NCBI GenBank assembly: GCA_002999035.1
Contig: CP027241.1
Location: 1,305,001-1,369,000, forward strand
DNA length: 64,000 nucleotides
Direction of reading: 5' to 3'
Source: Lachnospiraceae bacterium oral taxon 500
GTDB taxonomy: Bacteria > Bacillota > Clostridia > Lachnospirales > Vallitaleaceae
A program made the position numbers and the translations under genes. The notes below the pieces were generated by a model. The model saw nothing but the letters and a program-made list of their open reading frames with translations. It ran no database searches and was not told the DNA's origin. Positions 1-64,000 of the stretch are shown here, in pieces. How positions within the stretch are numbered: position 1 is the first letter of the stretch; each line of letters starts with the position of its first letter.

Positions 1-47
1 TTTATGAAAAGGAAGAAGCGGCGGAGTAGCTATGCTGTCCAGCTTTG

Positions 48-93
48 AAAAAGACTGCTCTAGTTTTATAGAATATGGGAAAGCGGAGTAACT
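48..93 (+). repeat. right-end fragment of structured repeat family 2
   Basis: This stretch has the same order as the right end of the large palindromic element at 54725-54936: an A-run followed by GACT, about 20 variable bases, then ATGGGAAAG, a short variable stretch and GAGTAACT. A second fragment lies at 1789-1834. No matching left end is visible here, so it is a remnant or the element begins before the window. Confidence 0.4.
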
Positions 94-128
94 TATTGAT
101 TTTGATTAGAATGGGGGGGGATTATCAG

Positions 129-374
129 ATGGAAAAAATTATAAATACCCAAAAATCATTAAAAAGAATCAAGCTTACAACCTTTTCCTTGCTGGTCATA
201 TCCTCTTTCTTTCTGATGTTTGATCACACCAGAGCGATTGGGGCTATTGTTATGGCTGTGTCATTAGTTGCCGAATGGAGATGGTATCGCTGCCCGAACT
301 GCCATAAATCTTTAGACCCAAGAATTAACGTTGATAAAAATAGGTATTGTCCGCACTGCGGTAAGGAAATATAA
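129..374 (+). CDS. small membrane protein with C-terminal zinc ribbon
   Basis: An 81-residue protein of unknown role. Two hydrophobic segments (about residues 16-31 and 36-52) are followed by a four-cysteine zinc-ribbon-like tail: CPNC at 55-58 and CPHCG at 74-78. The layout is a hairpin in the membrane with a small cytoplasmic metal-binding knuckle. An in-frame ATG lies 18 codons upstream, but the ATG at 129 sits behind a G-run that can serve as ribosome binding site, so I chose it. No operon partner is evident; the next gene starts 73 bases later with its own site. The family is not recognised beyond the zinc-ribbon pattern. Confidence 0.6.
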   Translation: MEKIINTQKSLKRIKLTTFSLLVISSFFLMFDHTRAIGAIVMAVSLVAEWRWYRCPNCHKSLDPRINVDKNRYCPHCGKEI

Positions 375-447
375 AGCTATACCACAGAATACTTGCGGCA
401 CTTGTGTCTAAAAATAAACGAAACCGTCAAACGGAAAGGAGAAACTG

Positions 448-1710
448 ATGAAAAAGAAAAATAGTTTTTTAATAGTCATAGTTATTGCCTTATTCCTGAC
501 GGCGGTCAACACTTCGTGCCGGAACCCGGCCAAAGTGGAAGAACTGACCTTTGGCCGGACGATGGCCGCCAGCCTACATTATACCTTGCTCGTCAAGCCG
601 GACGCGAGCCTGTGGGTGCTGGGCTATTTTCCTGATAGCTGGCCGCAGCCGGGGGCGCAGCTGACGAAAATGGATGAAAATGTCAAAGCCGTTTACGCGG
701 CGAAGCATTATGCTTTTGTTCTCAAGCAGGACGATAGTTTATGGTACTGGGAAACGTTAACTAAAGAGGTGCCGAAAGACCAGCCGAATTCGGAGTTTTG
801 GGAGAAGACTAGCCAGAAAAAACCCAAAAAATTAATGGAGAACGTGGCGAAGGCGGAAGGAAACTTCGCGCTGACCTTAGACGGCGATGTTTATTGGCTG
901 GGCGAAGCGGCTTTTCCCGGAGCGATTGAAAATATTGATTTGCCGCCGCGCAAGGTGTTCGCGGGCGCTAAGGATATTGCCGCCAGTCAGGGATTTGGCC
1001 TGTTTTTAAAGGCAGACGGCAGCGTTTGGGGAATGGGGCGCAACGATCATGGCCAATTAGCCACCGGCACCAAGAATGACGATTATGAGCGGGTTAGTGT
1101 AGAAGGCGGAGAGTTCGATATTGTCGCTCAACCGATTAAGATCATGGATGGCGTTATCGCGGTGTCGGCCGGTGATAAGACCAGTATGGTGATTAAGGAC
1201 GACGGCAGCTTATGGGGCTGGGGCGATAATGAATATGGCCAACTGGGCAATGGCCGTTATGGGGACGGCTTGTTTGAGAGTAACGATCAACTGGAATTAA
1301 AGCCGGTTAAAATCATGGAGGATGTTATTTTCGTGACCCAAACGTCCGGCGCCGGCACCTCGGCGCATGCGCTGGCGATTAAGACTGACGGCAGTCTGTG
1401 GGCATGGGGCGATAATGGTCATGGTCAAATCGGTGATGGCCAAAGGGGAGATGACAGCATTTATAATGTTGACTTGGTGGCGGTGCCAACTAAGGTTTTG
1501 GAGGGGGCAGTGGCGGCTGCGGCCGGCTCCTTTTACAGTTTGGCCTTAAAAGCCGACGGCAGTCTATGGAGCTGGGGTGATAATGACTGCGGCCAGCTGG
1601 GGGACGGCACGATTGGTGATTTGGAATATTTTACGATTGACCATGTGACGCTTTGGCCCAAGCAGGTGATGACCGGTATTGCCCTGCCGTCGGTCAAAAG
1701 CGGAATGTGA
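448..1710 (+). CDS. exported RCC1-repeat (beta-propeller) protein
   Basis: 420 residues. The N-terminus (MKKK, then a long hydrophobic stretch ending in NTSC near residue 24) is a signal peptide. A lipoprotein is possible, but N at -3 of the cysteine is not a classical lipobox. The body carries RCC1-type repeats with the recurring pattern DGSLWGWGDNxxGQLGxG, clearest from about residue 190 onward; the N-terminal blades are degenerate. RCC1 proteins form seven-bladed propellers that bind protein partners, and bacterial exported members are mostly uncharacterised. The start has an AAAGGAG ribosome binding site. The gene stands alone, facing away from a 427-base gap. Confidence 0.75.
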   Translation: MKKKNSFLIVIVIALFLTAVNTSCRNPAKVEELTFGRTMAASLHYTLLVKPDASLWVLGYFPDSWPQPGAQLTKMDENVKAVYAAKHYAFVLKQDDSLWYWETLTKEVPKDQPNSEFWEKTSQKKPKKLMENVAKAEGNFALTLDGDVYWLGEAAFPGAIENIDLPPRKVFAGAKDIAASQGFGLFLKADGSVWGMGRNDHGQLATGTKNDDYERVSVEGGEFDIVAQPIKIMDGVIAVSAGDKTSMVIKDDGSLWGWGDNEYGQLGNGRYGDGLFESNDQLELKPVKIMEDVIFVTQTSGAGTSAHALAIKTDGSLWAWGDNGHGQIGDGQRGDDSIYNVDLVAVPTKVLEGAVAAAAGSFYSLALKADGSLWSWGDNDCGQLGDGTIGDLEYFTIDHVTLWPKQVMTGIALPSVKSGM

Positions 1711-2137
1711 TTTGTGCTGCCGCTGTAATAAAAGCCAATATGCCTGTTGCGAGCAAAATAAAGCAAAAAAGGCGATTTATTTGCTCTCGAAAAAGACTTC
1801 GCTTGTTCGTTTAGTATTGGGAAAGTTGAGTTTATAAGCGAATAAACGGCAGCTGCCGATAGGGCGACTGTTGTTTTTTTATGTAAAAAAGAAATTTTTG
1901 TAACCCCATCGCCGCAAACGGTGCTTATTAGGGTGAAGGTCTTTTAATAGGACAAGATGCTAAAAGCATGAAAATCCAGTGTCAAGCCGGCAGTAGGAGG
2001 GTTTGTCTTTTTGATGCCCGCACGGATAATTTGGCGATATTTTGATGAGCTTGCCTGAACGATACTGAACAACTAATTAAACGGTATTTTGGCAGATGGA
2101 ATGATAGTGAATAAGGAAAAGAAAGGAGATAAAAGCC
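1711..2137. other. intergenic region with hairpin and repeat fragment
   Basis: No credible gene was seen in these 427 bases. A hairpin at about 1749-1788 (GAGCAAAATAAA pairing with TTTATTTGCTC, one bulge) may end the RCC1 transcript, although no T-run follows on the plus strand. Positions 1789-1834 are a second fragment of repeat family 2, ending GGGAAAGTTGAG. The last 40 bases lead into the AAAGGAG site of the sigma factor gene. Confidence 0.4.
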
Positions 2138-2698
2138 GTGGACGACAGCAGAATCGTGGAACTATATTGGCAGCGGAACGAAGCCGCCATCCGGCAAACC
2201 AGCGAAAAATACGGCGGCCGTCTGCGCTCTCTGGCCTATGGCATTGTCAGCGACCGGCAGACCGCTGAAGAATGTGAAAACGACACCTACCTGAAAGCAT
2301 GGAACGCCATACCGCCGCATCAGCCAAAAAGCTATTTGTACGCCTTTTTAGCTCGAATCACCCGGCACATTGCGTTGAATTGCTGCCGCGACCGCAGCCG
2401 GCTGAAGCGGAGCGCTTTTATTTGTGAACTCAGCGCCGAACTGGAGCAATGTATTCCGGCGCCGGATAACGCCGCCTGCCGGATTGATGATCTGGCGCTG
2501 GCAAATGCTGTTAACGGCTTTCTCAGCCAGCTGGACGCGGAAAAAAGGAATATTTTTATTCGCCGCTATTGGTATCTGGACTCGGTGGCGGCCATTGCCG
2601 GGCGCTTAGCGTTGTCGGAAAGCAAGGTAAAAACCACGCTCTTTCGCTGCCGCCGGCGGCTCAGGGAATATTTGGAAAAGGAGGGTTACCGCTTATGA
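2138..2698 (+). CDS. ECF-type RNA polymerase sigma factor
   Basis: 186 residues. Sigma region 2 spans about 10-90, with an acidic stretch (AEECENDTYLKAWNAI) typical of the -10 contact region. Sigma region 4 spans about 125-180, with a helix-turn-helix of the form SVAAIAGRLALSESKVKTTL. It directs core polymerase to a small regulon. The start is GTG, 9 bases after AAAGGAG; no better ATG is present. It overlaps the next gene by four bases (ATGA), so the two are translationally coupled. That gene encodes a one-pass membrane protein, the usual arrangement for an ECF sigma and its anti-sigma partner. Confidence 0.85.
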   Translation: MDDSRIVELYWQRNEAAIRQTSEKYGGRLRSLAYGIVSDRQTAEECENDTYLKAWNAIPPHQPKSYLYAFLARITRHIALNCCRDRSRLKRSAFICELSAELEQCIPAPDNAACRIDDLALANAVNGFLSQLDAEKRNIFIRRYWYLDSVAAIAGRLALSESKVKTTLFRCRRRLREYLEKEGYRL

Positions 2699-3885
2699 AC
2701 GGAAATGAGTTTTTAGATAAAATGGAACTGGTTGATCCGGCCTATGTCGAAGCGGCGGATACCGCGCCGAAAAAGAAAAAGGGCGCTTGGCTCCGGTGGG
2801 GTGCGATAGCGGCCTGCCTATGCGCTGCCGCCATTGGCGGGTTTGTCCTTAGCCGGCCGGCCAAGCCGCAGCTGGCGGACGTTACTGGTCTGGAAATGAT
2901 TACCATTCCCAAACTGCCTGTTGATGGAATGGGCTTCGAGGGGCGTCTGTATTATGATATCGCGGAGCGAAAGGACAGGAATCCGTGGTCGGAAAGCATG
3001 AAAATCAGCACTTTGCCGGTATATAGAAACGGCTCTTATGACCCTACCGGCGCCGGTGTTCCCAAAGGTATGAATGAAGCGGAAATGACTGAGAAATTAA
3101 ATCATATTACTTCCGCTCTTCATTTGACTGTGCTTTCCACAGAAGTAAAAGCAGACGGACATACCATAGAAGATGGGAAAATGGTGCCAAGCTCAGCGCC
3201 AACGGAGATTTACGCTCAAACTGACAACGGAACGATTTCAGTTTGGGCGGACGGAAGGGTGGATTATTTTCTGCCGGAGGAAGGACTGGCGCTGCCGGAT
3301 GAGTATCATTTTACTTATGGAGCGACTACCGAGGCCGAAGCGGAAAAGGTTTTGTCCTATCTGACAGAAACTTATGCTAAACTGCTTAATTTTGCGGAAC
3401 CCCAATTTGTGTCTGACAAAAGCTATTATTTTTCTGGGGAATTTAGCCGCAGTTATCAGGTTTATGATGCCGCGGGTGATGATATCCAAGATATCCTGAA
3501 CTATAATTTTAACAGCGTTTATTTCCAGCCAAATAGTCGGGGAAATTTGTATCTTGTTAGTTTGAGCGGCGGTTTATTGACAGCGGAAAAAATCGGGGAT
3601 TATCCCATTATTTCCCCGGCACAGGCAATGGCTCGGTTGGCCGCCGGCCATTATCAAACAAGTGTGCCTTTTCGCTTTCCCGGTAAAAAATGGATCGGCC
3701 AGGCGGAACTTATTTACCGCACCGGCCGGCTGGAAGAAATGCTGCTGCCATATTACCGTTTTCATGTGCTGCTGCCCGATGAGTGTATGGATAACGGCTT
3801 AAAGAACTACGGCGCTTATTATGTGCCGGCTATCGCGGAGGAATATATTGCCAATATGCCAATTTATGATGGGCGGTTTGATTAA
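2695..3885 (+). CDS. putative membrane anti-sigma factor, coupled to ECF sigma
   Basis: 396 residues. A short cytoplasmic N-terminus (about 1-37, ending in a KKKK patch) precedes one transmembrane helix (about 38-57). The remaining 340 residues would lie outside the cell. The extracellular part is not recognised; it is acidic and aromatic-rich without visible repeats. The start is the ATG overlapping the stop codon of the sigma gene; a longer in-frame reading would run through sigma coding sequence and is rejected. By position and topology it probably holds the sigma factor at the membrane and senses an envelope signal, but no known anti-sigma zinc motif is visible. Confidence 0.65.
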   Translation: MNGNEFLDKMELVDPAYVEAADTAPKKKKGAWLRWGAIAACLCAAAIGGFVLSRPAKPQLADVTGLEMITIPKLPVDGMGFEGRLYYDIAERKDRNPWSESMKISTLPVYRNGSYDPTGAGVPKGMNEAEMTEKLNHITSALHLTVLSTEVKADGHTIEDGKMVPSSAPTEIYAQTDNGTISVWADGRVDYFLPEEGLALPDEYHFTYGATTEAEAEKVLSYLTETYAKLLNFAEPQFVSDKSYYFSGEFSRSYQVYDAAGDDIQDILNYNFNSVYFQPNSRGNLYLVSLSGGLLTAEKIGDYPIISPAQAMARLAAGHYQTSVPFRFPGKKWIGQAELIYRTGRLEEMLLPYYRFHVLLPDECMDNGLKNYGAYYVPAIAEEYIANMPIYDGRFD

Positions 3886-4048
3886 AGCCCGGCCATGCAC
3901 GCATGTTTTTTGTTAAAAAAAGAGCAACCCACGGCAGCGGTAGGTTTTCCTTTGTCAAGAGAAACAGCACAAAAAGATTTCCTAAAAAAACGGAGAATTT
4001 TTCATCAAATTTTCTCTGATTTTTTTGGGGAAATCCATGGAATTTAAC

Positions 4049-4077
4049 TTGACTTATACAACATATAGTGTTAGTAT
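4049..4077 (+). promoter_or_regulatory. nrdDG promoter
   Basis: TTGACT at 4049-4054 and TAGTAT at 4072-4077 are separated by 17 bases. The first NrdR box lies in the spacer and the second just downstream of the -10, so a bound repressor would block polymerase. The untranslated leader to the nrdD start is about 95 bases. Confidence 0.7.
4056..4071 (+). promoter_or_regulatory. NrdR box 1
   Basis: The right half is TATAGTGT, an exact match to the consensus half of the ribonucleotide reductase regulator NrdR; the left half is partly conserved. The box lies between the -35 and -10 of nrdDG. Its partner begins 31 bases downstream, which is the usual three-helical-turn spacing of paired NrdR boxes. 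No nrdR gene is in the window. Confidence 0.7.
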
Positions 4078-4086
4078 TATATTCGC

Positions 4087-4102
4087 TCTCAATATATTGT
4101 GG
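4087..4102 (+). promoter_or_regulatory. NrdR box 2
   Basis: A degenerate palindrome around AATATATTGTG. It starts exactly 31 bases after box 1 and lies downstream of the -10. The pairing and spacing, more than the sequence of this box alone, support NrdR control. Confidence 0.65.
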
Positions 4103-4179
4103 GTTGGTTGAAAGCGAAAAAGGAACACAAAGGAATAGCAATCAATTTTATCTGCCGGGCAGATAGGGGAAGGTGTACC

Positions 4180-6330
4180 ATGGAGCTAAAAGAAGTAAAA
4201 GTCAGGAAAAAAGATTCAACCCTGCAGCCGTTTACTGCCGAGAAGATTGTGGCGGCGGTTAAAAAGTCGGCCGACCGGGTTTTGGTTAAGTTTACTGCGG
4301 AAGAAGAAAGAGAAATTGTCGGGCTGGTGACGGAAAAGATTCTGCATTTGAATACCAATATTGTACCGATTGAAACCATGCACAACTTTGTCGAATATGC
4401 ATTGGATAAGGTCAATCCGGCAGTGGCCAAGTCGTACCGGGAATACCGCAACTATAAGATTGACTTTGTCAATATGCTGGATGATGTTTACCGCAAATCA
4501 CAGAAGGTACGTTATATCGGTGATAAGGAAAACTCCAATACCGATTCGGCGCTGGTGGCGACCAAGCGGAGTCTGATTTATAATCAGCTGAACAAAGAGC
4601 TTTATCAGAAGTTTTTCCTGAACAAGGAAGAAAGAAGCGCCATTCGGGCGGGCTATATTTATATTCATGATATGGTCAGCCGTCTGGACACCATGAACTG
4701 CTGTTTATTTGATATGAAAGCGGTTCTGACCGGCGGCTTTGAAATGGCCAATATCTGGTATAATGAGCCGAAAACTTTGGATACTGCCTTTGACGTCATC
4801 GGCGATATTGTGCTGTCAACGGCCGCACAGCAGTACGGCGGCTTTACCATCGGGGAGCTGGATAAGATTTTGGCGCCTTATGCGGAAAAGAGTTATAAAA
4901 AGTATTTGTTTGATTACAGTGATATGATTGTCGGCGAGATGACGCCGGAGCAACGGCAGAGAATTGAAGAAAAGGTATTGGCCAAGGTTCGCCGTGACAT
5001 GGAACAGGGTTTTCAGGGAATTGAGTACAAGCTCAATACTGTCGGCAGCAGCCGGGGCGATTATCCGTTTATTACGATTACAGCGGGACTGGCAACCGAC
5101 CGCTGGGGAAAACTGGCGACCGAATGCATGCTGCGTGTGCATATGGGCGGTCAGGGCAAGGCAGGCTTTAAAAAACCGGTGCTTTTCCCGAAAATTGTTT
5201 TCCTTTATGATGAAGAACTGCATGGCGAAGGTAAGGAGCTGGAGGATATTTTTGAACTGGCGATTGAGTGTTCCTCCAAAACAATGTATCCCGATTTCCT
5301 GAGCCTGACCGGCGAGGGCTATGTAGCGGAGATGTATAAGAAGTATAAGAAGGTGGTCTCGCCGATGGGCTGCCGCGCTTTTTTAAGTCCGTGGTATGAG
5401 CGGGGCGGGATGAAACCGGCTGATGAAAATGATGTGCCGATCTTTACCGGTCGCTGGAATGGCGGAGCCATCAGCCTGCATTTGCCGATGATTTATGCCA
5501 AGGCGAAGGAAGAAGGAAAGGATTTTTATGAGGTGCTGGATTATTATCTGCAAATGATTCGTACCCTTCATCAAAAAACCTATGAATATTTGGGGAACCT
5601 CAGGGCATCGGTCAATCCGCTGGCTTTTTGCGAGGGCGGTTTTTACCAGGGCCGGCTGAAGCACTCCGATAAAATCCGGCCGATTCTGCCGGCGGTGACG
5701 TTTTCCTTTGGTATTACCGCACTGAACGAGCTGCAGCAGATCCATAACGGCAAATCGCTGCGTGAGGATGCGGAGTTTGCGCTGGAAGTAATGGAGTATA
5801 TTAACAAAAAAGCGCAGGAGTTTAAAGAAGAGGATGGAATTCTGTATGCGATTTACGGGACGCCGGCCGAATCGCTGTGCGGTACACAAGTTGAGCAGTT
5901 TCGAAGCCTTTATGGGCGGGTCAAAAATGTATCGGATCGGGCGTATGTAACCAACAGCTTTCATCTGCATGTGACCGAGGAAGTTACGCCGATCGAAAAA
6001 CAGGATTATGAGAAGCGCTTTTGGGATTTGCTTAACGGCGGCAAGATTCAGTATGTCCGCTATAACATTCCTTATAATGTCAAAGCCATTCGGACGCTGG
6101 TGCGCCGGGCAATGAAAATGGGCTTTTATGAAGGTATCAATATGGCGCTGTCCTATTGTGACGACTGCGGGCATCAGGAGCTGAATATGGAAGTTTGTCC
6201 CAAGTGCCATTCGGAGAATCTGACTAAGATTGACCGGATGAACGGTTATTTGAGTTTTTCACGGGTCAAGGGCGACACTCGGCTCAATCACGCCAAGACG
6301 GTGGAGATTTCGGAAAGAGTAACGATGTAA
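4180..6330 (+). CDS. nrdD: anaerobic ribonucleoside-triphosphate reductase (class III)
   Basis: 716 residues. It reduces ribonucleoside triphosphates to dNTPs under anoxia using a glycyl radical. Visible parts are an N-terminal ATP-cone (about 1-95, allosteric dATP/ATP site), the catalytic barrel, and a C-terminal CxxC...CxxC zinc site (CDDC and CPKC) followed by the glycyl-radical motif RMNGYL with the radical glycine at 689. The ATG at 4180 follows AGGGGAAGG; an upstream in-frame start lacks a site. nrdG lies 37 bases downstream, so the reductase and its activase form one operon. Two NrdR boxes indicate repression when dATP is plentiful. No oxygen-dependent reductase is in the window. Confidence 0.96.
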   Translation: MELKEVKVRKKDSTLQPFTAEKIVAAVKKSADRVLVKFTAEEEREIVGLVTEKILHLNTNIVPIETMHNFVEYALDKVNPAVAKSYREYRNYKIDFVNMLDDVYRKSQKVRYIGDKENSNTDSALVATKRSLIYNQLNKELYQKFFLNKEERSAIRAGYIYIHDMVSRLDTMNCCLFDMKAVLTGGFEMANIWYNEPKTLDTAFDVIGDIVLSTAAQQYGGFTIGELDKILAPYAEKSYKKYLFDYSDMIVGEMTPEQRQRIEEKVLAKVRRDMEQGFQGIEYKLNTVGSSRGDYPFITITAGLATDRWGKLATECMLRVHMGGQGKAGFKKPVLFPKIVFLYDEELHGEGKELEDIFELAIECSSKTMYPDFLSLTGEGYVAEMYKKYKKVVSPMGCRAFLSPWYERGGMKPADENDVPIFTGRWNGGAISLHLPMIYAKAKEEGKDFYEVLDYYLQMIRTLHQKTYEYLGNLRASVNPLAFCEGGFYQGRLKHSDKIRPILPAVTFSFGITALNELQQIHNGKSLREDAEFALEVMEYINKKAQEFKEEDGILYAIYGTPAESLCGTQVEQFRSLYGRVKNVSDRAYVTNSFHLHVTEEVTPIEKQDYEKRFWDLLNGGKIQYVRYNIPYNVKAIRTLVRRAMKMGFYEGINMALSYCDDCGHQELNMEVCPKCHSENLTKIDRMNGYLSFSRVKGDTRLNHAKTVEISERVTM

Positions 6331-6367
6331 ACGAAACGTGTATTCGGAGCTGCGTTAAGGTGAGAAA

Positions 6368-6859
6368 ATGAGATATCATAATATTACCAAAGACGATATG
6401 AATAACGGCGAGGGGCTGAGGGTAGTGCTGTGGCTGGCGGGCTGCGTTCATGCCTGCCCCGGCTGCCACAATCCCATTACCTGGGATATTTGCGGCGGTT
6501 TGCCCTTTGATGCGAAAGCCAAGGCTGAGTTGTGGGAAGTCCTAGGCCGGGAGTATATCGACGGTATTACGCTGTCTGGCGGAGATCCGCTCCATCCGCA
6601 GAACCGGCCGGAGGTGGAGATACTTTTGGCGGAGATTCGACGAGAGTTCCCGGATAAAAGTGTTTGGCTCTATACCGGCTATTTATGGGAGGAAATTAAG
6701 GATTTGCCGCTGATGCGGTCAGTGGACGTGGTAGTTGACGGCAGGTTTGAACGGGATAAGTTCAGCCCGGAACGGCCTTGGGTCGGTTCCTCCAATCAGA
6801 GAGTGATTGCGGTTGGCCCGAGCCTGGTGCAGGAGCAGGTTATTTTATATGAAGGATAG
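6368..6859 (+). CDS. nrdG: anaerobic ribonucleotide reductase activating protein
   Basis: 163 residues, the normal length for NrdG. This radical-SAM enzyme cleaves S-adenosylmethionine to place the glycyl radical on NrdD. The CxxxCxxC iron-sulfur motif appears as CVHACPGC near residues 26-33, preceded by LWLAGC, and the SGGDPL element near 75 fits the SAM site. The start has an AAGGTGAG site. It is the second gene of the nrdDG operon and is followed directly by a strong terminator. Confidence 0.95.
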   Translation: MRYHNITKDDMNNGEGLRVVLWLAGCVHACPGCHNPITWDICGGLPFDAKAKAELWEVLGREYIDGITLSGGDPLHPQNRPEVEILLAEIRREFPDKSVWLYTGYLWEEIKDLPLMRSVDVVVDGRFERDKFSPERPWVGSSNQRVIAVGPSLVQEQVILYEG

Positions 6860-6892
6860 ATGAATAAGGTCGACTAAGGTCGGCTGGCGGGA

Positions 6893-6933
6893 AGCACCCT
6901 TTTGCCGGATAAACCGGCAGAAGGGTGCTTTTT
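6893..6933 (+). terminator. Rho-independent terminator after nrdG
   Basis: A 16-bp stem (6893-6908 with 6914-6929, one G-U pair) closes a 5-base loop and is followed by a T-run at 6929-6933. Confidence 0.92.
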
Positions 6934-7197
6934 CAATGTATTTTTTTATGTATTTTAGGGAAAATGAACAAGAAATAAATTGAAAATCCTATGGATAGTA
7001 AAAAAGAACTATAAAGAAAATAAGACTTTTAATGAATAAAAAGCAAAAAATGAATAGACAAAAATGCAAAAGTTGGATATAATAAGAATAAGCAGTTACA
7101 AGGTTTACATAGGTCATAAGAACTATTAATGGTCTTGAAATAAAGGTATAAATACCTACGACAAGCTGACGAAATGGCTTGCAGATGGGGTTGGAAT
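6934..7197 (+). other. promoter and leader of the diguanylate cyclase gene
   Basis: An A-rich stretch is followed by the promoter at 7055-7083. The leader of about 110 bases then contains small hairpins: AGGTATAAATACCT near 7145 and AAGC/GCTT near 7160-7180. I looked for the conserved segments of c-di-GMP riboswitches and did not find them. Confidence 0.4.
7055..7083 (+). promoter_or_regulatory. promoter of diguanylate cyclase gene
   Basis: TAGACA at 7055-7060, a 17-base spacer, and TATAAT at 7078-7083. Confidence 0.75.
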
Positions 7198-8268
7198 ATG
7201 ACAGAAGAAAAAGCAAGGGATTTAAAGAAATACCCATTATATTATCCGCTGGTTATGGGTGCACTGTTAGTGCATGTTATCTGTCAGGTTTTGTTTCTTT
7301 ACTGGAACGAGCCGGTGATGAAGTTTTATAATCTGTTCAGTATTGCCGTTTTTGCAGCGGGTTTGCGATATATCCGCCGGTATCAGAAGCGGGTTGTTTT
7401 TATTGTTTTAGTGGAAGCGACCATTTTTGTGATGCTGGCGACGATTACGATGGGCTGGGACTATGGTTTTCAGAACTGGATGTTTGCTTTTCTGATTGTT
7501 GAATTGACGGTGCCGTTTAAGGAGCGAAACCCCTTTTATGTGCTCGGCGTATTGCAGTCTGTTCTGTACATTGCCCTTTCTTTTGCTATCAAACAGAAAA
7601 TGGAGTGGGAAGTTTTATTTCACTTGGACATGATGTTTATTTCTTTAAATATGGCGGCGGTTTTTGCGGTGATTTTCTTTTCCGAGCGGGTACTGGGGCT
7701 GTCCAAAGCGATTGAGTTCTTTTTCCTGCAAAAGGAAATGGACGAGATGCGAGAGAGCATTTCCCGGGATGAGCTGACGGGTCTGGTCAGCCGACGGCGG
7801 ATGAATCAGATCTTAGCGGAGATGAATGATCGCCTGCAAAGAGAGAATATGAAGTTTTATTTGATTTTTGCCGACATTGATCATTTTAAAAATATCAATG
7901 ATGCTTACGGCCACGAGTTCGGCGACTGCGCTTTGAAACAGGTGTCGAATATTTTGAACCGCGAGCTACGGGGCGATGATATCGTGGCGCGCTGGGGTGG
8001 TGAAGAGTTTTTGATTTTGCTGCGCAGCAAAGCAAATGGCAAAGGGCCGTTGGCGGTTGCCGATGTGAAGGAAATTTTAAACCGGGTGCGCCGGAAGGTT
8101 GAGGAAACGCCGCTTTGCCGTCAGGGGGAGGATATTGCCATCACCATTACTTTCGGGGGCGTTGGTTCGGACAATTACCGGGATGTCTATGAGATGATTC
8201 GCCGGGCTGACGAGCAGATGTATAACGGCAAAAAAGCCGGTCGCAACCGGGTGCAAATTGAGGAGTAA
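7198..8268 (+). CDS. membrane GGDEF diguanylate cyclase
   Basis: 356 residues. The N-terminal half (about 12-180) has six likely membrane helices, followed by a short coiled linker and a GGDEF domain (about 190-356). The active-site motif is RWGGEEF, a functional GGEEF variant, so it should make cyclic di-GMP from two GTP. The DxxxFKxxND element and the C-terminal MYxxKKxGRN signature are present. No inhibitory RxxD site is obvious directly before GGEEF. I chose ATG 7198, after GGGGTTGGA; another in-frame ATG at 7174 lacks a site. The gene is monocistronic, between its own promoter and the terminator at 8430-8467. The sensed signal is unknown. Confidence 0.88.
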   Translation: MTEEKARDLKKYPLYYPLVMGALLVHVICQVLFLYWNEPVMKFYNLFSIAVFAAGLRYIRRYQKRVVFIVLVEATIFVMLATITMGWDYGFQNWMFAFLIVELTVPFKERNPFYVLGVLQSVLYIALSFAIKQKMEWEVLFHLDMMFISLNMAAVFAVIFFSERVLGLSKAIEFFFLQKEMDEMRESISRDELTGLVSRRRMNQILAEMNDRLQRENMKFYLIFADIDHFKNINDAYGHEFGDCALKQVSNILNRELRGDDIVARWGGEEFLILLRSKANGKGPLAVADVKEILNRVRRKVEETPLCRQGEDIAITITFGGVGSDNYRDVYEMIRRADEQMYNGKKAGRNRVQIEE

Positions 8269-8306
8269 TTTGCCGGTTTTGGCGGAAATGTGTTTTGTAT
8301 TTATGT

Positions 8307-8389
8307 ACAGTTCAGGCAAGTCATTCGTAATTCCTTGCAGTGTCGGCGAATTACCGGTGCGGGCGGAAATGCCTGCCGGCTTGAACTGT
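8307..8389 (+). repeat. structured repeat family 1, short copy
   Basis: ACAGTTCA at the left end and TGAACTGT at the right end are inverted repeats. Inside, GTAATTC pairs with GAATTAC (hairpin 1). The long third hairpin of full copies is missing. The copy follows the diguanylate cyclase gene. Confidence 0.7.
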
Positions 8390-8400
8390 AACTTCAATTC

Positions 8401-8429
8401 TTGAAAAAAAGCAGAGATAGGATTATAAT
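8401..8429 (+). promoter_or_regulatory. promoter immediately upstream of a terminator hairpin
   Basis: TTGAAA at 8401-8406, 17 bases, TATAAT at 8424-8429. The expected transcription start falls inside or just before the hairpin at 8430-8462, so this is either an attenuated promoter for the next gene or a chance match. Confidence 0.45.
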
Positions 8430-8467
8430 AAGAAATGAGCCTTGCGCTAAGGTGCATTTCTTTTTTT
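8430..8467 (+). terminator. Rho-independent terminator
   Basis: AAGAAATG pairs with CATTTCTT, extended by a GCCTT/AAGGT inner stem, and is followed by eight T residues. It most simply ends the diguanylate cyclase transcript. Confidence 0.8.
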
Positions 8468-8618
8468 CGTTTTAGAGATTGAAAAGAAAATAGCGGCCGG
8501 AAAAAATAAAGTCTTTGGGCCGGTGGCAGCAGCCGCGGGCGCTAAAGTACCAAGCGCAGAGAGCGGCGGGACATTCGGGCGGGAAAGTCAAAACAGAAAT
8601 CAGAAAAAGGGGAACATT

Positions 8619-10478
8619 ATGCGGGAAAGCTGGAAGAACATTGATAAAAAGCTGCTGGTGAGGAGAGCTTTTTTGATTTTACTGGATATTTTATTAATTA
8701 ATTTAGCGGCAGGCTGTGCCCTGCTGGTGCGCTTTGATTTTAGTCTGAGCAATATTCCCGGCGGGTACAGCGAGGCGGTGTTTCGGTATGCCCCGATTAA
8801 TATCGTCGTTACCTTGGGTCTGTTTTGGCTGTTTCGGCTGTATCACAGCCTGTGGAAATATGCCGGCATCGAGGAGCTGACCAATGTAGCCTATGCCTGC
8901 GCCTTTTCGGCAGCTGCTCAATGGGGCGGAATGATGGCCTTGGGAGTGCATGTGCCGCGCAGCTTTCATCCGCTGTACTTGGGCTTTTTGCTCTTTTTGG
9001 CGGCGTCTTCCCGTTTTGCCTATCGTTTTCTGCGGGCCTTAAATAATCGCTACCGCAATGACCGCAAACGGCGGACGATGATTATCGGCGCGGGCGAAGC
9101 GGCGAATGCGATTATCAAGGAGATTAACAACAGCCAGTATCTGGACGGGAAAATCGTCTGTGCGATTGACGATAACCGCAGTAAGATCGGCAGCTATATT
9201 CAGGGGGTTAAGGTCACCGGCGCCAGAGAAGATATCCTTGACATGGTAAACAAATATGAAGTGACCGATATCATTATTGCCATTCCCTCGTATTCCAAGG
9301 AGCATTTGAAACCGATTCTGGATATCTGTAAGCAGACGGAGTGTTCCCTCAAGATTTTGCCGGGCATGTATCAGTTGATTAACGGACAGGTCAGTGCTTC
9401 GCAGCTGCGGAGTGTCGATATTGAGGACTTGGTGGGTCGGGATACGGTTGATTTAGACTTAGGCAGTATTATGAATTATGTCGGCGGCAAAACGGTGATG
9501 GTGACCGGCGGCGGCGGGTCGATCGGCAGCGAGCTCTGCCGGCAGCTGGCAAAATATCAGCCGGCCCGGTTGATGATTGTTGATTTTTACGAGAATAACG
9601 CTTACGATATTGAGCAGGAGTTAAAGGCCAAATATAAGGATTTGAACTTAACGGTGCTGATTGCTTCGGTTTGTGATGAAAAGCGAATGGCGGCTATTTT
9701 TGAGAAGTACCGGCCGGATATTGTGTATCATGCGGCGGCGCATAAGCATGTGCCGCTGATGGAAGGAAGTCCGAACGAAGCGATTAAAAACAATGTTTTC
9801 GGTACGCAGACAATGGCGGAGCTGGCCGACCGCTACGGAGTCAAGCGCTTTGTTTTGATTTCGACCGATAAGGCAGTCAATCCGACGAACATTATGGGAG
9901 CATCGAAGCGGATTTGCGAGATGCTGATTCAAAGCTTTGATAAAAAGTCCAAAACCGAGTTTGCGGCTGTACGTTTTGGAAATGTTTTGGGCAGCAACGG
10001 CAGTATTGTGCCGCTGTTCCGCAAGCAGATTCTGCGGGGCGGGCCGGTCACGGTCACGCATCCTGATATTATCCGTTATTTCATGACAATTCCGGAGGCG
10101 GTGGCTTTGGTGCTGCAGGCGGGAGCGCTGGCCGGCGGCGGTGAGATTTTTGTGTTGGATATGGGGGAGCAGGTCAAAATTGTAGATTTGGCTCGGAACC
10201 TGATTCGGCTGATGGGTTTTGTGCCCGACCGGGATATTAAGATTGAATATATTGGCCTCCGGCCGGGTGAAAAGCTGTATGAGGAGTTTTTAATGGCTGA
10301 GGAGGGCTTACAGGAAACCAGCAATAAGCTGATTCATATCGGCCGGCCGATTCCGATGGAGGAGGAAGTCTTTGCTGCCAATTTAGCTAAGCTCAGGCAG
10401 GCGGTCGAAGAAGAAGGCGAAATCAAAGAGATTGTTAAAAGCCTTGTGCCGACTTACCGGATGGACGGGCAGGAGTAG
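8619..10478 (+). CDS. CapD/FlaA1-type nucleoside-diphosphate-sugar dehydratase
   Basis: 619 residues, the usual length of membrane-bound CapD/PglF/WbpM proteins. Four membrane helices (about 15-125) precede a CoA-binding-like Rossmann domain (MIIGAGEAAN near 151), then the catalytic short-chain dehydrogenase domain with a TGGGGSIGSE nucleotide-binding loop near 290. The catalytic STDKAVNPTN-MGASKR segment has Met in place of the usual tyrosine, as is normal in this subgroup. It should convert UDP-GlcNAc to a 4-keto-6-deoxy sugar for surface polysaccharide or glycan. ATG 8619 follows AAAAGGGG. No other polysaccharide genes lie nearby. Confidence 0.88.
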   Translation: MRESWKNIDKKLLVRRAFLILLDILLINLAAGCALLVRFDFSLSNIPGGYSEAVFRYAPINIVVTLGLFWLFRLYHSLWKYAGIEELTNVAYACAFSAAAQWGGMMALGVHVPRSFHPLYLGFLLFLAASSRFAYRFLRALNNRYRNDRKRRTMIIGAGEAANAIIKEINNSQYLDGKIVCAIDDNRSKIGSYIQGVKVTGAREDILDMVNKYEVTDIIIAIPSYSKEHLKPILDICKQTECSLKILPGMYQLINGQVSASQLRSVDIEDLVGRDTVDLDLGSIMNYVGGKTVMVTGGGGSIGSELCRQLAKYQPARLMIVDFYENNAYDIEQELKAKYKDLNLTVLIASVCDEKRMAAIFEKYRPDIVYHAAAHKHVPLMEGSPNEAIKNNVFGTQTMAELADRYGVKRFVLISTDKAVNPTNIMGASKRICEMLIQSFDKKSKTEFAAVRFGNVLGSNGSIVPLFRKQILRGGPVTVTHPDIIRYFMTIPEAVALVLQAGALAGGGEIFVLDMGEQVKIVDLARNLIRLMGFVPDRDIKIEYIGLRPGEKLYEEFLMAEEGLQETSNKLIHIGRPIPMEEEVFAANLAKLRQAVEEEGEIKEIVKSLVPTYRMDGQE

Positions 10479-10575
10479 GCGCTGCATACCATGGGTGAGC
10501 GGGCGCTGATAGAAGATATTGATGAATATATAGCGGTACTTGCGGCCAGGGAAACGCAAGGGGAATAAGATTTGC

Positions 10576-10604
10576 TTGTGCTTTTGGTAAAAAACGGCTA
10601 TAAT
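10576..10604 (+). promoter_or_regulatory. promoter of walRK
   Basis: A strong -10 TATAAT at 10599-10604, with a weak -35 TTGTGC 17 bases upstream. It lies 42 bases before the walR start. Confidence 0.55.
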
Positions 10605-10645
10605 AAAGGTTGGAGCAGACAGACAGCTGACGGTGAGGAAATGTT

Positions 10646-11353
10646 ATGGCATATAAATTATTGGTAGTGGACGATGAAAGCAATATCGTGGACATTTTGC
10701 GGTTTAATTTGGAAAAAGAAGGCTTTGAAGTGCATACCGCTGAAAACGGCAGGCAGGGCTATGAGCTTTTTAAAAAAGAAAAGCCGGATTTGCTGCTGCT
10801 GGATATCATGATGCCGGAATTGGACGGTTTTGGCCTGTGCAAGATGATTCGGGAAGAATCCAATGTGCCGATTATCATGTTGACGGCTCGGGCGGAGGAA
10901 GTCGACAAGGTGCTGGGACTGGAGTTTGGAGCGGATGATTACATCACCAAGCCTTTCAGCGTCAGAGAATTGATTGCCAGAGTCAAGGCCAATCTGCGCC
11001 GGCAAAATATGGAGGGGCAAAGCATCGGTCTGCCGGATAAAATTTTACGCTTCGGGAAATTAGAGGTCGATACGGTACAGTACAAAGTGACCAAAGACAA
11101 GGCCGAGATTGATTTGACGGTTCGTGAGTACGAATTGCTTAAGTTTTTAATGGAGCAGGGCAATCAAATCTTTACCCGCGAGCAGCTTTTGGAGCAGGTT
11201 TGGGGCTATGAATACTATGGCGATGTGCGGACGGTTGACGTCACGGTACGTCGGCTTCGGGAAAAAATTGAGGATGAGCCGAGCAATCCCATTTATATTT
11301 TAACTAAGCGGGGCGTGGGCTATTATTTTAATCCGAAGAAAACCGGAGTTTAG
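10646..11353 (+). CDS. walR: response regulator WalR (YycF)
   Basis: 235 residues. An N-terminal receiver domain (about 1-120) has D9/D10, the phosphoacceptor D53 in LLLLDIMMP, and KPF near 103. A C-terminal OmpR-type winged helix (about 135-230) ends in TKRGVGYYF. WalR controls cell-wall hydrolase and wall-homeostasis genes, usually as an essential regulator. Identity as WalR rather than another OmpR-family regulator rests on the following kinase and the yycH-yycI pair. The GTGAGGA site and ATG are well placed; walK starts 9 bases after the stop. A WalR-like box occurs at 13183-13199. Confidence 0.93.
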   Translation: MAYKLLVVDDESNIVDILRFNLEKEGFEVHTAENGRQGYELFKKEKPDLLLLDIMMPELDGFGLCKMIREESNVPIIMLTARAEEVDKVLGLEFGADDYITKPFSVRELIARVKANLRRQNMEGQSIGLPDKILRFGKLEVDTVQYKVTKDKAEIDLTVREYELLKFLMEQGNQIFTREQLLEQVWGYEYYGDVRTVDVTVRRLREKIEDEPSNPIYILTKRGVGYYFNPKKTGV

Positions 11354-11362
11354 GGAGAATAT

Positions 11363-13126
11363 ATGCATTTAAGAAGTATACGCTGGCGCTTGGTGACGAT
11401 TTATGTTTTGCTGGTAATTATTGTCATGATGGCCAGCGGAACCTTGATTGTATATCTGACCAGAGATAATGAGTATAAGGTGATCAAAAACGATCTGCGG
11501 CATCTGGCGGCACTGGCGACCGCCATTTCCGCCGAGGATGACGCATCGGCGGAAGCGCTGGAAAAACAGTATATGAACCTGCTGATGCAGGGGCGGCTGG
11601 GTCAGCCGGCCTCGGACAGTATTATTTGTATGCTGCGGCCAAACGGGGAAGTGATTTATACGACCTCGGAGGTGGAAACGGCCAAGCGGATTCTGACGCC
11701 GCAGACCATGGCGGCGGCTATGGGCAATACGCTGGAGGAGTTTGACCGGGTCGGCAACATTCGGGAAAATGACCGAATGATGGGATTGGCCTTGCCGGTC
11801 AAGGACAACCGGGGCGAAGTCGCCTTTATTCTTTATTTTTTAAAGGGAACCGAGCAGGTGGAAGAAAACATCCGGCGGACGGTTTATGTCATTGCGGTTT
11901 CGGTTTTGCTGGCAATCGGGCTGGCGATGTTTTTGGGCTATGTTTTTGCCGGATATTTGACTCGGCCGATTCGTTCGCTTTCCAGGCGGGCTAAGGATAT
12001 GGCGGCCGGAAACCTGAAAAACCCGATTCCGGTGCTGTCCAATGATGAAATTGGCGATTTGACCGATAATTTTAACTATATGGCTAAGTCCTTGAACCGG
12101 ACGATGGAACAGATGGCCGGGGAAAAGAACAAGATGGAAACCATTATTCATTATATGACCGACGGGATTCTGGTCTTTGATGAAGAGGGCCAGATTATTC
12201 ATAAAAATCCGGCTTCGATGCGGATGCTGGATTTCCGCGGTGCTAAAAATTATGAGGAAGTTTTTGATGAAGCCCTGAAAATGTCGTATCGGGAGCTGAC
12301 CGGGAAGATGGAACAGGGTCAGCTAAAGTTTACTTTGGAAAAGGAAAATCAATATTTTAATGTGGCGTTTGCCCGATATTTCAGTGACGACCGGGTGGCC
12401 CGAGGAGTGATTTGCGTTATTCAGGACGTCACAGAGCATAAAAAGCTGGAGCAGATTCAAAAAGAGTTTGTGGCCAATGTTTCGCATGAACTGCGGACGC
12501 CGATTACAACGGTGAAAAGCTATGCCGAAACTTTGCTGGATTTGCCGCCGGAGGATATTGAGAACCGGGAACGGTTTTTGACCGTTATTAATTCGGAAAG
12601 CGACCGGATGACGGCTTTGGTTCAGGATTTACTGGACTTATCTAAGCTTGATAACAAAAAGATTGGTTTTCAGATGGAGCAGATTGAACTGACAGCGCTG
12701 GTCCGCGGCGAGGTAGAGGGCTACCAGATTCATGCCCGTAAAAAAGGACAGCAACTCTTATTTGAAGCTGAGGAAAACTATTATATTTACGGCGATCCCG
12801 GTCGGGTATCGCAGGTTTTTCGCAATTTGATTTCCAATGCCGTTAAATACAGCGGTGAGGGCAGTCAGGTTAAGGTGTCGTTATCCGCGGAAGAAAGTTT
12901 TGTGGTCGGTAAGATTCAGGATCAGGGGATCGGAATCGCGCCGGAGGATTTGCCACGGGTATTTGAGCGCTTTTACCGGGTCGATAAGGCCCGCTCCCGG
13001 GCGATGGGCGGAACGGGATTGGGACTGGCGATTGTCAAGGAGATTATGCAGTATCACGGCGGCCGGGTTGAGGTCACATCGGAGCTGGGGAAGGGGAGTT
13101 GTTTTTATTTATATTTTCCCTGTTGA
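11363..13126 (+). CDS. walK: sensor histidine kinase WalK (YycG)
   Basis: 587 residues in the classical WalK order. A membrane helix (about 8-30) is followed by an extracellular sensor loop (about 31-170), a second helix (about 171-195) and HAMP (about 196-250). PAS (about 255-360) and HisKA follow, with phosphoacceptor H375 in NVSHELRTP. HATPase (about 470-587) has N-box NLISNAVKYS and G-boxes DQGIGI and GGTGLGL. It phosphorylates WalR in response to wall or division state. It overlaps no gene and is followed by a WalR-type box and a new promoter rather than running directly into yycH. Confidence 0.93.
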   Translation: MHLRSIRWRLVTIYVLLVIIVMMASGTLIVYLTRDNEYKVIKNDLRHLAALATAISAEDDASAEALEKQYMNLLMQGRLGQPASDSIICMLRPNGEVIYTTSEVETAKRILTPQTMAAAMGNTLEEFDRVGNIRENDRMMGLALPVKDNRGEVAFILYFLKGTEQVEENIRRTVYVIAVSVLLAIGLAMFLGYVFAGYLTRPIRSLSRRAKDMAAGNLKNPIPVLSNDEIGDLTDNFNYMAKSLNRTMEQMAGEKNKMETIIHYMTDGILVFDEEGQIIHKNPASMRMLDFRGAKNYEEVFDEALKMSYRELTGKMEQGQLKFTLEKENQYFNVAFARYFSDDRVARGVICVIQDVTEHKKLEQIQKEFVANVSHELRTPITTVKSYAETLLDLPPEDIENRERFLTVINSESDRMTALVQDLLDLSKLDNKKIGFQMEQIELTALVRGEVEGYQIHARKKGQQLLFEAEENYYIYGDPGRVSQVFRNLISNAVKYSGEGSQVKVSLSAEESFVVGKIQDQGIGIAPEDLPRVFERFYRVDKARSRAMGGTGLGLAIVKEIMQYHGGRVEVTSELGKGSCFYLYFPC

Positions 13127-13182
13127 GTGGGATTTTTGGCGACGTTCCGTCAGCCTTATTCGTAACCTATCCGTTAGCGGAT

Positions 13183-13215
13183 TGTAACGGTTTTGTAATA
13201 TAAATCCGGTATAAT
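13183..13215 (+). promoter_or_regulatory. WalR-type box with adjacent -10
   Basis: TGTAAC-GGTTT-TGTAAT at 13183-13199 fits the WalR (YycF) consensus TGTWAH-N5-TGTWAH exactly. TATAAT at 13210-13215 follows 10 bases later, with no good -35, as expected for an activator-dependent promoter. It lies between walK and the secreted-protein gene at 13274. Confidence 0.65.
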
Positions 13216-13273
13216 GTGTACCAATCAGGGAAATATTCTAAACTGTAACAGATAAAAGGAGAAAGGAGCGAAT

Positions 13274-13903
13274 ATGAAAAAAAACAGGCTTGGATTGTTT
13301 TTTATTTGTTTGATATGGACGTTCCTCTTTTCTTTTGCTGCCGAGGCGAGCACCTTCGCAAACGGTGGGGTTCGTGAAACCGCAGGCAATAAAGTTATGA
13401 CAAACAAGGCAACGGAAGAAAAAGCTGCGCTGGGTCAGGCGGAAAAGCTGGAAGCAGCCGGTATTGCGGCCGAAAGTTTACTGCAATATGTGCAGGAATT
13501 GGAAGAAGGTCTGAAAACGGAAGAAAACGGCGTGGCGGAGCAAATCGGCTCTTTGACATTGACTGAGGGAATCGGTAAAAAAAGAACGAAGCTTTTCAGC
13601 GGCAGCCGCAAGCTCTTAGGAAGCGGCGGCAAGGAAGATCGGGTTGATTTGGTGCTGTTTTATTTGCCGGCCAAAGAAGACGACAAAACCGAGCCGATGA
13701 TTTTGCAGATCGATCAGTATACCATCGGAGCCAGCAAGTTGTTCAGCGCTGAGATTGAATTAAACCGTGTCGGGGTCAATTACCTGCTGATTCAAGTCGG
13801 CGGGGAAAACCAAAAACTGTCTTATCAGCTCTACCAGATTATTGTCGAGGACATTAAAACCAAAGACAAATTGGAAAGCATGACATTAAAGTTTAAAAAA
13901 TAG
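13274..13903 (+). CDS. secreted protein of unknown function in the wal locus
   Basis: 209 residues. A signal peptide (KKNR, hydrophobic core about 6-23, likely cleavage after AEA near 25) precedes a lysine- and glutamate-rich helical segment (about 55-100) and a beta-rich C-terminal half. No known domain is recognised. It sits between walK and yycH, where classical wal operons have no gene, and a WalR-type box lies 75 bases upstream. It may be a WalR-regulated envelope protein or an extra input to WalK; that is inference. The ribosome binding site is AAAGGAG. Confidence 0.7.
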   Translation: MKKNRLGLFFICLIWTFLFSFAAEASTFANGGVRETAGNKVMTNKATEEKAALGQAEKLEAAGIAAESLLQYVQELEEGLKTEENGVAEQIGSLTLTEGIGKKRTKLFSGSRKLLGSGGKEDRVDLVLFYLPAKEDDKTEPMILQIDQYTIGASKLFSAEIELNRVGVNYLLIQVGGENQKLSYQLYQIIVEDIKTKDKLESMTLKFKK

Positions 13904-14067
13904 TTTTGCGCAGCCGGAGGCCGATAAAATGTATGAGCAGACGGTACGCAAGCGGGGCGGTTGTGAATACGATGCGTGTGCGGCGTGATGACGGGAGTCG
14001 CATGGTGCGGCGGATTGGCCGTATGCGCAGCCAAGAATCGAAAGAAAAGAATTGGAATGGAGCAAAG

Positions 14068-15438
14068 ATGAGCGGCAAAACAGCGATTAAGTCGATGACA
14101 TTAGCAGTGCTTATTTTAGTGAGTCTTTTGCAGATTGAAAGGTTATGGTTTGAAAACCATGGCCTTTTTTCTTCTGCGGTACAGAAACAAACGGCGGAGC
14201 AGGCCTTGCAGGACCTGATTATGGAGCCGGAATATATTGCCCTGCATAAGGGAGAAATCAAAGGGGAGTACCATGTGCTTGACTCAGCCGGGATTTTATT
14301 CAGTTCGATTTTAAAAGATACCGGCCGGGTGATTCGCCAGCTTGAGAAAATGTCGGTGATAAATCAATATGATTATCCGGTTTTGTTTGAGCAGCCGCAT
14401 ATTTTGTATCATTTTTCGGTACCGATTTCGGCGGAAACGATTGGCCGGATTGCGCAAATAAAGATGCCGAAAGAGGCAGCGGAGATTACCGGCATGGCTT
14501 TGGTTCCGGCAGGATTAGCCGAGAACCGCTTTTTGCTGCTCTTTTTTGATAAGGACACGACTTTGGTCAAGGGTTTTTCTGTTTTAAAAAATGATTTATC
14601 CGATGAAAATGAAGTTTTCAGCCGTTATATCAGCGGTCAGGTTTCCGCCGGTAATCTCCGGCTGTCCGCCAAACAGCAGGGGCTGGCTGATTTTGCCGGT
14701 GAGGTGCTGCTGCCGGCACCGAAACAAAACTATATTTTGCCCCAGGAATGGAAATGGGAAGCGCCTTATCTGCTGGAGGCAGACGGGCGGCTCATGATTG
14801 ATACCGACCGGTTGTCGGAATATATCTTTTTCTTTGTTAAAAACCCGCGAATTTTATGGAGTATTCTGGAGGCGGAAAGAGCCCGCTATGGTGATTCATC
14901 AACACTCGTGGAGTATAACACCAAAGGGATATTTACCTATCGCTTGGCTCAGGCAGTTGAAAAAAGGAGCGAGGCTCTGCCGGCAGGCGAAGCCTTAAAA
15001 AAAGCGGTTAATTTTATGAATAAGGACAGTCTGTTGAGTACACAGGAGATTAAATTATCGGCCTATCAGGCGGAGGGCGCGCGGCATCATTTTTATTTTG
15101 ATTATTATTTCCGGGGGCATCGTTTGATTTGGAACGAGGAAATGACGGAGCATTACGGTGTTAAGTATCCGCTGGAGGTAGCGGTGGAAGGGGAGCAGGT
15201 GACTTTGTATAAGCGGCTGCTGCTTCAGCCGGAAGTGCTGCTCCAGCAGGGGGTGCGGTTTCAGGCCAATTATGAAGAGGTGCTGAACCGCTTTTATCAG
15301 ACACATGATCAAGCGGTGATCCGAGATTTGTCTTTGGCGTATTTTGCCGAGAAAAGCGGTGTCCGGCTGGGCTGGGTGATTGATACCGACGGCGGAGAGT
15401 TTCTTTATTCCCTGATACCGCAAGGAGGGAAACGATGA
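14068..15438 (+). CDS. yycH: YycH-like WalK regulator
   Basis: 456 residues, matching the length of Bacillus YycH. One N-terminal membrane helix (about 9-25) anchors a large extracytoplasmic domain. With YycI it binds WalK and modulates its activity. ATG 14068 follows GGAATGGAG; upstream in-frame starts have no site and would put arginine-rich sequence before the helix. It overlaps yycI by four bases (ATGA). Sequence identity is low by eye; the call rests on topology, length and position. Confidence 0.82.
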   Translation: MSGKTAIKSMTLAVLILVSLLQIERLWFENHGLFSSAVQKQTAEQALQDLIMEPEYIALHKGEIKGEYHVLDSAGILFSSILKDTGRVIRQLEKMSVINQYDYPVLFEQPHILYHFSVPISAETIGRIAQIKMPKEAAEITGMALVPAGLAENRFLLLFFDKDTTLVKGFSVLKNDLSDENEVFSRYISGQVSAGNLRLSAKQQGLADFAGEVLLPAPKQNYILPQEWKWEAPYLLEADGRLMIDTDRLSEYIFFFVKNPRILWSILEAERARYGDSSTLVEYNTKGIFTYRLAQAVEKRSEALPAGEALKKAVNFMNKDSLLSTQEIKLSAYQAEGARHHFYFDYYFRGHRLIWNEEMTEHYGVKYPLEVAVEGEQVTLYKRLLLQPEVLLQQGVRFQANYEEVLNRFYQTHDQAVIRDLSLAYFAEKSGVRLGWVIDTDGGEFLYSLIPQGGKR

Positions 15439-16304
15439 ACTGGAATAAGATATTATCGGTTTTTATTGTCATATTTTTGGTGATTAATCTGGGTCTTTAC
15501 GGGGTGAGGAGTATTCGGGACCAGCGCAGCTATACGCTGTCCAATAATCGGACCCGGCAATTGGAAAATATGATGAAGCAAAAAGGGGTAACGATGTATG
15601 ATTATCTGCCGGAGTTTTATCCCAAGGCAATTTTAGAGTTGAAATCGGCGGAGTGGAAAAAAGAAGAGATTTTAGCGAAAATTTTCGGTGGGCAGGATTA
15701 TCGTTCGGAAATTACCTATCAGGCGGCCCTGGCGGACAGCTATCAAAACGACCGCCAGCAGCTGGCTTTTTACACGGGTGATCACAGCGGTACTCTTTAT
15801 TATAAAGGGAAAAATGAGCGCTATGTACCGGACAGTTCTGCGCTGTCGGCGTTAGAGGCCAAAGCACTGCTCTTTGTCAGGGATCTGGTCGGCGATGGCA
15901 AACAGTTCCAGGTAACAAACCGGCAAGTCAAGGGTTCGGAATATTTGCTGGATATCAATGGTGTTTTTCGTGGTCAGATCATATTCAGCAGCCAGTTTCA
16001 GGTTCAAATCGGAGAAAAAGGCATCAGCGAGGCGATTGGGCATTTTTACGAGCCGCTTGAGTTTGACGGGGCGGCACAGGAGATTTATGCCTTTGATGAA
16101 GTGATGTACTATTTTATGAATAAAATGGAAGAAAAGGGCAAAAAAAATATTATCATTAAGGATGCGGATATCGGTTACTGGATTTTGGATTCGGATACCC
16201 GCCAACTAACGATTGAAGCAACGCCGGTCTACCGCCTGATTTTGGAGGACGGCAGCATTTACTATATTGACGCTTATCAAAATGAGTTTTTAAATGCGGA
16301 GTAG
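15435..16304 (+). CDS. yycI: YycI-like WalK regulator
   Basis: 289 residues. A single N-terminal membrane helix (about 5-23, MNWNKILSVFIVIFLVINL) is followed by an extracytoplasmic domain like that of YycH. The MNWxK start followed by a helix is typical of YycI. It is coupled to yycH by a four-base overlap. The yycJ/walJ gene that follows yycI in Bacillus is missing; instead a palindromic 50-mer and a DUF4143-type ATPase come next. Confidence 0.85.
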   Translation: MNWNKILSVFIVIFLVINLGLYGVRSIRDQRSYTLSNNRTRQLENMMKQKGVTMYDYLPEFYPKAILELKSAEWKKEEILAKIFGGQDYRSEITYQAALADSYQNDRQQLAFYTGDHSGTLYYKGKNERYVPDSSALSALEAKALLFVRDLVGDGKQFQVTNRQVKGSEYLLDINGVFRGQIIFSSQFQVQIGEKGISEAIGHFYEPLEFDGAAQEIYAFDEVMYYFMNKMEEKGKKNIIIKDADIGYWILDSDTRQLTIEATPVYRLILEDGSIYYIDAYQNEFLNAE

Positions 16305-16320
16305 GAGCTGTCTGCCCGGC

Positions 16321-16370
16321 AAGTGTCTAATAAAAATTTCTGCGGCAATCTGCAAAAATTTTTATTAGAC
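16321..16370. repeat. family 3 palindromic repeat, copy A
   Basis: A 50-base palindromic unit: GTCTAATAAAAATTTCTGC and its near-perfect inverse flank a short loop. A copy with 48 of 50 bases identical, in the same orientation, lies at 17804-17853, beyond the ATPase gene. It could also act as a terminator after yycI. Confidence 0.85.
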
Positions 16371-16405
16371 GCTCAGGTGCTATATTTGAGAGGCAGGAAT
16401 TGAAA

Positions 16406-16519
16406 ATGTCGGCAAAGCCAAGACGAAAGAAGCGGAGGCAGCCGGTTTTTGGTGTGTTGCCCTTACGTTTTAAAAATCTAAACTATTTTCATTTAAAAGA
16501 AAATCAAATATATTCATGA
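16406..16519 (+). pseudogene. possible 5' remnant of a wal-operon gene
   Basis: A 37-codon frame begins MSAKPRRKKRRQPVFGVLP behind GAGGCAGGA and runs into the 3' end of the convergent ATPase gene, where coding character is lost. It could be the start of a gene interrupted by arrival of the ATPase unit, or a small basic peptide, or noise. No continuation was recognised beyond 17853. Confidence 0.25.
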
Positions 16520-17723
16520 TCAGTGTTCCTGATTCGGTGAACCTTGGCGAAGTCGCATCCTTGGCAATGATTATTTTTTTGAAGGAATCGGGAATTCGCC
16601 GCAAAGAGCCTTCTTCCTGTTCCAGCTTTTCTTGATTAGGCACGGCAAAGGCAGATTGGATATAACAGCGTTTGGAACCTTTGTTGCAGACGAAATCCAC
16701 TTCCAGATGCTTGCGGACAGTATTTCCGCCTGCATTTCGTTCATTGCAGATTACCAGCCCAATGTCTACATTGTAGCTGCGGATTTTGAGTTCGTTGAAG
16801 ATGATATTTTCCATCGTATGCGTTTCTTCCAATTGACGAAAATTCAGTCTGGCATTTCTAAGCCCCATATCCGTGAAATAATATTTCAGAGGCGTATTGA
16901 TGTATTTTTTTCCTTTGATATCGTATCGAAGCGCTTTGTCAATCAGGAAAGCATCGCAGAGGGCATCAAGGTATTTTTTCACGGTAATGGGGCTGATTGC
17001 TTTTTGCTTTACGCTTCGAAATGTATCGGAAAGTTTTTTCGGATTCGTCAGAGAGCCGATTGCCGAGGAAATGATATTGAGGACTTCTTCCAGTTCGTCT
17101 TGATTTCGGATATTGTTTCGACCAAGAATGTCCTGAATATAGGTTTCTGCGAACAGCATTTTTAAAAATGAAATTTTTTGCTCATTCTCCGTATAGGTGA
17201 GGACGGATGGCAAGCCGCCGTAAAGCATATATTCGTTCCAGCCCTCGTATTTTGAGTGCGGATAAGCGGACATAAATTCAGAAAAACTCAGCGGATACAT
17301 AGAAATTTCATCCCCTCGGCCGCGAAATTCCGTAATAATATCCTTAGATAGGAACTTGGCATTGCTTCCGGTGACATAGACATCGACATTTTCCATTCGG
17401 ATAAAACCATTAAGTACGGATTCAAACTCATCCAAAAGCTGAACTTCGTCCAAAAGGAGATAGTACATTTTGTCATCCTTGATTTGCTCCTCAACAAAAG
17501 GGTAGAATACTTCGGGATTTCGATACTTTCTGTTTTTAAAAGTATCAAAAGCAATCGCAATGATATGCTGTTGGTCAATGCCATTCTCTATCAGATGATT
17601 TTTGAATAAGTGAAACAGCAGATAGGATTTCCCACAGCGGCGGATACCAGTGACTACCTTAATCAGCCCGTTATGCTTTCGGGCAATCAATTTTTTCAAA
17701 TAGGAATCTCTTTTAATTTCCAT
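16470..17723 (-). CDS. AAA ATPase, DUF4143 family
   Basis: 417 residues. An N-terminal P-loop domain has Walker A GIRRCGKSYLLF (about 21-32) and Walker B YYLLLDEVQLL near 108-118; the C-terminal half ends in the nuclease-like DUF4143 region (EVDFVCNKGSKRCYIQ near 350). The family is common and multicopy in anaerobes, and its role is unsettled. ATG 17723 follows GGAGAG; the longer reading would extend into repeat sequence. It is convergent with yycI, and near-identical palindromic 50-mers flank the unit, with a third partial copy just upstream of the start. A paralogue lies at 25671-26885. Confidence 0.85.
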   Translation of the reverse strand: MEIKRDSYLKKLIARKHNGLIKVVTGIRRCGKSYLLFHLFKNHLIENGIDQQHIIAIAFDTFKNRKYRNPEVFYPFVEEQIKDDKMYYLLLDEVQLLDEFESVLNGFIRMENVDVYVTGSNAKFLSKDIITEFRGRGDEISMYPLSFSEFMSAYPHSKYEGWNEYMLYGGLPSVLTYTENEQKISFLKMLFAETYIQDILGRNNIRNQDELEEVLNIISSAIGSLTNPKKLSDTFRSVKQKAISPITVKKYLDALCDAFLIDKALRYDIKGKKYINTPLKYYFTDMGLRNARLNFRQLEETHTMENIIFNELKIRSYNVDIGLVICNERNAGGNTVRKHLEVDFVCNKGSKRCYIQSAFAVPNQEKLEQEEGSLRRIPDSFKKIIIAKDATSPRFTESGTLIMNIFDFLLNENSLDF

Positions 17724-17749
17724 ATCAATATCTCTCCAATAATTTTTTG

Positions 17750-17777
17750 GCAGCAATCTGCATTTATTTTTATTAGA
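17750..17777. repeat. family 3 repeat, partial copy
   Basis: GCAGCAATCTGC followed by an AT-rich arm ending TTTTTATTAGA resembles the right half of the 50-mer at 16321-16370. It lies between the ATPase start and copy B. Confidence 0.6.
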
Positions 17778-17803
17778 GTATAGCATATCGCCCCTTAGCA
17801 TAC

Positions 17804-17853
17804 AAGTGTCTAATAAAAATTTCTGCAGCAATATGCAAAAATTTTTATTAGAC
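17804..17853. repeat. family 3 palindromic repeat, copy B
   Basis: A direct repeat of 16321-16370 with two differences in the loop region (GCGGCAATCTGC against GCAGCAATATGC). It is palindromic like copy A. The two copies bound a unit of about 1.5 kb containing only the ATPase gene. Confidence 0.85.
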
Positions 17854-17916
17854 AAAAAAGATTTTTTTGTTTTGCGCCATTTCTTTAGCCTAAAACAGCG
17901 ATTACAACTATCCGGA

Positions 17917-17977
17917 ACAGTTCAGATAAACTTGTAGGCAGTGAATTACAAATGTTTGCGTTAAGCAAATAGATAGC
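17917..17977 (+). repeat. structured repeat family 1, 3'-truncated copy
   Basis: It begins ACAGTTCAGA, contains a TTGTA...TACAA stem, then the conserved second hairpin TTTGCGTTAAGCAAA followed by TAGATAG. The third hairpin and the right terminal repeat are missing. Confidence 0.7.
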
Positions 17978-18037
17978 AGCCAGAAATAATCGCATGTCTT
18001 TCGCGTTTAAAAAATGAACATTTCTTGCAGATTCAAC

Positions 18038-18066
18038 TTGCAATTAGAATAAGAGCGTGCTATAAT
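18038..18066 (+). promoter_or_regulatory. promoter of murA
   Basis: TTGCAA at 18038-18043, a 17-base spacer, and TATAAT at 18061-18066 with an extended TGC element. Confidence 0.8.
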
Positions 18067-18197
18067 TCAGAGGAATAAAAGCATCGCTCATAAACGGAAC
18101 CAATTCGCTTTTGGTGCGGATGCGGCCGGCCCGAAAGGGCTGTTTGGATGAAGATGAGAGAGCTGAGTCATAAAACAAAAGTTATAGAGGTGAAAAA

Positions 18198-19487
18198 ATG
18201 GAACAATTACTGATTGAGGGCGGAGTCAGACTGAAGGGACAAGTGGAAGTCAGCGGTGCCAAGAATGCGGCTTTGCCGATTTTGGCGGCGGCAACTCTAA
18301 CTCAGGATGTTTGTGTGATCGAAAACGTGCCGAATATTTTAGATATCCAGATTATGATGAAGGGAATCGAATGTCTGGGGGCAAAGGTAACCTATCAGAA
18401 TGGCCGGGTGACGATTGACGGCAGCGGAATTAAGCAGCCGCTGGTGGATTCGGAATATATGCAGCAGATTCGCGGCTCTTATTATTTACTGGGAGCTTTA
18501 TTGGGAAGATTTAAACATGCACAGGTGATTATGCCGGGAGGATGCAATCTGGGAACCCGGCCGATTGACCAGCATATTAAAAGCTTTGAAGCGCTGGGCG
18601 CTCGTACAAAAATTGAACACGGCTTTATTATTGCCAATGAGGAAAAAGCGCCGCTGATCGGTACCTCGATTTATTTGGATATTGCCAGTGTTGGCGCAAC
18701 CATCAACAGCATGATGGCGGCGGTGCTGGCCGAAGGCAGAACGGTGATTGAAAATCCGGCTAAGGAGCCGCATGTTGTGGATTTAGCCAACTTCTTAAAC
18801 AGCATGGGAGCCGATATTAAGGGTGCCGGGACGGATGTGATTCGGATTAAGGGCGTCAGCCGGCTGCACGGCTGCGAATACTCCATTATTCCCGATCAGA
18901 TTGAAGCAGGTACCTTTATGGTGGCAGCGGCTATCACCGGGGGCGATGTAGTGGTGAAAAATCTGATTCCCAAGCATATGGAAGCAATTTCAGCCAAGCT
19001 TTTGGAAATGAATGTCAAATTAGAGGAACGGGAGGACGCGATTCGGGTTTATGTTGACGAACCGCTCAGGCCCTGCAATTTAAAAACTTTGTATTATCCG
19101 GGACTGCCGACCGATATGCAGCCGCAGATGACGGCACTGCTGGCCTTAATCGAAGGAACCAGCATTGTGACCGAAACCGTCTATATCGACCGGTTTCAGT
19201 ATGTAGAAGAGCTTTTGAAAATGGGCGCCGATATCACGGTGGAGGGTAATACCGCCATTATCAAAGGTGTGCCGCGGCTTCTGGCGGCGGACGTAAAGGC
19301 CAAGGATTTACGGGCCGGTGCGGCATTGGTCTTGGCAGGACTGGCAGCACAGGGGCAAACCGGTGTTTTCCACCTGGATTATATTGACCGCGGCTATGAA
19401 CGGATTGAAGAAAAATTGCAGAAATTAGGTGCCAACATCAAGCGGGTTTCCTTTGATAATGTCAAAAGCCAGCTCAGGGTTGTTTAA
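18198..19487 (+). CDS. murA: UDP-N-acetylglucosamine 1-carboxyvinyltransferase
   Basis: 429 residues, normal for MurA. It transfers enolpyruvate from PEP to UDP-GlcNAc, the first committed step of peptidoglycan synthesis in the cytoplasm. Two EPSP-synthase-like lobes are visible. The N-terminal GAKNAALPILAAA element and the active-site loop PGGCNLGTRPID carry catalytic Cys116, so a fosfomycin-sensitive form is expected. The GAGGTG site precedes ATG. It has its own promoter and stands next to the wal locus, which also serves wall metabolism. Confidence 0.96.
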   Translation: MEQLLIEGGVRLKGQVEVSGAKNAALPILAAATLTQDVCVIENVPNILDIQIMMKGIECLGAKVTYQNGRVTIDGSGIKQPLVDSEYMQQIRGSYYLLGALLGRFKHAQVIMPGGCNLGTRPIDQHIKSFEALGARTKIEHGFIIANEEKAPLIGTSIYLDIASVGATINSMMAAVLAEGRTVIENPAKEPHVVDLANFLNSMGADIKGAGTDVIRIKGVSRLHGCEYSIIPDQIEAGTFMVAAAITGGDVVVKNLIPKHMEAISAKLLEMNVKLEEREDAIRVYVDEPLRPCNLKTLYYPGLPTDMQPQMTALLALIEGTSIVTETVYIDRFQYVEELLKMGADITVEGNTAIIKGVPRLLAADVKAKDLRAGAALVLAGLAAQGQTGVFHLDYIDRGYERIEEKLQKLGANIKRVSFDNVKSQLRVV

Positions 19488-19590
19488 TTCGGCAAGGAGA
19501 TGCCGAAGCGGGAAAACGGCTAAAATAAAGGCTTTGTAATAAAGAAGCCGCTGTTTTAGCGAAAAAATGGCAAAAAATAAAGAAAAAAAC

Positions 19591-19619
19591 TTGACAAACC
19601 GCTAAGAAACGGTTATAAA
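19591..19619 (+). promoter_or_regulatory. promoter of hup
   Basis: A perfect TTGACA at 19591-19596, a 17-base spacer, and TATAAA at 19614-19619. It is the strongest promoter match in this part of the window, fitting a highly expressed nucleoid protein. Confidence 0.85.
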
Positions 19620-19694
19620 TAGTATAAGAAGCAAGGTTTGCTTCGGATCTATTATAATTTTTCAATATTTTCAACTTGTACAGGAGGAGTTTAA

Positions 19695-19997
19695 ATGAAC
19701 AAAGCGGAATTAGTTAGCGCAATTGCAGAGAAGGCGGAACTGAGCAAGAAAGACGCGGAAAAAGGCTTAAAGGCTTTTATGGATGTTGTTACCGAAGAGT
19801 TGACCAAGGGTGGAAAAGTACAGTTAGTTGGCTTTGGTAATTTTGAAGTAGCCGAAAGAAAAGAAAGAAAAGGACACAATCCGCAGACCAAACAGCAGAT
19901 TACGATTCCGGCTTCGAAGGCACCGAAGTTCAAAGCTGGTAAGGCTTTAAAGGATGCGGTTAATGTACCGGCTCCGAAATCCAAGAAGAAGAAATAA
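19695..19997 (+). CDS. hup: HU-type nucleoid protein
   Basis: 100 residues. This small basic dimer bends and compacts DNA. It begins MNKAELVSAIAEKAELSKKD, and the DNA-binding arm region contains GFGNFEVAERKERKGHNPQT, as in HU. A lysine-rich tail (KSKKKK) extends slightly past the typical 90-92 residues. The site AGGAGG is strong. As in many Firmicutes it precedes rqcP and divIC, separated here by a hairpin that may reduce read-through. Confidence 0.96.
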   Translation: MNKAELVSAIAEKAELSKKDAEKGLKAFMDVVTEELTKGGKVQLVGFGNFEVAERKERKGHNPQTKQQITIPASKAPKFKAGKALKDAVNVPAPKSKKKK

Positions 19998-20017
19998 GTA
20001 TCTCGAAAAATCATATA

Positions 20018-20055
20018 CAAAAGATCTACCCCGTCGGGATAGGTCTTTTGTCTTT
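20018..20055 (+). terminator. terminator or attenuator between hup and rqcP
   Basis: A 15-bp stem (20018-20032 with 20036-20050, two G-U pairs) has a 3-base loop and is followed by TCTTTTG. The weak T-run suggests partial termination, with some transcription reaching rqcP-divIC. Confidence 0.65.
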
Positions 20056-20088
20056 TGTACGGCCGGCAGCCGGCAGAAAAGAGGCAAG

Positions 20089-20337
20089 ATGAGAATCGAC
20101 AAGTTTTTAAAGGTATCCCGTTTGATTAAACGGCGGACAGTGGCAAATGAAGCGGCATCGGCCGGCCGGGTAAAAATTAACGGTAAGGTGGTCAAGCCAT
20201 CCGAAGAGGTCAAAATCGGCGATATTATTGAGATTGGCTTTGGCCAGAAAAGCGTTAAGGCTGAGGTATTATCAATCAGTAATGTCATCCGCAAAGAAGA
20301 AGCCGATGGCATGATCCGGTATTTATCGGGAGAATAA
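20089..20337 (+). CDS. rqcP: S4-domain RNA-binding protein RqcP (YabO)
   Basis: 82 residues, almost entirely an S4 domain: MRIDKFLKVSRLIKRRTVAN, followed by GRVKINGK and a basic C-terminus. RqcP works with RqcH on the obstructed 50S subunit to add alanine tails during ribosome quality control. ATG 20089 follows GAGGCAAG; an upstream in-frame start would read through the hairpin. The RBS of divIC lies within its last codons. In sporeformers yabP and yabQ come next; here divIC follows at once. Confidence 0.9.
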   Translation: MRIDKFLKVSRLIKRRTVANEAASAGRVKINGKVVKPSEEVKIGDIIEIGFGQKSVKAEVLSISNVIRKEEADGMIRYLSGE

Positions 20338-20340
20338 GCT

Positions 20341-20622
20341 ATGGGAAAAATCAGACGGTCTAAAATCTATATTTTGTTTGTGATCAGCGTCTTAACAGTC
20401 GTGGCCGGTGTTCAGCTGGTCAATCTGTTCCATCAGTACAATGAAAAAGAGGGTGAAGCCCAAGCGCTCAGGGAAAAAATCCGGATGGAAAACGAAAAGA
20501 ATCTGCAGCTGAAGGAATATGAACAATATATGCAGTCAGACGCTTTTATCGAGGAAAAGGCCAGAGAAGAGTTTAACCTGATCAAAGACGGCGAAGAAGT
20601 CTATATTTTGAAAAAAGAGTAA
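20341..20622 (+). CDS. divIC: septum formation initiator DivIC/FtsB-like
   Basis: 93 residues. A short cytoplasmic N-terminus, one membrane helix (about 9-28) and an extracellular coiled coil (about 30-70) rich in E, K and L form the DivIC/FtsB layout. It links FtsL and FtsQ/DivIB in the divisome. A GGAG site lies at the end of rqcP. The gene starts three bases after rqcP and is followed by tilS after 11 bases, so rqcP-divIC-tilS probably share a transcript. Confidence 0.88.
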   Translation: MGKIRRSKIYILFVISVLTVVAGVQLVNLFHQYNEKEGEAQALREKIRMENEKNLQLKEYEQYMQSDAFIEEKAREEFNLIKDGEEVYILKKE

Positions 20623-20633
20623 GGACGAAACAC

Positions 20634-21635
20634 ATGCAAAATCATAAGAAAATACCAGAAAGGATTTTGGCGGCGCAGTTGATCTTGTCGGGAGAGGCGA
20701 TATTAGCCGGATTTTCCGGCGGCAGTGACAGCGCGGCGCTTTGTCATGCTCTGGCCGGACTGCGGGCAGAGCTTGGTTTTTCTTTGGAGCTTTTTTATGT
20801 GCAGCATGGTTTAAGGGATGAAGAAAGCCGATCGGAAGAAGAGTTTGTTCGGGACTGGGCCAAGCGCTATAACTGCCCGATTAGCGTTCAAAGCGTGAAC
20901 GTAAGAGAATTGGCTGCCCGGCAGAAGCTGTCAATTGAAACGGCAGCCCGGCGGCTGCGCTATCAGGCTTTTGCGCAAAAGGCGAAAACCGGAGGCTTTG
21001 ATAAGGTCGCTTTGGCGCATCATGCCAAAGATCAGGCCGAAACCGTACTGTTGCATTTTTTACGGGGGAGCGGTGTGGACGGGCTCACCGGGATGAAACC
21101 GCAAAACGGGATTTATATCCGGCCGCTGCTGTCGGCGGGAAAAGAAGAAATTGAAAATTATTTACAAAGCGAAAAAGTTCCCTGGCGACAGGATTCTTCA
21201 AATGAAGATTGCCGGTACCGGCGCAATCGGGTGCGGCAGGAGTTGCTGCCGTATTTGCAGACGGCGTTTAACCCCAATTTAGTTCAGACTTTAACGCAGA
21301 CCGCCGGACAAATGCGGGATTTGCAGGAATATTTAAAAGAACAGACGGAAAAGGAGTTTGCTTTGACCGGCTGCTGTCAAGACGGACGGGTGGTACTGGC
21401 GGGCAAACGTCTGAAAGAGCTTTTGCCTTATATGCAGCAAATGCTGATTCGGCGAGCGGTTCAGGCAGCCAAGGGTGATACCGTCAACTTGGAAGCGGTG
21501 CATGTGGCGCGGGCACTGTCATTGCTGGCCAAAGAAAACGGCAAACAGGAGGATTTGGTCGAATCTTGGCGGGTAAAAAAAGAGCGGGGCGATTTGGTCT
21601 TTTTCCAGGCATTTTTGCCCGGAGATCAATGTTAG
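20634..21635 (+). CDS. tilS: tRNA(Ile)-lysidine synthase
   Basis: 333 residues. It ligates lysine to C34 of the CAU-anticodon isoleucine tRNA so that AUA is read correctly; it is essential. The PP-loop motif FSGGSDSAAL (about 24-33) and HHAKDQAETVLL (near 127) mark the ATP-pyrophosphatase domain, followed by a TilS substrate-binding region. It is shorter than the Bacillus enzyme of about 470 residues and appears to lack the C-terminal domain; short forms are known. AAGGACG precedes the ATG. Position between divIC and hpt-ftsH is conserved in Firmicutes. Confidence 0.92.
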   Translation: MQNHKKIPERILAAQLILSGEAILAGFSGGSDSAALCHALAGLRAELGFSLELFYVQHGLRDEESRSEEEFVRDWAKRYNCPISVQSVNVRELAARQKLSIETAARRLRYQAFAQKAKTGGFDKVALAHHAKDQAETVLLHFLRGSGVDGLTGMKPQNGIYIRPLLSAGKEEIENYLQSEKVPWRQDSSNEDCRYRRNRVRQELLPYLQTAFNPNLVQTLTQTAGQMRDLQEYLKEQTEKEFALTGCCQDGRVVLAGKRLKELLPYMQQMLIRRAVQAAKGDTVNLEAVHVARALSLLAKENGKQEDLVESWRVKKERGDLVFFQAFLPGDQC

Positions 21636-21935
21636 GAATAATACACTAAACCATTTTGTTTGAAAGGACAAATTCCGGTTTTGATTTGATTTTATTTTAA
21701 CAAATATTTAAGACTGTTTTTTATGAATGGCATGCACAAAGTTGATTTCCGTGCTTGACATATCTGGCTGGAAAAGGTATATTTAAATAATTGAAGATTT
21801 TAAAAAAATTAGGGTTACAGTTCAGACAAACCATTTGTAATTCGTCAAAACTGAATTTCGGTGAATTACGCATGCGGGCGTTAAGCAAATAGATGTATGC
21901 TTGTCTGAACGAATAACTATCGTAGGAGGACAGGC
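21636..21935. other. intergenic region upstream of hpt
   Basis: 300 AT-rich bases. The only clear element is a family 1 repeat at 21817-21910, ending 25 bases before hpt. No good terminator for tilS or promoter for hpt was found. Confidence 0.45.
21817..21910 (+). repeat. structured repeat family 1, copy upstream of hpt
   Basis: The left end is ACAGTTCAGACAAA and the right end is GCTTGTCTGAAC. Hairpin 1 pairs GTAATTC with GAATTAC. The GCGTTAAGCAAATAGAT motif is present. The third hairpin is reduced, giving 94 bp instead of about 140. Confidence 0.75.
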
Positions 21936-22463
21936 ATGTCAGGCATTAAAATTAAAGAAAGAATAGCAAGAGAAACCATAGAAGCCAGAATCAAAGAATT
22001 GGGCAAGCAGATTAGCCGTGACTATGCGGACACAGGTGTGCATCTGGTCTGCATTTTAAAGGGTGCGTTCATGTTCATGAGCGATTTGGCCAAGGAGCTG
22101 ACCTGCCCGGTAACGGTTGATTTTATGGCGGTCAGCAGCTATGAGGATCAGTTGGAAAGCACCGGTATTGTCAAAATCGTAAAAGATTTAGACGGCAGTA
22201 TTGAAGGCAAACATGTGCTGATTATTGAAGATATCATTGATTCCGGGCGAACGCTCCATTATTTGATGGAGATTTTAGCCAAGCGCAATCCCGCTTCCAT
22301 TCGGTTGGCGGCTCTTTTGGATAAAGCACCCCGGCGGGTAATTCCGATTGAGGTGGCTTATTGCGGTTTTCAGATTGAAGACTTTTTTGTGCTGGGATAT
22401 GGCCTTGATTATTTGCAAAAATATCGTAATTTACCATATATCGGCGAATTAGTAGAGGAGTAA
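21936..22463 (+). CDS. hpt: hypoxanthine-guanine phosphoribosyltransferase
   Basis: 175 residues. It salvages hypoxanthine or guanine with PRPP to IMP or GMP. The PRPP-binding motif IIEDIIDSGRTL lies near 96-107, and the LLDKAPRR and DFFVLGYGLDY elements fit the family. The TAGGAGG site is strong. In Firmicutes hpt commonly lies between tilS and ftsH, as here. A family 1 repeat occupies its upstream region. Confidence 0.94.
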   Translation: MSGIKIKERIARETIEARIKELGKQISRDYADTGVHLVCILKGAFMFMSDLAKELTCPVTVDFMAVSSYEDQLESTGIVKIVKDLDGSIEGKHVLIIEDIIDSGRTLHYLMEILAKRNPASIRLAALLDKAPRRVIPIEVAYCGFQIEDFFVLGYGLDYLQKYRNLPYIGELVEE

Positions 22464-22539
22464 ACAAAGCTTTGGTGTCCGGCCGGTGGCGAAGGCTCGA
22501 GGCCGGCAGGGCGGAGTGGTTTTCAGAAAGGAGAACTAG

Positions 22540-24507
22540 GTGAATAAGAACTTACGTGGGTTTGGCTTCTACGCGATCTTATTGGTGGTACTGTTTGCCG
22601 CTGCTTATTTCGCGCAGTCAACGCAAACCGCAGTAAATGAAATTAATTACGGCCAAATGGAACTGGCTCGGGATATTGATAAAGGCAATGTGGTGAAAAT
22701 CATCATTTATCCGAGCGAATATATTCCGACCGGCCGGGCAGTTGTGTATTTTAAAGATCCGACCATCGCAGCAGCCGAGATTAACCTGCCCAATACTCAG
22801 GAATTTGAGAAGGAAATGCTGGCCAAAAATATCGGCACTTATATGGCCGAGGTGCAAAAGGCCAGTCAATTTTGGAGCATGGCGCCGATGGTGCTGACCT
22901 TTGTTTCGGTTCTTTTCCTGTTGATTTTTGTGATGAGCCAGGCTCAGGGCGGAGGGGGCTCTAAGATTATGTCGTTTGGCCGCAGCCGGGCGCGAAAATC
23001 CAGTGATAAGGATAAAAAGGTTACTTTTCAGGATGTGGCCGGTTTAGAGGAAGAAAAAGAGGATTTAAAGGAGATTGTTGAGTTTTTGATGAATCCGCAG
23101 AAGTTTTCCGCACTGGGTGCGCGGATTCCCAAAGGCGTGCTGCTGGTCGGCCCTCCGGGTACCGGTAAAACACTTTTAGCTAAGGCGGTGGCTGGAGAAG
23201 CGAAAGTGCCGTTCTTTAGTATTTCCGGTTCGGACTTTGTGGAAATGTTTGTCGGTGTCGGTGCTTCCCGAGTTCGGGATTTATTTGACGAAGCCAAGAA
23301 GCACTCGCCCTGTATTGTTTTTATTGACGAGATTGATGCGGTCGGACGCCGGCGCGGAGCCGGACTGGGCGGCGGGCATGATGAAAGAGAGCAGACGCTC
23401 AATCAGCTTTTGGTTGAAATGGACGGCTTCGGCATCAATGAAGGCGTAATCGTGATTGCAGCCACCAACCGGGTGGATATCTTAGACCCGGCACTGCTGC
23501 GGCCGGGGCGGTTTGACCGGCAGGTTACGGTCGGTCGGCCGGATGTCAAGGGTCGGGAGGAAATTTTGAAGGTTCATGCCAAGGGCAAGCCCTTGTCGGA
23601 TAATGTGGATTTAAAAGAAGTGGCCAGAACAACCGCCGGTTTTACCGGCGCGGACTTGGAAAATCTCTTGAACGAAGCGGCGATTTTTGCCGCCCGCAAG
23701 GGTGCGCGCGTGGTCAGTCAGGATAATCTGCGCGAAGCTTTTGTTAAAGTCGGGATTGGTACGGAAAAGCGTTCCCGCATCATCAGTGAAAAGGAAAAGC
23801 GGATTACCGCCTATCATGAGGCGGGACATGCCATTATTCATCAGGTTTTACCGAACATTGACTCGGTGCACAGCATTTCCATCATTCCCACCGGTTTTGC
23901 CGGCGGCTATACTATGCCGATGCCGAAGAAGGACGAAATGTATATGACCAAGTCGAAGATGGAGCAGGAAATTGTGGCTCTCTTAGGCGGCCGGGCGGCG
24001 GAAGCGCTGATTATCGGCGATATCACCACCGGTGCATCCAATGATATTGAAAGAGCAACCAAGATTGCCCGCAATATGGTGGTGCGCTACGGGATGAGCG
24101 ATGTGATCGGGCCGATTCTTTTGGGCGAGGATGAAGATGAGGTCTTTATCGGCCGGGATTGGGGGCATACCCGCAATTACGGCGAAAATATTGCCGGTTT
24201 GATTGATGAGGAAATTAAACGGATTGTAACGGATGCTTATCAGGAAGCAACCGATATTTTGGAGAAATACATTGATGTGCTGCATGCGACGGCGAAGCTT
24301 CTGATTGAAAATGAAAAAGTCTACCGCGAGCAGTTCGTTGCCTTGTTCGGCGATCGGCTGCCCAAGGAAGAAGAGGAAGAGATGCATACCTCTTTAAAGG
24401 AGCAGACCGAAGCACTGCGTCGGGCAAAGGAAGAAAAGGCGAATAATGACTTTATGCCTGATCTCGGCGGTGCGGATTTGGCTCCCGGAGAAAATAATCA
24501 GGAATAA
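22540..24507 (+). CDS. ftsH: ATP-dependent zinc metalloprotease FtsH
   Basis: 655 residues. This membrane-anchored hexameric AAA protease degrades misfolded membrane proteins and regulators. Helix 1 (about 10-25), an extracytoplasmic loop and helix 2 (about 113-133) precede the AAA domain: Walker A GPPGTGKT (204-211), Walker [14 protein letters not shown] near 310. The zinc site HEAGH is at 426-430. The tail is charged and acidic. The start is GTG 22540, 6 bases after AAAGGAG, with no competing ATG. It ends the conserved rqcP-to-ftsH block. Confidence 0.97.
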
Positions 24508-24515
24508 AAGAGGAC

Positions 24516-24545
24516 AGCAAGCGTCGGAGAAAACTCCGGCGTTTG
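24516..24545 (+). terminator. probable ftsH terminator
   Basis: AAGCGTCGGAG pairs with CTCCGGCGTTT around an AAAA loop (two G-U pairs). It is followed by GTTATGT rather than a clean T-run, so efficiency is uncertain. Confidence 0.55.
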
Positions 24546-24740
24546 TTATGTCATGATTTTTGAATTCCGTTACCGGTGTGGTTCGTGGTGACTAAGCGGG
24601 AGCGGCCGAATAGATAAAATTCACAAAAGCGGCTGCGAATCAAAAGGAGATTTGTTTAGAATTTAACTTCCTTAAAAAAATGCTCAAAGAAACTTTTGGA
24701 ATTAAAAAAAGTTTGGGCAGACTTTTGCCGGCCGGGGTGC

Positions 24741-24850
24741 TATAATACAAACATACCTCAATAGAGTATTAAGTTTTTACTACCCCAAAAAAACAAAATA
24801 CCTTCTCCTTAAAACTGCCTGTCCAGTAATGGAACAGGCAGTTTTGTTGT
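24741..24850 (+). ncRNA. candidate small RNA of about 100 nt
   Basis: An extended -10, TGCTATAAT, ends at 24746. About 65 bases downstream a 12-bp hairpin (AAAACTGCCTGT at 24811-24822 with its complement at 24834-24845) is followed by TTTTGTTGT. The interval has no start codon with a ribosome binding site. A promoter plus terminator within 110 bases of an otherwise empty gap suggests a short independent transcript. I do not recognise an Rfam-type family. Confidence 0.4.
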
Positions 24851-25008
24851 ATACCCGCAAATTACCGCAAAGAATTCGTTGCAATCCATTTTTTCTCAAA
24901 GCATAATTATTTTGCATTTGGACGCATGAAATGGCTTGCCGGAACGGTAACGCCGGAGCCCGTGCGGTAACAAAGGGAAAATTGATTGCTGCCGGAATAG
25001 GAGTATGC

Positions 25009-25014
25009 TATAAT
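25009..25014 (+). promoter_or_regulatory. -10 of engB promoter
   Basis: TATAAT preceded by TGC forms an extended -10. TTGATT at 24982-24987 is 21 bases upstream, too far for a good -35. Confidence 0.5.
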
Positions 25015-25060
25015 CGGCTTAGAAAATCAGATGAAATCAAATAAGGAAAGGAAATAGAAA

Positions 25061-25654
25061 ATGATAGTAAATAACGCTTCGCTGGCGGCAGTGGGAGTAA
25101 AGGAAGAACAATACCCCCAGACCGGCCTGCCGGAAATCGCCATGGCCGGCAAATCAAATGTCGGCAAGTCGTCACTGATTAACACACTTCTGCGGCGGAA
25201 AGCGCTGGCTCGGACTTCCTCGCAGCCCGGCAAGACGCAGACGATTAATTTTTATCAGGTCGAGAACCTGTTTTATTTTGTGGATCTGCCCGGTTACGGC
25301 TATGCCAAAGTGTCCAAAACCGAGCGGGAGCGCTGGGCGAAGATGATTGATGATTATCTGCATACCCGGCAGACGCTGCTGCAAGTCATTTTGCTGGTAG
25401 ACGGCCGCCATGAGCCGTCGGCCAACGATGTGCAGATGCTGGAGTGGATTCGCTCGTTTGGCTATGCGCCGACCGTGATTGCAACCAAAATGGACAAAAT
25501 GGGCAAACAGCAGCAGGCCAAAGCACTGAAGCTGATTCGCCAGACTCTGCAGCTGGAAAGCGACCAGCTGTTTCCTTTTTCGGCACTGACCAAAGACGGA
25601 ACCGAACCGATTTGGGAAATGCTGGATAAACTGCTGATCAAAGCAGCAGACTGA
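25061..25654 (+). CDS. engB: ribosome-biogenesis GTPase EngB (YsxC/YihA)
   Basis: 197 residues. This TRAFAC GTPase is needed for late 50S assembly. The G motifs are clear: G1 GKSNVGKSSL near 32-41, G3 DLPGYGYA near 74-81, G4 TKMDK near 145, and SALTKDG as G5. AAGGAAAG precedes the ATG. It is convergent with the DUF4143 ATPase at 25671, only 16 bases away, with no visible terminator between them. Confidence 0.95.
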   Translation: MIVNNASLAAVGVKEEQYPQTGLPEIAMAGKSNVGKSSLINTLLRRKALARTSSQPGKTQTINFYQVENLFYFVDLPGYGYAKVSKTERERWAKMIDDYLHTRQTLLQVILLVDGRHEPSANDVQMLEWIRSFGYAPTVIATKMDKMGKQQQAKALKLIRQTLQLESDQLFPFSALTKDGTEPIWEMLDKLLIKAAD

Positions 25655-25670
25655 AAGGAATAAGCCGCAT

Positions 25671-26885
25671 TTAGTTCCATTCTTTCATCAGGAGAAAATT
25701 GCGGATATTTTGATGTTTAATGCCATTGCGGCTCATATCAAACTCATCCAGTGAAATGACATATTTTGGAAAATTATCACGGACAGTATCATATACACCA
25801 AATTCACGAGTAATGGTTTCCTCAGAGGAAAGCAGATAAGAAACTTGAATATATAGCTTTTGACCGTGCTGACTGCCCACAAAATCAATCTCTTTACTGC
25901 CGACTTTGCCGACAGTCACTTGATAGCCCCGACGCAGCATTTCCAGATAAATAATATTTTCCAGAATGAGATTGATTTCTTTGGTGTTGCCGCCGAAAAC
26001 AGCCTCGCGTACGCCGTGGTCAGCAATATAGTATTTTTCGGTAGATGCAAGAAGCTGTTTGCCCTGTAAATCCTCACGTTTTACGGGATAGAACAAATAA
26101 GCGTCACAGCAGTATTTGAGATAATTTAAAATCGTTTCCGGTGCTACGGTGCGCTGCTCGTGTTTAAAAAACTTGGCAAGAGAGGAAGCGGAAAAGGGCG
26201 TGCCGATACTGGACATAACATAGGTGATGATGCGTTCCAGTAGGTCGGCATCGCGGATTTTGTTTCGCTGTACAATATCTTTGAGCTGAACCGAGTTAAA
26301 CAGATCGCACAGATATTGCTTTGACGGTGCGTCTGCATAGTGCAGATTGGCCAGATAAGGCATACCGCCAGACAGAATATATTTTTGGAAGCATTTGGCA
26401 ACCGGTTCTTCCGGTGCGGTCAGTCGGTACAACTCGATAAACTCTGCAAAAGAGAATGGATAGATAACAAACTCCACATAACGGCCACCCAGATAGGTTG
26501 CCAGTTCACCGGATAAGAGTCTGGCATTGGAGCCGGTGATATAAATATCACAGTTTAAAGAAAGCCGCAGAGAATTGATACATTTTTCCCAGTCTTTCAC
26601 TTCCTGAATTTCATCAAAGAATAAATAAACCTTGCCCTCGATTGCGGCGGCTCGTTGAGTGATTTCATCATGCAGAGCGGCCGCTGTCTGCAAATGAGCA
26701 TAGCGCATATCTTCAAAGTTGACCGAGATAAACTGACAAGGGTGGATGCCGCTTTCACTTAATTCCTGCTTTATTAATTCCAGCATAACCGATTTGCCGC
26801 AGCGCCGAATACCGGTCATCACTTTAATCAGTTCTGTTCCGATGAACGGACGAATACGGCTCATATATAGTTCCCGTTTAATCAT
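25671..26885 (-). CDS. AAA ATPase, DUF4143 family (second copy)
   Basis: 404 residues. Walker A is GIRRCGKSVMLE (about 26-37) and Walker B VYLFFDEIQEV near 88-98. ATPase sensor residues follow, and a DUF4143 C-terminal region contains EIDFVGSQHGQKLYIQV near 339-355. It belongs to the same family as the gene at 16470-17723, with the same GIRRCGKS loop, but is clearly diverged. ATG 26885 lies 8 bases after AGGAGG. Palindromic sequences occur upstream (26963-27021), but not the 50-mers that flank the first copy. Function is unsettled for the family. Confidence 0.87.
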   Translation of the reverse strand: MIKRELYMSRIRPFIGTELIKVMTGIRRCGKSVMLELIKQELSESGIHPCQFISVNFEDMRYAHLQTAAALHDEITQRAAAIEGKVYLFFDEIQEVKDWEKCINSLRLSLNCDIYITGSNARLLSGELATYLGGRYVEFVIYPFSFAEFIELYRLTAPEEPVAKCFQKYILSGGMPYLANLHYADAPSKQYLCDLFNSVQLKDIVQRNKIRDADLLERIITYVMSSIGTPFSASSLAKFFKHEQRTVAPETILNYLKYCCDAYLFYPVKREDLQGKQLLASTEKYYIADHGVREAVFGGNTKEINLILENIIYLEMLRRGYQVTVGKVGSKEIDFVGSQHGQKLYIQVSYLLSSEETITREFGVYDTVRDNFPKYVISLDEFDMSRNGIKHQNIRNFLLMKEWN

Positions 26886-26962
26886 CAAGAGCGCCTCCTT
26901 TTCCTGCGGTTTCAGCTTGCTATTATCATAAATGTATTTAAGTGAAATGAAATTTTCAAGAT

Positions 26963-27021
26963 GGTTAGCTTATATTGCCTATGCGAAAGCTCGCTTTCAG
27001 TATAGGCAAATACAGCTAATC
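26963..27021. repeat. imperfect palindrome upstream of second ATPase
   Basis: GGTTAGCT...GCCTAT at the left is mirrored by ATAGGC...AGCTAATC at the right, around a GCGAAAGCTCGCTTTC core that is itself a hairpin. It resembles the third hairpin of family 1 in style but lacks its termini. Confidence 0.55.
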
Positions 27022-27075
27022 ATCAATGTCGTTTTATATGCTTATAAAATAGCACAGTTACAACTGAAAAACAAT

Positions 27076-27117
27076 AGAAAAAACCGATTTTATCAGTTAT
27101 AACTGATAAAATCGGTT
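27076..27117 (-). terminator. terminator of the DUF4364 gene, 36-bp perfect palindrome
   Basis: Positions 27082-27117 form a perfect 36-base palindrome of two 18-base arms with no loop bases to spare. On the minus strand it is followed by TTTTTT, as expected for termination of the gene at 27168-27668. Confidence 0.75.
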
Positions 27118-27167
27118 CAAGATACTAGAATAAAACCAAAAAACCATCTTTTCTTTGGCTTGCGGGC

Positions 27168-27668
27168 TCACCCCAAAAGCTGTTTATAAAGCAGGGCATA
27201 ATTTTCCCGCCAGCGGCGGCACAGCCGCAAGGCAGCCGCCTCATCGGGGGTCAGTACGGTCAGATCGATCAGGAGCTGCCCCTGATCTTTGGCGATTAAA
27301 CGCACATAGAAGCCGCCGTCCTTATTGGCATAATAGTCGGCGGCCAGTTCCGTTGCCTGCCGCAGTTCAATTTGGTTACTCTTTAAATAGTTTTGCACCG
27401 TCATTCTTATTTTTTCCGGAATTTCCTCGGCAAAAAAATCCAAAGTAACCTGCCCGTCTTTCGTGATTTCATACTGCGTTTCCGGATTTTTGGGAAGGAC
27501 CCGCAGCAAATGAACATCGGCCAATTCCGTTAAAGCTTCCTGCAACTGAAAATAAGTGCTGTAATACTCGCCGACCATAAGCTCGGAGATCGTTGTATTG
27601 GACAGAGGCAGGCTGACTTCATTTAAAATATATAAGACAACCAATTTACGCAGTTTATTTTCTAACAT
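27168..27668 (-). CDS. DUF4364 winged-helix protein
   Basis: 166 residues, typical for this Clostridia-specific family. The N-terminal half (about 8-75) reads as a winged helix: KLVVLYILNEVSLPLSNTTI and later YEITKDGQVTLDFF. The C-terminal half is helical. It is probably a DNA-binding regulator, target unknown. It is downstream of typA on the same strand with a 155-base gap, and a palindromic terminator follows. Confidence 0.75.
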   Translation of the reverse strand: MLENKLRKLVVLYILNEVSLPLSNTTISELMVGEYYSTYFQLQEALTELADVHLLRVLPKNPETQYEITKDGQVTLDFFAEEIPEKIRMTVQNYLKSNQIELRQATELAADYYANKDGGFYVRLIAKDQGQLLIDLTVLTPDEAAALRLCRRWRENYALLYKQLLG

Positions 27669-27823
27669 AAGCTCTCTCCCCTCTCGTATAATCCGTTTTC
27701 GGGTGTTCGTTATTGGGCTGGCGCATAATTGCCTATTTTTGAATGAAATAAGGCAGGCAGATCGTGCCCGGGTGCTTCAACCTTGATGGTGCGTTCAAAC
27801 CAGAAAGCCGGGTCAAGAAAAAG

Positions 27824-29638
27824 TTACGACCGGCTGCGGTTATATTTGATCCGGTCGCCGGCGTTTAAGATTTTCTTGCGCATCCGGATGGCCGTCGGCG
27901 TCACCTCGACCCATTCGTCCGGCTCAACAAACTCCAACGCTGCCTCTAAGGACATTTCCAGAGGTTTTAACAGCTTAATGGCCTCATCACTGCCGGCTGC
28001 CCGGGTATTGGTCAGCTTCTTGTTTTTCGTGGGATTGACCACCATATCTTCGGGCCGGTTATTCATACCGATGATCATGCCTTCGTAAACATCCTCCGAC
28101 GGGCCGACAAACAGCCGTCCCCGGTCACTCAGGTTAAACAGTGAATACGCCATCGTCTGGCCGTCCTCCTGCGAAATCAAAACGCCGTTTTGCCGCCCCG
28201 GGATTTCACCGGCATACGGGCCGTAAGAATCAAATGCCCGCAGCAGAATCCCCTCGCCTCGGGTATCGTTGATGAATTCGGAGCGATAGCCTAAGAGGGC
28301 CCGGGTGGGAACCAAATATTCCACCTTGGTATGGCCGTTTTCTGCCAGCATTGACTGCATGGCACCCTTGCGCAAATTGAGCTGCGCAATTACATTGCCG
28401 ATATACTCATCCGGCGCGCTGACGCTGACCTTTTCATAAGGTTCTAAGCGCTTGCCGTTCTTCTCCCGAAACAGCACTTCCGGTTTGGATACGCTTAACT
28501 CATAGCCTTCCCGCCGCATATTTTCAATTAAAATGGATAAATGCAGCTCGCCCCGGCCGGAGACCTTGTAGGCATCGCTTCCTTCAATCGGCTCAACCCG
28601 CAGGCCGACATTCGTTTCCAGCTCCTTTTTCAGCCGGGCGGCAATGTGCCGGGTAGTGACAAACTTACCGACTTTTCCGGCAAAGGGTGAGTTATTGACA
28701 TAAAAGTTCATCGACATGGTCGGTTCTTCGATTGCAATCATCGGCAGCGGCAAAACATTGTCCGGCAGGCAAATCGTTTCGCCGATGGAAATATCGCTGA
28801 TACCGGAAATGACGACGATATCGCCGGAATGTGCCTCCGGCGTTTCTGTCCGCTTTAAACCGACATTGACAAAAACCTGATTGACTTTTGCCTTGACGAC
28901 GCTCCCGTCCCGCTTGCTGACAGCTACGATATCAGCCGGGTGCAGCGTGCCCTGACTGATCCGGCCAATTCCCAGCCGGCCGATGTAATCATCATAAGCC
29001 AGCGCCGAGATTTGAAATTGCAGCGGCAGATCATCCTTATCAGGATAAGACGGCACCTGCCGGGTAATCATTTCAAACAGAGGCTCAATATCTTCATTGG
29101 TGTCATCCAGATTATAATGAACCACGCCGGCTCTGGCTGTTCCGTATAAAATCGGAAAATCCAGTTGCTTGTCATTTGCACCCAGTTCGGCAAATAAATC
29201 AAAGGTCATATTGACCACTTCCTCCGGCCGGGCGTCGTTTTTATCAATTTTGTTAATCAGCAGAATCGGACAAAGTCCCTGCTGCAAAGACTTTTGCAGC
29301 ACAAAGCGGGTCTGCGGCATGGGGCCTTCCGCCGAGTCGACCAGCAAAATAGCAGTATCGACCGTCCGAATGATGCGCTCGACTTCCGAAGAAAAGTCGG
29401 CGTGGCCGGGGGTATCGACAATATTGATTTTATAATCTTTATAGTTGATGGAGCAGTTTTTGGAATAAATGGTAATTCCCCGCTCCCGCTCAATATCATT
29501 GCTGTCCATCACACATTCAACGATTTCTTCATGTTCGCCGAATACACCCGACTGCGCCAGCATGGCGTCAACCAGCGTGGACTTGCCGGCATCGACATGG
29601 GCGATGACCGCGATATTAATAATTTTCTTTTCTCTCAT
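27824..29638 (-). CDS. typA: translational GTPase TypA/BipA
   Basis: 604 residues, normal for TypA. This EF-G-like GTPase acts on ribosome assembly under cold or stress. The G1 motif is AHVDAGKST (about 13-21), the switch region is RERGITI, DTPGHADF is G3, and NKID is G4. EF-G domains II, III and V and the TypA-specific C-terminal domain follow. AAGGAG precedes the ATG. Its promoter is at 29812-29840. It faces away from the glycolysis-like cluster. Confidence 0.96.
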   Translation of the reverse strand: MREKKIINIAVIAHVDAGKSTLVDAMLAQSGVFGEHEEIVECVMDSNDIERERGITIYSKNCSINYKDYKINIVDTPGHADFSSEVERIIRTVDTAILLVDSAEGPMPQTRFVLQKSLQQGLCPILLINKIDKNDARPEEVVNMTFDLFAELGANDKQLDFPILYGTARAGVVHYNLDDTNEDIEPLFEMITRQVPSYPDKDDLPLQFQISALAYDDYIGRLGIGRISQGTLHPADIVAVSKRDGSVVKAKVNQVFVNVGLKRTETPEAHSGDIVVISGISDISIGETICLPDNVLPLPMIAIEEPTMSMNFYVNNSPFAGKVGKFVTTRHIAARLKKELETNVGLRVEPIEGSDAYKVSGRGELHLSILIENMRREGYELSVSKPEVLFREKNGKRLEPYEKVSVSAPDEYIGNVIAQLNLRKGAMQSMLAENGHTKVEYLVPTRALLGYRSEFINDTRGEGILLRAFDSYGPYAGEIPGRQNGVLISQEDGQTMAYSLFNLSDRGRLFVGPSEDVYEGMIIGMNNRPEDMVVNPTKNKKLTNTRAAGSDEAIKLLKPLEMSLEAALEFVEPDEWVEVTPTAIRMRKKILNAGDRIKYNRSRS

Positions 29639-29811
29639 AAATTCTCCTTGCAGAGCAAAGGGCTCCTCTGAGCCGAATGCTTTTTTTGGTACTGAAACTG
29701 ATTTGAAACTTTGCCCGGCGCTGTATTTTGGATAAGAGTTCAGGTCAACGGGTCTAAATCTTTATTTTTGGATTGGATTCATTCCATCCCCATATCCGGA
29801 CAACTTAACTT

Positions 29812-29840
29812 AGTGTAACACTCTTTTTTCCGGCTGGCAA
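29812..29840 (-). promoter_or_regulatory. promoter of typA
   Basis: On the minus strand: TTGCCA (29840-29835), 17 bases, TACACT (29817-29812). Confidence 0.65.
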
Positions 29841-29860
29841 GAGCGAAAATTTGTTTTCCG

Positions 29861-29998
29861 GTTCAGACAAGCGGATGTTTATGCTTATTATGCCTGTGGA
29901 GAACTTGCCCGCCAAGGACATATTAAACATAAATATCTATTGGCTTAACGCCCACACTGGTAATTTGCTGAAAGTGAATTACGGATGGCTTGCCTGAA
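29861..29998 (-). repeat. structured repeat family 1, full copy in inverse orientation
   Basis: Read on the minus strand it begins TTCAGGCAAGC and ends GCTTGTCTGAAC. It contains the GTAATTC-type stem, the GCGTTAAGCCAATAGATA motif, and a long third hairpin around TTTATG...CATAAA with a GGCGGGCAAGTTCTCC-like core. It is the only full copy in this orientation. Confidence 0.8.
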
Positions 29999-30148
29999 AA
30001 GTAGCGATGGATGCTGGATCATTTACTTAACGTCCCGCTCGCAAGTCGTTGACATTTCGACGAATTATCGCTGGCTTGCCGGAAAGGGAACAGAAATTTC
30101 GACGAATTATGAATGGCAGACCGGAGCGCTGAAATAGGATGCAAACTC

Positions 30149-30176
30149 TTGACAAAACTTTTATAAATGATATAAT
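30149..30176 (+). promoter_or_regulatory. promoter of the glycolysis-like cluster
   Basis: TTGACA at 30149-30154, a 16-base spacer, and TATAAT at 30171-30176. The first start codon is 230 bases downstream. Confidence 0.8.
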
Positions 30177-30405
30177 TAGTTAAATTAAAAAATAAATTAA
30201 AGATTGCCGATAACGGAACGGTTTAGATAGCAAACGCACAGCCGGAGATATGCGAACAGATTGGTTTTGGACGCTGCTGTAAAAATATTCTGATCGGCAG
30301 GTGACAGCCGGGTTTCAGCTGGGGATAGTATTGCTGATTCCGAAAAATGAGGATTTTATGTAAGTTAAATTGCCACCAATGCTCAAACTTAGATAAGGAG
30401 TTACT

Positions 30406-31617
30406 ATGAACGCAAAATTTGAGGCCAGTACCATTTCCTTACCGCTCCGTCAGCAATCAGAAAGCATTTGGAGCCGGATGCGGGAGAACCGTTTTTACGG
30501 TCGGGATTATTCGGCGGAACATATTTCGGCTTTGCAGGAAAAAGCACGGGCGGTCAGAGAAAAGTGTCAAAGTTTTCTGCTGATCGGGGTAGGCGGCTCC
30601 AATGGTGCCGCTCGGGCAATCATTGAAGGGCTTGATAAAAATGGCAGCCCGAAGATCGTTTATGCCGGCAATGGTCTGTCGCCCCGGCAAATGTCCCGTC
30701 TTTTGCAAGAAGTAGAAGAAAAGGACGTTTGTTTAAATATCATTGCCAAAAACTTTCAGACCCTGGAACCGGGCAGTCATTTTCGGATGCTGCGCGCAGC
30801 CATGGAAAAAAAATACGGCTTGGCGGAGGCGGCGGCCAGAATCGTTGTGACCGGCAGCAAAGGTTCTTTACTGGAAGAAATAGCGGCCGAAAACGGTTAT
30901 ACTTTTTTGGAGTTTGAGCCGGAGATCGGTGGTCGTTTTTCGGCGTTTTCCAATGTCGGGCTTTTTCCGATGGCGGTGGCGGGCATAGATATTGCCGCTT
31001 TGCTGGCCGGACACCGGGAAATGCTGGCGGAAATGGAGGACAGTGCTCACTTTTTGCATGATTATGTGGCGTACCGGCAGGGGGCCTATCAGCAAGGCTA
31101 TAAGATCGAGGTCTTATCAGCCTGTGACTTGGACTTTCGTGAATGGCTGAAGTGGTGGGTACAGCTTTTCGGCGAATCCGAAGGCAAGGAGAAAAAAGGA
31201 CTGTATCCCGACGGTCTTTGCTTTTCCGAAGATTTACATTCAATGGGACAGTTTTTGCAAGACGGCAGTCCGATTTTAATTGAAACCTTTTTGCGGATAA
31301 AAAATTACGGAGAAGCGGTGGAAGTGGCAGCTTCCCGGATTCAGGATGATTTTGCATATTTGGAAGGCAAAAGCTTTGCCCGGATTAACCGGGAAATGGA
31401 GGAGGCCACACTCGGTGCGCATCGGGAGGAAGGGATTCCGGCTTTTTTGCTGGAGATGGAGGATATGAGTGAAAAAGAATGGGGCAAGCTCTTTGTCTTT
31501 TTCATGGCGGCAGTGGTGCTGTCGGCCGAAATCATGGGAGTCAATCCTTTTAATCAGGATGGCGTGGAAAAATACAAGCAAAAAATGTTTCAGCGGCTGT
31601 GGATGGATGGCAGATAA
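30406..31617 (+). CDS. glucose-6-phosphate isomerase-like protein
   Basis: 403 residues, shorter than the usual 450. PGI landmarks are clear: GVGGSNGAARA near 63, IGGRFSAFSNVGLFP near 182, GESEGK and DLHSMGQ near 260-285, a conserved histidine in GAHREE, and NPFNQDGVEKYK near the end. The usual phosphate-binding loop SKSGTTTE is replaced by AKNFQTLE, so the 6-phosphate grip seems lost while the catalytic residues remain. It may isomerise a differently substituted or unphosphorylated hexose. AAGGAG precedes the ATG. It is the first gene of a six-gene same-strand cluster. Confidence 0.8.
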   Translation: MNAKFEASTISLPLRQQSESIWSRMRENRFYGRDYSAEHISALQEKARAVREKCQSFLLIGVGGSNGAARAIIEGLDKNGSPKIVYAGNGLSPRQMSRLLQEVEEKDVCLNIIAKNFQTLEPGSHFRMLRAAMEKKYGLAEAAARIVVTGSKGSLLEEIAAENGYTFLEFEPEIGGRFSAFSNVGLFPMAVAGIDIAALLAGHREMLAEMEDSAHFLHDYVAYRQGAYQQGYKIEVLSACDLDFREWLKWWVQLFGESEGKEKKGLYPDGLCFSEDLHSMGQFLQDGSPILIETFLRIKNYGEAVEVAASRIQDDFAYLEGKSFARINREMEEATLGAHREEGIPAFLLEMEDMSEKEWGKLFVFFMAAVVLSAEIMGVNPFNQDGVEKYKQKMFQRLWMDGR

Positions 31618-31788
31618 GCTGTGAATTTACGGCGGTAGTCCGGCAGAATAGCTTTTTCCTTAGCGGCTCACCCTACGCCGGATAAAGCCCTGAAAGGCGA
31701 TGCCAGCTTGTCTGCCGCGTTTCGAGGAGAGAAAGCGGAGAGGATAAATTTGAATTACCCATAAAACAGTGATAAAATGGAGAAAAAA

Positions 31789-32943
31789 ATGGCAAATAAT
31801 TTATTGATCATTCATGGCGGCGGGCCGACGGCCGTGTTGAATTGTTCTCTTTATGGCACAATTCGGCAGGCGCAGAAAGAACGGCAGATTGACGAGATTT
31901 ACGGCGCTGACGGTGGAATGGGCGGAGCGCTGCGGGAGGACTTGATTGATTTGCGCCAGCAAAAACCGGAAGACATTGAAAAGTTGCTGATTACACCCGG
32001 TTCGGCCATCGGCACCTCGCGTGATCCGATGGAAGCGGAAGATTATGCCCGCCTGCTGTCGGTTTTAGAGAAGCATCAGATTCGCTATGTGCTGTTAAAC
32101 GGCGGCAACGGCACCATGGACACTTGCGGTAAGTTGGCTCGGGCCTGTGCCGGGACGGATATTCGGGTGATGGGCATTCCCAAAACGATTGACAACGATT
32201 TGGCAGTGATTGACCATAGCCCCGGTTATGCCAGTGCTGCCAGATATTTAGCGGAGAGCGTTAAAGAGGCTGTTTTTGACGTTAAGGGTTTGGCCATTCA
32301 TGTGGTGGTGATTGAGGCCATGGGTCGAAACGCCGGTTGGCTGACAGCCGCTTCGGCTTGGGCCAGACAGGAAGCGGGCGATGGCCCGGACTTGATTCTT
32401 TTGCCGGAAAATGCTTTTGTGGAAGAAGAGTTTTTGGCTAAGGTCAAAGCCTTATATGAAGCCAAAGGCGGAGTGGTAGTAGTGGCCAGCGAAGGGCTGC
32501 GCGGGCCGGACGGAACGCCGGTGACGCCGCCGGTCTTTCAAACCGGCCGGTCTCTTTATTTTGGCGATGTCAGCTCGCATTTGGCGATGCTGATCACTAA
32601 AAAGCTGGGGATTAAAGCCCGGTCGGAAAAGCCCGGTATTTTGGGGCGGGCATCTATTCATCTGCGCTCGGAGATTGATGTTAAAGAAGCAATTTTAGTC
32701 GGAGAAGAAGCGGTCAAAGCGGCAGTCGCCGGAGAAAGCGGGAAAATGGTGGGGCTGCGCCGCCTCAGCAATCAGCCGTACCAATCGGAAAGCTTTTTAA
32801 TTCCGGTCGAGCAGGTGATGCTGGCGGAGAAGCAAATGCCGGCTCAGTATTTCAGCCGCTACGACGTGACCCCGGCTTTTTTGGAATGGCTGCGGCCGCT
32901 GATGGGCGGAGAACTGCCGGAACTGGTTAGTTTTCGCCGCTGA
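31789..32943 (+). CDS. phosphofructokinase-family kinase
   Basis: 384 residues. PFK-A fold: an N-terminal glycine-rich loop, GTSRDP near 76, GGNGT near 103, PKTIDND near 133 (catalytic aspartates), MGRNAGW near 180 and ASEGL. Lysine in PKTIDND is typical of PPi-using and related clades, while glycine after GGN is found in ATP users, so the phosphoryl donor cannot be read off. The sugar 6-phosphate contact GHVQRGG of classical PFK appears instead as GRASIHL. I chose ATG 31789, which follows GGAG at 31779; the ATG at 31777 overlaps that site. Confidence 0.8.
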   Translation: MANNLLIIHGGGPTAVLNCSLYGTIRQAQKERQIDEIYGADGGMGGALREDLIDLRQQKPEDIEKLLITPGSAIGTSRDPMEAEDYARLLSVLEKHQIRYVLLNGGNGTMDTCGKLARACAGTDIRVMGIPKTIDNDLAVIDHSPGYASAARYLAESVKEAVFDVKGLAIHVVVIEAMGRNAGWLTAASAWARQEAGDGPDLILLPENAFVEEEFLAKVKALYEAKGGVVVVASEGLRGPDGTPVTPPVFQTGRSLYFGDVSSHLAMLITKKLGIKARSEKPGILGRASIHLRSEIDVKEAILVGEEAVKAAVAGESGKMVGLRRLSNQPYQSESFLIPVEQVMLAEKQMPAQYFSRYDVTPAFLEWLRPLMGGELPELVSFRR

Positions 32944-33071
32944 GGTTACAAAGAGTGGCCGATCGGCTGAAGATAAAACTCGCGGCAGACACAAACGGAG
33001 TTGTCCGGCCGCGCAGGTTTCGAAAAAGCAGGACTCGGGCTGTCAGGCAGCTTTGAGGAGAAGGAGGAGAT

Positions 33072-33887
33072 ATGAATTATTATCAAATATCAGCGGAAGA
33101 TTTGGGAAAAGAAGCGAAGATTCCTATTTTGAAATTGGGCGATTCGGCTGAGGTTTTTTATGAACTGGCAATGATTATGATTCGGGAGATTCGGAAAAAT
33201 AACGAAGCCGGACGGCAAACTGTCTTTATTTGTCCGGTTGGGCCGGTTGGCCAGTACCCGATTTTTGTCCGGCTGGTCAATCAGGAAAAAGTTTCGCTGA
33301 AAAATGTTTGGTTCTTTAATATGGATGAATATTTGCAGGAAAACGGTGAATGGATTGATTCGGAGCATATTCTTTCTTTCCGTGGTTTTATGGCGCGTCA
33401 GGTCTATGACCGGATTGCTCCGGAGCTGGTTATGCCCCGGGAGCAAAGAGTTTTTCCGCAGCCGGATCAGCCCGAGAAGACAGATGAGCGGTTAAAGGCG
33501 CTGGGCGGAGCAGATATTTGTATCGGCGGTATCGGCATCAATGGGCATTTGGCTTTTAATGAGGCGAGCGATACCTTGACGGCAGAGGAGTTTGCCAAGC
33601 TGCCGACCAGAGTATTGACAATTTCACGGGAAACCAGAACAATCAACAGTGCCGGTAGCTTAGGCGGTGCGATTGACGCCATGCCTAAGAGCTGCGTAAC
33701 GCTTGGCATGAAGGAGATATTATCGGCCAAACGGATTGTTTTGGCGGTGTTTCGGGACTGGCACCGGGCGGTTATCCGGCAGGCGGCTTACGGCGAAGTG
33801 ACGGCTCATTTTCCGGCCAGTCTCCTGCAAAGGCATCCGAATGCGCTTATTTTGACCAATGAAAACGCGGCCGGTCCGGCTTTTTAG
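33072..33887 (+). CDS. NagB-like sugar-phosphate deaminase/isomerase
   Basis: 271 residues. Homologous to glucosamine-6-phosphate deaminase: FFNMDEYL matches the LDEYY active-site segment, and GGIGINGHLAFNEAS matches GIGNNGHIGFNEP. The C-terminal part differs from the canonical NagB at 56511-57275, so this is a paralogue with an uncertain substrate, perhaps a different amino sugar phosphate. AGGAGGAG precedes the ATG. It lies between the PFK-like and aldolase genes. Confidence 0.75.
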   Translation: MNYYQISAEDLGKEAKIPILKLGDSAEVFYELAMIMIREIRKNNEAGRQTVFICPVGPVGQYPIFVRLVNQEKVSLKNVWFFNMDEYLQENGEWIDSEHILSFRGFMARQVYDRIAPELVMPREQRVFPQPDQPEKTDERLKALGGADICIGGIGINGHLAFNEASDTLTAEEFAKLPTRVLTISRETRTINSAGSLGGAIDAMPKSCVTLGMKEILSAKRIVLAVFRDWHRAVIRQAAYGEVTAHFPASLLQRHPNALILTNENAAGPAF

Positions 33888-34086
33888 CAGGGAAAACGAA
33901 AAACATTTGACAATTCGGTTATAAAATATATTTCGCTGCCAGTCATGCATCCGGCGGTTGAATTACCGGAAACCGTACAGTCATTTATCAAAGCAAGCAG
34001 GAGAAAGTTTTTTCAGCGGCATTTTGACGGACTGGCGGCACAAGGTCAACCGGATACCGACAGCGGCACAGAATCAGGAGGAAGCT

Positions 34087-35241
34087 ATGCTCACATCGTT
34101 AAAACCTTTATTGGAACTGGCTATCAAATACAATTTTGCCTACGGTGCCTTTAACGTCAACTCGGTCGCCCAGGTGGAAGGGGCGATTCGGATGCATGAA
34201 ATATTCCGCAGTCCGGCCTTGCTGCAAGGCGCAGAACTGGCCAATGCTTTTATGGGCGGGCGAACTGACTTTATGAACGGTACTTTAGAGGAAAAAAAGG
34301 CCGGGATGAAAAATCTGGTGGAGGCCGTCCGCCGGTACGGAGAAGATTCGCCGGTGCCGGTGGTTTTGCACTTAGACCACGGCCAGACCTTTGAATCCTG
34401 TCAGGCGGCGATTGACGCCGGTTATACTTCCGTGATGATTGACGGCAGCAGTAAGCCGTTTGAGGAAAATATGGAATTGACCCGGGAAGTGGTTAAATAT
34501 GCGCATGCCCGGGGAGTCAGCGTCGAAGGAGAGCTGGGGGTGCTGGCCGGGGAGGAGGATCATGTTTTTTCCGAGAATTCGACCTATACTCATCCCTTAG
34601 ATGCCGTCCGTTTTGTTAAGGCCACCGAAGTCGATGCGTTAGCCATCAGCTACGGCACCTCGCATGGGGCGGTCAAGGGCAAGAACGTGAAGCTGCGTAA
34701 GGAAATCGCCATTGCCGTGAATGAATGTCTGGCACATGAGCGTTTATTTTGCGGTTTGGTTTCGCATGGCTCGTCCAATGTGCCGGCCGAAGTGGTTGCG
34801 GAAATTAATGCTTTGGGCGGTCAAATCGGCGAGAGCCACGGCATTCCGATTCCGCAGTTAAAAGAGGTCATTCAAATCGGCGGGATTCGGAAAATTAATG
34901 TCGATACCGATATTCGTTTGGCGACAACCCGTAATATCAGAGAATTGTTCCGCCGCCGGCCCGAACTTTTGGCTGTTGCGGAATTGGCCGAGATTCATAG
35001 GCTGCTTCTGGAAAAACCGGCTGCGTTTGACCCCCGCGCCTATCTGACGCCGGTGATGGATATGGTCATGTCCGGCCGCGTGCCGGGAGCAGAGATGCAA
35101 AGTCTGGCGGAAGCAATAAAAGACGCGGTCATGGAAGTGACCGGCAAGATGATCGTGGAATTTGGCAGTTACCATATGGCACCGTTGGTCAAGGCCAGAA
35201 GTCTGGCGGAGCTGAAAGCGGAATACGGAGCGGCCAGATAA
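34087..35241 (+). CDS. fba: class II fructose-bisphosphate aldolase (CbbA-like)
   Basis: 384 residues. This zinc aldolase splits a ketose bisphosphate into DHAP and an aldehyde phosphate. HLDHGQTFESC (near 97) supplies zinc and catalytic residues, EGELGVLAGEED follows, then GTSHGAVKG and SHGSSNVP. KINVDTDIRLA binds phosphate. The GGQIGESHGIP insert and overall form match the longer Calvin-cycle-type subclass rather than short FbaA; an additional C-terminal stretch makes it longer still. ATG 34087 follows AGGAGG. Sedoheptulose or tagatose bisphosphates are possible alternative substrates. Confidence 0.87.
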   Translation: MLTSLKPLLELAIKYNFAYGAFNVNSVAQVEGAIRMHEIFRSPALLQGAELANAFMGGRTDFMNGTLEEKKAGMKNLVEAVRRYGEDSPVPVVLHLDHGQTFESCQAAIDAGYTSVMIDGSSKPFEENMELTREVVKYAHARGVSVEGELGVLAGEEDHVFSENSTYTHPLDAVRFVKATEVDALAISYGTSHGAVKGKNVKLRKEIAIAVNECLAHERLFCGLVSHGSSNVPAEVVAEINALGGQIGESHGIPIPQLKEVIQIGGIRKINVDTDIRLATTRNIRELFRRRPELLAVAELAEIHRLLLEKPAAFDPRAYLTPVMDMVMSGRVPGAEMQSLAEAIKDAVMEVTGKMIVEFGSYHMAPLVKARSLAELKAEYGAAR

Positions 35242-35422
35242 GCAGCGGCGGATGCAGGAAAAAATGACGGTGTTCTGCCGGAAGCGTAGCGCCTGTCGGC
35301 ATCGAGAATTTGCAAAAAGGCGGTTTCGGTGAACCGGGAAACTGGACGGACGGGAAAGTTGAATTGACGGGAAAGATTAAGGAAAGGCTACCAAAAACAG
35401 GACCCAAGAAAGGCAGGCGTGT

Positions 35423-36271
35423 ATGAAGAAAATTTATTTAAACTTAAAACGGTTTGATGTACCGGCAGCCAGCGGCGGAATTAACCGGCTGGCGCCGATT
35501 GAAAGTTGGGCGCGGGAGATTATTAACCGGACGCAGGACGCTTTGGCCCGGTATGACGGTCAGGCGGAGTTTACTATGTTTTTCCCGGAGGCACATCTGC
35601 TGCTGGCGAAAGCGGCCAGCAACGGCCGAATTCATATCGGCAGTCAGGGCGTGTTTCGGGCGGATATCGGAGCGGGCGGCAATTTCGGCGCTTTTACCAC
35701 CAATTTGCCGGCTACGGCGGCGCGGGAGTTGGGTGCCGATACGGCTCTGATCGGGCACAGTGAGGAGCGGAATGATAAGATCGGTGCTTATATGTTGGGC
35801 GGCGGTGACCGGGGAGCGGTGAATGCGCAGTTGAATATGGAGGTTAAAGCTGCTTTAAAGGCCGGACTGAAAGTGGTTTACTGTATCGGGGAACGAGAGG
35901 ATGAACTGGAATGCTGGGAGAATGTGCTGCGGATCCAGCTCAATATCGGCCTGATGGATGTTGATCCGAAACGGGTGACGATAGCCTATGAGCCGATTTG
36001 GGCGATTGGGCCGGGCAAAACCCCGCCGGATAAGGCATATATTCAAAAGATTGCCCGTTATGTCAATGATCATACCGGCGGTGTGGAGATGGTTTACGGC
36101 GGCGGATTAAAGAAGGAGAATGCCGGTATGCTCGCTCAGATTCCGGAGATTTCCGGCGGGCTGATTGCACTGACCAACTTCGGCGAAAACTTCGGCTTTA
36201 CGCCGGAAGGCTATCTGGAGATTGTCGAAACCTATTTGCAGCAGGGAAAGGAAGAAAAAAATGAGGCTTGA
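35423..36271 (+). CDS. triosephosphate isomerase-like protein
   Basis: 282 residues, longer than the usual 250. The catalytic set is present: N7 and K9 in LNLKRF, His in GHSEER, Glu in AYEPIWAIGPGKTPP. The phosphate-binding parts differ: YGGSV is YGGGL, and the C-terminal GGASL is replaced by GGLIALTNFGENFGF. A glycine-rich stretch (ADIGAGGNFGAF) is inserted before the GHSEE histidine. It probably isomerises a triose- or tetrose-type substrate, but not necessarily DHAP/G3P. AAGAAAGG precedes the ATG. Its end overlaps the LarA-type gene by 11 bases, which suggests coupled translation. Confidence 0.78.
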   Translation: MKKIYLNLKRFDVPAASGGINRLAPIESWAREIINRTQDALARYDGQAEFTMFFPEAHLLLAKAASNGRIHIGSQGVFRADIGAGGNFGAFTTNLPATAARELGADTALIGHSEERNDKIGAYMLGGGDRGAVNAQLNMEVKAALKAGLKVVYCIGEREDELECWENVLRIQLNIGLMDVDPKRVTIAYEPIWAIGPGKTPPDKAYIQKIARYVNDHTGGVEMVYGGGLKKENAGMLAQIPEISGGLIALTNFGENFGFTPEGYLEIVETYLQQGKEEKNEA

Positions 36272-37694
36272 GTTTGAGTATGGAAAAGGAACGATGAGCG
36301 CGGAACTGCCGGATACAACCGATGTTTTTATTCCGGGAGTGACGGTGCCCGATCCGGAGCATATTCCGGAGGAAAAACTGGAGGAAGAAACGCTCAAAAG
36401 CTTGCGGGCGCCGATTGGCATGCCGCCGTTAACGGAACTGGCTCAGGCCGGCAGTAAATGTGTGATTGTGTTTCCTGACCGGGTCAAGGGCGGGGAGCAG
36501 CCGACCTCGCACCGAAAGATAGCAATTAAGCTCATTTTGCAGGAGCTTTATTCGGCCGGCGTTAAAAAAGAGGATATCCTGCTGCTTTGCTCGAACGGCC
36601 TGCATCGGAAGAACACCAAGGAAGAAATTTTGGGTGTTTTGGGGCGGGAGCTGTTTGATGAGTTTTGGCTCAGCGGTCAGATTAAAAATCATGACAGTGA
36701 GGATTATGACCATTTGATTGATTTGGGAACGACCCGCCGGGGCGATCCGGTCATTATGAATAAATATGTTTATGACGCGGATGTGGCGATTATGATCGGC
36801 CATGTTCAGGGCAATCCCTACGGCGGCTACAGCGGCGGCTATAAGCATTCGGCTACGGGAATTACTCACTGGCGCAGCATTGCCAGCCATCATACGCCCA
36901 GCGTGATGCACCGGCAGGATTTTACGCCGGTCAGCGGTCACAGCCTGATGCGTTCTAAGTTCGATGAGATCAGTATGCATATGGAAGAAAAAATGGGCAA
37001 AAAGTTTTTCTGCTGCGATGCGGTGCTGGACACCAAGAGCCGGCAGATTGCTATTTTCAGCGGTTATGCCAAAGAAATGCAGCCGCTGAGCTGGCAGGTA
37101 GCCGACCGGCGCACCTATGTGCATTGGGCGGAGAAAAAATATGATGTTTTGGTGTTTGGGATGCCTCAGTTTTTCCATTACGGCGAAGGCATGGGCACCA
37201 ATCCGATCATGTTTATGCAGGCAATTTCGGCGCAGGTGATCCGGCATAAACGGGTTTTGAGCGATCGCTGTGTTATCATTTGTTCGAGCCTGTGTAATGG
37301 GTACTTCCATGAGGAGCTGTGGCCCTATCTGCCGAAGCTGTATAATATGTTTCAGCATGATCAGATGAACACTTTGCCGGATTTGGACCGCTACGGTGAA
37401 TATTTTGCCACCGATCAGGAGTTTATTCGGCAGTACCGGTACTGCAATGCGTTCCATCCGTTTCATGGTTTTTCCATGATCAGCTGTGCCCATATCGCGG
37501 AAAAGAATGCGGCGGCCATTTATATTGTCGGCGCGCAGGAGCCGGGCTATGCCAGGGGCATGGGCTGTAAGACCAGAGCCAGTTTTGAAGAAGCTTTGGC
37601 GGATGCCGTGAAGATAGTGGGAGAAAATCCGAACATTCTGGCTCTGCCGCTGACTTTTAAAACCTCGGCAGTTCATTTGTGCATGAAGGATTAA
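36261..37694 (+). CDS. LarA-family (DUF2088) nickel-dependent racemase
   Basis: 477 residues, longer than lactate racemase of about 425. LarA features include SNGLHRKNTKEE near 111-122 (catalytic histidine region) and GGYSGGYKHSATG near 190, where the lysine that anchors the nickel-pincer cofactor is expected. Members racemise or epimerise 2-hydroxy acids. The maturation genes larB, larC and larE are not in the window. ATG 36261 follows AAGGAAG and overlaps the TIM-like gene. As the last gene of a sugar cluster, its substrate is more likely a sugar-derived hydroxy acid than free lactate, but that is inference. Confidence 0.8.
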   Translation: MRLEFEYGKGTMSAELPDTTDVFIPGVTVPDPEHIPEEKLEEETLKSLRAPIGMPPLTELAQAGSKCVIVFPDRVKGGEQPTSHRKIAIKLILQELYSAGVKKEDILLLCSNGLHRKNTKEEILGVLGRELFDEFWLSGQIKNHDSEDYDHLIDLGTTRRGDPVIMNKYVYDADVAIMIGHVQGNPYGGYSGGYKHSATGITHWRSIASHHTPSVMHRQDFTPVSGHSLMRSKFDEISMHMEEKMGKKFFCCDAVLDTKSRQIAIFSGYAKEMQPLSWQVADRRTYVHWAEKKYDVLVFGMPQFFHYGEGMGTNPIMFMQAISAQVIRHKRVLSDRCVIICSSLCNGYFHEELWPYLPKLYNMFQHDQMNTLPDLDRYGEYFATDQEFIRQYRYCNAFHPFHGFSMISCAHIAEKNAAAIYIVGAQEPGYARGMGCKTRASFEEALADAVKIVGENPNILALPLTFKTSAVHLCMKD

Positions 37695-37760
37695 TCTTTT
37701 TGCTTGGGCGCAGTTTGGCGGGCAGGAAAATGTTTTTTATAGAACAAGAAGCGGAGAAAT

Positions 37761-37821
37761 AGAATTAAGCAGAATATTTCATCACTATTTCAGTGACAGA
37801 TATTTTGCTTAATTCTTTTTT
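37761..37821 (+). terminator. Rho-independent terminator after the larA-like gene
   Basis: AGAATTAAGCAGAATATT (37761-37778) pairs with 37799-37816, with a small inner TCAC/GTGA hairpin, and is followed by seven T residues. Confidence 0.85.
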
Positions 37822-37900
37822 ATTGCTTGAGGGATTACTTGAAAAAAGCGAGGTGGGGGAGCAAAAAGTAAAAAGTCAGAGCAGGAGAATAAATTTTCTA

Positions 37901-37956
37901 TTGACAAAAATACTTCTATATAGTAATATCGTAAAAACAAATAGTTCTATATAGAA
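37901..37956 (+). promoter_or_regulatory. promoter with two MarR-type operators
   Basis: TTGACA at 37901-37906, 17 bases, TAATAT at 37924-37929. The decamer TTCTATATAG occurs in the spacer (37914-37923) and again at 37945, where it is part of the perfect 12-bp palindrome TTCTATATAGAA. The two centres are about 31 bases apart. This is a likely autoregulatory site for the MarR protein that follows. Confidence 0.75.
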
Positions 37957-37971
37957 GTTAAAGGAGGAAAA

Positions 37972-38409
37972 ATGAAAGTAGAAGGCGGATATTTAATCGG
38001 CAGGGCCAAATTTCTTAGCGGAAGAAAGCTAAATAAACTGTTTTCTGAATATGGGCTTACGGAATTTAATGGGGAGCAAGGCAAAATATTATTCTGCTTG
38101 TGGAAAAAAGACGGTGTCAGCAGTACGGACATCTCCTTAGGTACAGGGCTGGCAATCAATACTTTGACCAATATGCTTGACAAGATGGAAAGTGTGGATT
38201 TAATTTACCGAAAGCAGAGTGATACGGATAAAAGAAAAAAATATGTGTTTCTAACAGAGAAAGGAAGATCATTAGAAATCAAGTCTAAAATAGCAACGGA
38301 TAAAATGGATGAGATTTTCTATAAGGGTTTTTCAACAAAAGAGATAGAAACATTTGAAAATATGTTAAGAAAGATCATTTCTAATTTGGAGGAAGAAGAT
38401 GATAAATAG
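37972..38409 (+). CDS. MarR-family transcriptional regulator
   Basis: 145 residues. A winged helix-turn-helix (STDISLGTGLAINTLTNMLDKME, about 47-69) is followed by the wing with DTDKRKKYVFLTEKG, typical of MarR. It overlaps the permease gene by 11 bases. Palindromic operators in its promoter suggest it represses its own operon until a ligand or oxidant releases it. Codon use is AT-rich like its downstream neighbours and unlike the preceding cluster. Confidence 0.88.
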   Translation: MKVEGGYLIGRAKFLSGRKLNKLFSEYGLTEFNGEQGKILFCLWKKDGVSSTDISLGTGLAINTLTNMLDKMESVDLIYRKQSDTDKRKKYVFLTEKGRSLEIKSKIATDKMDEIFYKGFSTKEIETFENMLRKIISNLEEEDDK

Positions 38410-39939
38410 GATTATAGAAGAGTTGTCAAGCAACTCATCATTTTATTGGAACCTTTTGCTGGAGCATATCGTTATTACCTTTACGGCAGTGATCATTGCC
38501 ATAGCGGTAGGGCTTTCGATTGGCATATTCATTTCGCAAAAACCTAAAATTGCGGGCTACATAATATCCGTTGTAAATATAGCCTATACGATCCCGTCGA
38601 TCGCACTTTTGGGCTTTTTGATCTCTCTGACAGGAATAGGAAATACAACGGCAATCATTGCTCTGACCATATACGCATTACTGCCCATCGTTCGAAGTAC
38701 CTATGTGGGCATAACTACGATCGATCCTAAAATCATTGAAGCAAGCAGAGCTATGGGAGCAGGGAATTTCAAATCTTGTATCAGATTAAACTTCCTTTGG
38801 CATTTCCGGTAATATTTTCATCGATCATGAATATGGTGACGATGACAATAGCCTTAGCCGGAATTGCTTCATTTGTTGGGGCGGGCGGCTTAGGCGTGGC
38901 AATTTATAGAGGAATTACCACAAACAATGACATTCTTATTTTGATCGGAAGCCTGCTGATTGCGGTATTGGCTTTGACAGTTGATGGGATTTTAAGCTTA
39001 TTTGGGAAATTGGCTTCCGCTCATAAATTAAAAAAACTGGCAAATAAAAAAACAGGATGGACAGCAGGTCTTATTCTGCTCATCGCCCTGTCTGTCTTCG
39101 GACTTTATCGGAGTGGTAAGAACAATAGTATTGAAATTGCTTCCAAGCCAACATCAGAAGGCTATATATTGGCGGAACTGGTTGGGGCGTTGATAAAGAA
39201 TGACACTGCGTTAAATGTGAATATAACACATGGTGTAGGCGGCGGAACATCTAACATTCATCCGGCGATCGTAAAGGGAGACTTTGATATGTATCCCGAA
39301 TATACGGGAACCGCCTGGCAAATCGTGTTAAAGAAAACAGAACCGTATACGAATGAAAATTTTGACATGCTGGATGCAGAATACCGAAAGGAATATAAAC
39401 TGACATGGAAGGGAATGTTCGGATTTAATAATACTTACAGCTTAGGCATAAGAACAGACTTGGCAGAAGAATATAAGATTAAGATATTTTCGGATTTAGC
39501 CAAGTATGCAGAAAAATTTATCTTTGGAGCAGAATATGATTTCTTTGAAAGAGAAGACGGTTATGAGGCATTGGCAGATGCCTATAAATTCCAATTCAAA
39601 AAGGCTGTGGATATGGATAACGGCCTGAAATATCAGGCATCATATGATAAAAAGATTGATGTTATGACAGTGTTTACAACCGATGGGCAGATCTCAGATC
39701 CAAGACTTGTGGTTCTGGAAGATGATCTCGGCTTTTATCCGAAATATATGGCGGGTATGGTGGTAAGAGAAGAAATACTCGGTAAACATCCGGAGTTAAA
39801 TGCTGTATTAGAAAAATTAAATGGCTTGATTGATGAGAGCACCATGGCTGCTTTGAATAAAAAAGTCGAAATCGATAAAGAAAATCCAAGTGATGTGGCA
39901 AAAAATTTCTTGAGAGAAAAAGGACTTGTGGAGGAATAA
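38399..39939 (+). pseudogene. OpuC-type ABC permease fused to substrate-binding domain, frameshifted
   Basis: The first frame (38399-38812) holds most of a membrane permease; the second (from about 38773 to 39939) continues it as LYQIKLPLAFPVI, then a linker and an OpuAC-type binding domain (about 250 residues). The break lies at 38771-38775, where CAAATC would need one more A to restore NFKILYQIKLPLAFPVI. Intact, this is the permease-binding fusion known in quaternary-amine, betaine or ergothioneine importers. Either a one-base deletion inactivated it or the base call is wrong; an A3 run is too short for efficient slippage. Confidence 0.8.
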
Positions 39940-39940
39940 A

Positions 39941-40670
39941 ATGAGTAAAATCATAGAATACAAAAATATCGGCAAATCCTATAACGGAAAATGGGTAGTC
40001 CGAAACTTCAATCTTAGTATAAATGAAGGGGATTTTATTTGCATAGTAGGAACATCAGGCTCCGGAAAAACCACGCTCCTAAAAATGATCAACGGACTTT
40101 TGAAACCCGATGAAGGAGAGATCATGATTTCCGGAAAAAATATTCTGAATGAAGACATCATCTCGCTTAGAAGAAAGATTGGCTATGCAATCCAAGGAAA
40201 TGGATTGTTTCCTCACATGACAGTTTCGGAAAATATAGGCTATGTCCCAAGACTTGAAAAAAAAAGAGGAGAAAACAATAAATGAGATTATCGACAGGAT
40301 GCTGTCTCTTGTCGGGTTGCCTTTAGATATAAAAGAGAAGTATCCCGACGAATTATCGGGCGGGCAGCAACAGCGTGTCGGCATTGCAAGAGCATATGCC
40401 AACTCTCCGCTCATACTCTTAATGGATGAGCCTTTTGGTGCGGTTGACTCAATAACAAGGTATCAACTGCAAAAGGACTTGAAAGAGATCCATAAACAAA
40501 CGAATTGCACCATTATCTTTATCACACATGATATTTATGAAGCTTTTAAAATGGGGACTCATATTTTGGTGATGGATGACGGAGAAATTCAGCAGTATGG
40601 AACAACGGAAGAGGTATGGGATCATCCAAGCAATGATTTTGTAAAAAAATTGATAGAAATGACGAGGTAA
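39941..40670 (+). pseudogene. OpuCA-type ABC ATPase, frameshifted at an A9 tract
   Basis: The first frame (39941-40285) has Walker A GTSGSGKTTL, Q-loop and IGYVPRLEKK. The second (40242-40670) continues with EEKTINEIID, signature LSGGQQQR, Walker B ILLMDEPFGAVD and the H-loop THD. The join is at 40257-40265, nine A residues where eight would keep frame. RNA polymerase slippage on A9 could still yield some full-length protein. The C-terminal CBS domains of OpuCA are absent. It follows the permease fusion with overlapping stop and GGAGG site. Confidence 0.8.
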
Positions 40671-40677
40671 TAAAAAG

Positions 40678-41625
40678 ATGATGAGAGCAGTGGTAGTTTA
40701 TGAAGCCGGCGGAACGGATAAATTAGTATTTCAAGAAGTGCCAAAACCAAAAATGAAAGCGGGTTGGTCGCTCATAAAAGTAAAGGGATTTGGCATAAAT
40801 CGCTCAGAAATTTTTACCAGAAAGGGATATTCACCAAGTGTTCAATTTCCGAGAATACTGGGGATTGAATGTGTTGGTATCATTGAACGGAGCGAAAAAT
40901 TTGAAGCCGGAACGAAGATCGTATCCATAATGGGAGAAATGGGAAGAGCGTTTGACGGAAGTTATGCCCAGTATGTATTGTTGCCGGACGAACAAATTTA
41001 TCCGGTAGAAAGTAATTTGCCGTGGGAAGTATTGGCGGCGATACCTGAAACATACTATACTTCATACGGATGTTTTACAAACTTAAGAATCACAGATAAA
41101 GATGAGATACTGGTTAGGGGAGCAAGCAGTGCAACCGGTATAGCTTTTTGCAATTTGGTAAGATCCTGCTTTCCGAAAACAAAAATCTATGGAAGTACCC
41201 AGAATATGTCCAAAAAAGAAAGTTTAACGGCGAGTGGTTTTGAGGATATATTTGAAGACAAGGACTATACATTGCAAACGGAAAAAAAGTTTGACAAGAT
41301 ACTTGAATTAGTCGGTCCGCGATCGATTAAAGATTCGATTAAGCATCTGAACCGCTTCGGGATTGTTTGCAGTGCAGGGCAGCTGGGAGAACAATGGTTC
41401 TTGGAAGAGTTTGATCCAATCATGGAGCTTCAAAATGATATATACTTGACTACTTTTTATTCCGGTATTGTTGATTCTTTCCGGCTAAAGGAGATGTTTC
41501 GCTTTATCGATGAGCATAATGTGACGGTAAATCCAAGCAAGGTTTTCCGTTTGGATGAAATTCAAAAAGCGCATGAGTATATAGAAAGTAAAAAGGGATT
41601 TGGAAAAGTGGTATGCCTTGTATGA
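40678..41625 (+). CDS. zinc-independent MDR oxidoreductase (quinone-reductase-like)
   Basis: 315 residues. N-terminal GroES-like domain (about 1-115: MMRAVVVYEAGG, later GIECVGI) and a Rossmann domain (about 116-260) with VRGASSATGIAF in place of the usual GAAGGVG. Zinc ligands of alcohol dehydrogenases are absent. It is probably an NAD(P)H-dependent quinone or enone reductase. It closes the MarR operon, 8 bases after the ATPase gene. A MarR-controlled oxidoreductase suggests a detoxification role alongside the importer. AT-rich like the rest of the block. Confidence 0.82.
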   Translation: MMRAVVVYEAGGTDKLVFQEVPKPKMKAGWSLIKVKGFGINRSEIFTRKGYSPSVQFPRILGIECVGIIERSEKFEAGTKIVSIMGEMGRAFDGSYAQYVLLPDEQIYPVESNLPWEVLAAIPETYYTSYGCFTNLRITDKDEILVRGASSATGIAFCNLVRSCFPKTKIYGSTQNMSKKESLTASGFEDIFEDKDYTLQTEKKFDKILELVGPRSIKDSIKHLNRFGIVCSAGQLGEQWFLEEFDPIMELQNDIYLTTFYSGIVDSFRLKEMFRFIDEHNVTVNPSKVFRLDEIQKAHEYIESKKGFGKVVCLV

Positions 41626-41681
41626 TAGCTCATCCTCTTCTGTTTTTTTCTTTCGAATGACTTTTCTTGCCCCAACTTCTG

Positions 41682-41690
41682 TGGTATACT
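41682..41690 (+). promoter_or_regulatory. extended -10 of tauE-like gene
   Basis: TGGTATACT is an extended -10 about 95 bases upstream of the start. A small AGCCGA/TCGGCT hairpin lies directly before the ribosome binding site. Confidence 0.45.
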
Positions 41691-41785
41691 ATCTTTATTT
41701 ATAAGGCCGGCAAGATGCTGTGTGCCGGTATTATCAGTGCGGATGGGCGAAAAAGCCGAGCCGTTTTTTCGGCTGAGGAGGAATG

Positions 41786-42568
41786 ATGGAAGTTTTATTT
41801 TTTTTGGTAGCGTTTTTAGCGTCGATTGTCGGAGCGATTTGCGGCATCGGCGGCGGTGTTATTATCAAGCCGACACTGGATTCTTTCCATGTCATGTCGG
41901 TGGCGGCGATCAGTTTTCTGTCGGGCTGCACGGTGCTGACCATGTCCGCGTATTCGGTGATAAAAGCGAAACTATCGGGCGATTCGGCGGTGGAAACGAA
42001 AACCGGTTTGCCGCTGGCGGCCGGAGCGGTCATCGGCGGGATTTTGGGTAAGGAATTATTTGATCTGGTCGGTAATCTCGTAGCCAATAAAGAACAGGTC
42101 GGCATGATTCAGGCAGTTTGCCTGCTGATTATCACTTTGGGTACTTTGCTGTATACCTTGTTTAAAGATAAAATTCAAACCAGGCAAATCCAAAATCCTG
42201 TCCTCAGCGGATTGATTGGCTTGATTTTGGGGATGGTGTCCGCTTTTCTTGGTATTGGCGGCGGCCCGATTAATCTGGTGGTGCTGTTTTATTTCTTTTC
42301 CATGCCGACCAAGACGGCGGCGGCCAATTCGCTTTATATCATCCTTTTTTCGCAGCTGGCCAGTTTTTTGAGAGTGGTTTTAAGCGGCAAGATCCCGGCA
42401 GTTGCACCACTCCTGCTGCTGATTACGGTGGCTGGCGGCATGGCCGGCGGGATGGTCGGCCGCAAGATTAACCGCCGGATTGACAGCCGCGTGGTAGACC
42501 GCCTGTTTATCGGCCTGATGGTGGTTTTGATTGGGATTAATGCCTATAATATCTGGCGTTTTTGGTAG
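41786..42568 (+). CDS. TauE/SafE-family sulfite/anion exporter
   Basis: 260 residues with about eight membrane helices. Two copies of the family glycine motif are visible: GAICGIGGGVIIKP near 16-29 and SAFLGIGGGPINL near 155. The family exports sulfite, sulfoacetate or related organosulfur anions, and many members are uncharacterised. ATG 41786 is preferred over 41783 because GGAGG ends only one base before the latter. It stands alone between the AT-rich block and the ABC exporter pair. Confidence 0.85.
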   Translation: MEVLFFLVAFLASIVGAICGIGGGVIIKPTLDSFHVMSVAAISFLSGCTVLTMSAYSVIKAKLSGDSAVETKTGLPLAAGAVIGGILGKELFDLVGNLVANKEQVGMIQAVCLLIITLGTLLYTLFKDKIQTRQIQNPVLSGLIGLILGMVSAFLGIGGGPINLVVLFYFFSMPTKTAAANSLYIILFSQLASFLRVVLSGKIPAVAPLLLLITVAGGMAGGMVGRKINRRIDSRVVDRLFIGLMVVLIGINAYNIWRFW

Positions 42569-42619
42569 AATTTAAAAAAGCGGAACGGGCAAAGCCAATA
42601 CAGCAGAGAGGAGAAATTT

Positions 42620-44362
42620 ATGATTAAAACATTGAGCCGGAGCGTGCGGCAGTTCAAAGTTAGCTCGGCGGCGACCGCGGCTTTGTCCGCGCTGGAGGTA
42701 GTCTTTGAAATTGTGGTTCCGCTGACTATGTCGCGGTTAATTGATCATGGGGTTTATGCCGGCAGTATGGGGCAGGTTTGGAAATACGGACTGATTTTGC
42801 TTTTGCTGGCCAGTATGCAGTTGACGACCGGTATACTGGCGGCAAAACTGGGCGCTAAGGCCTCGGTCGGACTGGCGGCTAATTTGCGGCAGGATATGTA
42901 CGACCGGGTGCAGACCTTTTCCTTTTCCAATATTGATAAGTTTTCTGCCGCTTCGATCGTTACCCGGCTGACGACCGATGTGAGCAATGTCCAGAACGCC
43001 TATCAAATGCTGCTGCGGATGGCGATACGTGCGCCCTTTATGATGGTTTTTGCCATGATCGCTTCATTTTCCATCAGCCGCCAGATCTCAATGGTCTTTT
43101 TGGCGGCCATTCCCTTGTTAGCTTTGGTCCTGGCGTTGATTATCCGGGCGGTGATACCGGTCTTTAAGCAGGTTTTTTCCGATTATGACGGATTAAACAA
43201 AGTGGTGCAGGAAAATGTTCGCGGCATTCGGGTGGTGAAATCCTTTAATCAGGAAAACTTTGAGATTAAAAAGTTTGAAAATATGTCTGCTAAGATTTTC
43301 CGCGGTTTTGCCAAAGGCGAGCGGCTGATTGCCCTCAATATGCCGATAATGCAGATTTTTATGTACACTTGCATGTTGTTGGTGTCCTGGCTGGGTGCCA
43401 GAGCGATTATCGCCAGCGGCAATAATGAGGCGCTGGGTCTGACGACAGGTCAGTTAACGGCGTTGTTTAGCTATTCCATGCAGATTCTGATGAGCCTGAT
43501 GATGCTGTCGATGGTCTTTGCCATGATTACGATTGCTTCGTCTTCCGCAGAACGGATTACAGAAATATTAAACGAAAAAAGCGATATCACTGACCCGGCC
43601 GATCCGGTGTATGAAGTCAAGGACGGCGCGGTCGTCTTTGACCGGGTTAGTTTTGTCTATCACGCCGACGCCGATAAGAAAGTCCTTGATAATATTGACC
43701 TGCGGATTGCCTCCGGTGAGACGGTCGGGATTATCGGCAGCATCGGTTCGTCCAAGTCAAGTCTGGTGCAGCTGATTCCCCGGCTTTATGATGTGACGGA
43801 GGGCAGTGTTTCGGTCGGCGGGGTTGATGTGCGCCGTTATCACCTTGATACTTTGCGCGGGGCAGTAGCAATGGTGCTGCAAAAAAATGAGCTTTTTTCC
43901 GGGACGATCAAGGAAAACTTACGCTGGGGCAATGAAAACGCCAGCGATGAGGAGCTGGTTCAGGCCAGCCGGCAGGCCTGTGCAGATGATTTTATCCGTT
44001 CTTTCCCGCAGGGCTACGATACTTATATTGAACAGGGCGGGACGAATGTGTCCGGCGGGCAGAAACAGCGTTTGTGCATTGCCCGGGCACTGCTGAAAAA
44101 GCCGAAGGTGCTGATTTTAGACGATTCGACCAGCGCGGTCGATACCAAGACGGACGCAGCGATTAAGCGTTCCTTTGCCGAGGAGATTCCGGATACGACC
44201 AAAATCATTATTGCTCAGCGGGTCAGCTCGATCCGCCATGCCGATAAGATCATTGTGCTGGATGAGGGCAAAATCTCGGCGCTTGGCACTCATGACGAGT
44301 TGCTGAAAACTTCCTCCATTTATCGGGAAGTGTTTGAGTCCCAGCAGAAAGGAGAGGAGTAA
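42620..44362 (+). CDS. heterodimeric ABC exporter, degenerate-site subunit
   Basis: 580 residues. Six membrane helices (about 15-310) and a nucleotide-binding domain. Walker A is GSIGSSKSS (third glycine lost), Walker B ends in ILDDSTSAVD with Asp where the catalytic Glu should be, and the H-loop is AQRVSS with Gln for His. The signature VSGGQKQR is intact. This is the catalytically weak half of a heterodimer of the LmrCD/BmrCD type; its partner follows after one base. Substrate is unknown (drug, lipid or peptide). Confidence 0.9.
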   Translation: MIKTLSRSVRQFKVSSAATAALSALEVVFEIVVPLTMSRLIDHGVYAGSMGQVWKYGLILLLLASMQLTTGILAAKLGAKASVGLAANLRQDMYDRVQTFSFSNIDKFSAASIVTRLTTDVSNVQNAYQMLLRMAIRAPFMMVFAMIASFSISRQISMVFLAAIPLLALVLALIIRAVIPVFKQVFSDYDGLNKVVQENVRGIRVVKSFNQENFEIKKFENMSAKIFRGFAKGERLIALNMPIMQIFMYTCMLLVSWLGARAIIASGNNEALGLTTGQLTALFSYSMQILMSLMMLSMVFAMITIASSSAERITEILNEKSDITDPADPVYEVKDGAVVFDRVSFVYHADADKKVLDNIDLRIASGETVGIIGSIGSSKSSLVQLIPRLYDVTEGSVSVGGVDVRRYHLDTLRGAVAMVLQKNELFSGTIKENLRWGNENASDEELVQASRQACADDFIRSFPQGYDTYIEQGGTNVSGGQKQRLCIARALLKKPKVLILDDSTSAVDTKTDAAIKRSFAEEIPDTTKIIIAQRVSSIRHADKIIVLDEGKISALGTHDELLKTSSIYREVFESQQKGEE

Positions 44363-44363
44363 G

Positions 44364-46280
44364 ATGAAACAGGAAAAGAAACTGCCGAAAGGTGCTCCCA
44401 AACTGGACTTTAAAATTGCCCGCCGGATTTTTTCGTATATGAAACCGGATCGGGGCAAGCTGATTTTAGTGGTGTTTTGTATTTTACTAAGTTCTCTCGC
44501 CAGTGCTGCCTCCTCCTTGTTTTTAGGGAAATTGATCGACAATCATATTATGCCGCTCCTCACGGTGGAGTCGCCTGTCTTCAGTGGACTTTTGCGGGCA
44601 CTGCTGATGATGGCGCTCCTATATTTAACCGGAATTACCGCCTCACTTTTTTATAACAGAATGATTGTAACCTTGGCGCAAAAGACCTTAAAACAAATTC
44701 GGGATGAAATGTTTACCAAGATGCAGGCTTTGCCGGTGCGCTATTTTGACAGTCATACCTATGGCGAGGTGATGAGCCTTTATACGAATGACACAGATAC
44801 ATTACGGCAGGTGCTGGCACAGGCTATGCCGCAACTGATTGCCTCGATGTTTACGCTGATTACGGTATTTTTCAGTATGCTTTATATCAGCGTACCGCTG
44901 ACGATTGTGGCGGTGGTTTTGATTTTCCTGGTCATGCAGGTCACCGGCAAAATCGTCGGTCGGATTGGTGTTCATTTTGCAGAGCAGCAACGGACGCTGG
45001 CAGACGTGAACGGCTATGTGGAAGAAATGATCGGCGGGCAAAAAGTGGTGAAAGTATTTTGCTATGAAGATAAGGCAAGAGAGCAGCTGCGGCGGAGAAA
45101 TCAGGCTTGGGCGGACAGTTCAACCAAAGCCAATGCCAATGCGAACATGCTGATGCCGCTGATGAATGCGGTCGGTTATTTTCAATATGTCATTATTGCG
45201 GTTTTGGGTTCTTATATGGCCATCAGCGGTATGACTAATTTTGGTCTGACCGGCGTTAATGTTATGTCGCTGGGAATGATCGCCTCCTTTTTGACCTTGA
45301 CCAGAAACTTTGTCTGGCCGCTGGGGCAGATTTCCAGCCAGTTTAATTATGTGGCGATGGCATTTGCCGGCGCCGAGCGGATTTTTGCTTTTATGGACGA
45401 GCATCCGGAAACGGATGAGGGTTATGTGACACTGGTTAATGCCCATATTAGGGAGGAGGGTCAAGTTCAGGAATGTGCGGAAAATACCGGGCACTGGGCG
45501 TGGAAGCATCCGCACCGGGCCGACGGCAGTGTTACTTATACGGAGTTAAAGGGTCAAATCACGATGGACGACGTTGATTTTGGCTATGTCCCGGAAAAAA
45601 CAGTGCTGCATGACATTACGCTCTATGCCGAGCCGGGGCAAAAGATTGCTTTTGTCGGCGCAACCGGTGCGGGTAAAACCACGATCACCAATTTGATTAA
45701 CCGCTTTTATGATATTGCCGACGGCAAAATTCGCTACGACGGAATCAATATCAATAAGATTAAAAAGGCGGATTTGCGCCGTTCTCTCGGGGTGGTGCTG
45801 CAAGACGTCAATTTGTTTACCGATACGGTGATGGAAAATATTCGCTACGGTAACCCGAATGCGACCGATGAGGAATGTATTGCGGCCGCCAAACTGGCCA
45901 ATGCCGACGGTTTTATCCGGATGCTGGAACATGGCTATGACACGGTCTTAAAGGGCGGCGGCAGCGGGCTGTCGCAGGGGCAGCGCCAGCTTTTGTCAAT
46001 TGCCCGGGCGGCGGTATCCGATCCGCCGGTTATGATTTTGGATGAAGCAACGTCTTCGATTGATACCCGAACCGAAGCCTTGGTACAGGACGGCATGGAT
46101 AAACTGATGCAGGGCCGGACGGTATTTGTCATTGCTCACCGGCTGTCAACCGTACAGAATTCGGATGTGATTATGGTCTTAGACCAAGGCCGGATTATTG
46201 AGCGGGGCAACCATGAAAAACTGATTGCCCAAAAAGGAGTTTATTATCAGCTCTATACCGGCGCATTTGAGCTGGAGTAG
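44364..46280 (+). CDS. heterodimeric ABC exporter, catalytic subunit
   Basis: 638 residues. Six membrane helices (about 25-330), an extra loop of about 40 residues before the nucleotide-binding domain, then Walker A GATGAGKTT, Walker B ILDEATSSID and H-loop AHRLST, all canonical. The signature is LSQGQRQ instead of LSGGQ, so the degenerate site is built from this signature and the defective Walker motifs of the upstream subunit. ATG 44364 follows GGAGAGG. The operon ends at the terminator at 46358-46401. Confidence 0.92.
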   Translation: MKQEKKLPKGAPKLDFKIARRIFSYMKPDRGKLILVVFCILLSSLASAASSLFLGKLIDNHIMPLLTVESPVFSGLLRALLMMALLYLTGITASLFYNRMIVTLAQKTLKQIRDEMFTKMQALPVRYFDSHTYGEVMSLYTNDTDTLRQVLAQAMPQLIASMFTLITVFFSMLYISVPLTIVAVVLIFLVMQVTGKIVGRIGVHFAEQQRTLADVNGYVEEMIGGQKVVKVFCYEDKAREQLRRRNQAWADSSTKANANANMLMPLMNAVGYFQYVIIAVLGSYMAISGMTNFGLTGVNVMSLGMIASFLTLTRNFVWPLGQISSQFNYVAMAFAGAERIFAFMDEHPETDEGYVTLVNAHIREEGQVQECAENTGHWAWKHPHRADGSVTYTELKGQITMDDVDFGYVPEKTVLHDITLYAEPGQKIAFVGATGAGKTTITNLINRFYDIADGKIRYDGININKIKKADLRRSLGVVLQDVNLFTDTVMENIRYGNPNATDEECIAAAKLANADGFIRMLEHGYDTVLKGGGSGLSQGQRQLLSIARAAVSDPPVMILDEATSSIDTRTEALVQDGMDKLMQGRTVFVIAHRLSTVQNSDVIMVLDQGRIIERGNHEKLIAQKGVYYQLYTGAFELE

Positions 46281-46357
46281 GGCGGGACTCATTTAGGGTG
46301 GGCTCGTGACATTGCAGAAACGCGAAGTTTTTCGATCAGAGGTAAGTTGAGCAAATG

Positions 46358-46405
46358 AAACGGTCTGTCAAAGCGAAAAGGATTGCTTTGGCAGGCCGTT
46401 TTATG
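46358..46405 (+). terminator. terminator of the ABC exporter operon
   Basis: A 17-bp stem (46358-46374 with 46385-46401, two G-U pairs) is followed by TTTTA. Confidence 0.82.
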
Positions 46406-46434
46406 GTTGAGAGTTGCTTTCGTTCTCCCTACAC

Positions 46435-46463
46435 TTGACGGATACCCCAGATAAAGTTATAAT
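46435..46463 (+). promoter_or_regulatory. promoter of aminotransferase gene
   Basis: TTGACG at 46435-46440, 17 bases, TATAAT at 46458-46463. Confidence 0.82.
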
Positions 46464-46691
46464 AAAACTACCCCAATATCCTTGCTTTTGTTCGGAAGCT
46501 GCGGTGCAGGATTCAGAAAAGGAAAGAAGCCGCGCGGCAGATTTCCATTTTAAGCGGGGAGAGGTATAGGGAGGCTCAAAAGTGTTTTTGCGCCGTTTGC
46601 CCGTGTTGACAGTTTGGGGTTTCAAGCAAGCAGTAATAATAGAAATTCCCGCCGCTGTAAGAAAAGCGGAGGTACAAAAGAAAGGAAAGAC

Positions 46692-47918
46692 ATGGCAGAA
46701 AGTTACGTACAAAAATTATTGGCGGACAGGATTGGCGGAAACAGGTTTGGGAAAAGGGAAAACAAAAATCATTTGGAGCAGGCAAAACAAACCTATGTGG
46801 AAAGCACGAATCAGGGTTTGCTCGATCTTAGCCGGGAAGAACCGGATGCCATGGCGGATTTTGATGTCATCGGGAGCCTGGGATATGAGGCCGGTCAATG
46901 GGGTAACCGGGAGCGGGCGGAAAACGGGATTTTAGAGTTTTGCGAAGCGGCAGCCGCTTATCTGCAAAGGGAGTTTAAGGTCGAAGGGCTGAATCCGCAG
47001 ACGGAGATTGCCCATGCCATCGGCACCCGGTCGGCTCTCAGCCAACTGGCGCTGGCACTGATCAATCCGGGAGATGTCCTGTTAAACGCTGATTTACGGG
47101 AGAACTCCTTAGTGGCCACAACCAAATGGCTGGGCGGCGAAGTCTTTTCTCTGCCGCTTTTGCCGGAAAACAAGTTTTTACCGGATTTAGAGAGCGTTCC
47201 GGCTGAGGTTTTGGCGAAAGCCAAGCTTTTATATATCAGTTATCCGAATGACCCGACCGGCGCGGTGGCCGGAAAGGCCTTTTTTAAGAAGGTGGTTAAG
47301 TTTGCCAAAGCAAATCAGCTGGCAGTAGTGCATGACGCGGGACTGGCGGCCTTGACCTATGATCAAACGGAGCCGCTCAGCTTTTTAACGATTCCGGGAG
47401 CAAAGCAGGTCGGGGTTGAGATTCATTCTCTGTCCAAAGCCTTTAATATGACGGGCTGGCGGCTGGCTTTTGCCGCCGGTAACGCCAAATTGATCCAGGC
47501 TTTTGCGGCGGTCAAGGCCGTCACCGATGCCGGACAGTTTAAAGCCATTCAGCGGGCCGGGATAACGGCGCTGAATAAGCCGGAAATTACGGCGGGAACC
47601 AAGGCCAAATATGACCGGCGGCTGCAAAACTTAAGCGAAGTTTTCGCAGAAATGGGATTTGCCGCTAAGAAACCGCAGGCCGGCTATTTTCTGTATCTGC
47701 CGATTCCCAAGGCAGCGGGAGACGGCGTGAAGTTTAAAAAAGCAGCGGACTTTGCTGAATATTTGCTGCAAAAAACCGGCGTCATCGTTTCGCCGCAGGA
47801 TCAGGCTGGTGCTTTTATTCGGGTGTCGGCGGCTTTTCAGGCCTTGGAAGCGGAAGAATACGGAGTCTATGAAGAAATTCGGCGGCGTTGTCAGGATTTA
47901 GGGCTTCTGTTTAAATAA
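46692..47918 (+). CDS. class I/II PLP aminotransferase (DapL-like)
   Basis: 408 residues. Fold-type I aminotransferase: IGTRSALSQLAL near 110, YPNDPTGAV near 182 and the PLP lysine in HSLSKAFNMTGWR near 250. The SKAFNMTGWR form and length recall LL-diaminopimelate aminotransferase and its relatives. A DapL role would fit lysine and wall synthesis in an anaerobe, but substrate residues cannot be judged by eye. ATG 46692 follows AAAGGAAAG; the earlier in-frame start has no site. It has its own promoter and is followed by a small membrane-protein gene. Confidence 0.82.
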   Translation: MAESYVQKLLADRIGGNRFGKRENKNHLEQAKQTYVESTNQGLLDLSREEPDAMADFDVIGSLGYEAGQWGNRERAENGILEFCEAAAAYLQREFKVEGLNPQTEIAHAIGTRSALSQLALALINPGDVLLNADLRENSLVATTKWLGGEVFSLPLLPENKFLPDLESVPAEVLAKAKLLYISYPNDPTGAVAGKAFFKKVVKFAKANQLAVVHDAGLAALTYDQTEPLSFLTIPGAKQVGVEIHSLSKAFNMTGWRLAFAAGNAKLIQAFAAVKAVTDAGQFKAIQRAGITALNKPEITAGTKAKYDRRLQNLSEVFAEMGFAAKKPQAGYFLYLPIPKAAGDGVKFKKAADFAEYLLQKTGVIVSPQDQAGAFIRVSAAFQALEAEEYGVYEEIRRRCQDLGLLFK

Positions 47919-47951
47919 CTATTTGTGGGAAGCGAAAGGAATCAATAAGAA

Positions 47952-48425
47952 ATGGACAAATATCAGAACAATAATTTTTCACAGGGAGTAAATGAGCCAA
48001 ATAGCCCGGTTCAGCCAGCCTATCCGCCGCAGCCGGTGGGGCAGCCCGGTCCGCAGGGCAATTATCAGCAGGCTTATCAGGGGCAGTCCGGTGCGCCCAA
48101 TGGGAATTATTATTACCGGCAGCAGCCGAATCCGCCGTATCCGGGCGGTCCGGGGAATATGCCGTATAACCCTTATGTTCAGCAAATGCCGGAAGAGATT
48201 TCAATGTGGAAGTATTTAGGCATGATGTGGGTGATGGCGCTGCCGATTGTCGGTCTGGTGCTGATGATTATATGGGCATTTTCCAATGAGGGCATCAATC
48301 GCCGCAATTATGCCAGGGCAGTGCTTTTAAATATGGTGATTGCGATGGTACTGGGTATTTTCCTGTGGGGAACGATGATGGCCATAATGTTGCAAATCAT
48401 GCGGATGTCGCAATATGTACATTAA
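47952..48425 (+). CDS. proline/glutamine-rich protein with two membrane helices
   Basis: 157 residues. The N-terminal 80 residues are low-complexity P, Q, G, N and Y, as in intrinsically disordered tails. Two membrane helices follow (about 92-110 and 122-148). The type is frequent in Firmicutes without assigned function. It is separated by 33 bases from the aminotransferase and abuts the next gene with no gap, so the three may be cotranscribed. Confidence 0.65.
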   Translation: MDKYQNNNFSQGVNEPNSPVQPAYPPQPVGQPGPQGNYQQAYQGQSGAPNGNYYYRQQPNPPYPGGPGNMPYNPYVQQMPEEISMWKYLGMMWVMALPIVGLVLMIIWAFSNEGINRRNYARAVLLNMVIAMVLGIFLWGTMMAIMLQIMRMSQYVH

Positions 48426-49121
48426 ATGAAAACGCGGGATAAATGGCCTGCCGGGTCGGGCCGGGGGCAGAAATGGAAGAAAGGAATTCAGCGATTGATA
48501 AAGATGGCGGCAGCAGTGCTTTTCATAGCGTTGTTGCTGCTGCTTGGCGTGAATGCCTATATGCTGTGGAAAACGCAACGCTACATTTTAAGCAATGACC
48601 AGATTGCAGTCGAGGCCGAAAAGGGCGGTTTTGATTATATCCTGGTGTTGGGGGCGGGTGTCCGTCCGGGCGGCGAGCCGTCGCGAATGTTGCGCGAAAG
48701 AATTGATAAAAGTGTAGAACTTTATCGGCTTTTGTCGGGAACGCCGCTGCTGATGAGCGGGGACAGCGTGGATATTTATTATCGGGAGACAGTGGTCATG
48801 GCGGCGGAGGCGGAGAAGGCCGGAGTACCGGCAGAGGGTATCCGACAGGATCCTTATGGGGTATCGACTTATGACAGCATCTGGCGTTTGAGAAAAGTTT
48901 ATCAAGGGAAAAAGGTATTGATTGTAACGCAAAAATATCACCTCAGCCGGTCGCTTTTTTTGGCTAGGGCACTGGGGATGGAAGCGTATGGCGCGGATGC
49001 GCAGAAGGTGCGCTACTATGGTCAATTGTACCGGGATTTGCGGGAGATGGCAGCCCGGCTGAAAGATTTCTTTTTGGCATTTTGGCAGCCGGCAGCGGAA
49101 TATCCGGTTGGGGATTCTTAG
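48426..49121 (+). CDS. SanA/YdcF-type DUF218 membrane protein
   Basis: 231 residues. One membrane helix (about 25-45) is followed by a DUF218 domain: DYILVLGAGVRPGGEPS near 70-86, LLMSGD near 107, the STYDS segment and VTQKYHLSRSLFLA near 168. Members of this family are linked to envelope integrity and vancomycin sensitivity, and activity is unknown. The ATG directly follows the stop of the previous gene with no clear ribosome binding site, so translation is probably coupled or starts at a later codon. Confidence 0.8.
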   Translation: MKTRDKWPAGSGRGQKWKKGIQRLIKMAAAVLFIALLLLLGVNAYMLWKTQRYILSNDQIAVEAEKGGFDYILVLGAGVRPGGEPSRMLRERIDKSVELYRLLSGTPLLMSGDSVDIYYRETVVMAAEAEKAGVPAEGIRQDPYGVSTYDSIWRLRKVYQGKKVLIVTQKYHLSRSLFLARALGMEAYGADAQKVRYYGQLYRDLREMAARLKDFFLAFWQPAAEYPVGDS

Positions 49122-49235
49122 ATACAAAAGCAGTAGCTGGCGGGATTTCAAAAGGGAATCGCAAGATCAAATAATCATTACAGTGGAAGACGATATATAC
49201 CTTATTTTTCGATAAAAGGGGGAAAGTAAAAAACT

Positions 49236-50150
49236 ATGTCCATACCAAAGTATAATGAACTTTATGGAGCTGTACTTCAATCTTTGAAAGATGGAAAAAT
49301 TCATGATTATAGGGATATGAAAAAATATGTAGCGAATGCTTTCAATCTTTCAGAGGAAGATAGGGCTTTAATGTTGCCAAGTGGAAGGCAGTCGGTATTT
49401 GATAATCGCATTGGCTGGGCCAGAACGTATTTAAAACAAGCAGGCCTTATTGAGAGTCCGTCTAGGGGCAGGCATGTTTTAACAAATGAGGGAAAAAAAG
49501 CCTTACCGGATGCGGAAAGCATTGATAACACTTATTTATTAAAATACCAAAGTTTTTCCAATTTTTATAACCATGTGCCAACAAAAGATTTGCAAACGAA
49601 TACGGCTGTAAAGGAAGAACAGTCGCCGGCTGAGGTGATAGAGGAAGCCCTAAAAGAATTAGATGATGTTTTGGCAGATGAATTGATGACGGAGGTGATG
49701 AAGCTTCCAGCGGCAGATTTTGAGAAATTGGTTATAAAATTGCTGCTTAAAATGGGGTATGGCAATGGAATTGAAGAAAATGCAGTTGTAACTTCTATTT
49801 CAAATGATGGTGGAATTGATGGGATAGTAAAGGAAGACCAGCTGGGTTTTAGTTCTATATATATTCAAGCCAAGCAGTGGGCGGTTAATCGGAAAGTAGA
49901 TAGACCTGAGATTCAAAAGTTTGCAGGAGCGCTTCAAGGGCAACAGGCATCAAAAGGGTTATTTATCACAACAGCCGGATTTTCCGCCGGGGCAAAAGAT
50001 TTTGCGAATGGCTTATATGGTTCAAAAATTGTTCTTGTGGACGGGATGCAGCTGATGAAACTGATGATAAAGCATAATCTTGGTGTATCGGTTGAAAGTG
50101 TGTACGAAGTAAAAAGAGTCGATTCTGATTTCTTCGAAGATGATTTTTAG
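49236..50150 (+). CDS. Mrr-type restriction endonuclease
   Basis: 304 residues. An Mrr N-terminal winged helix (about 5-90) and a C-terminal PD-(D/E)xK-like nuclease domain (about 165-285). The catalytic pattern is DGGIDGIV followed by IYIQAKQW (D...QxK), and the KGLFITTAGFS element matches Mrr. This would be a type IV enzyme that cuts foreign methylated DNA and needs no partner methylase. Base use is AT-rich relative to the flanks, pointing to transfer. It opens a short island with the HAD protein and a broken gene. Confidence 0.87.
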   Translation: MSIPKYNELYGAVLQSLKDGKIHDYRDMKKYVANAFNLSEEDRALMLPSGRQSVFDNRIGWARTYLKQAGLIESPSRGRHVLTNEGKKALPDAESIDNTYLLKYQSFSNFYNHVPTKDLQTNTAVKEEQSPAEVIEEALKELDDVLADELMTEVMKLPAADFEKLVIKLLLKMGYGNGIEENAVVTSISNDGGIDGIVKEDQLGFSSIYIQAKQWAVNRKVDRPEIQKFAGALQGQQASKGLFITTAGFSAGAKDFANGLYGSKIVLVDGMQLMKLMIKHNLGVSVESVYEVKRVDSDFFEDDF

Positions 50151-50340
50151 AAAATATGAGGTAGAGCGGCGGTAACGAAAGGCAGAATCGAAAATTATGC
50201 TTGCTAGTGATCTGGCAATGTTTTATCAGATAGAAACGGAATACTTAAACAGGTAAAAAAGCAGAAATGCCGAAAGATTTCTAGAAGACTTTGGAACTAC
50301 TAGGATAGAAGAAAGCGATTTAATGAGGAGATGACACTAA

Positions 50341-51474
50341 ATGAAAAAAGCACCTATTTTAGCAATCTGCTATGATTTCGATAAAACCTTATCTCCGGAC
50401 GATATGCAGGCACAAGGATATATACAATCGATAGATTACGAGGTGGCGGATTTTTGGAAAGAGTCAAATGAGTTGGCTTCAGGTAATGATATGGATCAAA
50501 ATCTTGCCTATATGTATATGATGGCAAGTAAGTCGAGAGGAAAGGTATTATTCACAAGGGATACGTTACATAAAGACGGAAGTAAGGTAAAGCTCTTTCC
50601 GGGAGTTGATACATGGTTTGACAGAATTAATAAATATGGTGAAAGCAAAAGTGTAGAGGTTGAGCATTATATTATTTCCTCTGGTTTAAAAGAGATGATT
50701 GAGGGGACGGAAGTAGCGGATAAGTTTAAAAAGATATATGCCAGTTCATTTTATTTTGACAAGGACGGCGTAGCGGTTTGGCCGGCCCAGGTTGTAAACT
50801 ATACAAATAAAACACAGTTTTTATTCAGAATTGAAAAGGGTGTTCTTGATGTAAATGACCAAGGCGTTAATTCTTATTTTGAACAGAGCCAATACAGAGT
50901 TCCATTTAGAAATATGGTATATATAGGTGATAGCGATACGGATATCCCCTGTATGAAGTTGGTTAATATAAATGGCGGACATTCAATAGGAGTATATAAT
51001 TCTGAAACAAAGGACAAGTCAAAGGTTTTCAGAATGCTTGAGGAGAACAGAATAAAATATTTTGTGCCGGCAGATTATACGGAGGGGTCAAAACTTGAAA
51101 ATTTAGTGAAACATATAATAGATAAAACAATTTCCAACGAAGTGTTGGAAGAGGTTCATTTTGAATGTATTGCTGAAAAAGCTGAAGAAACCAAAGGTCG
51201 GAGCGAAGAGGAACTTAGGAAAGAGGAATTGATAAATAAGCTTGAGGATAGCACAAGTTTTGCGAATACACATAGTATAATTGAACAACTTGCTAAAATT
51301 AACGTTTGGTCAGAAAGCCAAAAAAGTAAATTAATTAAAATTGCACTTAAAAATAACCAGGTAAAATTTATATTGAATGATAAAGATGTGAAAGATTTTT
51401 ATAATTCAATATGTGAGGGAATCTCTAATGAAGATATCGATAAGATAAGATATATTTTTACTCATAACTGTTAA
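50341..51474 (+). CDS. HAD-superfamily phosphatase-like protein
   Basis: 377 residues. HAD motifs: YDFDKTLS (nucleophile aspartate, about 11-18), IISSG near 119, a lysine region, and IGDSDTDIP near 198-206. A C-terminal helical extension of about 110 residues is rich in E and K and is not recognised. It may be a phosphatase or nucleotidase; the neighbouring Mrr nuclease suggests a defence-island context, but no named system is recognised. It is AT-rich. No clear ribosome binding site beyond a weak GAGGAGATG stretch. Confidence 0.78.
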   Translation: MKKAPILAICYDFDKTLSPDDMQAQGYIQSIDYEVADFWKESNELASGNDMDQNLAYMYMMASKSRGKVLFTRDTLHKDGSKVKLFPGVDTWFDRINKYGESKSVEVEHYIISSGLKEMIEGTEVADKFKKIYASSFYFDKDGVAVWPAQVVNYTNKTQFLFRIEKGVLDVNDQGVNSYFEQSQYRVPFRNMVYIGDSDTDIPCMKLVNINGGHSIGVYNSETKDKSKVFRMLEENRIKYFVPADYTEGSKLENLVKHIIDKTISNEVLEEVHFECIAEKAEETKGRSEEELRKEELINKLEDSTSFANTHSIIEQLAKINVWSESQKSKLIKIALKNNQVKFILNDKDVKDFYNSICEGISNEDIDKIRYIFTHNC

Positions 51475-51492
51475 GAGTAAGGAGAAATACTC

Positions 51493-51641
51493 ATGGATAT
51501 CTCAAAAAAGATTGGAAAATATTTAGAGAAAAGCTGCCAGATTGGCAGGAAATTATATATGATAATTTGGCTGATTTTAGTGATGAGTTTAAACAGGAAG
51601 TAAAAAGAATACTTGAATTAAAGAAAGGTTTCGATTGTTAA
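51493..51641 (+). pseudogene. small frameshifted gene after the HAD protein
   Basis: A short frame starts at 51493 behind AAGGAG (MDISKKIGKYLEK) but loses coding sense. Another frame from about 51528 reads LPDWQEIIYDNLADFSDEF and on to a stop at 51639-51641, with good coding character. A small indel near 51528-51535 would join them into a protein of about 50 residues. The family is unknown. It shares the AT-rich composition of the Mrr-HAD island. Confidence 0.5.
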
Positions 51642-51680
51642 GAGGGCAAGATAAAAGAGCTGAGAAAGGGGGGAACGGAT

Positions 51681-52571
51681 ATGCCGGAGCCATTTTTTGT
51701 GCAGGGAGCATTTCGAATTCATAAGACAGCAGAGCAGCCTAAAATTCGCTATCAAAAAGAGCGAAGCCGTTCCAAGGGAGAGCAGGGCGAGGAAGAAAAA
51801 AGTTCTTTTCAAAAGCTGATGCAGCAGGATCGGCCGCGGCCGGGGGCGCCGGCTTTAACAGCCGAGAAAATTTGGGAAAGGATTTTGCCGAAGTGCCGGC
51901 GTTTCCTTATTGATTATGAGGAAATTGTGGGGCTGCGCTGGCGCAATTATCCGATCGATCTTTTTTTTCAAAGCGGGGTCAAAGCGCAGGACTTAAAGGA
52001 GCCGGCGTATTTGGCGCTGGAAGATGCGGAGGAGAGCGCGCCTGTCTGGCAGGCGATGTTGCGTCGCTGCCTAGGCAATGTGGTTTTGATTCATCCCCAA
52101 GAGTGGGAGAAAATGAATGCAGATTTGGAATACGCTGTCATGCTGGCGGCGGAAACGCGCTCCATTTTAGCCAGACAGTATGCGGAAAACGAAGCTTATC
52201 CGAATCATGTCTGTATCAGCTGCGTGGTTGGAATTGACGAAGTGGGGCTGGTGGTGCGTCTGTTTTCCACCGGCGAGAATTATAAACGGGAGATGATGCC
52301 GGCGGAAAAATTGAGAAGGCTTCGGGCGGCCAGAGCCAGACGCACCGATCAGGAACTGAAGCAGGCTTTTTTAGAAAAGTTAAGACAGCAGAAGCAGGCA
52401 CTGGAAAAGTACCGGTATGATACGGCGATGGCGCAGCGGCTGAAAGTAACGTCCGCTCTTTTTGACAAAAGGGAAGTCAAGCCGGCGGCTAAGACGTCCG
52501 GCCAAAACTTGGATTTTCAGGAAAATGAGGCGGCAATTTCTCTGATGGAACTGCTGACCGGCGGGTTATAG
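51681..52571 (+). CDS. unrecognised cytoplasmic protein
   Basis: 296 residues with no signal or membrane segment. The N-terminal 50 residues are charged and disordered-looking; a mixed central region follows (about 60-200), then a basic helical segment (KLRRLRAARARRTDQELKQ near 217-235) likely to form a coiled coil. No domain is recognised. GGGGGAACGG lies before the ATG. Composition returns to that of the core genes, so it marks the end of the AT-rich island. Confidence 0.6.
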   Translation: MPEPFFVQGAFRIHKTAEQPKIRYQKERSRSKGEQGEEEKSSFQKLMQQDRPRPGAPALTAEKIWERILPKCRRFLIDYEEIVGLRWRNYPIDLFFQSGVKAQDLKEPAYLALEDAEESAPVWQAMLRRCLGNVVLIHPQEWEKMNADLEYAVMLAAETRSILARQYAENEAYPNHVCISCVVGIDEVGLVVRLFSTGENYKREMMPAEKLRRLRAARARRTDQELKQAFLEKLRQQKQALEKYRYDTAMAQRLKVTSALFDKREVKPAAKTSGQNLDFQENEAAISLMELLTGGL

Positions 52572-52657
52572 GGAGCTGGATTGGCTTTTGAGTTTTCCTA
52601 TGAAGAAAAAATGAGGGCTGCGGAGAAGGCAGGGGTAAGGTAAAATAAGGAGGTTAT

Positions 52658-53065
52658 ATGGTAATTCATGAGGCGTCTGAAAATTATTTGGAAGCAATCT
52701 TAATGCTGCGGGAAAAGCAGGAGCAGGTTCGTTCCGTTGATGTCTGTAATCTTTTGGGTTTTGCGAAATCGACCATCAGCGTTGCCATGAAAAAATTGAA
52801 AGAAAACGGATATGTGCGGATTGACCAAAGCGGTTATATTACTTTGACTGAAATCGGCGAAGCCATCGCCGCTAAGATTTATGAAAGACATGTGCTGATT
52901 GCCAAGCTGTTTGTCCTTTTGGGGGTGGATGAGGAAACGGCGCTGACGGATGCCTGCCGGATTGAGCATGACATCAGCGAGGAAAGCTTTCAGGCTTTAA
53001 AGGGGCTGTATTTCGATTTAGCCAAGCAGGAAAAAGAGGAAAAAGCCGCCGAAAAAGCAAATTAA
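52658..53065 (+). CDS. DtxR/MntR-family metal-dependent regulator
   Basis: 135 residues. An N-terminal winged helix (EASENYLEAILMLRE, then KSTISVAMKKLKENGYV) is followed by the metal-binding and dimer region with HVLIAKLFVLLGV and CRIEHDIS, as in MntR. No SH3-like third domain. It would repress manganese or iron uptake genes when metal is plentiful; no such transporter is adjacent. AAGGAGG precedes the start. Confidence 0.86.
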   Translation: MVIHEASENYLEAILMLREKQEQVRSVDVCNLLGFAKSTISVAMKKLKENGYVRIDQSGYITLTEIGEAIAAKIYERHVLIAKLFVLLGVDEETALTDACRIEHDISEESFQALKGLYFDLAKQEKEEKAAEKAN

Positions 53066-53169
53066 AAGCGAGTTTTCCCATATTTGCCGTTTTTAGGCAG
53101 GCACCTGCCGAGCAGACCCGAAGCATTTGGCAGGGAAAAAGTTGAATTAGAGAGGAATAACGGAAGTTA

Positions 53170-54723
53170 ATGAGTATTTTAACAGTAAGTAACTTAAACC
53201 ACAGCTATGGCGGCCGGGAAATTTTGCAGAATGTCAATTTTCGGCTGCTGAAAGGCGAGCATGTCGGTTTGGTCGGGCCGAACGGCGAAGGCAAATCTTC
53301 TTTTATGAACATCGTAACCGGGCGGCTTACGCCGGATGAGGGCAAAATTGAGTGGGCTAGGCGCGTCCGGATTGGTTATTTGGATCAGCATGCCAGCCTG
53401 TCACCGGATCAGACGGTGCGGGAAGTGCTGCGGGATGCCTTTGCCTATTTATATGAAATGGAAGCGGAAGTGACGGCCCTTTACGGCCGAATGGGAGAGG
53501 CGGCCGAGGACGAACTGCCGGAACTGTTAGAGGACGCGGCCGAACTGCAAAGCATTTTGGAGCATAATGATTTTTATATGATTGATGCCAAGGTCGAGGA
53601 AACGGCCGGCGGCATGGGGCTAAAGGCGCTGGGGCTTGACACTTTGGTCAGTGAGCTCAGCGGTGGACAGCGGTCAAAGGTGCTTCTAGCCAAGCTTTTG
53701 CTGCAAAAGCCGGATATTTTGCTGCTGGACGAGCCGACCAATTATTTAGATGAAGAAAATATTGAATGGCTCCGCCGCTATTTACAGAATTATGAAAATG
53801 CGTTTTTGCTGATTTCCCATGATATTCCGTTTCTGAACTCGGTAATCAATTTGATTTACCACATTGAAAATAAGGAAATGAACCGCTATGTTGGGGATTA
53901 CAGCGAGTTTGAAAGAATGCGGGACATCAAAAAGAGCCAAATCGAAGCAGCCTACAAAAAGCAGCAGCAGGAAATTGCCGATTTAGAGGACTTTGTTGCC
54001 CGCAATAAGGCGCGGGTAGCAACCCGAAATATGGCGATGAGCCGGCAGAAAAAGTTGGATAAAATGGAGCGGATTGAACTGGTGCGGGAAAAACCGAAGC
54101 CGGAGTTTTATTTTAAGACCGCTCCGGCCACCAGCAAGCTGATTTTTGAAACGGAAGGACTGGTTATCGGCTATGATACGCCTTTGACCAGGCCGTTAAA
54201 GCTGCGAATGGAAAGGGGCGACCGAATTGCCGTCACCGGGCCGAACGGTCTGGGCAAATCCACCCTGCTGAAAACGATTTTGGGGGAGCTGTCTCCCCTT
54301 GGCGGTGCCGTGCGGCATGGCGAAAACTTAAAGATCGGCTATTTTCAGCAGGAAGAAAGCGCCGGCAATATGCGAACCGCTTTTGCGGAGCTGTGGGAGG
54401 AGTTTCCGGCCTGGCAGCAATATGAAATTCGGGCGGCGCTGGCCAAATGCGGTTTAACGACCGACCATATCGAGTCAAAGATTATGGTCTTAAGCGGCGG
54501 CGAACAGGCCAAGGTGCGGCTGTGCAAGATATTGAACAAGGAAACCAATATTTTGGTATTGGACGAGCCGACCAATCACTTGGATGCGGATGCCAAGGAA
54601 GAGTTAAAGCGGGCGCTGCGGGAATATAAGGGCGGAATCTTTTTGGTTTCGCACGAAAAGGAGTTTTATCAGGAGATCGCAACCGAAGTTTGGAATATGG
54701 AAGACTTTGCTGCGGCCCGATAG
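53170..54723 (+). CDS. ABC-F ATPase
   Basis: 517 residues. Two nucleotide-binding domains in tandem without membrane segments: first GPNGEGKSSF near 37 and signature LSGGQRSKVLLA; second GPNGLGKSTL near 358 and LSGGEQAKVRL. Both Walker B segments are LLDEPTN or VLDEPTN. The linker between them (about 255-320) is charged and helical, as in ribosome-acting ABC-F factors. It probably acts in translation or ribosome protection; subfamily (EttA-, YbiT- or resistance-type) cannot be fixed by eye. It is followed directly by a large palindromic element. Confidence 0.9.
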   Translation: MSILTVSNLNHSYGGREILQNVNFRLLKGEHVGLVGPNGEGKSSFMNIVTGRLTPDEGKIEWARRVRIGYLDQHASLSPDQTVREVLRDAFAYLYEMEAEVTALYGRMGEAAEDELPELLEDAAELQSILEHNDFYMIDAKVEETAGGMGLKALGLDTLVSELSGGQRSKVLLAKLLLQKPDILLLDEPTNYLDEENIEWLRRYLQNYENAFLLISHDIPFLNSVINLIYHIENKEMNRYVGDYSEFERMRDIKKSQIEAAYKKQQQEIADLEDFVARNKARVATRNMAMSRQKKLDKMERIELVREKPKPEFYFKTAPATSKLIFETEGLVIGYDTPLTRPLKLRMERGDRIAVTGPNGLGKSTLLKTILGELSPLGGAVRHGENLKIGYFQQEESAGNMRTAFAELWEEFPAWQQYEIRAALAKCGLTTDHIESKIMVLSGGEQAKVRLCKILNKETNILVLDEPTNHLDADAKEELKRALREYKGGIFLVSHEKEFYQEIATEVWNMEDFAAAR

Positions 54724-54724
54724 T

Positions 54725-54936
54725 AGTAAACTACTCAACTTTCCCCTGATCGAAGCGCTGCGCACTTCTGCCCGGGCGGGCAGCCTGCCATAGTCTTTTT
54801 GGGCTCTATCCCGCTCAGAGAGCGGGTGCATGGACCCACTCTCGCGATTTTCTTCGCAAATCGCATTCCGTTCCTGCCCATGCGACGAGCCTAAAAAAGA
54901 CTGTTCTGACGAACATGGGAAAGTTGAGTAAACTAT
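54725..54936. repeat. structured repeat family 2, full element
   Basis: A nested palindrome of about 210 bp. The outer inverted repeat pairs TACTCAACTTTCCC (54732-54745) with GGGAAAGTTGAGTA (54917-54930). Inside, AGTCTTTTTGGGCTC (54792-54806) pairs with 54887-54902. Further in, GCATGG pairs with CCATGC and GCGATTT with AAATCGC. Right-end fragments occur at 48-93 and 1789-1834. It starts two bases after the ABC-F stop codon, so it may also terminate that transcript. Confidence 0.75.
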
Positions 54937-54947
54937 AAACTAATATA

Positions 54948-55050
54948 CCAGTTCAGGCGTTAAGCAAGTAGATAGTTATGTCTGCTGTGCCGATTGAGAG
55001 CAAGCTCTCCCCGGCATAGCGAACATCACTACCGGCTTGCCTGAGCTGGT
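54948..55050 (+). repeat. structured repeat family 1, copy lacking hairpin 1
   Basis: ACCAGTTCAGG and CCTGAGCTGGT form the terminal repeats (one mismatch). GCGTTAAGCAAGTAGATA follows the left end at once, so the first hairpin is deleted. The third hairpin has the GAGAGCAAGCTCTCC core. It ends 20 bases before the copZ-like gene. Confidence 0.75.
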
Positions 55051-55070
55051 TAGCAAGAAAGGAGCTAATC

Positions 55071-55280
55071 ATGACGAAAGAATTAAAGATCAAAGGAATG
55101 TCCTGCCAGCACTGCGTGATGCATGCGAAAAACGCCTTGCAGGAGGTAGCCGGAGTAACGGCGGTTCAGGTTGACTTGGATAAGGCCAACGCCATTGTGG
55201 AAATGGACGGACAGGTCAGTGAGCAGGCCTTAAAGGATGCGATTGCCGAAGTGGGTTATGAGGTAACGGAGATCCTTTAA
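55071..55280 (+). CDS. CopZ-like heavy-metal-binding protein
   Basis: 69 residues, one HMA domain with the copper-binding GMSCQHC motif (about 9-15). It would carry Cu(I) to a P-type ATPase or regulator, but neither is adjacent. AAAGGAG precedes the ATG. A family 1 repeat lies just upstream. Confidence 0.9.
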   Translation: MTKELKIKGMSCQHCVMHAKNALQEVAGVTAVQVDLDKANAIVEMDGQVSEQALKDAIAEVGYEVTEIL

Positions 55281-55378
55281 ATGGCAAGCCCTGCTTTTGC
55301 GGTGGCAGAGAAAATGGGAAGATAGGGCTTTTACGGAGGCATCTGGGGTAAGACGAATTATCAGAAAGGGAAGAAGAA

Positions 55379-56521
55379 ATGAAAGCAGTCATTAACGGAA
55401 AAGTTTATCTTGACTCGCATTTTGCGGAAGATAAGGTCATTCTTTTTGAGGAAACGATTCAGCAAATTATCGACCGGGCGGACTGGGACGGCAAGGCGGA
55501 TCAGATTATTGATGCGGGCGGTGCATATGTCACGCCGGGCTTTGTCGATGTCCATATTCACGGCTTTAACGGCGCGGACGTAATGGACGGGAAAACAGAA
55601 TCGCTGAGCGTCATGGCCAAGGGGCTGACGGCCAACGGCGTGACTTCTTTTTTGGCGACGACCATGACCATGGGCGTGCCGCTGATTCGCAGTGCTTTGG
55701 CGGCGGTCAGAAAATATACTGAGGACGCCGCTTTGTCCCGGCAGGGAGCGGAGATTGTGGGCGTGCATTTGGAAGGGCCATTTATCAACCCTAAGAAAAA
55801 AGGCGCGCAGCGGGGCGAGGACATTATTCCGGCGGATATTCGGGTAATTGAGGGTTATGAGGATTTGGTCAAGGTCATTACCATTGCGCCGGAAATGCCG
55901 GATAATATGGCTTTTATTGAAAAATACGCCGATCGGTTCTGCTTTTCGATCGGTCATACCGATGCCGATTATGATACTGCCAAAACAGCCGTGCAAAAGG
56001 GCGCGAAAGGGATGACGCATTTATTTAACGCTATGACTCCGCTCCAGCACCGTGCACCCGGCGTGGTGACGGCAGGGCTGACGGAAGACATTTATACGGA
56101 ACTGATTGCCGATACGATTCATGTTCATAAGGGAATTTTTGAACTGATTTATAAGCAAAAGGGCGTAAGCCGCCTGATTTTGATTACCGATGCCATGCGC
56201 GGTGCGGGGATGGCCGAGGGCAATTATGATTTGGGCGGACAAGAGGTTATTATTAAGGACGGGCGCTGCCTTTTGATTGATGGTACTTTGGCCGGCAGCG
56301 TGCTGAAGCTGAATGATGCAGTTCGCAATTTCAGTGAAAGTACGACCATCGGTTTAGAAAAAGTGATTCCGCTGGCGACGTTGACACCGGCCACTTATAT
56401 CGGTGTGCAGGATCGCAAGGGGAGTTTGGAAGTCGGGAAAGACGCCGATATCGTGCTGCTAGATGATAAAATCAAAGTATTAAAGACAATTGCCAGAGGA
56501 GAAGTGAAGTATGAAGCTTAA
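55379..56521 (+). CDS. nagA: N-acetylglucosamine-6-phosphate deacetylase
   Basis: 380 residues. It removes acetate from GlcNAc-6-phosphate, giving GlcN-6-phosphate for NagB. Amidohydrolase landmarks: VDVHIHGFNG near 58, HLEGPFINPKKKGAQ near 129, GHTDADY near 194, the THLFNAM segment and catalytic aspartate in ITDAMRG near 272. It overlaps nagB by 11 bases, so the two are coupled. No GlcNAc transporter or NagR/GntR regulator is in the window. The site is GGGAAGAAG before ATG. Confidence 0.95.
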   Translation: MKAVINGKVYLDSHFAEDKVILFEETIQQIIDRADWDGKADQIIDAGGAYVTPGFVDVHIHGFNGADVMDGKTESLSVMAKGLTANGVTSFLATTMTMGVPLIRSALAAVRKYTEDAALSRQGAEIVGVHLEGPFINPKKKGAQRGEDIIPADIRVIEGYEDLVKVITIAPEMPDNMAFIEKYADRFCFSIGHTDADYDTAKTAVQKGAKGMTHLFNAMTPLQHRAPGVVTAGLTEDIYTELIADTIHVHKGIFELIYKQKGVSRLILITDAMRGAGMAEGNYDLGGQEVIIKDGRCLLIDGTLAGSVLKLNDAVRNFSESTTIGLEKVIPLATLTPATYIGVQDRKGSLEVGKDADIVLLDDKIKVLKTIARGEVKYEA

Positions 56522-57275
56522 TTATAGGGGAATGACAGTCTATGTGGAAAAAGATTACGCGGCCATGAGCCGAGCAGCGGCCGGACTTGTGCTGCAAACG
56601 GTGAAAGCCAAACCGGCGGCCGTTTTGGGCTTAGCCACCGGCAGCACGCCAATCGGCATGTATCAGGAGCTGGTCAAGGCTTATCAGCGGGGCGAGGTTG
56701 ATTTTGCCCAGACCGTCAGCTATAACTTGGACGAATATTATCCGATCAACCATGATAATGACCAAAGCTATCATTATTTCATGCGGGAAAACTTGTTCCG
56801 GCATATCAATATCCGACCGGAAAACACCCATGTGCCGAGCGGCGAAGCAAAAGATGTCGAGAAATCAGCGGCTGAGTATGACGACCGGCTCTATGAGCTG
56901 GGCGGCGTCGATTTGCAGGTGCTGGGTATCGGCAACAATGGGCATATTGGCTTTAATGAACCGGCGGATGTCTTTGCCAAGGGAACGGGTCTGGTTGACC
57001 TGACCGCCAGCACGATCGAGGCTAATTCCCGGTTTTTCGCTTCGATTGATGATGTACCGAAAAAAGCGGTGTCAATGGGGATTGCTACTATCATGCAGGC
57101 GAAGCAAATTATGCTCTTAGCCAGCGGACAGGGTAAGGCCGGAATTATTGCGCAGACGATTCTGGGTGAAATTACGCCGCAGGTGCCGGCATCGGCCTTG
57201 CAGCTTCACCGCAATGTTACCTTCTTTTTAGATGAGGCCGCGGCGGCGGAACTTTTGGCCGGGCTGGGGAAATAG
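56511..57275 (+). CDS. nagB: glucosamine-6-phosphate deaminase
   Basis: 254 residues, typical for NagB. It converts GlcN-6-phosphate to fructose-6-phosphate plus ammonia. SYNLDEYYPI near 70 and GIGNNGHIGFNEP near 139-151 carry the catalytic residues, and LATGSTPIG near 43 binds phosphate. It is coupled to nagA by overlap. A hairpin with T-run at 57766-57812, beyond three repeats, is the first good terminator. A divergent paralogue lies at 33072-33887. Confidence 0.95.
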   Translation: MKLNYRGMTVYVEKDYAAMSRAAAGLVLQTVKAKPAAVLGLATGSTPIGMYQELVKAYQRGEVDFAQTVSYNLDEYYPINHDNDQSYHYFMRENLFRHINIRPENTHVPSGEAKDVEKSAAEYDDRLYELGGVDLQVLGIGNNGHIGFNEPADVFAKGTGLVDLTASTIEANSRFFASIDDVPKKAVSMGIATIMQAKQIMLLASGQGKAGIIAQTILGEITPQVPASALQLHRNVTFFLDEAAAAELLAGLGK

Positions 57276-57290
57276 GTTTACAGGGATAAC

Positions 57291-57404
57291 AGTTCAGACA
57301 AGCCGCTGATAATTCACTGTAAGGGAATTATCAGTATGTCCCGCAAATGGATAGTTATGCTTGATATACTTTTGGAGAGCAAGCTCTCCGGCATATCAAG
57401 CATA
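57291..57404 (+). repeat. structured repeat family 1, tandem copy 1
   Basis: The left end is AGTTCAGACAAGC. Hairpin 1 is CTGATAATTC with GAATTATCAG. The second hairpin is reduced to CCCGCAAATGGATAG. Hairpin 3 is ATGCTTGATAT with ATATCAAGCAT around GGAGAGCAAGCTCTCC. The right terminal repeat is missing. Confidence 0.8.
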
Positions 57405-57431
57405 AACATAGTCTTGTTCCTAAATTTCAAC

Positions 57432-57553
57432 AGTTCAGACAAGCAGCACGGATAATTCGCTTGCAGCGAATTATCCGTGTATTTGCTCACGCAAATAGGC
57501 ATTTAAGCTTAATATGCCTTTGGCGAGCAAGCTCTCCCGGCATATCAAGCATA
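57432..57553 (+). repeat. structured repeat family 1, tandem copy 2
   Basis: The left end is AGTTCAGACAAGC. Hairpin 1 is a perfect 14-bp stem (57447-57460 with 57466-57479). Hairpin 2 is ATTTGC/GCAAAT. Hairpin 3 ends GGCATATCAAGCATA. The right terminal repeat is missing, as in copy 1. Confidence 0.8.
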
Positions 57554-57571
57554 ACTTTTTGCTGTAATATC

Positions 57572-57712
57572 AGTTCAGACAAGCCATTCGCAATTCACCT
57601 GCGGCGAATTGCTCATGTTTGCGTCCCGCAAATGGATAGTTATATAGGATACTGCCAGTGAAAGCAAGCTTTCCCGAGCAGTATCCTATATAACTATCCG
57701 CTTGTCTGAACT
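57572..57712 (+). repeat. structured repeat family 1, complete copy
   Basis: Perfect 13-bp terminal inverted repeats: AGTTCAGACAAGC (57572-57584) and GCTTGTCTGAACT (57700-57712). Inside are hairpin 1 (GCAATTC/GAATTGC), hairpin 2 (TTTGCG/CGCAAA) and hairpin 3, a perfect 20-bp stem (57636-57655 with 57678-57697) with a GAAAGC/GCTTTC core. It is the best reference copy of the family. Confidence 0.9.
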
Positions 57713-57864
57713 TATCCACAACATATGGTTGGGGGGCGAAATAGAAAGAAAATACAGAAAACAAGAAAAAGAGAAGAAAGCTTTAAAATTAAAGGTTTTC
57801 TTCTCTTCTTTTGTAGACTGAATTTAGAAAAATCAGTTTGTGGATAAATGGGGAGTTATCCACA
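57712..57864. promoter_or_regulatory. cluster of three perfect DnaA boxes
   Basis: TTATCCACA occurs at 57712-57720 and 57856-57864, and its reverse complement TGTGGATAA at 57839-57847. The last two face each other across eight bases. No dnaA, dnaN or other origin gene is nearby, so an origin is not claimed; a DnaA-titrating or regulatory cluster fits better. Confidence 0.65.
57766..57812 (+). terminator. probable nagAB terminator
   Basis: AAAAAGAGAAGAAAGCTTT is complementary, with small bulges, to the segment ending TTTTCTTCTCTTCTTTT. The A-rich left arm and T-rich right arm would allow action in both directions, also serving the convergent GH30 operon. Confidence 0.6.
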
Positions 57865-57877
57865 GTTTACACATCAG

Positions 57878-58019
57878 AGTTCAGGCAACCCGGTTGTAAT
57901 GCTTCGAAATGTCGAAGAATTACAAGTGCTGCGTTAAACAAATAGATATTTCTGATTGATATTTCCGGTTAAAACAAGTTTTCCGGTCGTATCAGTCAGA
58001 AATATCTGCGGCCTGAACT
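57878..58019 (+). repeat. structured repeat family 1, diverged full copy
   Basis: Termini AGTTCAGGC (57878-57886) and GCCTGAACT (58011-58019). Hairpin 1 is TTGTAAT/ATTACAA with an inner CTTCGA/TCGAAG. The GCGTTAAACAAATAGATA motif is present. Hairpin 3 is an 18-bp stem (57943-57960 with 57990-58007, one G-U pair). Confidence 0.82.
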
Positions 58020-58135
58020 ATAGAGAAAATTAAGAAACAGAGTTTAAAATTTTTATATTTTTCTGAAAAAGCAATATAAAAAATGAATAGCGGTTGTCTT
58101 ACCCAAAACAAAGTTATGTTTGCCAAAAGATGAAG

Positions 58136-59470
58136 CTACGCTAATGCAACTGTCGTTATAGATTCGGCCAAAATAGAAACGGAAAGAAGCTGGCCGTTGA
58201 TGCGGATGGTTAGAGGAAGAGCTTCTTTGCTTTGATTTTGGATCACAATAACGATGCTTTGGTCGGGGTTTTGAAAAGCAACTTGTTCTAACACATCCGT
58301 GTAAACTGTTGAGGCAATTCGCCGGGCAAAAGGCTGAATAAAGCGGCTAAAATGCGAAATATAATGAAAGGAGAGCTGATAAGATAAGCGTTGCTCCTGA
58401 ACATGACAAATTACAGGGGCATGGCAGTAGTTACCGACATAATTTGGTCCACCGTGTTCGTCAAGACAAATATTCCAATCTAAAAACATATTCATTCCGG
58501 CTGCAAGGTTCCCAATCATGTCATGACCGTAGAGCTGAGCATGTTTTAACTGATTGGCATCAAAACGGCTGTATTCAATGCAACTTTCTGAAGATATCAG
58601 CTTAATGCCGGGAAAATGTTCCCGAACCAAGCGCAAAGCATCAAAATGGTCGCCGCTGTACCAGTGGAAGGCGGCGCCGGTCACAATTGGCAGCGCTTGC
58701 TCGGTTAAGACAGCTTCTGCCCGATCAAAAAGCCGTTCTTTATTGTGATCCCAAATATAAATCTCAATATGTTCCAAATGATTTTTAATCAGGCAGGGAT
58801 ATAGGTAGTCCAGAAGAAAAAGTCTTTCTTCTTCGGCACTGAATAAACAACTGTCCCAAGTTTGGACGGCATTTGGCTCGTTTTGGATAGTAAGAGCCTG
58901 TACTTGAATTTCCTGCTCCTGATAGGACTGAATATAACGGCACAAGTAATGAGCCCAAGCGGCATAATATTCTTTTTTTAAGTGTCCACCGCCTATGCGG
59001 CTGTGGTTAGTTTTCATAAATGCCGGTGGTGACCAAGGCGTTAAAATAACCGGCAATGGTTTTCCGGCGGAACGATAGGCCTCTTTAATCCAGCGGATAT
59101 TTCGCCGGAGATCATGTTCCAGAGAAAAGTGCCGGAAATCATGGTCGAGGGGATCATTGACAGCAGCGTATTGTTCGGTAGAAAAATCGCAGCTGTCAAT
59201 ATGAGTCCGGATGCTCTGGTAACCAATTCCATCTGGGCCAAAGTAAGCATCCATCACCTCCCGAGCTAGTTGCTTTGGCATTTTTTCCAGAGTGGCGGCA
59301 ACGGCATCGGTGATGGCTCCGCCAAAGGAGTCAATACTCTGGTACTGGATATGGGGGTAGAGGTTAAGCAGATTTCGTTCTTGACCGGTATCGGGCTGAA
59401 CGGGGATATGCTTACTATTGAGAAAAACAGCCGTATTGTTGAATAAAGTACTAATTTGCGTTGCTTTCAT
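58136..59470 (-). CDS. GH30-family glycosidase, no signal peptide
   Basis: 444 residues. GH30 barrel with a beta-sandwich tail: DSFGGAITDA near 47-56, TPWSPPAFMK near 144-153, acid/base Glu198 in TIQNEP and nucleophile Glu295 in SSES. No signal peptide or membrane segment, so it acts in the cytoplasm on an imported oligosaccharide or glycoside. It differs clearly from the neighbouring GH30, so the two probably handle different linkages; beta-glucosidic and beta-xylosidic activities are both known in the family. It is the last gene of the minus-strand operon. Confidence 0.88.
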   Translation of the reverse strand: MKATQISTLFNNTAVFLNSKHIPVQPDTGQERNLLNLYPHIQYQSIDSFGGAITDAVAATLEKMPKQLAREVMDAYFGPDGIGYQSIRTHIDSCDFSTEQYAAVNDPLDHDFRHFSLEHDLRRNIRWIKEAYRSAGKPLPVILTPWSPPAFMKTNHSRIGGGHLKKEYYAAWAHYLCRYIQSYQEQEIQVQALTIQNEPNAVQTWDSCLFSAEEERLFLLDYLYPCLIKNHLEHIEIYIWDHNKERLFDRAEAVLTEQALPIVTGAAFHWYSGDHFDALRLVREHFPGIKLISSESCIEYSRFDANQLKHAQLYGHDMIGNLAAGMNMFLDWNICLDEHGGPNYVGNYCHAPVICHVQEQRLSYQLSFHYISHFSRFIQPFARRIASTVYTDVLEQVAFQNPDQSIVIVIQNQSKEALPLTIRINGQLLSVSILAESITTVALA

Positions 59471-59488
59471 AGGATTACCTGCTTTGCT

Positions 59489-60841
59489 TTAATAGGGTAA
59501 AAGGATACTGTTTATGGATTGAGGTTCCAAGTCAAATACATAGGATTCTGTTCCGTGCTGGAACTTTACCGAAAATATCTTAGAAAAGGGATTATATAAC
59601 TCTAAAATTAAGCTTTTATCAGGGTTTTCAAAGACCAAAGCGTTTCCGGAGAAATTCCCGTTAATACCCAGCCGGATAGCGCCCCGCTGGATATAAGCGG
59701 AAAAATGTTTCATAACATAGTAGTCTGGATTGAAAATCACTTTTTTTGTCGAGGGTTCAATGGTAATCATAGCATTTTGGGGGTCGCCCCAAGTACTGAC
59801 ACCTCCCGGTTTAAGCACAAGGTTCCAGTAAAGGTAGCTTTCTGCTCCGTTGCCGATATAATGCTTGAGCATAGTCCAAACATAACGGGCATATTCCCAA
59901 GTATTGTCACCGAATCCGCATTCATTCTCGGACTGCATCAGCCGGATTTGAGGATACCAGCTTTCAAAGGTGCGTTGGATGGCAATTTTTCCTCCCCATT
60001 GGTAACTAACACCGGAAATATAAGAAAGGGCTTTGGGATCGGACAGAACGGTATGTGCAAAAAAGTCATAATCTTCAGTTGCCCATTTATCAAAGATTAA
60101 CCGATTAAAATCACAGCCGGGAGCATTAATCGTCCCCAACCAAAGCTCAACCTCCGGGCAGGAACTTCTTAAAGCAGGGCCCAGATAATCCCGAATAAAA
60201 TCTCGCAGTTCTTCGCCGGTCCACATACAGGAAGGAAACTTTTGGTTAGCGACGGGTTCATTTTGAACATGAAGCTGAGTAACAAAGATATGATTTTGAG
60301 CATAGCATTTTAAAAACTGAATTAAATAGTCGGCATAGGAAGTTAAAATTTCCGGTTGCCAGATTAATTTACCCCAATTATATACAGGTGGATACTTCAT
60401 CCAAGTGGGAGGGCTCCAAGGAGAGGCCATCAGCTTTAGATCAGGATTTTGAGTCAGTGCCGATTGAATATAAGGGATTAATGCCTGTTGGTCTTGTTTA
60501 ATTGAAAAATGGCTTAAATCATAATCATTTGGAGTTTCGTCCAGACTATACCAATTAAAAGAATAGTCATTGGCACCGATTGGCAGACGGCAAATATTGA
60601 GCTTAGCGCCGTTGCCGTCGGGGGCAAAAAGTTCGGAAAATAATGCTTTCTTTGAGCTTTCGGATAAATAACTGAGAGCCTGCCAGCCCAGTTCGTTAAA
60701 ACATGCGCCGAAACCATACATTTTTTGGTAGGTTTGGCTGGTGACGGATAATTCGGCATCACAGCGGCCAGTAGTACATCCCGGTTGCTTCGTGCCCCAG
60801 TGAGTGGATGAATTTGACCATTTCCAGATGATTTCTTTCAT
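59489..60841 (-). CDS. GH30-family glycosidase, no signal peptide (second)
   Basis: 450 residues. YGFGACFNELGW near 42-53, SPWSPPTWMKYPP near 140-152, acid/base Glu195 in HVQNEP, and nucleophile Glu305 in MQSENECG. The PLxx C-terminal beta-domain ends in PQSINSILL. No export signal. The enzyme resembles glucosylceramidase or beta-1,6-glucanase-type members. It lies 9 bases after the permease gene and 18 bases before the other GH30, so transport and hydrolysis are one transcription unit. Confidence 0.9.
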   Translation of the reverse strand: MKEIIWKWSNSSTHWGTKQPGCTTGRCDAELSVTSQTYQKMYGFGACFNELGWQALSYLSESSKKALFSELFAPDGNGAKLNICRLPIGANDYSFNWYSLDETPNDYDLSHFSIKQDQQALIPYIQSALTQNPDLKLMASPWSPPTWMKYPPVYNWGKLIWQPEILTSYADYLIQFLKCYAQNHIFVTQLHVQNEPVANQKFPSCMWTGEELRDFIRDYLGPALRSSCPEVELWLGTINAPGCDFNRLIFDKWATEDYDFFAHTVLSDPKALSYISGVSYQWGGKIAIQRTFESWYPQIRLMQSENECGFGDNTWEYARYVWTMLKHYIGNGAESYLYWNLVLKPGGVSTWGDPQNAMITIEPSTKKVIFNPDYYVMKHFSAYIQRGAIRLGINGNFSGNALVFENPDKSLILELYNPFSKIFSVKFQHGTESYVFDLEPQSINSILLPY

Positions 60842-60850
60842 AAATGCTCC

Positions 60851-61678
60851 TTATTTGTCAGAACCAACGGTCAGTCCATTGATGATATAATTAGAAAAGA
60901 AACAGAACAAAACAATAACAGGAAAAATACTAATAGCAATTGCCAGATACATTGCTCCGTAATTGCTGAGATAAAGGCCCTTGATCATAGCAATCATGAC
61001 CGGAAGAGGGTAAAGAGCTTTATTAGTCATAATAATCAAAGGGCCGATATAGTTGTTCCAGCAGGAAACAAAATTAAAAATACACATGGCGGCAACACCT
61101 GGGGTAATGCAGGGCAAGACAATATGATTAAAAATGTAAAACTCAGAGCAGCCTTCCATTCGAGCAGATTCCAGCAGGGAATCGGGAATGCTTTGTTCAA
61201 TGATTCCCCGCAGAAAAAAGACCGTGACGGCACTGGCCATACCCGGTAAGATAAACGGCAGATAAGAGTTTAAAAGACCAAGTGTTAAGTTCAGCTGATA
61301 AAAACCAATGACAGTTACTTGAACAGGAATCATCATTGAAATCAGGACAATCGCAAATAAAAAACGTTTGCCGGAAAAACGGTATTTAGCAAAGGCCAGA
61401 GCGGTTAAAGACCCAAAGTAAGCGGTAAATAAGGTATAGGGGACGGTAATAAGAATACTGTTGGCAAAACCCTGCCAAATATTGACAAGGGACTGCATGG
61501 TTCGGTAATTTTCAAGTGAAAAAACTCCGGGTAAAAGATTTAACTTTGTGACAATATCAAAACTAGAATGGGTGGCGTTGATCATTACCAGATAAAAAGG
61601 AATTGCGGAAATTAGCAGCAGGATCAGTAAAAGACTATAAATGAAAATTGTGGAAAAAGAAAATACTTTTTGTCTCAT
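60851..61678 (-). CDS. sugar ABC transporter permease (MalG/CUT1 type)
   Basis: 275 residues with six membrane helices. The EAA loop reads ESARMEGCSEFYIFNHIVLP near 165-184, and the C-terminus is typical of MalG-type inner-membrane subunits. It pairs with the upstream permease and the lipoprotein at 62683 to import an oligosaccharide. Its start overlaps the upstream permease stop by four bases. No ATPase gene is in the operon as seen, so a shared MsmK-type ATPase is likely. Confidence 0.9.
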   Translation of the reverse strand: MRQKVFSFSTIFIYSLLLILLLISAIPFYLVMINATHSSFDIVTKLNLLPGVFSLENYRTMQSLVNIWQGFANSILITVPYTLFTAYFGSLTALAFAKYRFSGKRFLFAIVLISMMIPVQVTVIGFYQLNLTLGLLNSYLPFILPGMASAVTVFFLRGIIEQSIPDSLLESARMEGCSEFYIFNHIVLPCITPGVAAMCIFNFVSCWNNYIGPLIIMTNKALYPLPVMIAMIKGLYLSNYGAMYLAIAISIFPVIVLFCFFSNYIINGLTVGSDK

Positions 61679-62585
61679 GGTTTAAGCGTTCCTCGCTTTC
61701 GCATAACTTGAAAAGAAAAGAAACTAAGCAGAGCAATAATGATAAATAAACCGACGGAAATGACCGCGGCGTAACCATAGTTATGATTTTTAAAGCCTTG
61801 GTTATATAAGTACATCGAAGTAGTCAGTACTGCTTTGCGCGGGTCACCGCTGCCGTTGGAGAGGGTTGCGGGTACGTCAAACAACTGCATGCCGCCGATA
61901 ACGGAGGTAACTGTCAAATACAAAAGTGTTGGCTGAATCAAAGGGAGAGTAATATAAAAATAAGTTTGCAGACGACTGGAACCATCAACCATAGCGGCAT
62001 CATAGATACGGGGATCAATGGTCGTGATGCCGGCCATAACGAGGATAGTGGTGTAGCCGAACCACATCCACCACTGGATATAAGAAACCAAACCGGAGGT
62101 AAAAAGCTCACTGCGAAAAAAAGGGAAGGGTGCTCCGGGTATTTTCAGGGAAACTAAAATATAGTTTACAACGGATTTATTGCCGTCAAACAAGAGATTG
62201 AATAAAAGTCCGACCGAAGCGGCGGTAATTAAATTAGGCAAATAAAAAGCGGCTCGGAAAAAGCGCATACCCTTTACTTTATAAAAAGTAAAAATTGCCG
62301 AAAGAATTAAAGCGGTCAGCATTTGCGGAATAAAATTAAAAATCCAAATTCGAAAAGAGTTCCAAAGGGAAAGATAGAAAATTTCGTCACCAATCAAGCG
62401 CTCAAAATTTTTCCAGCCAAGTTGCCGGGCTGGTGATAAACCGTCCCATTTGTAAAAACTTAAAATAAATGTATATAAAATCGGATACAGGCTGAAAACA
62501 AGAAAAACCAGAAAAAAGGCGCAATAAAGAAATAAGCATTTCGATTAATCTTTCGTTGATAACTTATTTTTTTTGTCTTTTTCAT
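61675..62585 (-). pseudogene. sugar ABC permease (MalF/CUT1 type), frameshifted near the N-terminus
   Basis: The start ATG 62585 (AGAGG site) opens MKKTKKISYQRKINRNAYFF and stops at 62460. The rest of the permease continues in another frame from about 62515 to 61675, with FSLYPILYTFILSFYKWDG readable across the break. A T6 run (A6 at 62513-62518 on the plus strand) would need one more base to join IAPFFLVFLVFSLYP. The EAA loop DAAMVDGSSRLQTYFYITLP is intact. A base-call error is the simplest explanation; true loss would cripple the importer. Confidence 0.82.
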
Positions 62586-62682
62586 GTTATACCTCTGGAA
62601 TGAAAATGATAGGTTTGCCAGTTGCTTGATTTTAGAAACAAGAAACTGGCAAACACTAGCTATTGCAAGGGATAAAACCAAG

Positions 62683-64000
62683 CTATTGGATGATTACATC
62701 AGGGTAGGCATTGGCAACATCCTTTTTAAACTGAGAAATCGCCTCTTCTTTACTCAAGACTCCGGTAGCATAGTCTTTTGTTGCCGACAAAAAAGCATTA
62801 TTAATTGTTCCGTCATAGCCGGTCATCAAATCGGCGGGTAGTTTTTGCATTTGTTCGTTATAAAAAGCAAAGGGATTTTGTCCGCCTAAAACTTCCTCGC
62901 CGTCACCGGCAGCCAGAGCGCTGTCAGCCGATTTAGAGGAAATATATTCTCCGGATTTGGCACCATAAGCTTGAAGAACGTCGCTGTCCAAGCAGCAATA
63001 TTTTAAAAATGCCCAAGCCAAATCTTTATTCGGGCTGTCTTTATAGATTCCAAGCCAAGTACCTCCTTTTACATAGGGAACCGGACCTTGGCACATTGCC
63101 CATTTTCCTTTGGTAGTATCGGCTCCTGGTTTTATGACGAATTGATATCCCCAAGAGGGCAGAACATAGCAGAAAGTATCGGTGCTTTCTACAGCGGCAA
63201 TCCATTCCGGCGACCAAGGATCAACGCCCAAATCATACCCTTTTTTAGTGATTGTTTTAGCCATATCCATAAAATTCAGCATGGATTCATCGAGCACCAG
63301 CTTGTTATCTTTGATCCAAGGCTGTTTGCGGTTGGAAAACTGCATATTCATGATATCTTGCCAACTGGCAAACATTTTGATGTTCTTTTCTTTCAATTTA
63401 GCAGCAATTTCCAGCATGGCTGCGTTACTGGATAACATAGCTCCTACTTTTTCCGGATCATCCGTTCCCAAAACTTCTTCAGCCATATCTCGGCGATACA
63501 TAATTGAGCCGGGGCTGGCTTGCCAGCTGAGAGCTCGCAGGGTATTACCGCTGTCGGTACCGACGCTGATGATATAATCCCATACGTCGGCGGTTTCGGC
63601 CTGATAAGGCGCTGCGCGAAGATTATCCCAAAAACCGGATTCTACCAAGTACTTAACATAATCAGATTCCCCTGTAAAAATATCAGGTGCTCCTTGGCCG
63701 TTGGCCAAGGTAGGAGTTAATTTAGCAATAAAGTCAGAGTTAGGAACGACAGTAATATTTACAGTGATGTTGGGATAGATTTTATTGAATCCTTCCACGA
63801 AACGATTTAATTCCTCACCGGATGACCAAACTTCTAAGTTACCGGATAAAGCGGCAGAGTTTTCTTCGGCAGTCGGAGAAACGGCAGGATTATTGTCAGG
63901 TGCCGTTTTTTCGGTGTTCTTTGAGTCTGGGGCGGCGGGCGGAGTATTAGTGGTGGTACAGGAAGTCAAAGAGAAGCCAATAATCAGTGCCAGAACGCTT
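62683..64000 (-). CDS. sugar-binding lipoprotein of ABC transporter, 5' end outside window
   Basis: At least 439 residues; the start lies beyond 64000. The visible N-terminus reads SVLALIIGFSLTSC, the end of a signal peptide with lipobox LTSC, then a threonine- and proline-rich linker and a family 1 binding domain (NLEVWSSGEELNRFVEGF, later GAPDIFTGESDYVKYL). It captures the oligosaccharide outside the membrane for the two permeases downstream. An apparent internal start at 63969 is only a TTG within the signal peptide. It is the first visible gene of the minus-strand operon. Confidence 0.9.
   Translation of the reverse strand, partial: SVLALIIGFSLTSCTTTNTPPAAPDSKNTEKTAPDNNPAVSPTAEENSAALSGNLEVWSSGEELNRFVEGFNKIYPNITVNITVVPNSDFIAKLTPTLANGQGAPDIFTGESDYVKYLVESGFWDNLRAAPYQAETADVWDYIISVGTDSGNTLRALSWQASPGSIMYRRDMAEEVLGTDDPEKVGAMLSSNAAMLEIAAKLKEKNIKMFASWQDIMNMQFSNRKQPWIKDNKLVLDESMLNFMDMAKTITKKGYDLGVDPWSPEWIAAVESTDTFCYVLPSWGYQFVIKPGADTTKGKWAMCQGPVPYVKGGTWLGIYKDSPNKDLAWAFLKYCCLDSDVLQAYGAKSGEYISSKSADSALAAGDGEEVLGGQNPFAFYNEQMQKLPADLMTGYDGTINNAFLSATKDYATGVLSKEEAISQFKKDVANAYPDVIIQ

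Follow-up and report, generated by a model that had tools for sequence, protein, structure and literature searches.

A six-gene cluster of Lachnospiraceae bacterium oral taxon 500 encodes diverged members of upper-glycolysis and GlcNAc-pathway families together with a LarA protein. The original prediction had proposed that it serves a pathway which parallels glycolysis but takes a different sugar derivative. This is well supported by canonical copies elsewhere in the genome, by altered C6-phosphate contacts beside retained catalytic residues, and by recurrence of the operon, and we regard the parallel pathway as such as fairly secure. Our preferred reading, to which we give a probability of about 0.5, is a second upper glycolysis that handles an amino sugar (or glucose) with a group other than phosphate at C6. 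Most likely this group is a sulfate ester, mucin GlcNAc-6-sulfate being an example. We infer in what order the steps run, what the C6 group is and which reaction the TIM-like and LarA pair performs. Automatic annotation would label the recurrent gene set as glycolysis and GlcNAc metabolism. Many of the bacteria with this altered second upper-glycolysis set come from animal guts, and our best guess is that it allows the use of sulfate-carrying amino sugars such as those in gut mucus. The features of the window, that is, the whole stretch of 64,000 nucleotides analysed, are as follows.

30149..30176, + strand: promoter-like site TTGACA-16-TATAAT, with TG preceding the second hexamer (consensus scan, 12/12 matches)
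30406..31617, + strand: PGI-like isomerase, 403 aa; catalytic Arg/Glu/His/Lys retained, SKSGTTTE replaced by AKNFQTLE
31777..32943, + strand: PFK-like protein of the PRK14072 (diphosphate-dependent type) family, 388 aa
33072..33887, + strand: NagB-like deaminase/isomerase, 271 aa; Asp/His/Glu of the active site retained
33958..35241 (longest ORF; start expected at an internal Met codon, 34087), + strand: class II aldolase-like protein; DHAP-side motifs retained
35423..36271, + strand: TIM-like protein, 282 aa; N11, K13, H95, E97 and E165 retained, S211/G232/G233 replaced by G/A/L
36261..37694 (longest ORF from 36222), + strand: LarA, assigned to the single-histidine subfamily
41783..42568, + strand: TauE/SafE-type exporter, 57% identical to the TauE of a related locus (L092)

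All six ORFs of the original prediction were found in place on one strand, and the motifs it quoted were present in the sequences. The expected ATG start of larA lies inside the TIM-like gene, giving an 11-base overlap at the 3' end of the latter. The promoter-like site lies about 230 bases upstream of the PGI-like gene, the first of the cluster; such a match alone is no proof of function. In L092 the TauE gene comes after larA, and in the window a low-GC stretch lies between the two; the TauE gene at 41783-42568 is probably a further operon member. The window cluster itself is without NagA and importer, and an apparently canonical nagA-nagB pair lies elsewhere in the window (55379-57275). Pfam placed five of the six proteins above its cut-offs (PGI, PFK, class II aldolase, TIM and LarA N-terminal families) and gave no family match for the NagB-like protein. 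In NCBIfam, the PFK-like protein alone had a best match above cut-off (408 bits versus 273 for NF010675, the PRK14072 family); the NagB match of the NagB-like protein reached 114 bits versus 237, with other families also matched. Matches below cut-off were expected because the members have diverged. The original prediction had raised the question of canonical copies. A canonical pgi (with SKSGTTTE), a tpi and four other PFKs were all found elsewhere in the genome; thus, the pgi and tpi of the cluster are not the sole copies and represent extra paralogues.

Conservation of the gene neighbourhood, which had likewise been proposed for examination, was observed. In a scan of species-level genomes, at least 572 stretches encoded a relative of the TIM-like protein, and the surroundings of 80 of these revealed a recurrent gene set with as many as about ten members. 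Flavonifractor plautii and Roseburia inulinivorans are among the species that carry such a locus. The operon recurs across 90 loci of Clostridia and relatives, which contained NagA (55), an SsuA-type binding protein (53), NagB (52), TauE (39) and ChrA (6), the importer and exporter queries having been taken partly from the same loci. The binding proteins were nearest to a solved taurine-binding protein, then to others including sulfonate-binding proteins; proteins of the same kind are also named for pyrimidine precursors and nitrate. DUF4838 proteins, whose predicted fold is nearest to GH20 hexosaminidases, occurred in 12 loci, and sulfatases in three. No sulfur-type query gene was found in 16 of the 90 loci, several of which are short contigs and one of which (L091) has sulfatase ORFs. 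Ten loci had PGI without NagA or NagB, so the substrate is not an amino sugar in every case. Of 142 selected neighbouring ORFs, 95 were tallied with Pfam; among the 207 families matched, the 25 listed were all regulators or general sugar genes. Sulfoquinovosidase, SQ isomerase, PfkB-type SF kinase and sulfolactaldehyde reductase or dehydrogenase were absent from the recurrent families listed.

We counted residues at aligned positions, since literal patterns proved partly too strict (GESEGK 12/28, LH[AS][MV]GQ 15/28, GVE[AK]YK 22/28, GHxAFNE 44/51), and left out rows that were too short (PFK 2/59, NagB 2/53, NagA 2/55, FBA 2/59, LarA 6/84). The roles and reference numbers of the phosphate-touching residues of TIM, PGI, NagB, NagA and class II aldolase are those we assume for these families. 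In the PGI-like proteins, catalytic R272, E357, H388 and K518 were retained in 28/28. The phosphate loop SK[ST]xTT was altered in all 28 (S209 to Ala, T211 to Asn; K210 and T214 retained), and T213 had become Glu in 25. This change of phosphate contacts is stronger than the original prediction had seen. It had missed that the pattern extends to NagB and, in sister loci, to the NagA-like partner. The NagB active site was retained (D72 50/51, H143 and E148 51/51). Its phosphate loop (TG[GS][ST]) was two residues shorter, S43 and T44 being deleted in 51/51, and K208 was His in 51/51 and T41 was Val in 49/51. No protein had Arg at R172, where Asp stood in 49 of 51; the letters NSR did occur in 2/51, but not at this aligned position. 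New conserved arginines lie close to the changed sites (FRdWHR). The NagA proteins of sister loci retained seven metal or catalytic positions in 53/53 and had phosphate-contacting R227 replaced by His in 53/53, whereas the NagA at 55379 of the window keeps Arg. The one such protein tested against TIGR00221, from L131, scored 279 bits versus a cut-off of 226.

The same was true of the TIM-like protein, whose predicted model matches solved TIMs (TIM barrel). Across the 90 loci, N11, K13, H95, E97 and E165 were retained in 90/90, and S211, G232 and G233 were Gly, Ala and Leu in 90/90. The original prediction had read GGASL as replaced by GGLIALTNF, which was out of register: by alignment and by the predicted last strand (residues 245-248), LVGGAS aligns with LIALTN, and the two phosphate-binding glycines have become Ala-Leu. 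Among 23 other TIMs used as a control, YGGS was present in 23 and a GGAS-like motif in 20; YGGGL or GGLIALT was found in 0/23. With the thresholds used here, the TIM-like protein and a LarA of this type were found in an identical set of 9 genomes out of 291 of the class, and therefore the cluster is not a product of chance. The two genes were on the same strand in 83/84 loci. An apparent TIM-LarA spacing of about 2.3 kb was an artefact of overlapping matches and was discarded.

The original prediction took the replacement of GHVQRGG by GRASIHL in the PFK-like protein as a phosphate-site change; this proved weak, being mostly a between-family difference. The argument used ATP-PFK as reference, and was set aside because the change is small relative to the protein's own family: YLQRAARH of the solved PRK14072 member 3hno aligns with ILGRASIH here, and by eye a PFK paralogue of the same genome has LAQRSAS at this site. 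In the aldolase-like proteins all motifs checked were kept, those of the DHAP side in 56/57 and 57/57. DPR, whose Arg presumably contacts the C6 phosphate, was retained in 57/57, which would argue against our preferred reading. The FBA count of 60 loci includes two in which the sole aldolase is less similar, leaving 58 at ≥50% identity. A transaldolase-type protein replaces PFK and FBA in one clade: both were absent in 10/10 transaldolase loci, all in a single clade of the tree. A Fisher test over the 90 loci treated this exclusivity as many events (P 1.6e-8), but as all ten loci fall in one clade they reflect a single replacement, which leaves the P value without meaning. A third variant with transketolase (3/9 loci without PFK, FBA or transaldolase versus 1/81 others) was dropped for too few cases.

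LarA of the window showed whole-length similarity to 9q2u and 9q3j (851 and 857 bits), by which we assign it to the structurally solved single-histidine subfamily. The first catalytic histidine, H108, was retained in 77/78. According to the original prediction, LarA would act on a hydroxy acid at the end of the pathway, for which we found no support: the second catalytic histidine, H174, was Asn in 78/78, no racemization of lactate was seen with its solved relative (PMC12393405), and no acid-forming dehydrogenase was common among the recurrent ORF groups listed. A structure of single-histidine LarA was reported in 2025 with a bound ligand of uncertain identity. The glycolysis-like neighbours of single-histidine LarA are themselves already published (excerpts of PMC12393405 and PMC12611868). 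Those excerpts make no mention of altered phosphate sites, an Ssu-type importer, TauE, a NagA partner or a transaldolase variant; relative to them, the altered-enzyme nature of these neighbours appears new.

We propose the following route. The sugar would enter through an ABC importer of the taurine/sulfonate type, as encoded in sister loci, and the NagA-like enzyme would remove its acetyl group. The NagB-like enzyme would convert 6-modified glucosamine, and the PGI-like enzyme the 6-modified glucose form, into 6-modified fructose. After addition of a phosphate at C1 by the PFK-like enzyme, the aldolase-like enzyme would yield DHAP, which enters normal glycolysis, and a C3 aldehyde bearing the former C6 group; in one clade the transaldolase-type protein would take over this cleavage. 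The TIM-like enzyme would then make the enediol of the C3 aldehyde, LarA would finish its removal via intramolecular hydride transfer, and the TauE-type protein would export the product. A doubtful but specific version of the end can be given. Having lost the loops that keep phosphate in plane, the TIM-like enzyme might let the enediol of glyceraldehyde-3-sulfate expel sulfate to give methylglyoxal, whose hydrate LarA might oxidize to pyruvate, returning the hydride to form D-lactate. LarA would thus act as a cofactor-internal glyoxalase needing a histidine on one face only, a non-racemase reaction of the nickel cofactor. This would explain the inseparable pair, the missing second histidine and the want of a common dehydrogenase.

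An anion at C6 has evidence to face: the Asp at NagB R172 and the Glu at PGI T213 would speak against it. A possibility, which we consider unlikely though the foremost of the rivals, was that the same type of pathway handles a neutral C6 group, either free OH or methyl (6-deoxy amino sugars, QuiNAc or FucNAc). The phosphate pocket would then be filled, and the C3 product would be glyceraldehyde or lactaldehyde, converted by the TIM-like protein and LarA. Replacement of phosphate donors by Ala, Val, Leu, Asp, Glu or His fits it, as do aldose-1-epimerase-type matches in 13/90 loci and a close GH3 in 5 of the 10 PGI loci without NagA or NagB. Yet it leaves unexplained the sulfonate-type importer, TauE, ChrA and the sulfatases, and with a free OH a dedicated triose branch would seem unneeded, given that ordinary kinases exist. 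These transport families carry the names of sulfonates and sulfite, which brings in a C6 sulfonate (sulfoquinovose-like); the cluster would then add one more set of enzymes to sulfoglycolysis. Sulfoglycolysis has parallels to the EMP-like, transaldolase and possibly transketolase variants seen here, and the loci with PGI and without NagA or NagB would suit this reading. We nevertheless hold it improbable: NagA and NagB are present in more than half of the loci, and we know of no natural 6-sulfo-hexosamine. The main text of a 2026 review of sulfoquinovose catabolism (PMC12890257), moreover, is without triose, racemase, glucosamine, SsuA or TauE.

Still less probable is a C6 carboxylate (N-acetylhexosaminuronic acids), in which case tartronate semialdehyde and hydroxypyruvate would be the pair interconverted by the TIM-like enzyme, and the substrate of LarA would be a true 2-hydroxy acid. 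It preserves the usual substrate class of LarA, and the smaller group fits the filled TIM loop, but this LarA has no second histidine, the recurrent groups yielded no recognizable uronate-specific gene, and known uronate routes run on other enzymes. That these are ordinary, diverged extra glycolytic isozymes working on the usual phosphates is very improbable. Every protein does belong to a glycolytic or GlcNAc-pathway family and the aldolase retains every motif checked, yet phosphate contacts are uniformly altered with catalytic residues kept, in a genome with canonical copies. We retain the sulfate-ester reading. Passages of PMC11186840 record that B. bifidum releases 6-sulfo-GlcNAc without using it. 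If GlcNAc-6-sulfate is the substrate, consumers of this sulfated mucin sugar would be identified that need no prior sulfatase; candidate substrates are also offered for the nickel-cofactor enzyme LarA. Among the best-listed matches of a search of open-licence papers, we found no published pathway of this altered-glycolysis kind.

Sulfoglycolysis (sulfo-EMP, sulfo-TAL, sulfo-TK) is similar in being a parallel glycolysis in which an anion replaces the C6 phosphate, and in having EMP-like and transaldolase variants with common downstream genes. It differs in that here, as far as compared, other enzyme families are used, with NagA and NagB on top, TIM-like protein and LarA at the bottom, no common reductase or dehydrogenase, and a putative substrate. 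Catabolism of GlcNAc-6-phosphate by NagA-NagB employs a homologous deacetylase and deaminase with the same catalytic residues, whereas the paralogues here are without the C6-phosphate contacts. The single-histidine LarA proteins (LarASp, PDB 9q2u/9q3k; LarABw, 9q3j) share the subfamily, the Asn at the second histidine and the glycolysis-like neighbours. In Bifidobacterium breve, the use of GlcNAc-6-sulfate has been credited to N-acetylglucosamine-6-phosphate deacetylase, according to passages of PMC11186840. GlcNAc-6-sulfate is also the substrate that we propose for the present cluster. In B. breve a sulfatase is said to take off the sulfate first, whereas here the sulfate would remain through the C6 and C3 stages.

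The six same-strand genes described in the original prediction are present in the window, and all could be assigned to families:

30406-37694, + strand: six-gene cluster of the PGI, PFK, NagB, class II aldolase, TIM and LarA families
30149-30176: promoter-like site, perfect match

In an NCBIfam search, most of the six proteins scored under the equivalog cut-offs. As listed, the aldolase and LarA ORFs probably begin too early; the larA start is most likely the ATG at 36261, with an 11-base overlap with the end of the TIM-like gene. A family search placed the PFK-like protein in PRK14072, which makes the predicted motif argument, a comparison with ATP-PFK, inapplicable. Between larA and tauE, which encodes a putative exporter, a stretch of lower GC (37972-41625, about 0.38-0.41) carries genes named by eye as a MarR-type regulator, an OpuB-type transporter and a quinone oxidoreductase-like gene. 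There, a permease/binding-protein gene and an ATPase gene each span two overlapping frames, suggestive of frameshifts.

The genome, a single 3.2 Mb contig, holds, near 57 kb, a canonical PGI gene containing SKSGTTTE and GESEGK, as well as four further PFKs and two further TIM genes, whose family-model scores are 327 and 251 bits vs 113.5 for the TIM-like protein. The window itself contains an apparently canonical nagA-nagB pair (55379-57275), and the altered cluster lies 18 kb upstream of it; the NagB of this pair exceeds the family cut-off and the NagA retains the phosphate arginine. Because these copies exist, the pgi and tpi of the cluster are not the only ones of the genome, and on the genomic side the prediction is not refuted. 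The gene for LarC, which the nickel cofactor requires, lies at 2618940. Elsewhere, region G000:C1:704242-713410 (studied pieces L141 and L137) has a second NagB-like gene (under the family cut-off) and, some 8 kb away, a NagA-like gene that lacks the usual arginine motif; it is possibly another amino-sugar cluster.

Among 291 class genomes, nine encode a protein closely related to the TIM-like one (best match at least 192 bits; top match in any other genome, 81 bits). The same nine carry a LarA of the cluster's type at E <= 1e-60, a threshold of our choice. An alignment of ten TIM-like proteins then served as the query against named-species genomes, in which at least 572 stretches encode a relative. 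The best 80 were kept, many of them, from their titles, from Lachnospiraceae and Oscillospiraceae of gut, rumen or faeces; with nine class-sample loci (eight genomes) and the window, they make up 90 loci. Since the 80 are the best-scoring ones, gene frequencies there describe a non-random sample: LarA in 84/90, FBA (aldolase-like) in 60 (58 at >=50% identity), PFK in 59, NagA in 55, an SsuA-type binding protein in 53, NagB in 52, TauE in 39, PGI in 28, transaldolase in 10 and ChrA in 6. In all six loci without a LarA match the sequence stops no more than 600 bases from the TIM-like gene, TIM and LarA share a strand in 83/84, and TauE is the next match after LarA in 19 of the 38 loci having both. 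Sensor-kinase-like ORFs (one confirmed by Pfam) occur in 29 loci and response-regulator-like ORFs in 21. In one sister locus (L043:6646-8300), larA reads as a pair of overlapping ORFs, which may reflect a frameshift or an error of assembly.

Residues were counted by alignment to the canonical paralogue of the same genome, using what we take to be the phosphate-contact and catalytic residues of TIM, PGI, NagB, NagA and aldolase. The TIM-like proteins retain N11, K13, H95, E97 and E165 in 90/90, and in the same 90 S211, G232 and G233 are replaced by G, A and L. In 23 control TIMs, YGGS was found in 23 and a GGAS-like motif in 20; YGGGL or GGLIALT occurred in none. The PGI-like proteins keep all four catalytic positions (28/28); S209 is A and T211 is N in all 28, T213 is E in 25, and K210 and T214 are unchanged. 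NagB-like proteins retain D72 (50/51), H143 and E148 (both 51/51); two central phosphate-loop residues are missing and K208 is H in all 51, T41 is V in 49, and R172 is D in 49 and retained in none. In NagA-like proteins of sister loci, the seven metal/catalytic positions tested are retained and R227 is H (53/53). By motif matching, the aldolase-like proteins keep the DHAP-side motifs HG[SG]S (56/57) and [NV]VDTD (57/57) and also DPR (57/57); their consensus has Ala where the Giardia enzyme has a serine within its LQCS segment. Overall, the pattern fits the same chemistry on a substrate with a different C6 group and a retained C1 phosphate, least clearly so for the aldolase.

A transaldolase/FSA-type gene lies beside the TIM-like gene in ten loci, all without PFK or FBA, whereas PFK or FBA occurs in 71 of the remaining 80. 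The ten form one clade in the tree of TIM-like proteins (support 100/96), and therefore represent a single replacement. The C3 piece with C6 is a product of both routes; this suggests it as the substrate of the TIM-like step, which would then come after cleavage. Transketolase was found in 3/9 loci lacking PFK, FBA and transaldolase. In one genome (G179), which carries three LarA genes of the cluster's type, a TIM-like and LarA pair (L050:1116-10865) has as neighbours a gene resembling alcohol dehydrogenases, transketolase genes that are split, and an Ssu-type transporter.

SsuA, SsuC, TauE, ChrA or a query-type sulfatase occurs in 74/90 loci, including all nine class-sample loci, a figure that is partly circular as queries were drawn in part from these loci. 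As background, 148 class genomes gave 245 TauE-family matches, of which some are half genes; at least one NMT1-family match occurred in 130 of the 148. Taking a class genome as about 2.5 Mb (our estimate from a table), about one TauE is expected in 1.53 Mb of loci vs 40 found, the latter by tblastn, unlike the background. A profile of five binding proteins had a taurine-binding protein as closest solved match, the next including sulfonate-, pyrimidine-precursor- and nitrate-binding proteins; one such protein scored 119 bits against the SsuA model, under its cut-off of 163.5. Sulfatases were confirmed in L043, L077 and L091. SIS proteins in L077 and L120, related to GlmD and AgaS but under cut-off, might fit a galactosamine form. 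A DUF4838 protein occurs in 12 loci (L060:15161-17101 and 11 others); its predicted fold is closest to GH20 hexosaminidases, with GH138, GH84, GH67 and GH89 also listed, at a TM-score of about 0.5 that is a fold-level hint, and it may represent a new glycosidase family. A close GH3 glycosidase is common to five of the ten loci with PGI and without NagA/NagB (L086, L091, L096, L105, L112), and L096 and L105 have an MFS_2-type sugar transporter, which suggests a further substrate outside the amino sugars.

We favour a pathway dedicated to a hexose, chiefly an amino hexose, whose C6 group is not phosphate (probability about 0.8). That this group is a sulfate ester is an even bet. The reasons are the families of the importer and exporter, the presence of sulfatases, the pairing of NagA with NagB, and 6-sulfo-GlcNAc supplied in the gut, a sugar that B. 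bifidum frees and leaves unused (PMC11186840). NagB Asp172 and PGI Glu213 count against a sulfate, as they better fit a hydrogen-bond donor than an anion; judging from the alignments, new conserved arginines near NagB position 208 (FRdWHR) may offset this objection. Our boldest idea for the TIM-LarA reaction, a route by way of methylglyoxal to lactate, is improbable.

The LarA protein matches LarASp (9q2u/9q3k) and LarABw (9q3j) over nearly full length; its first catalytic histidine is retained in 77/78 and the second is Asn in 78/78. The portions seen of the corresponding structure paper (PMC12393405; journal version PMC12611868) report no lactate racemization and an unidentified bound ligand. 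Those portions do not mention the changed phosphate sites or the wider operon; they do report glycolysis-like gene neighbours of LarA, so the neighbourhood as such was already known.
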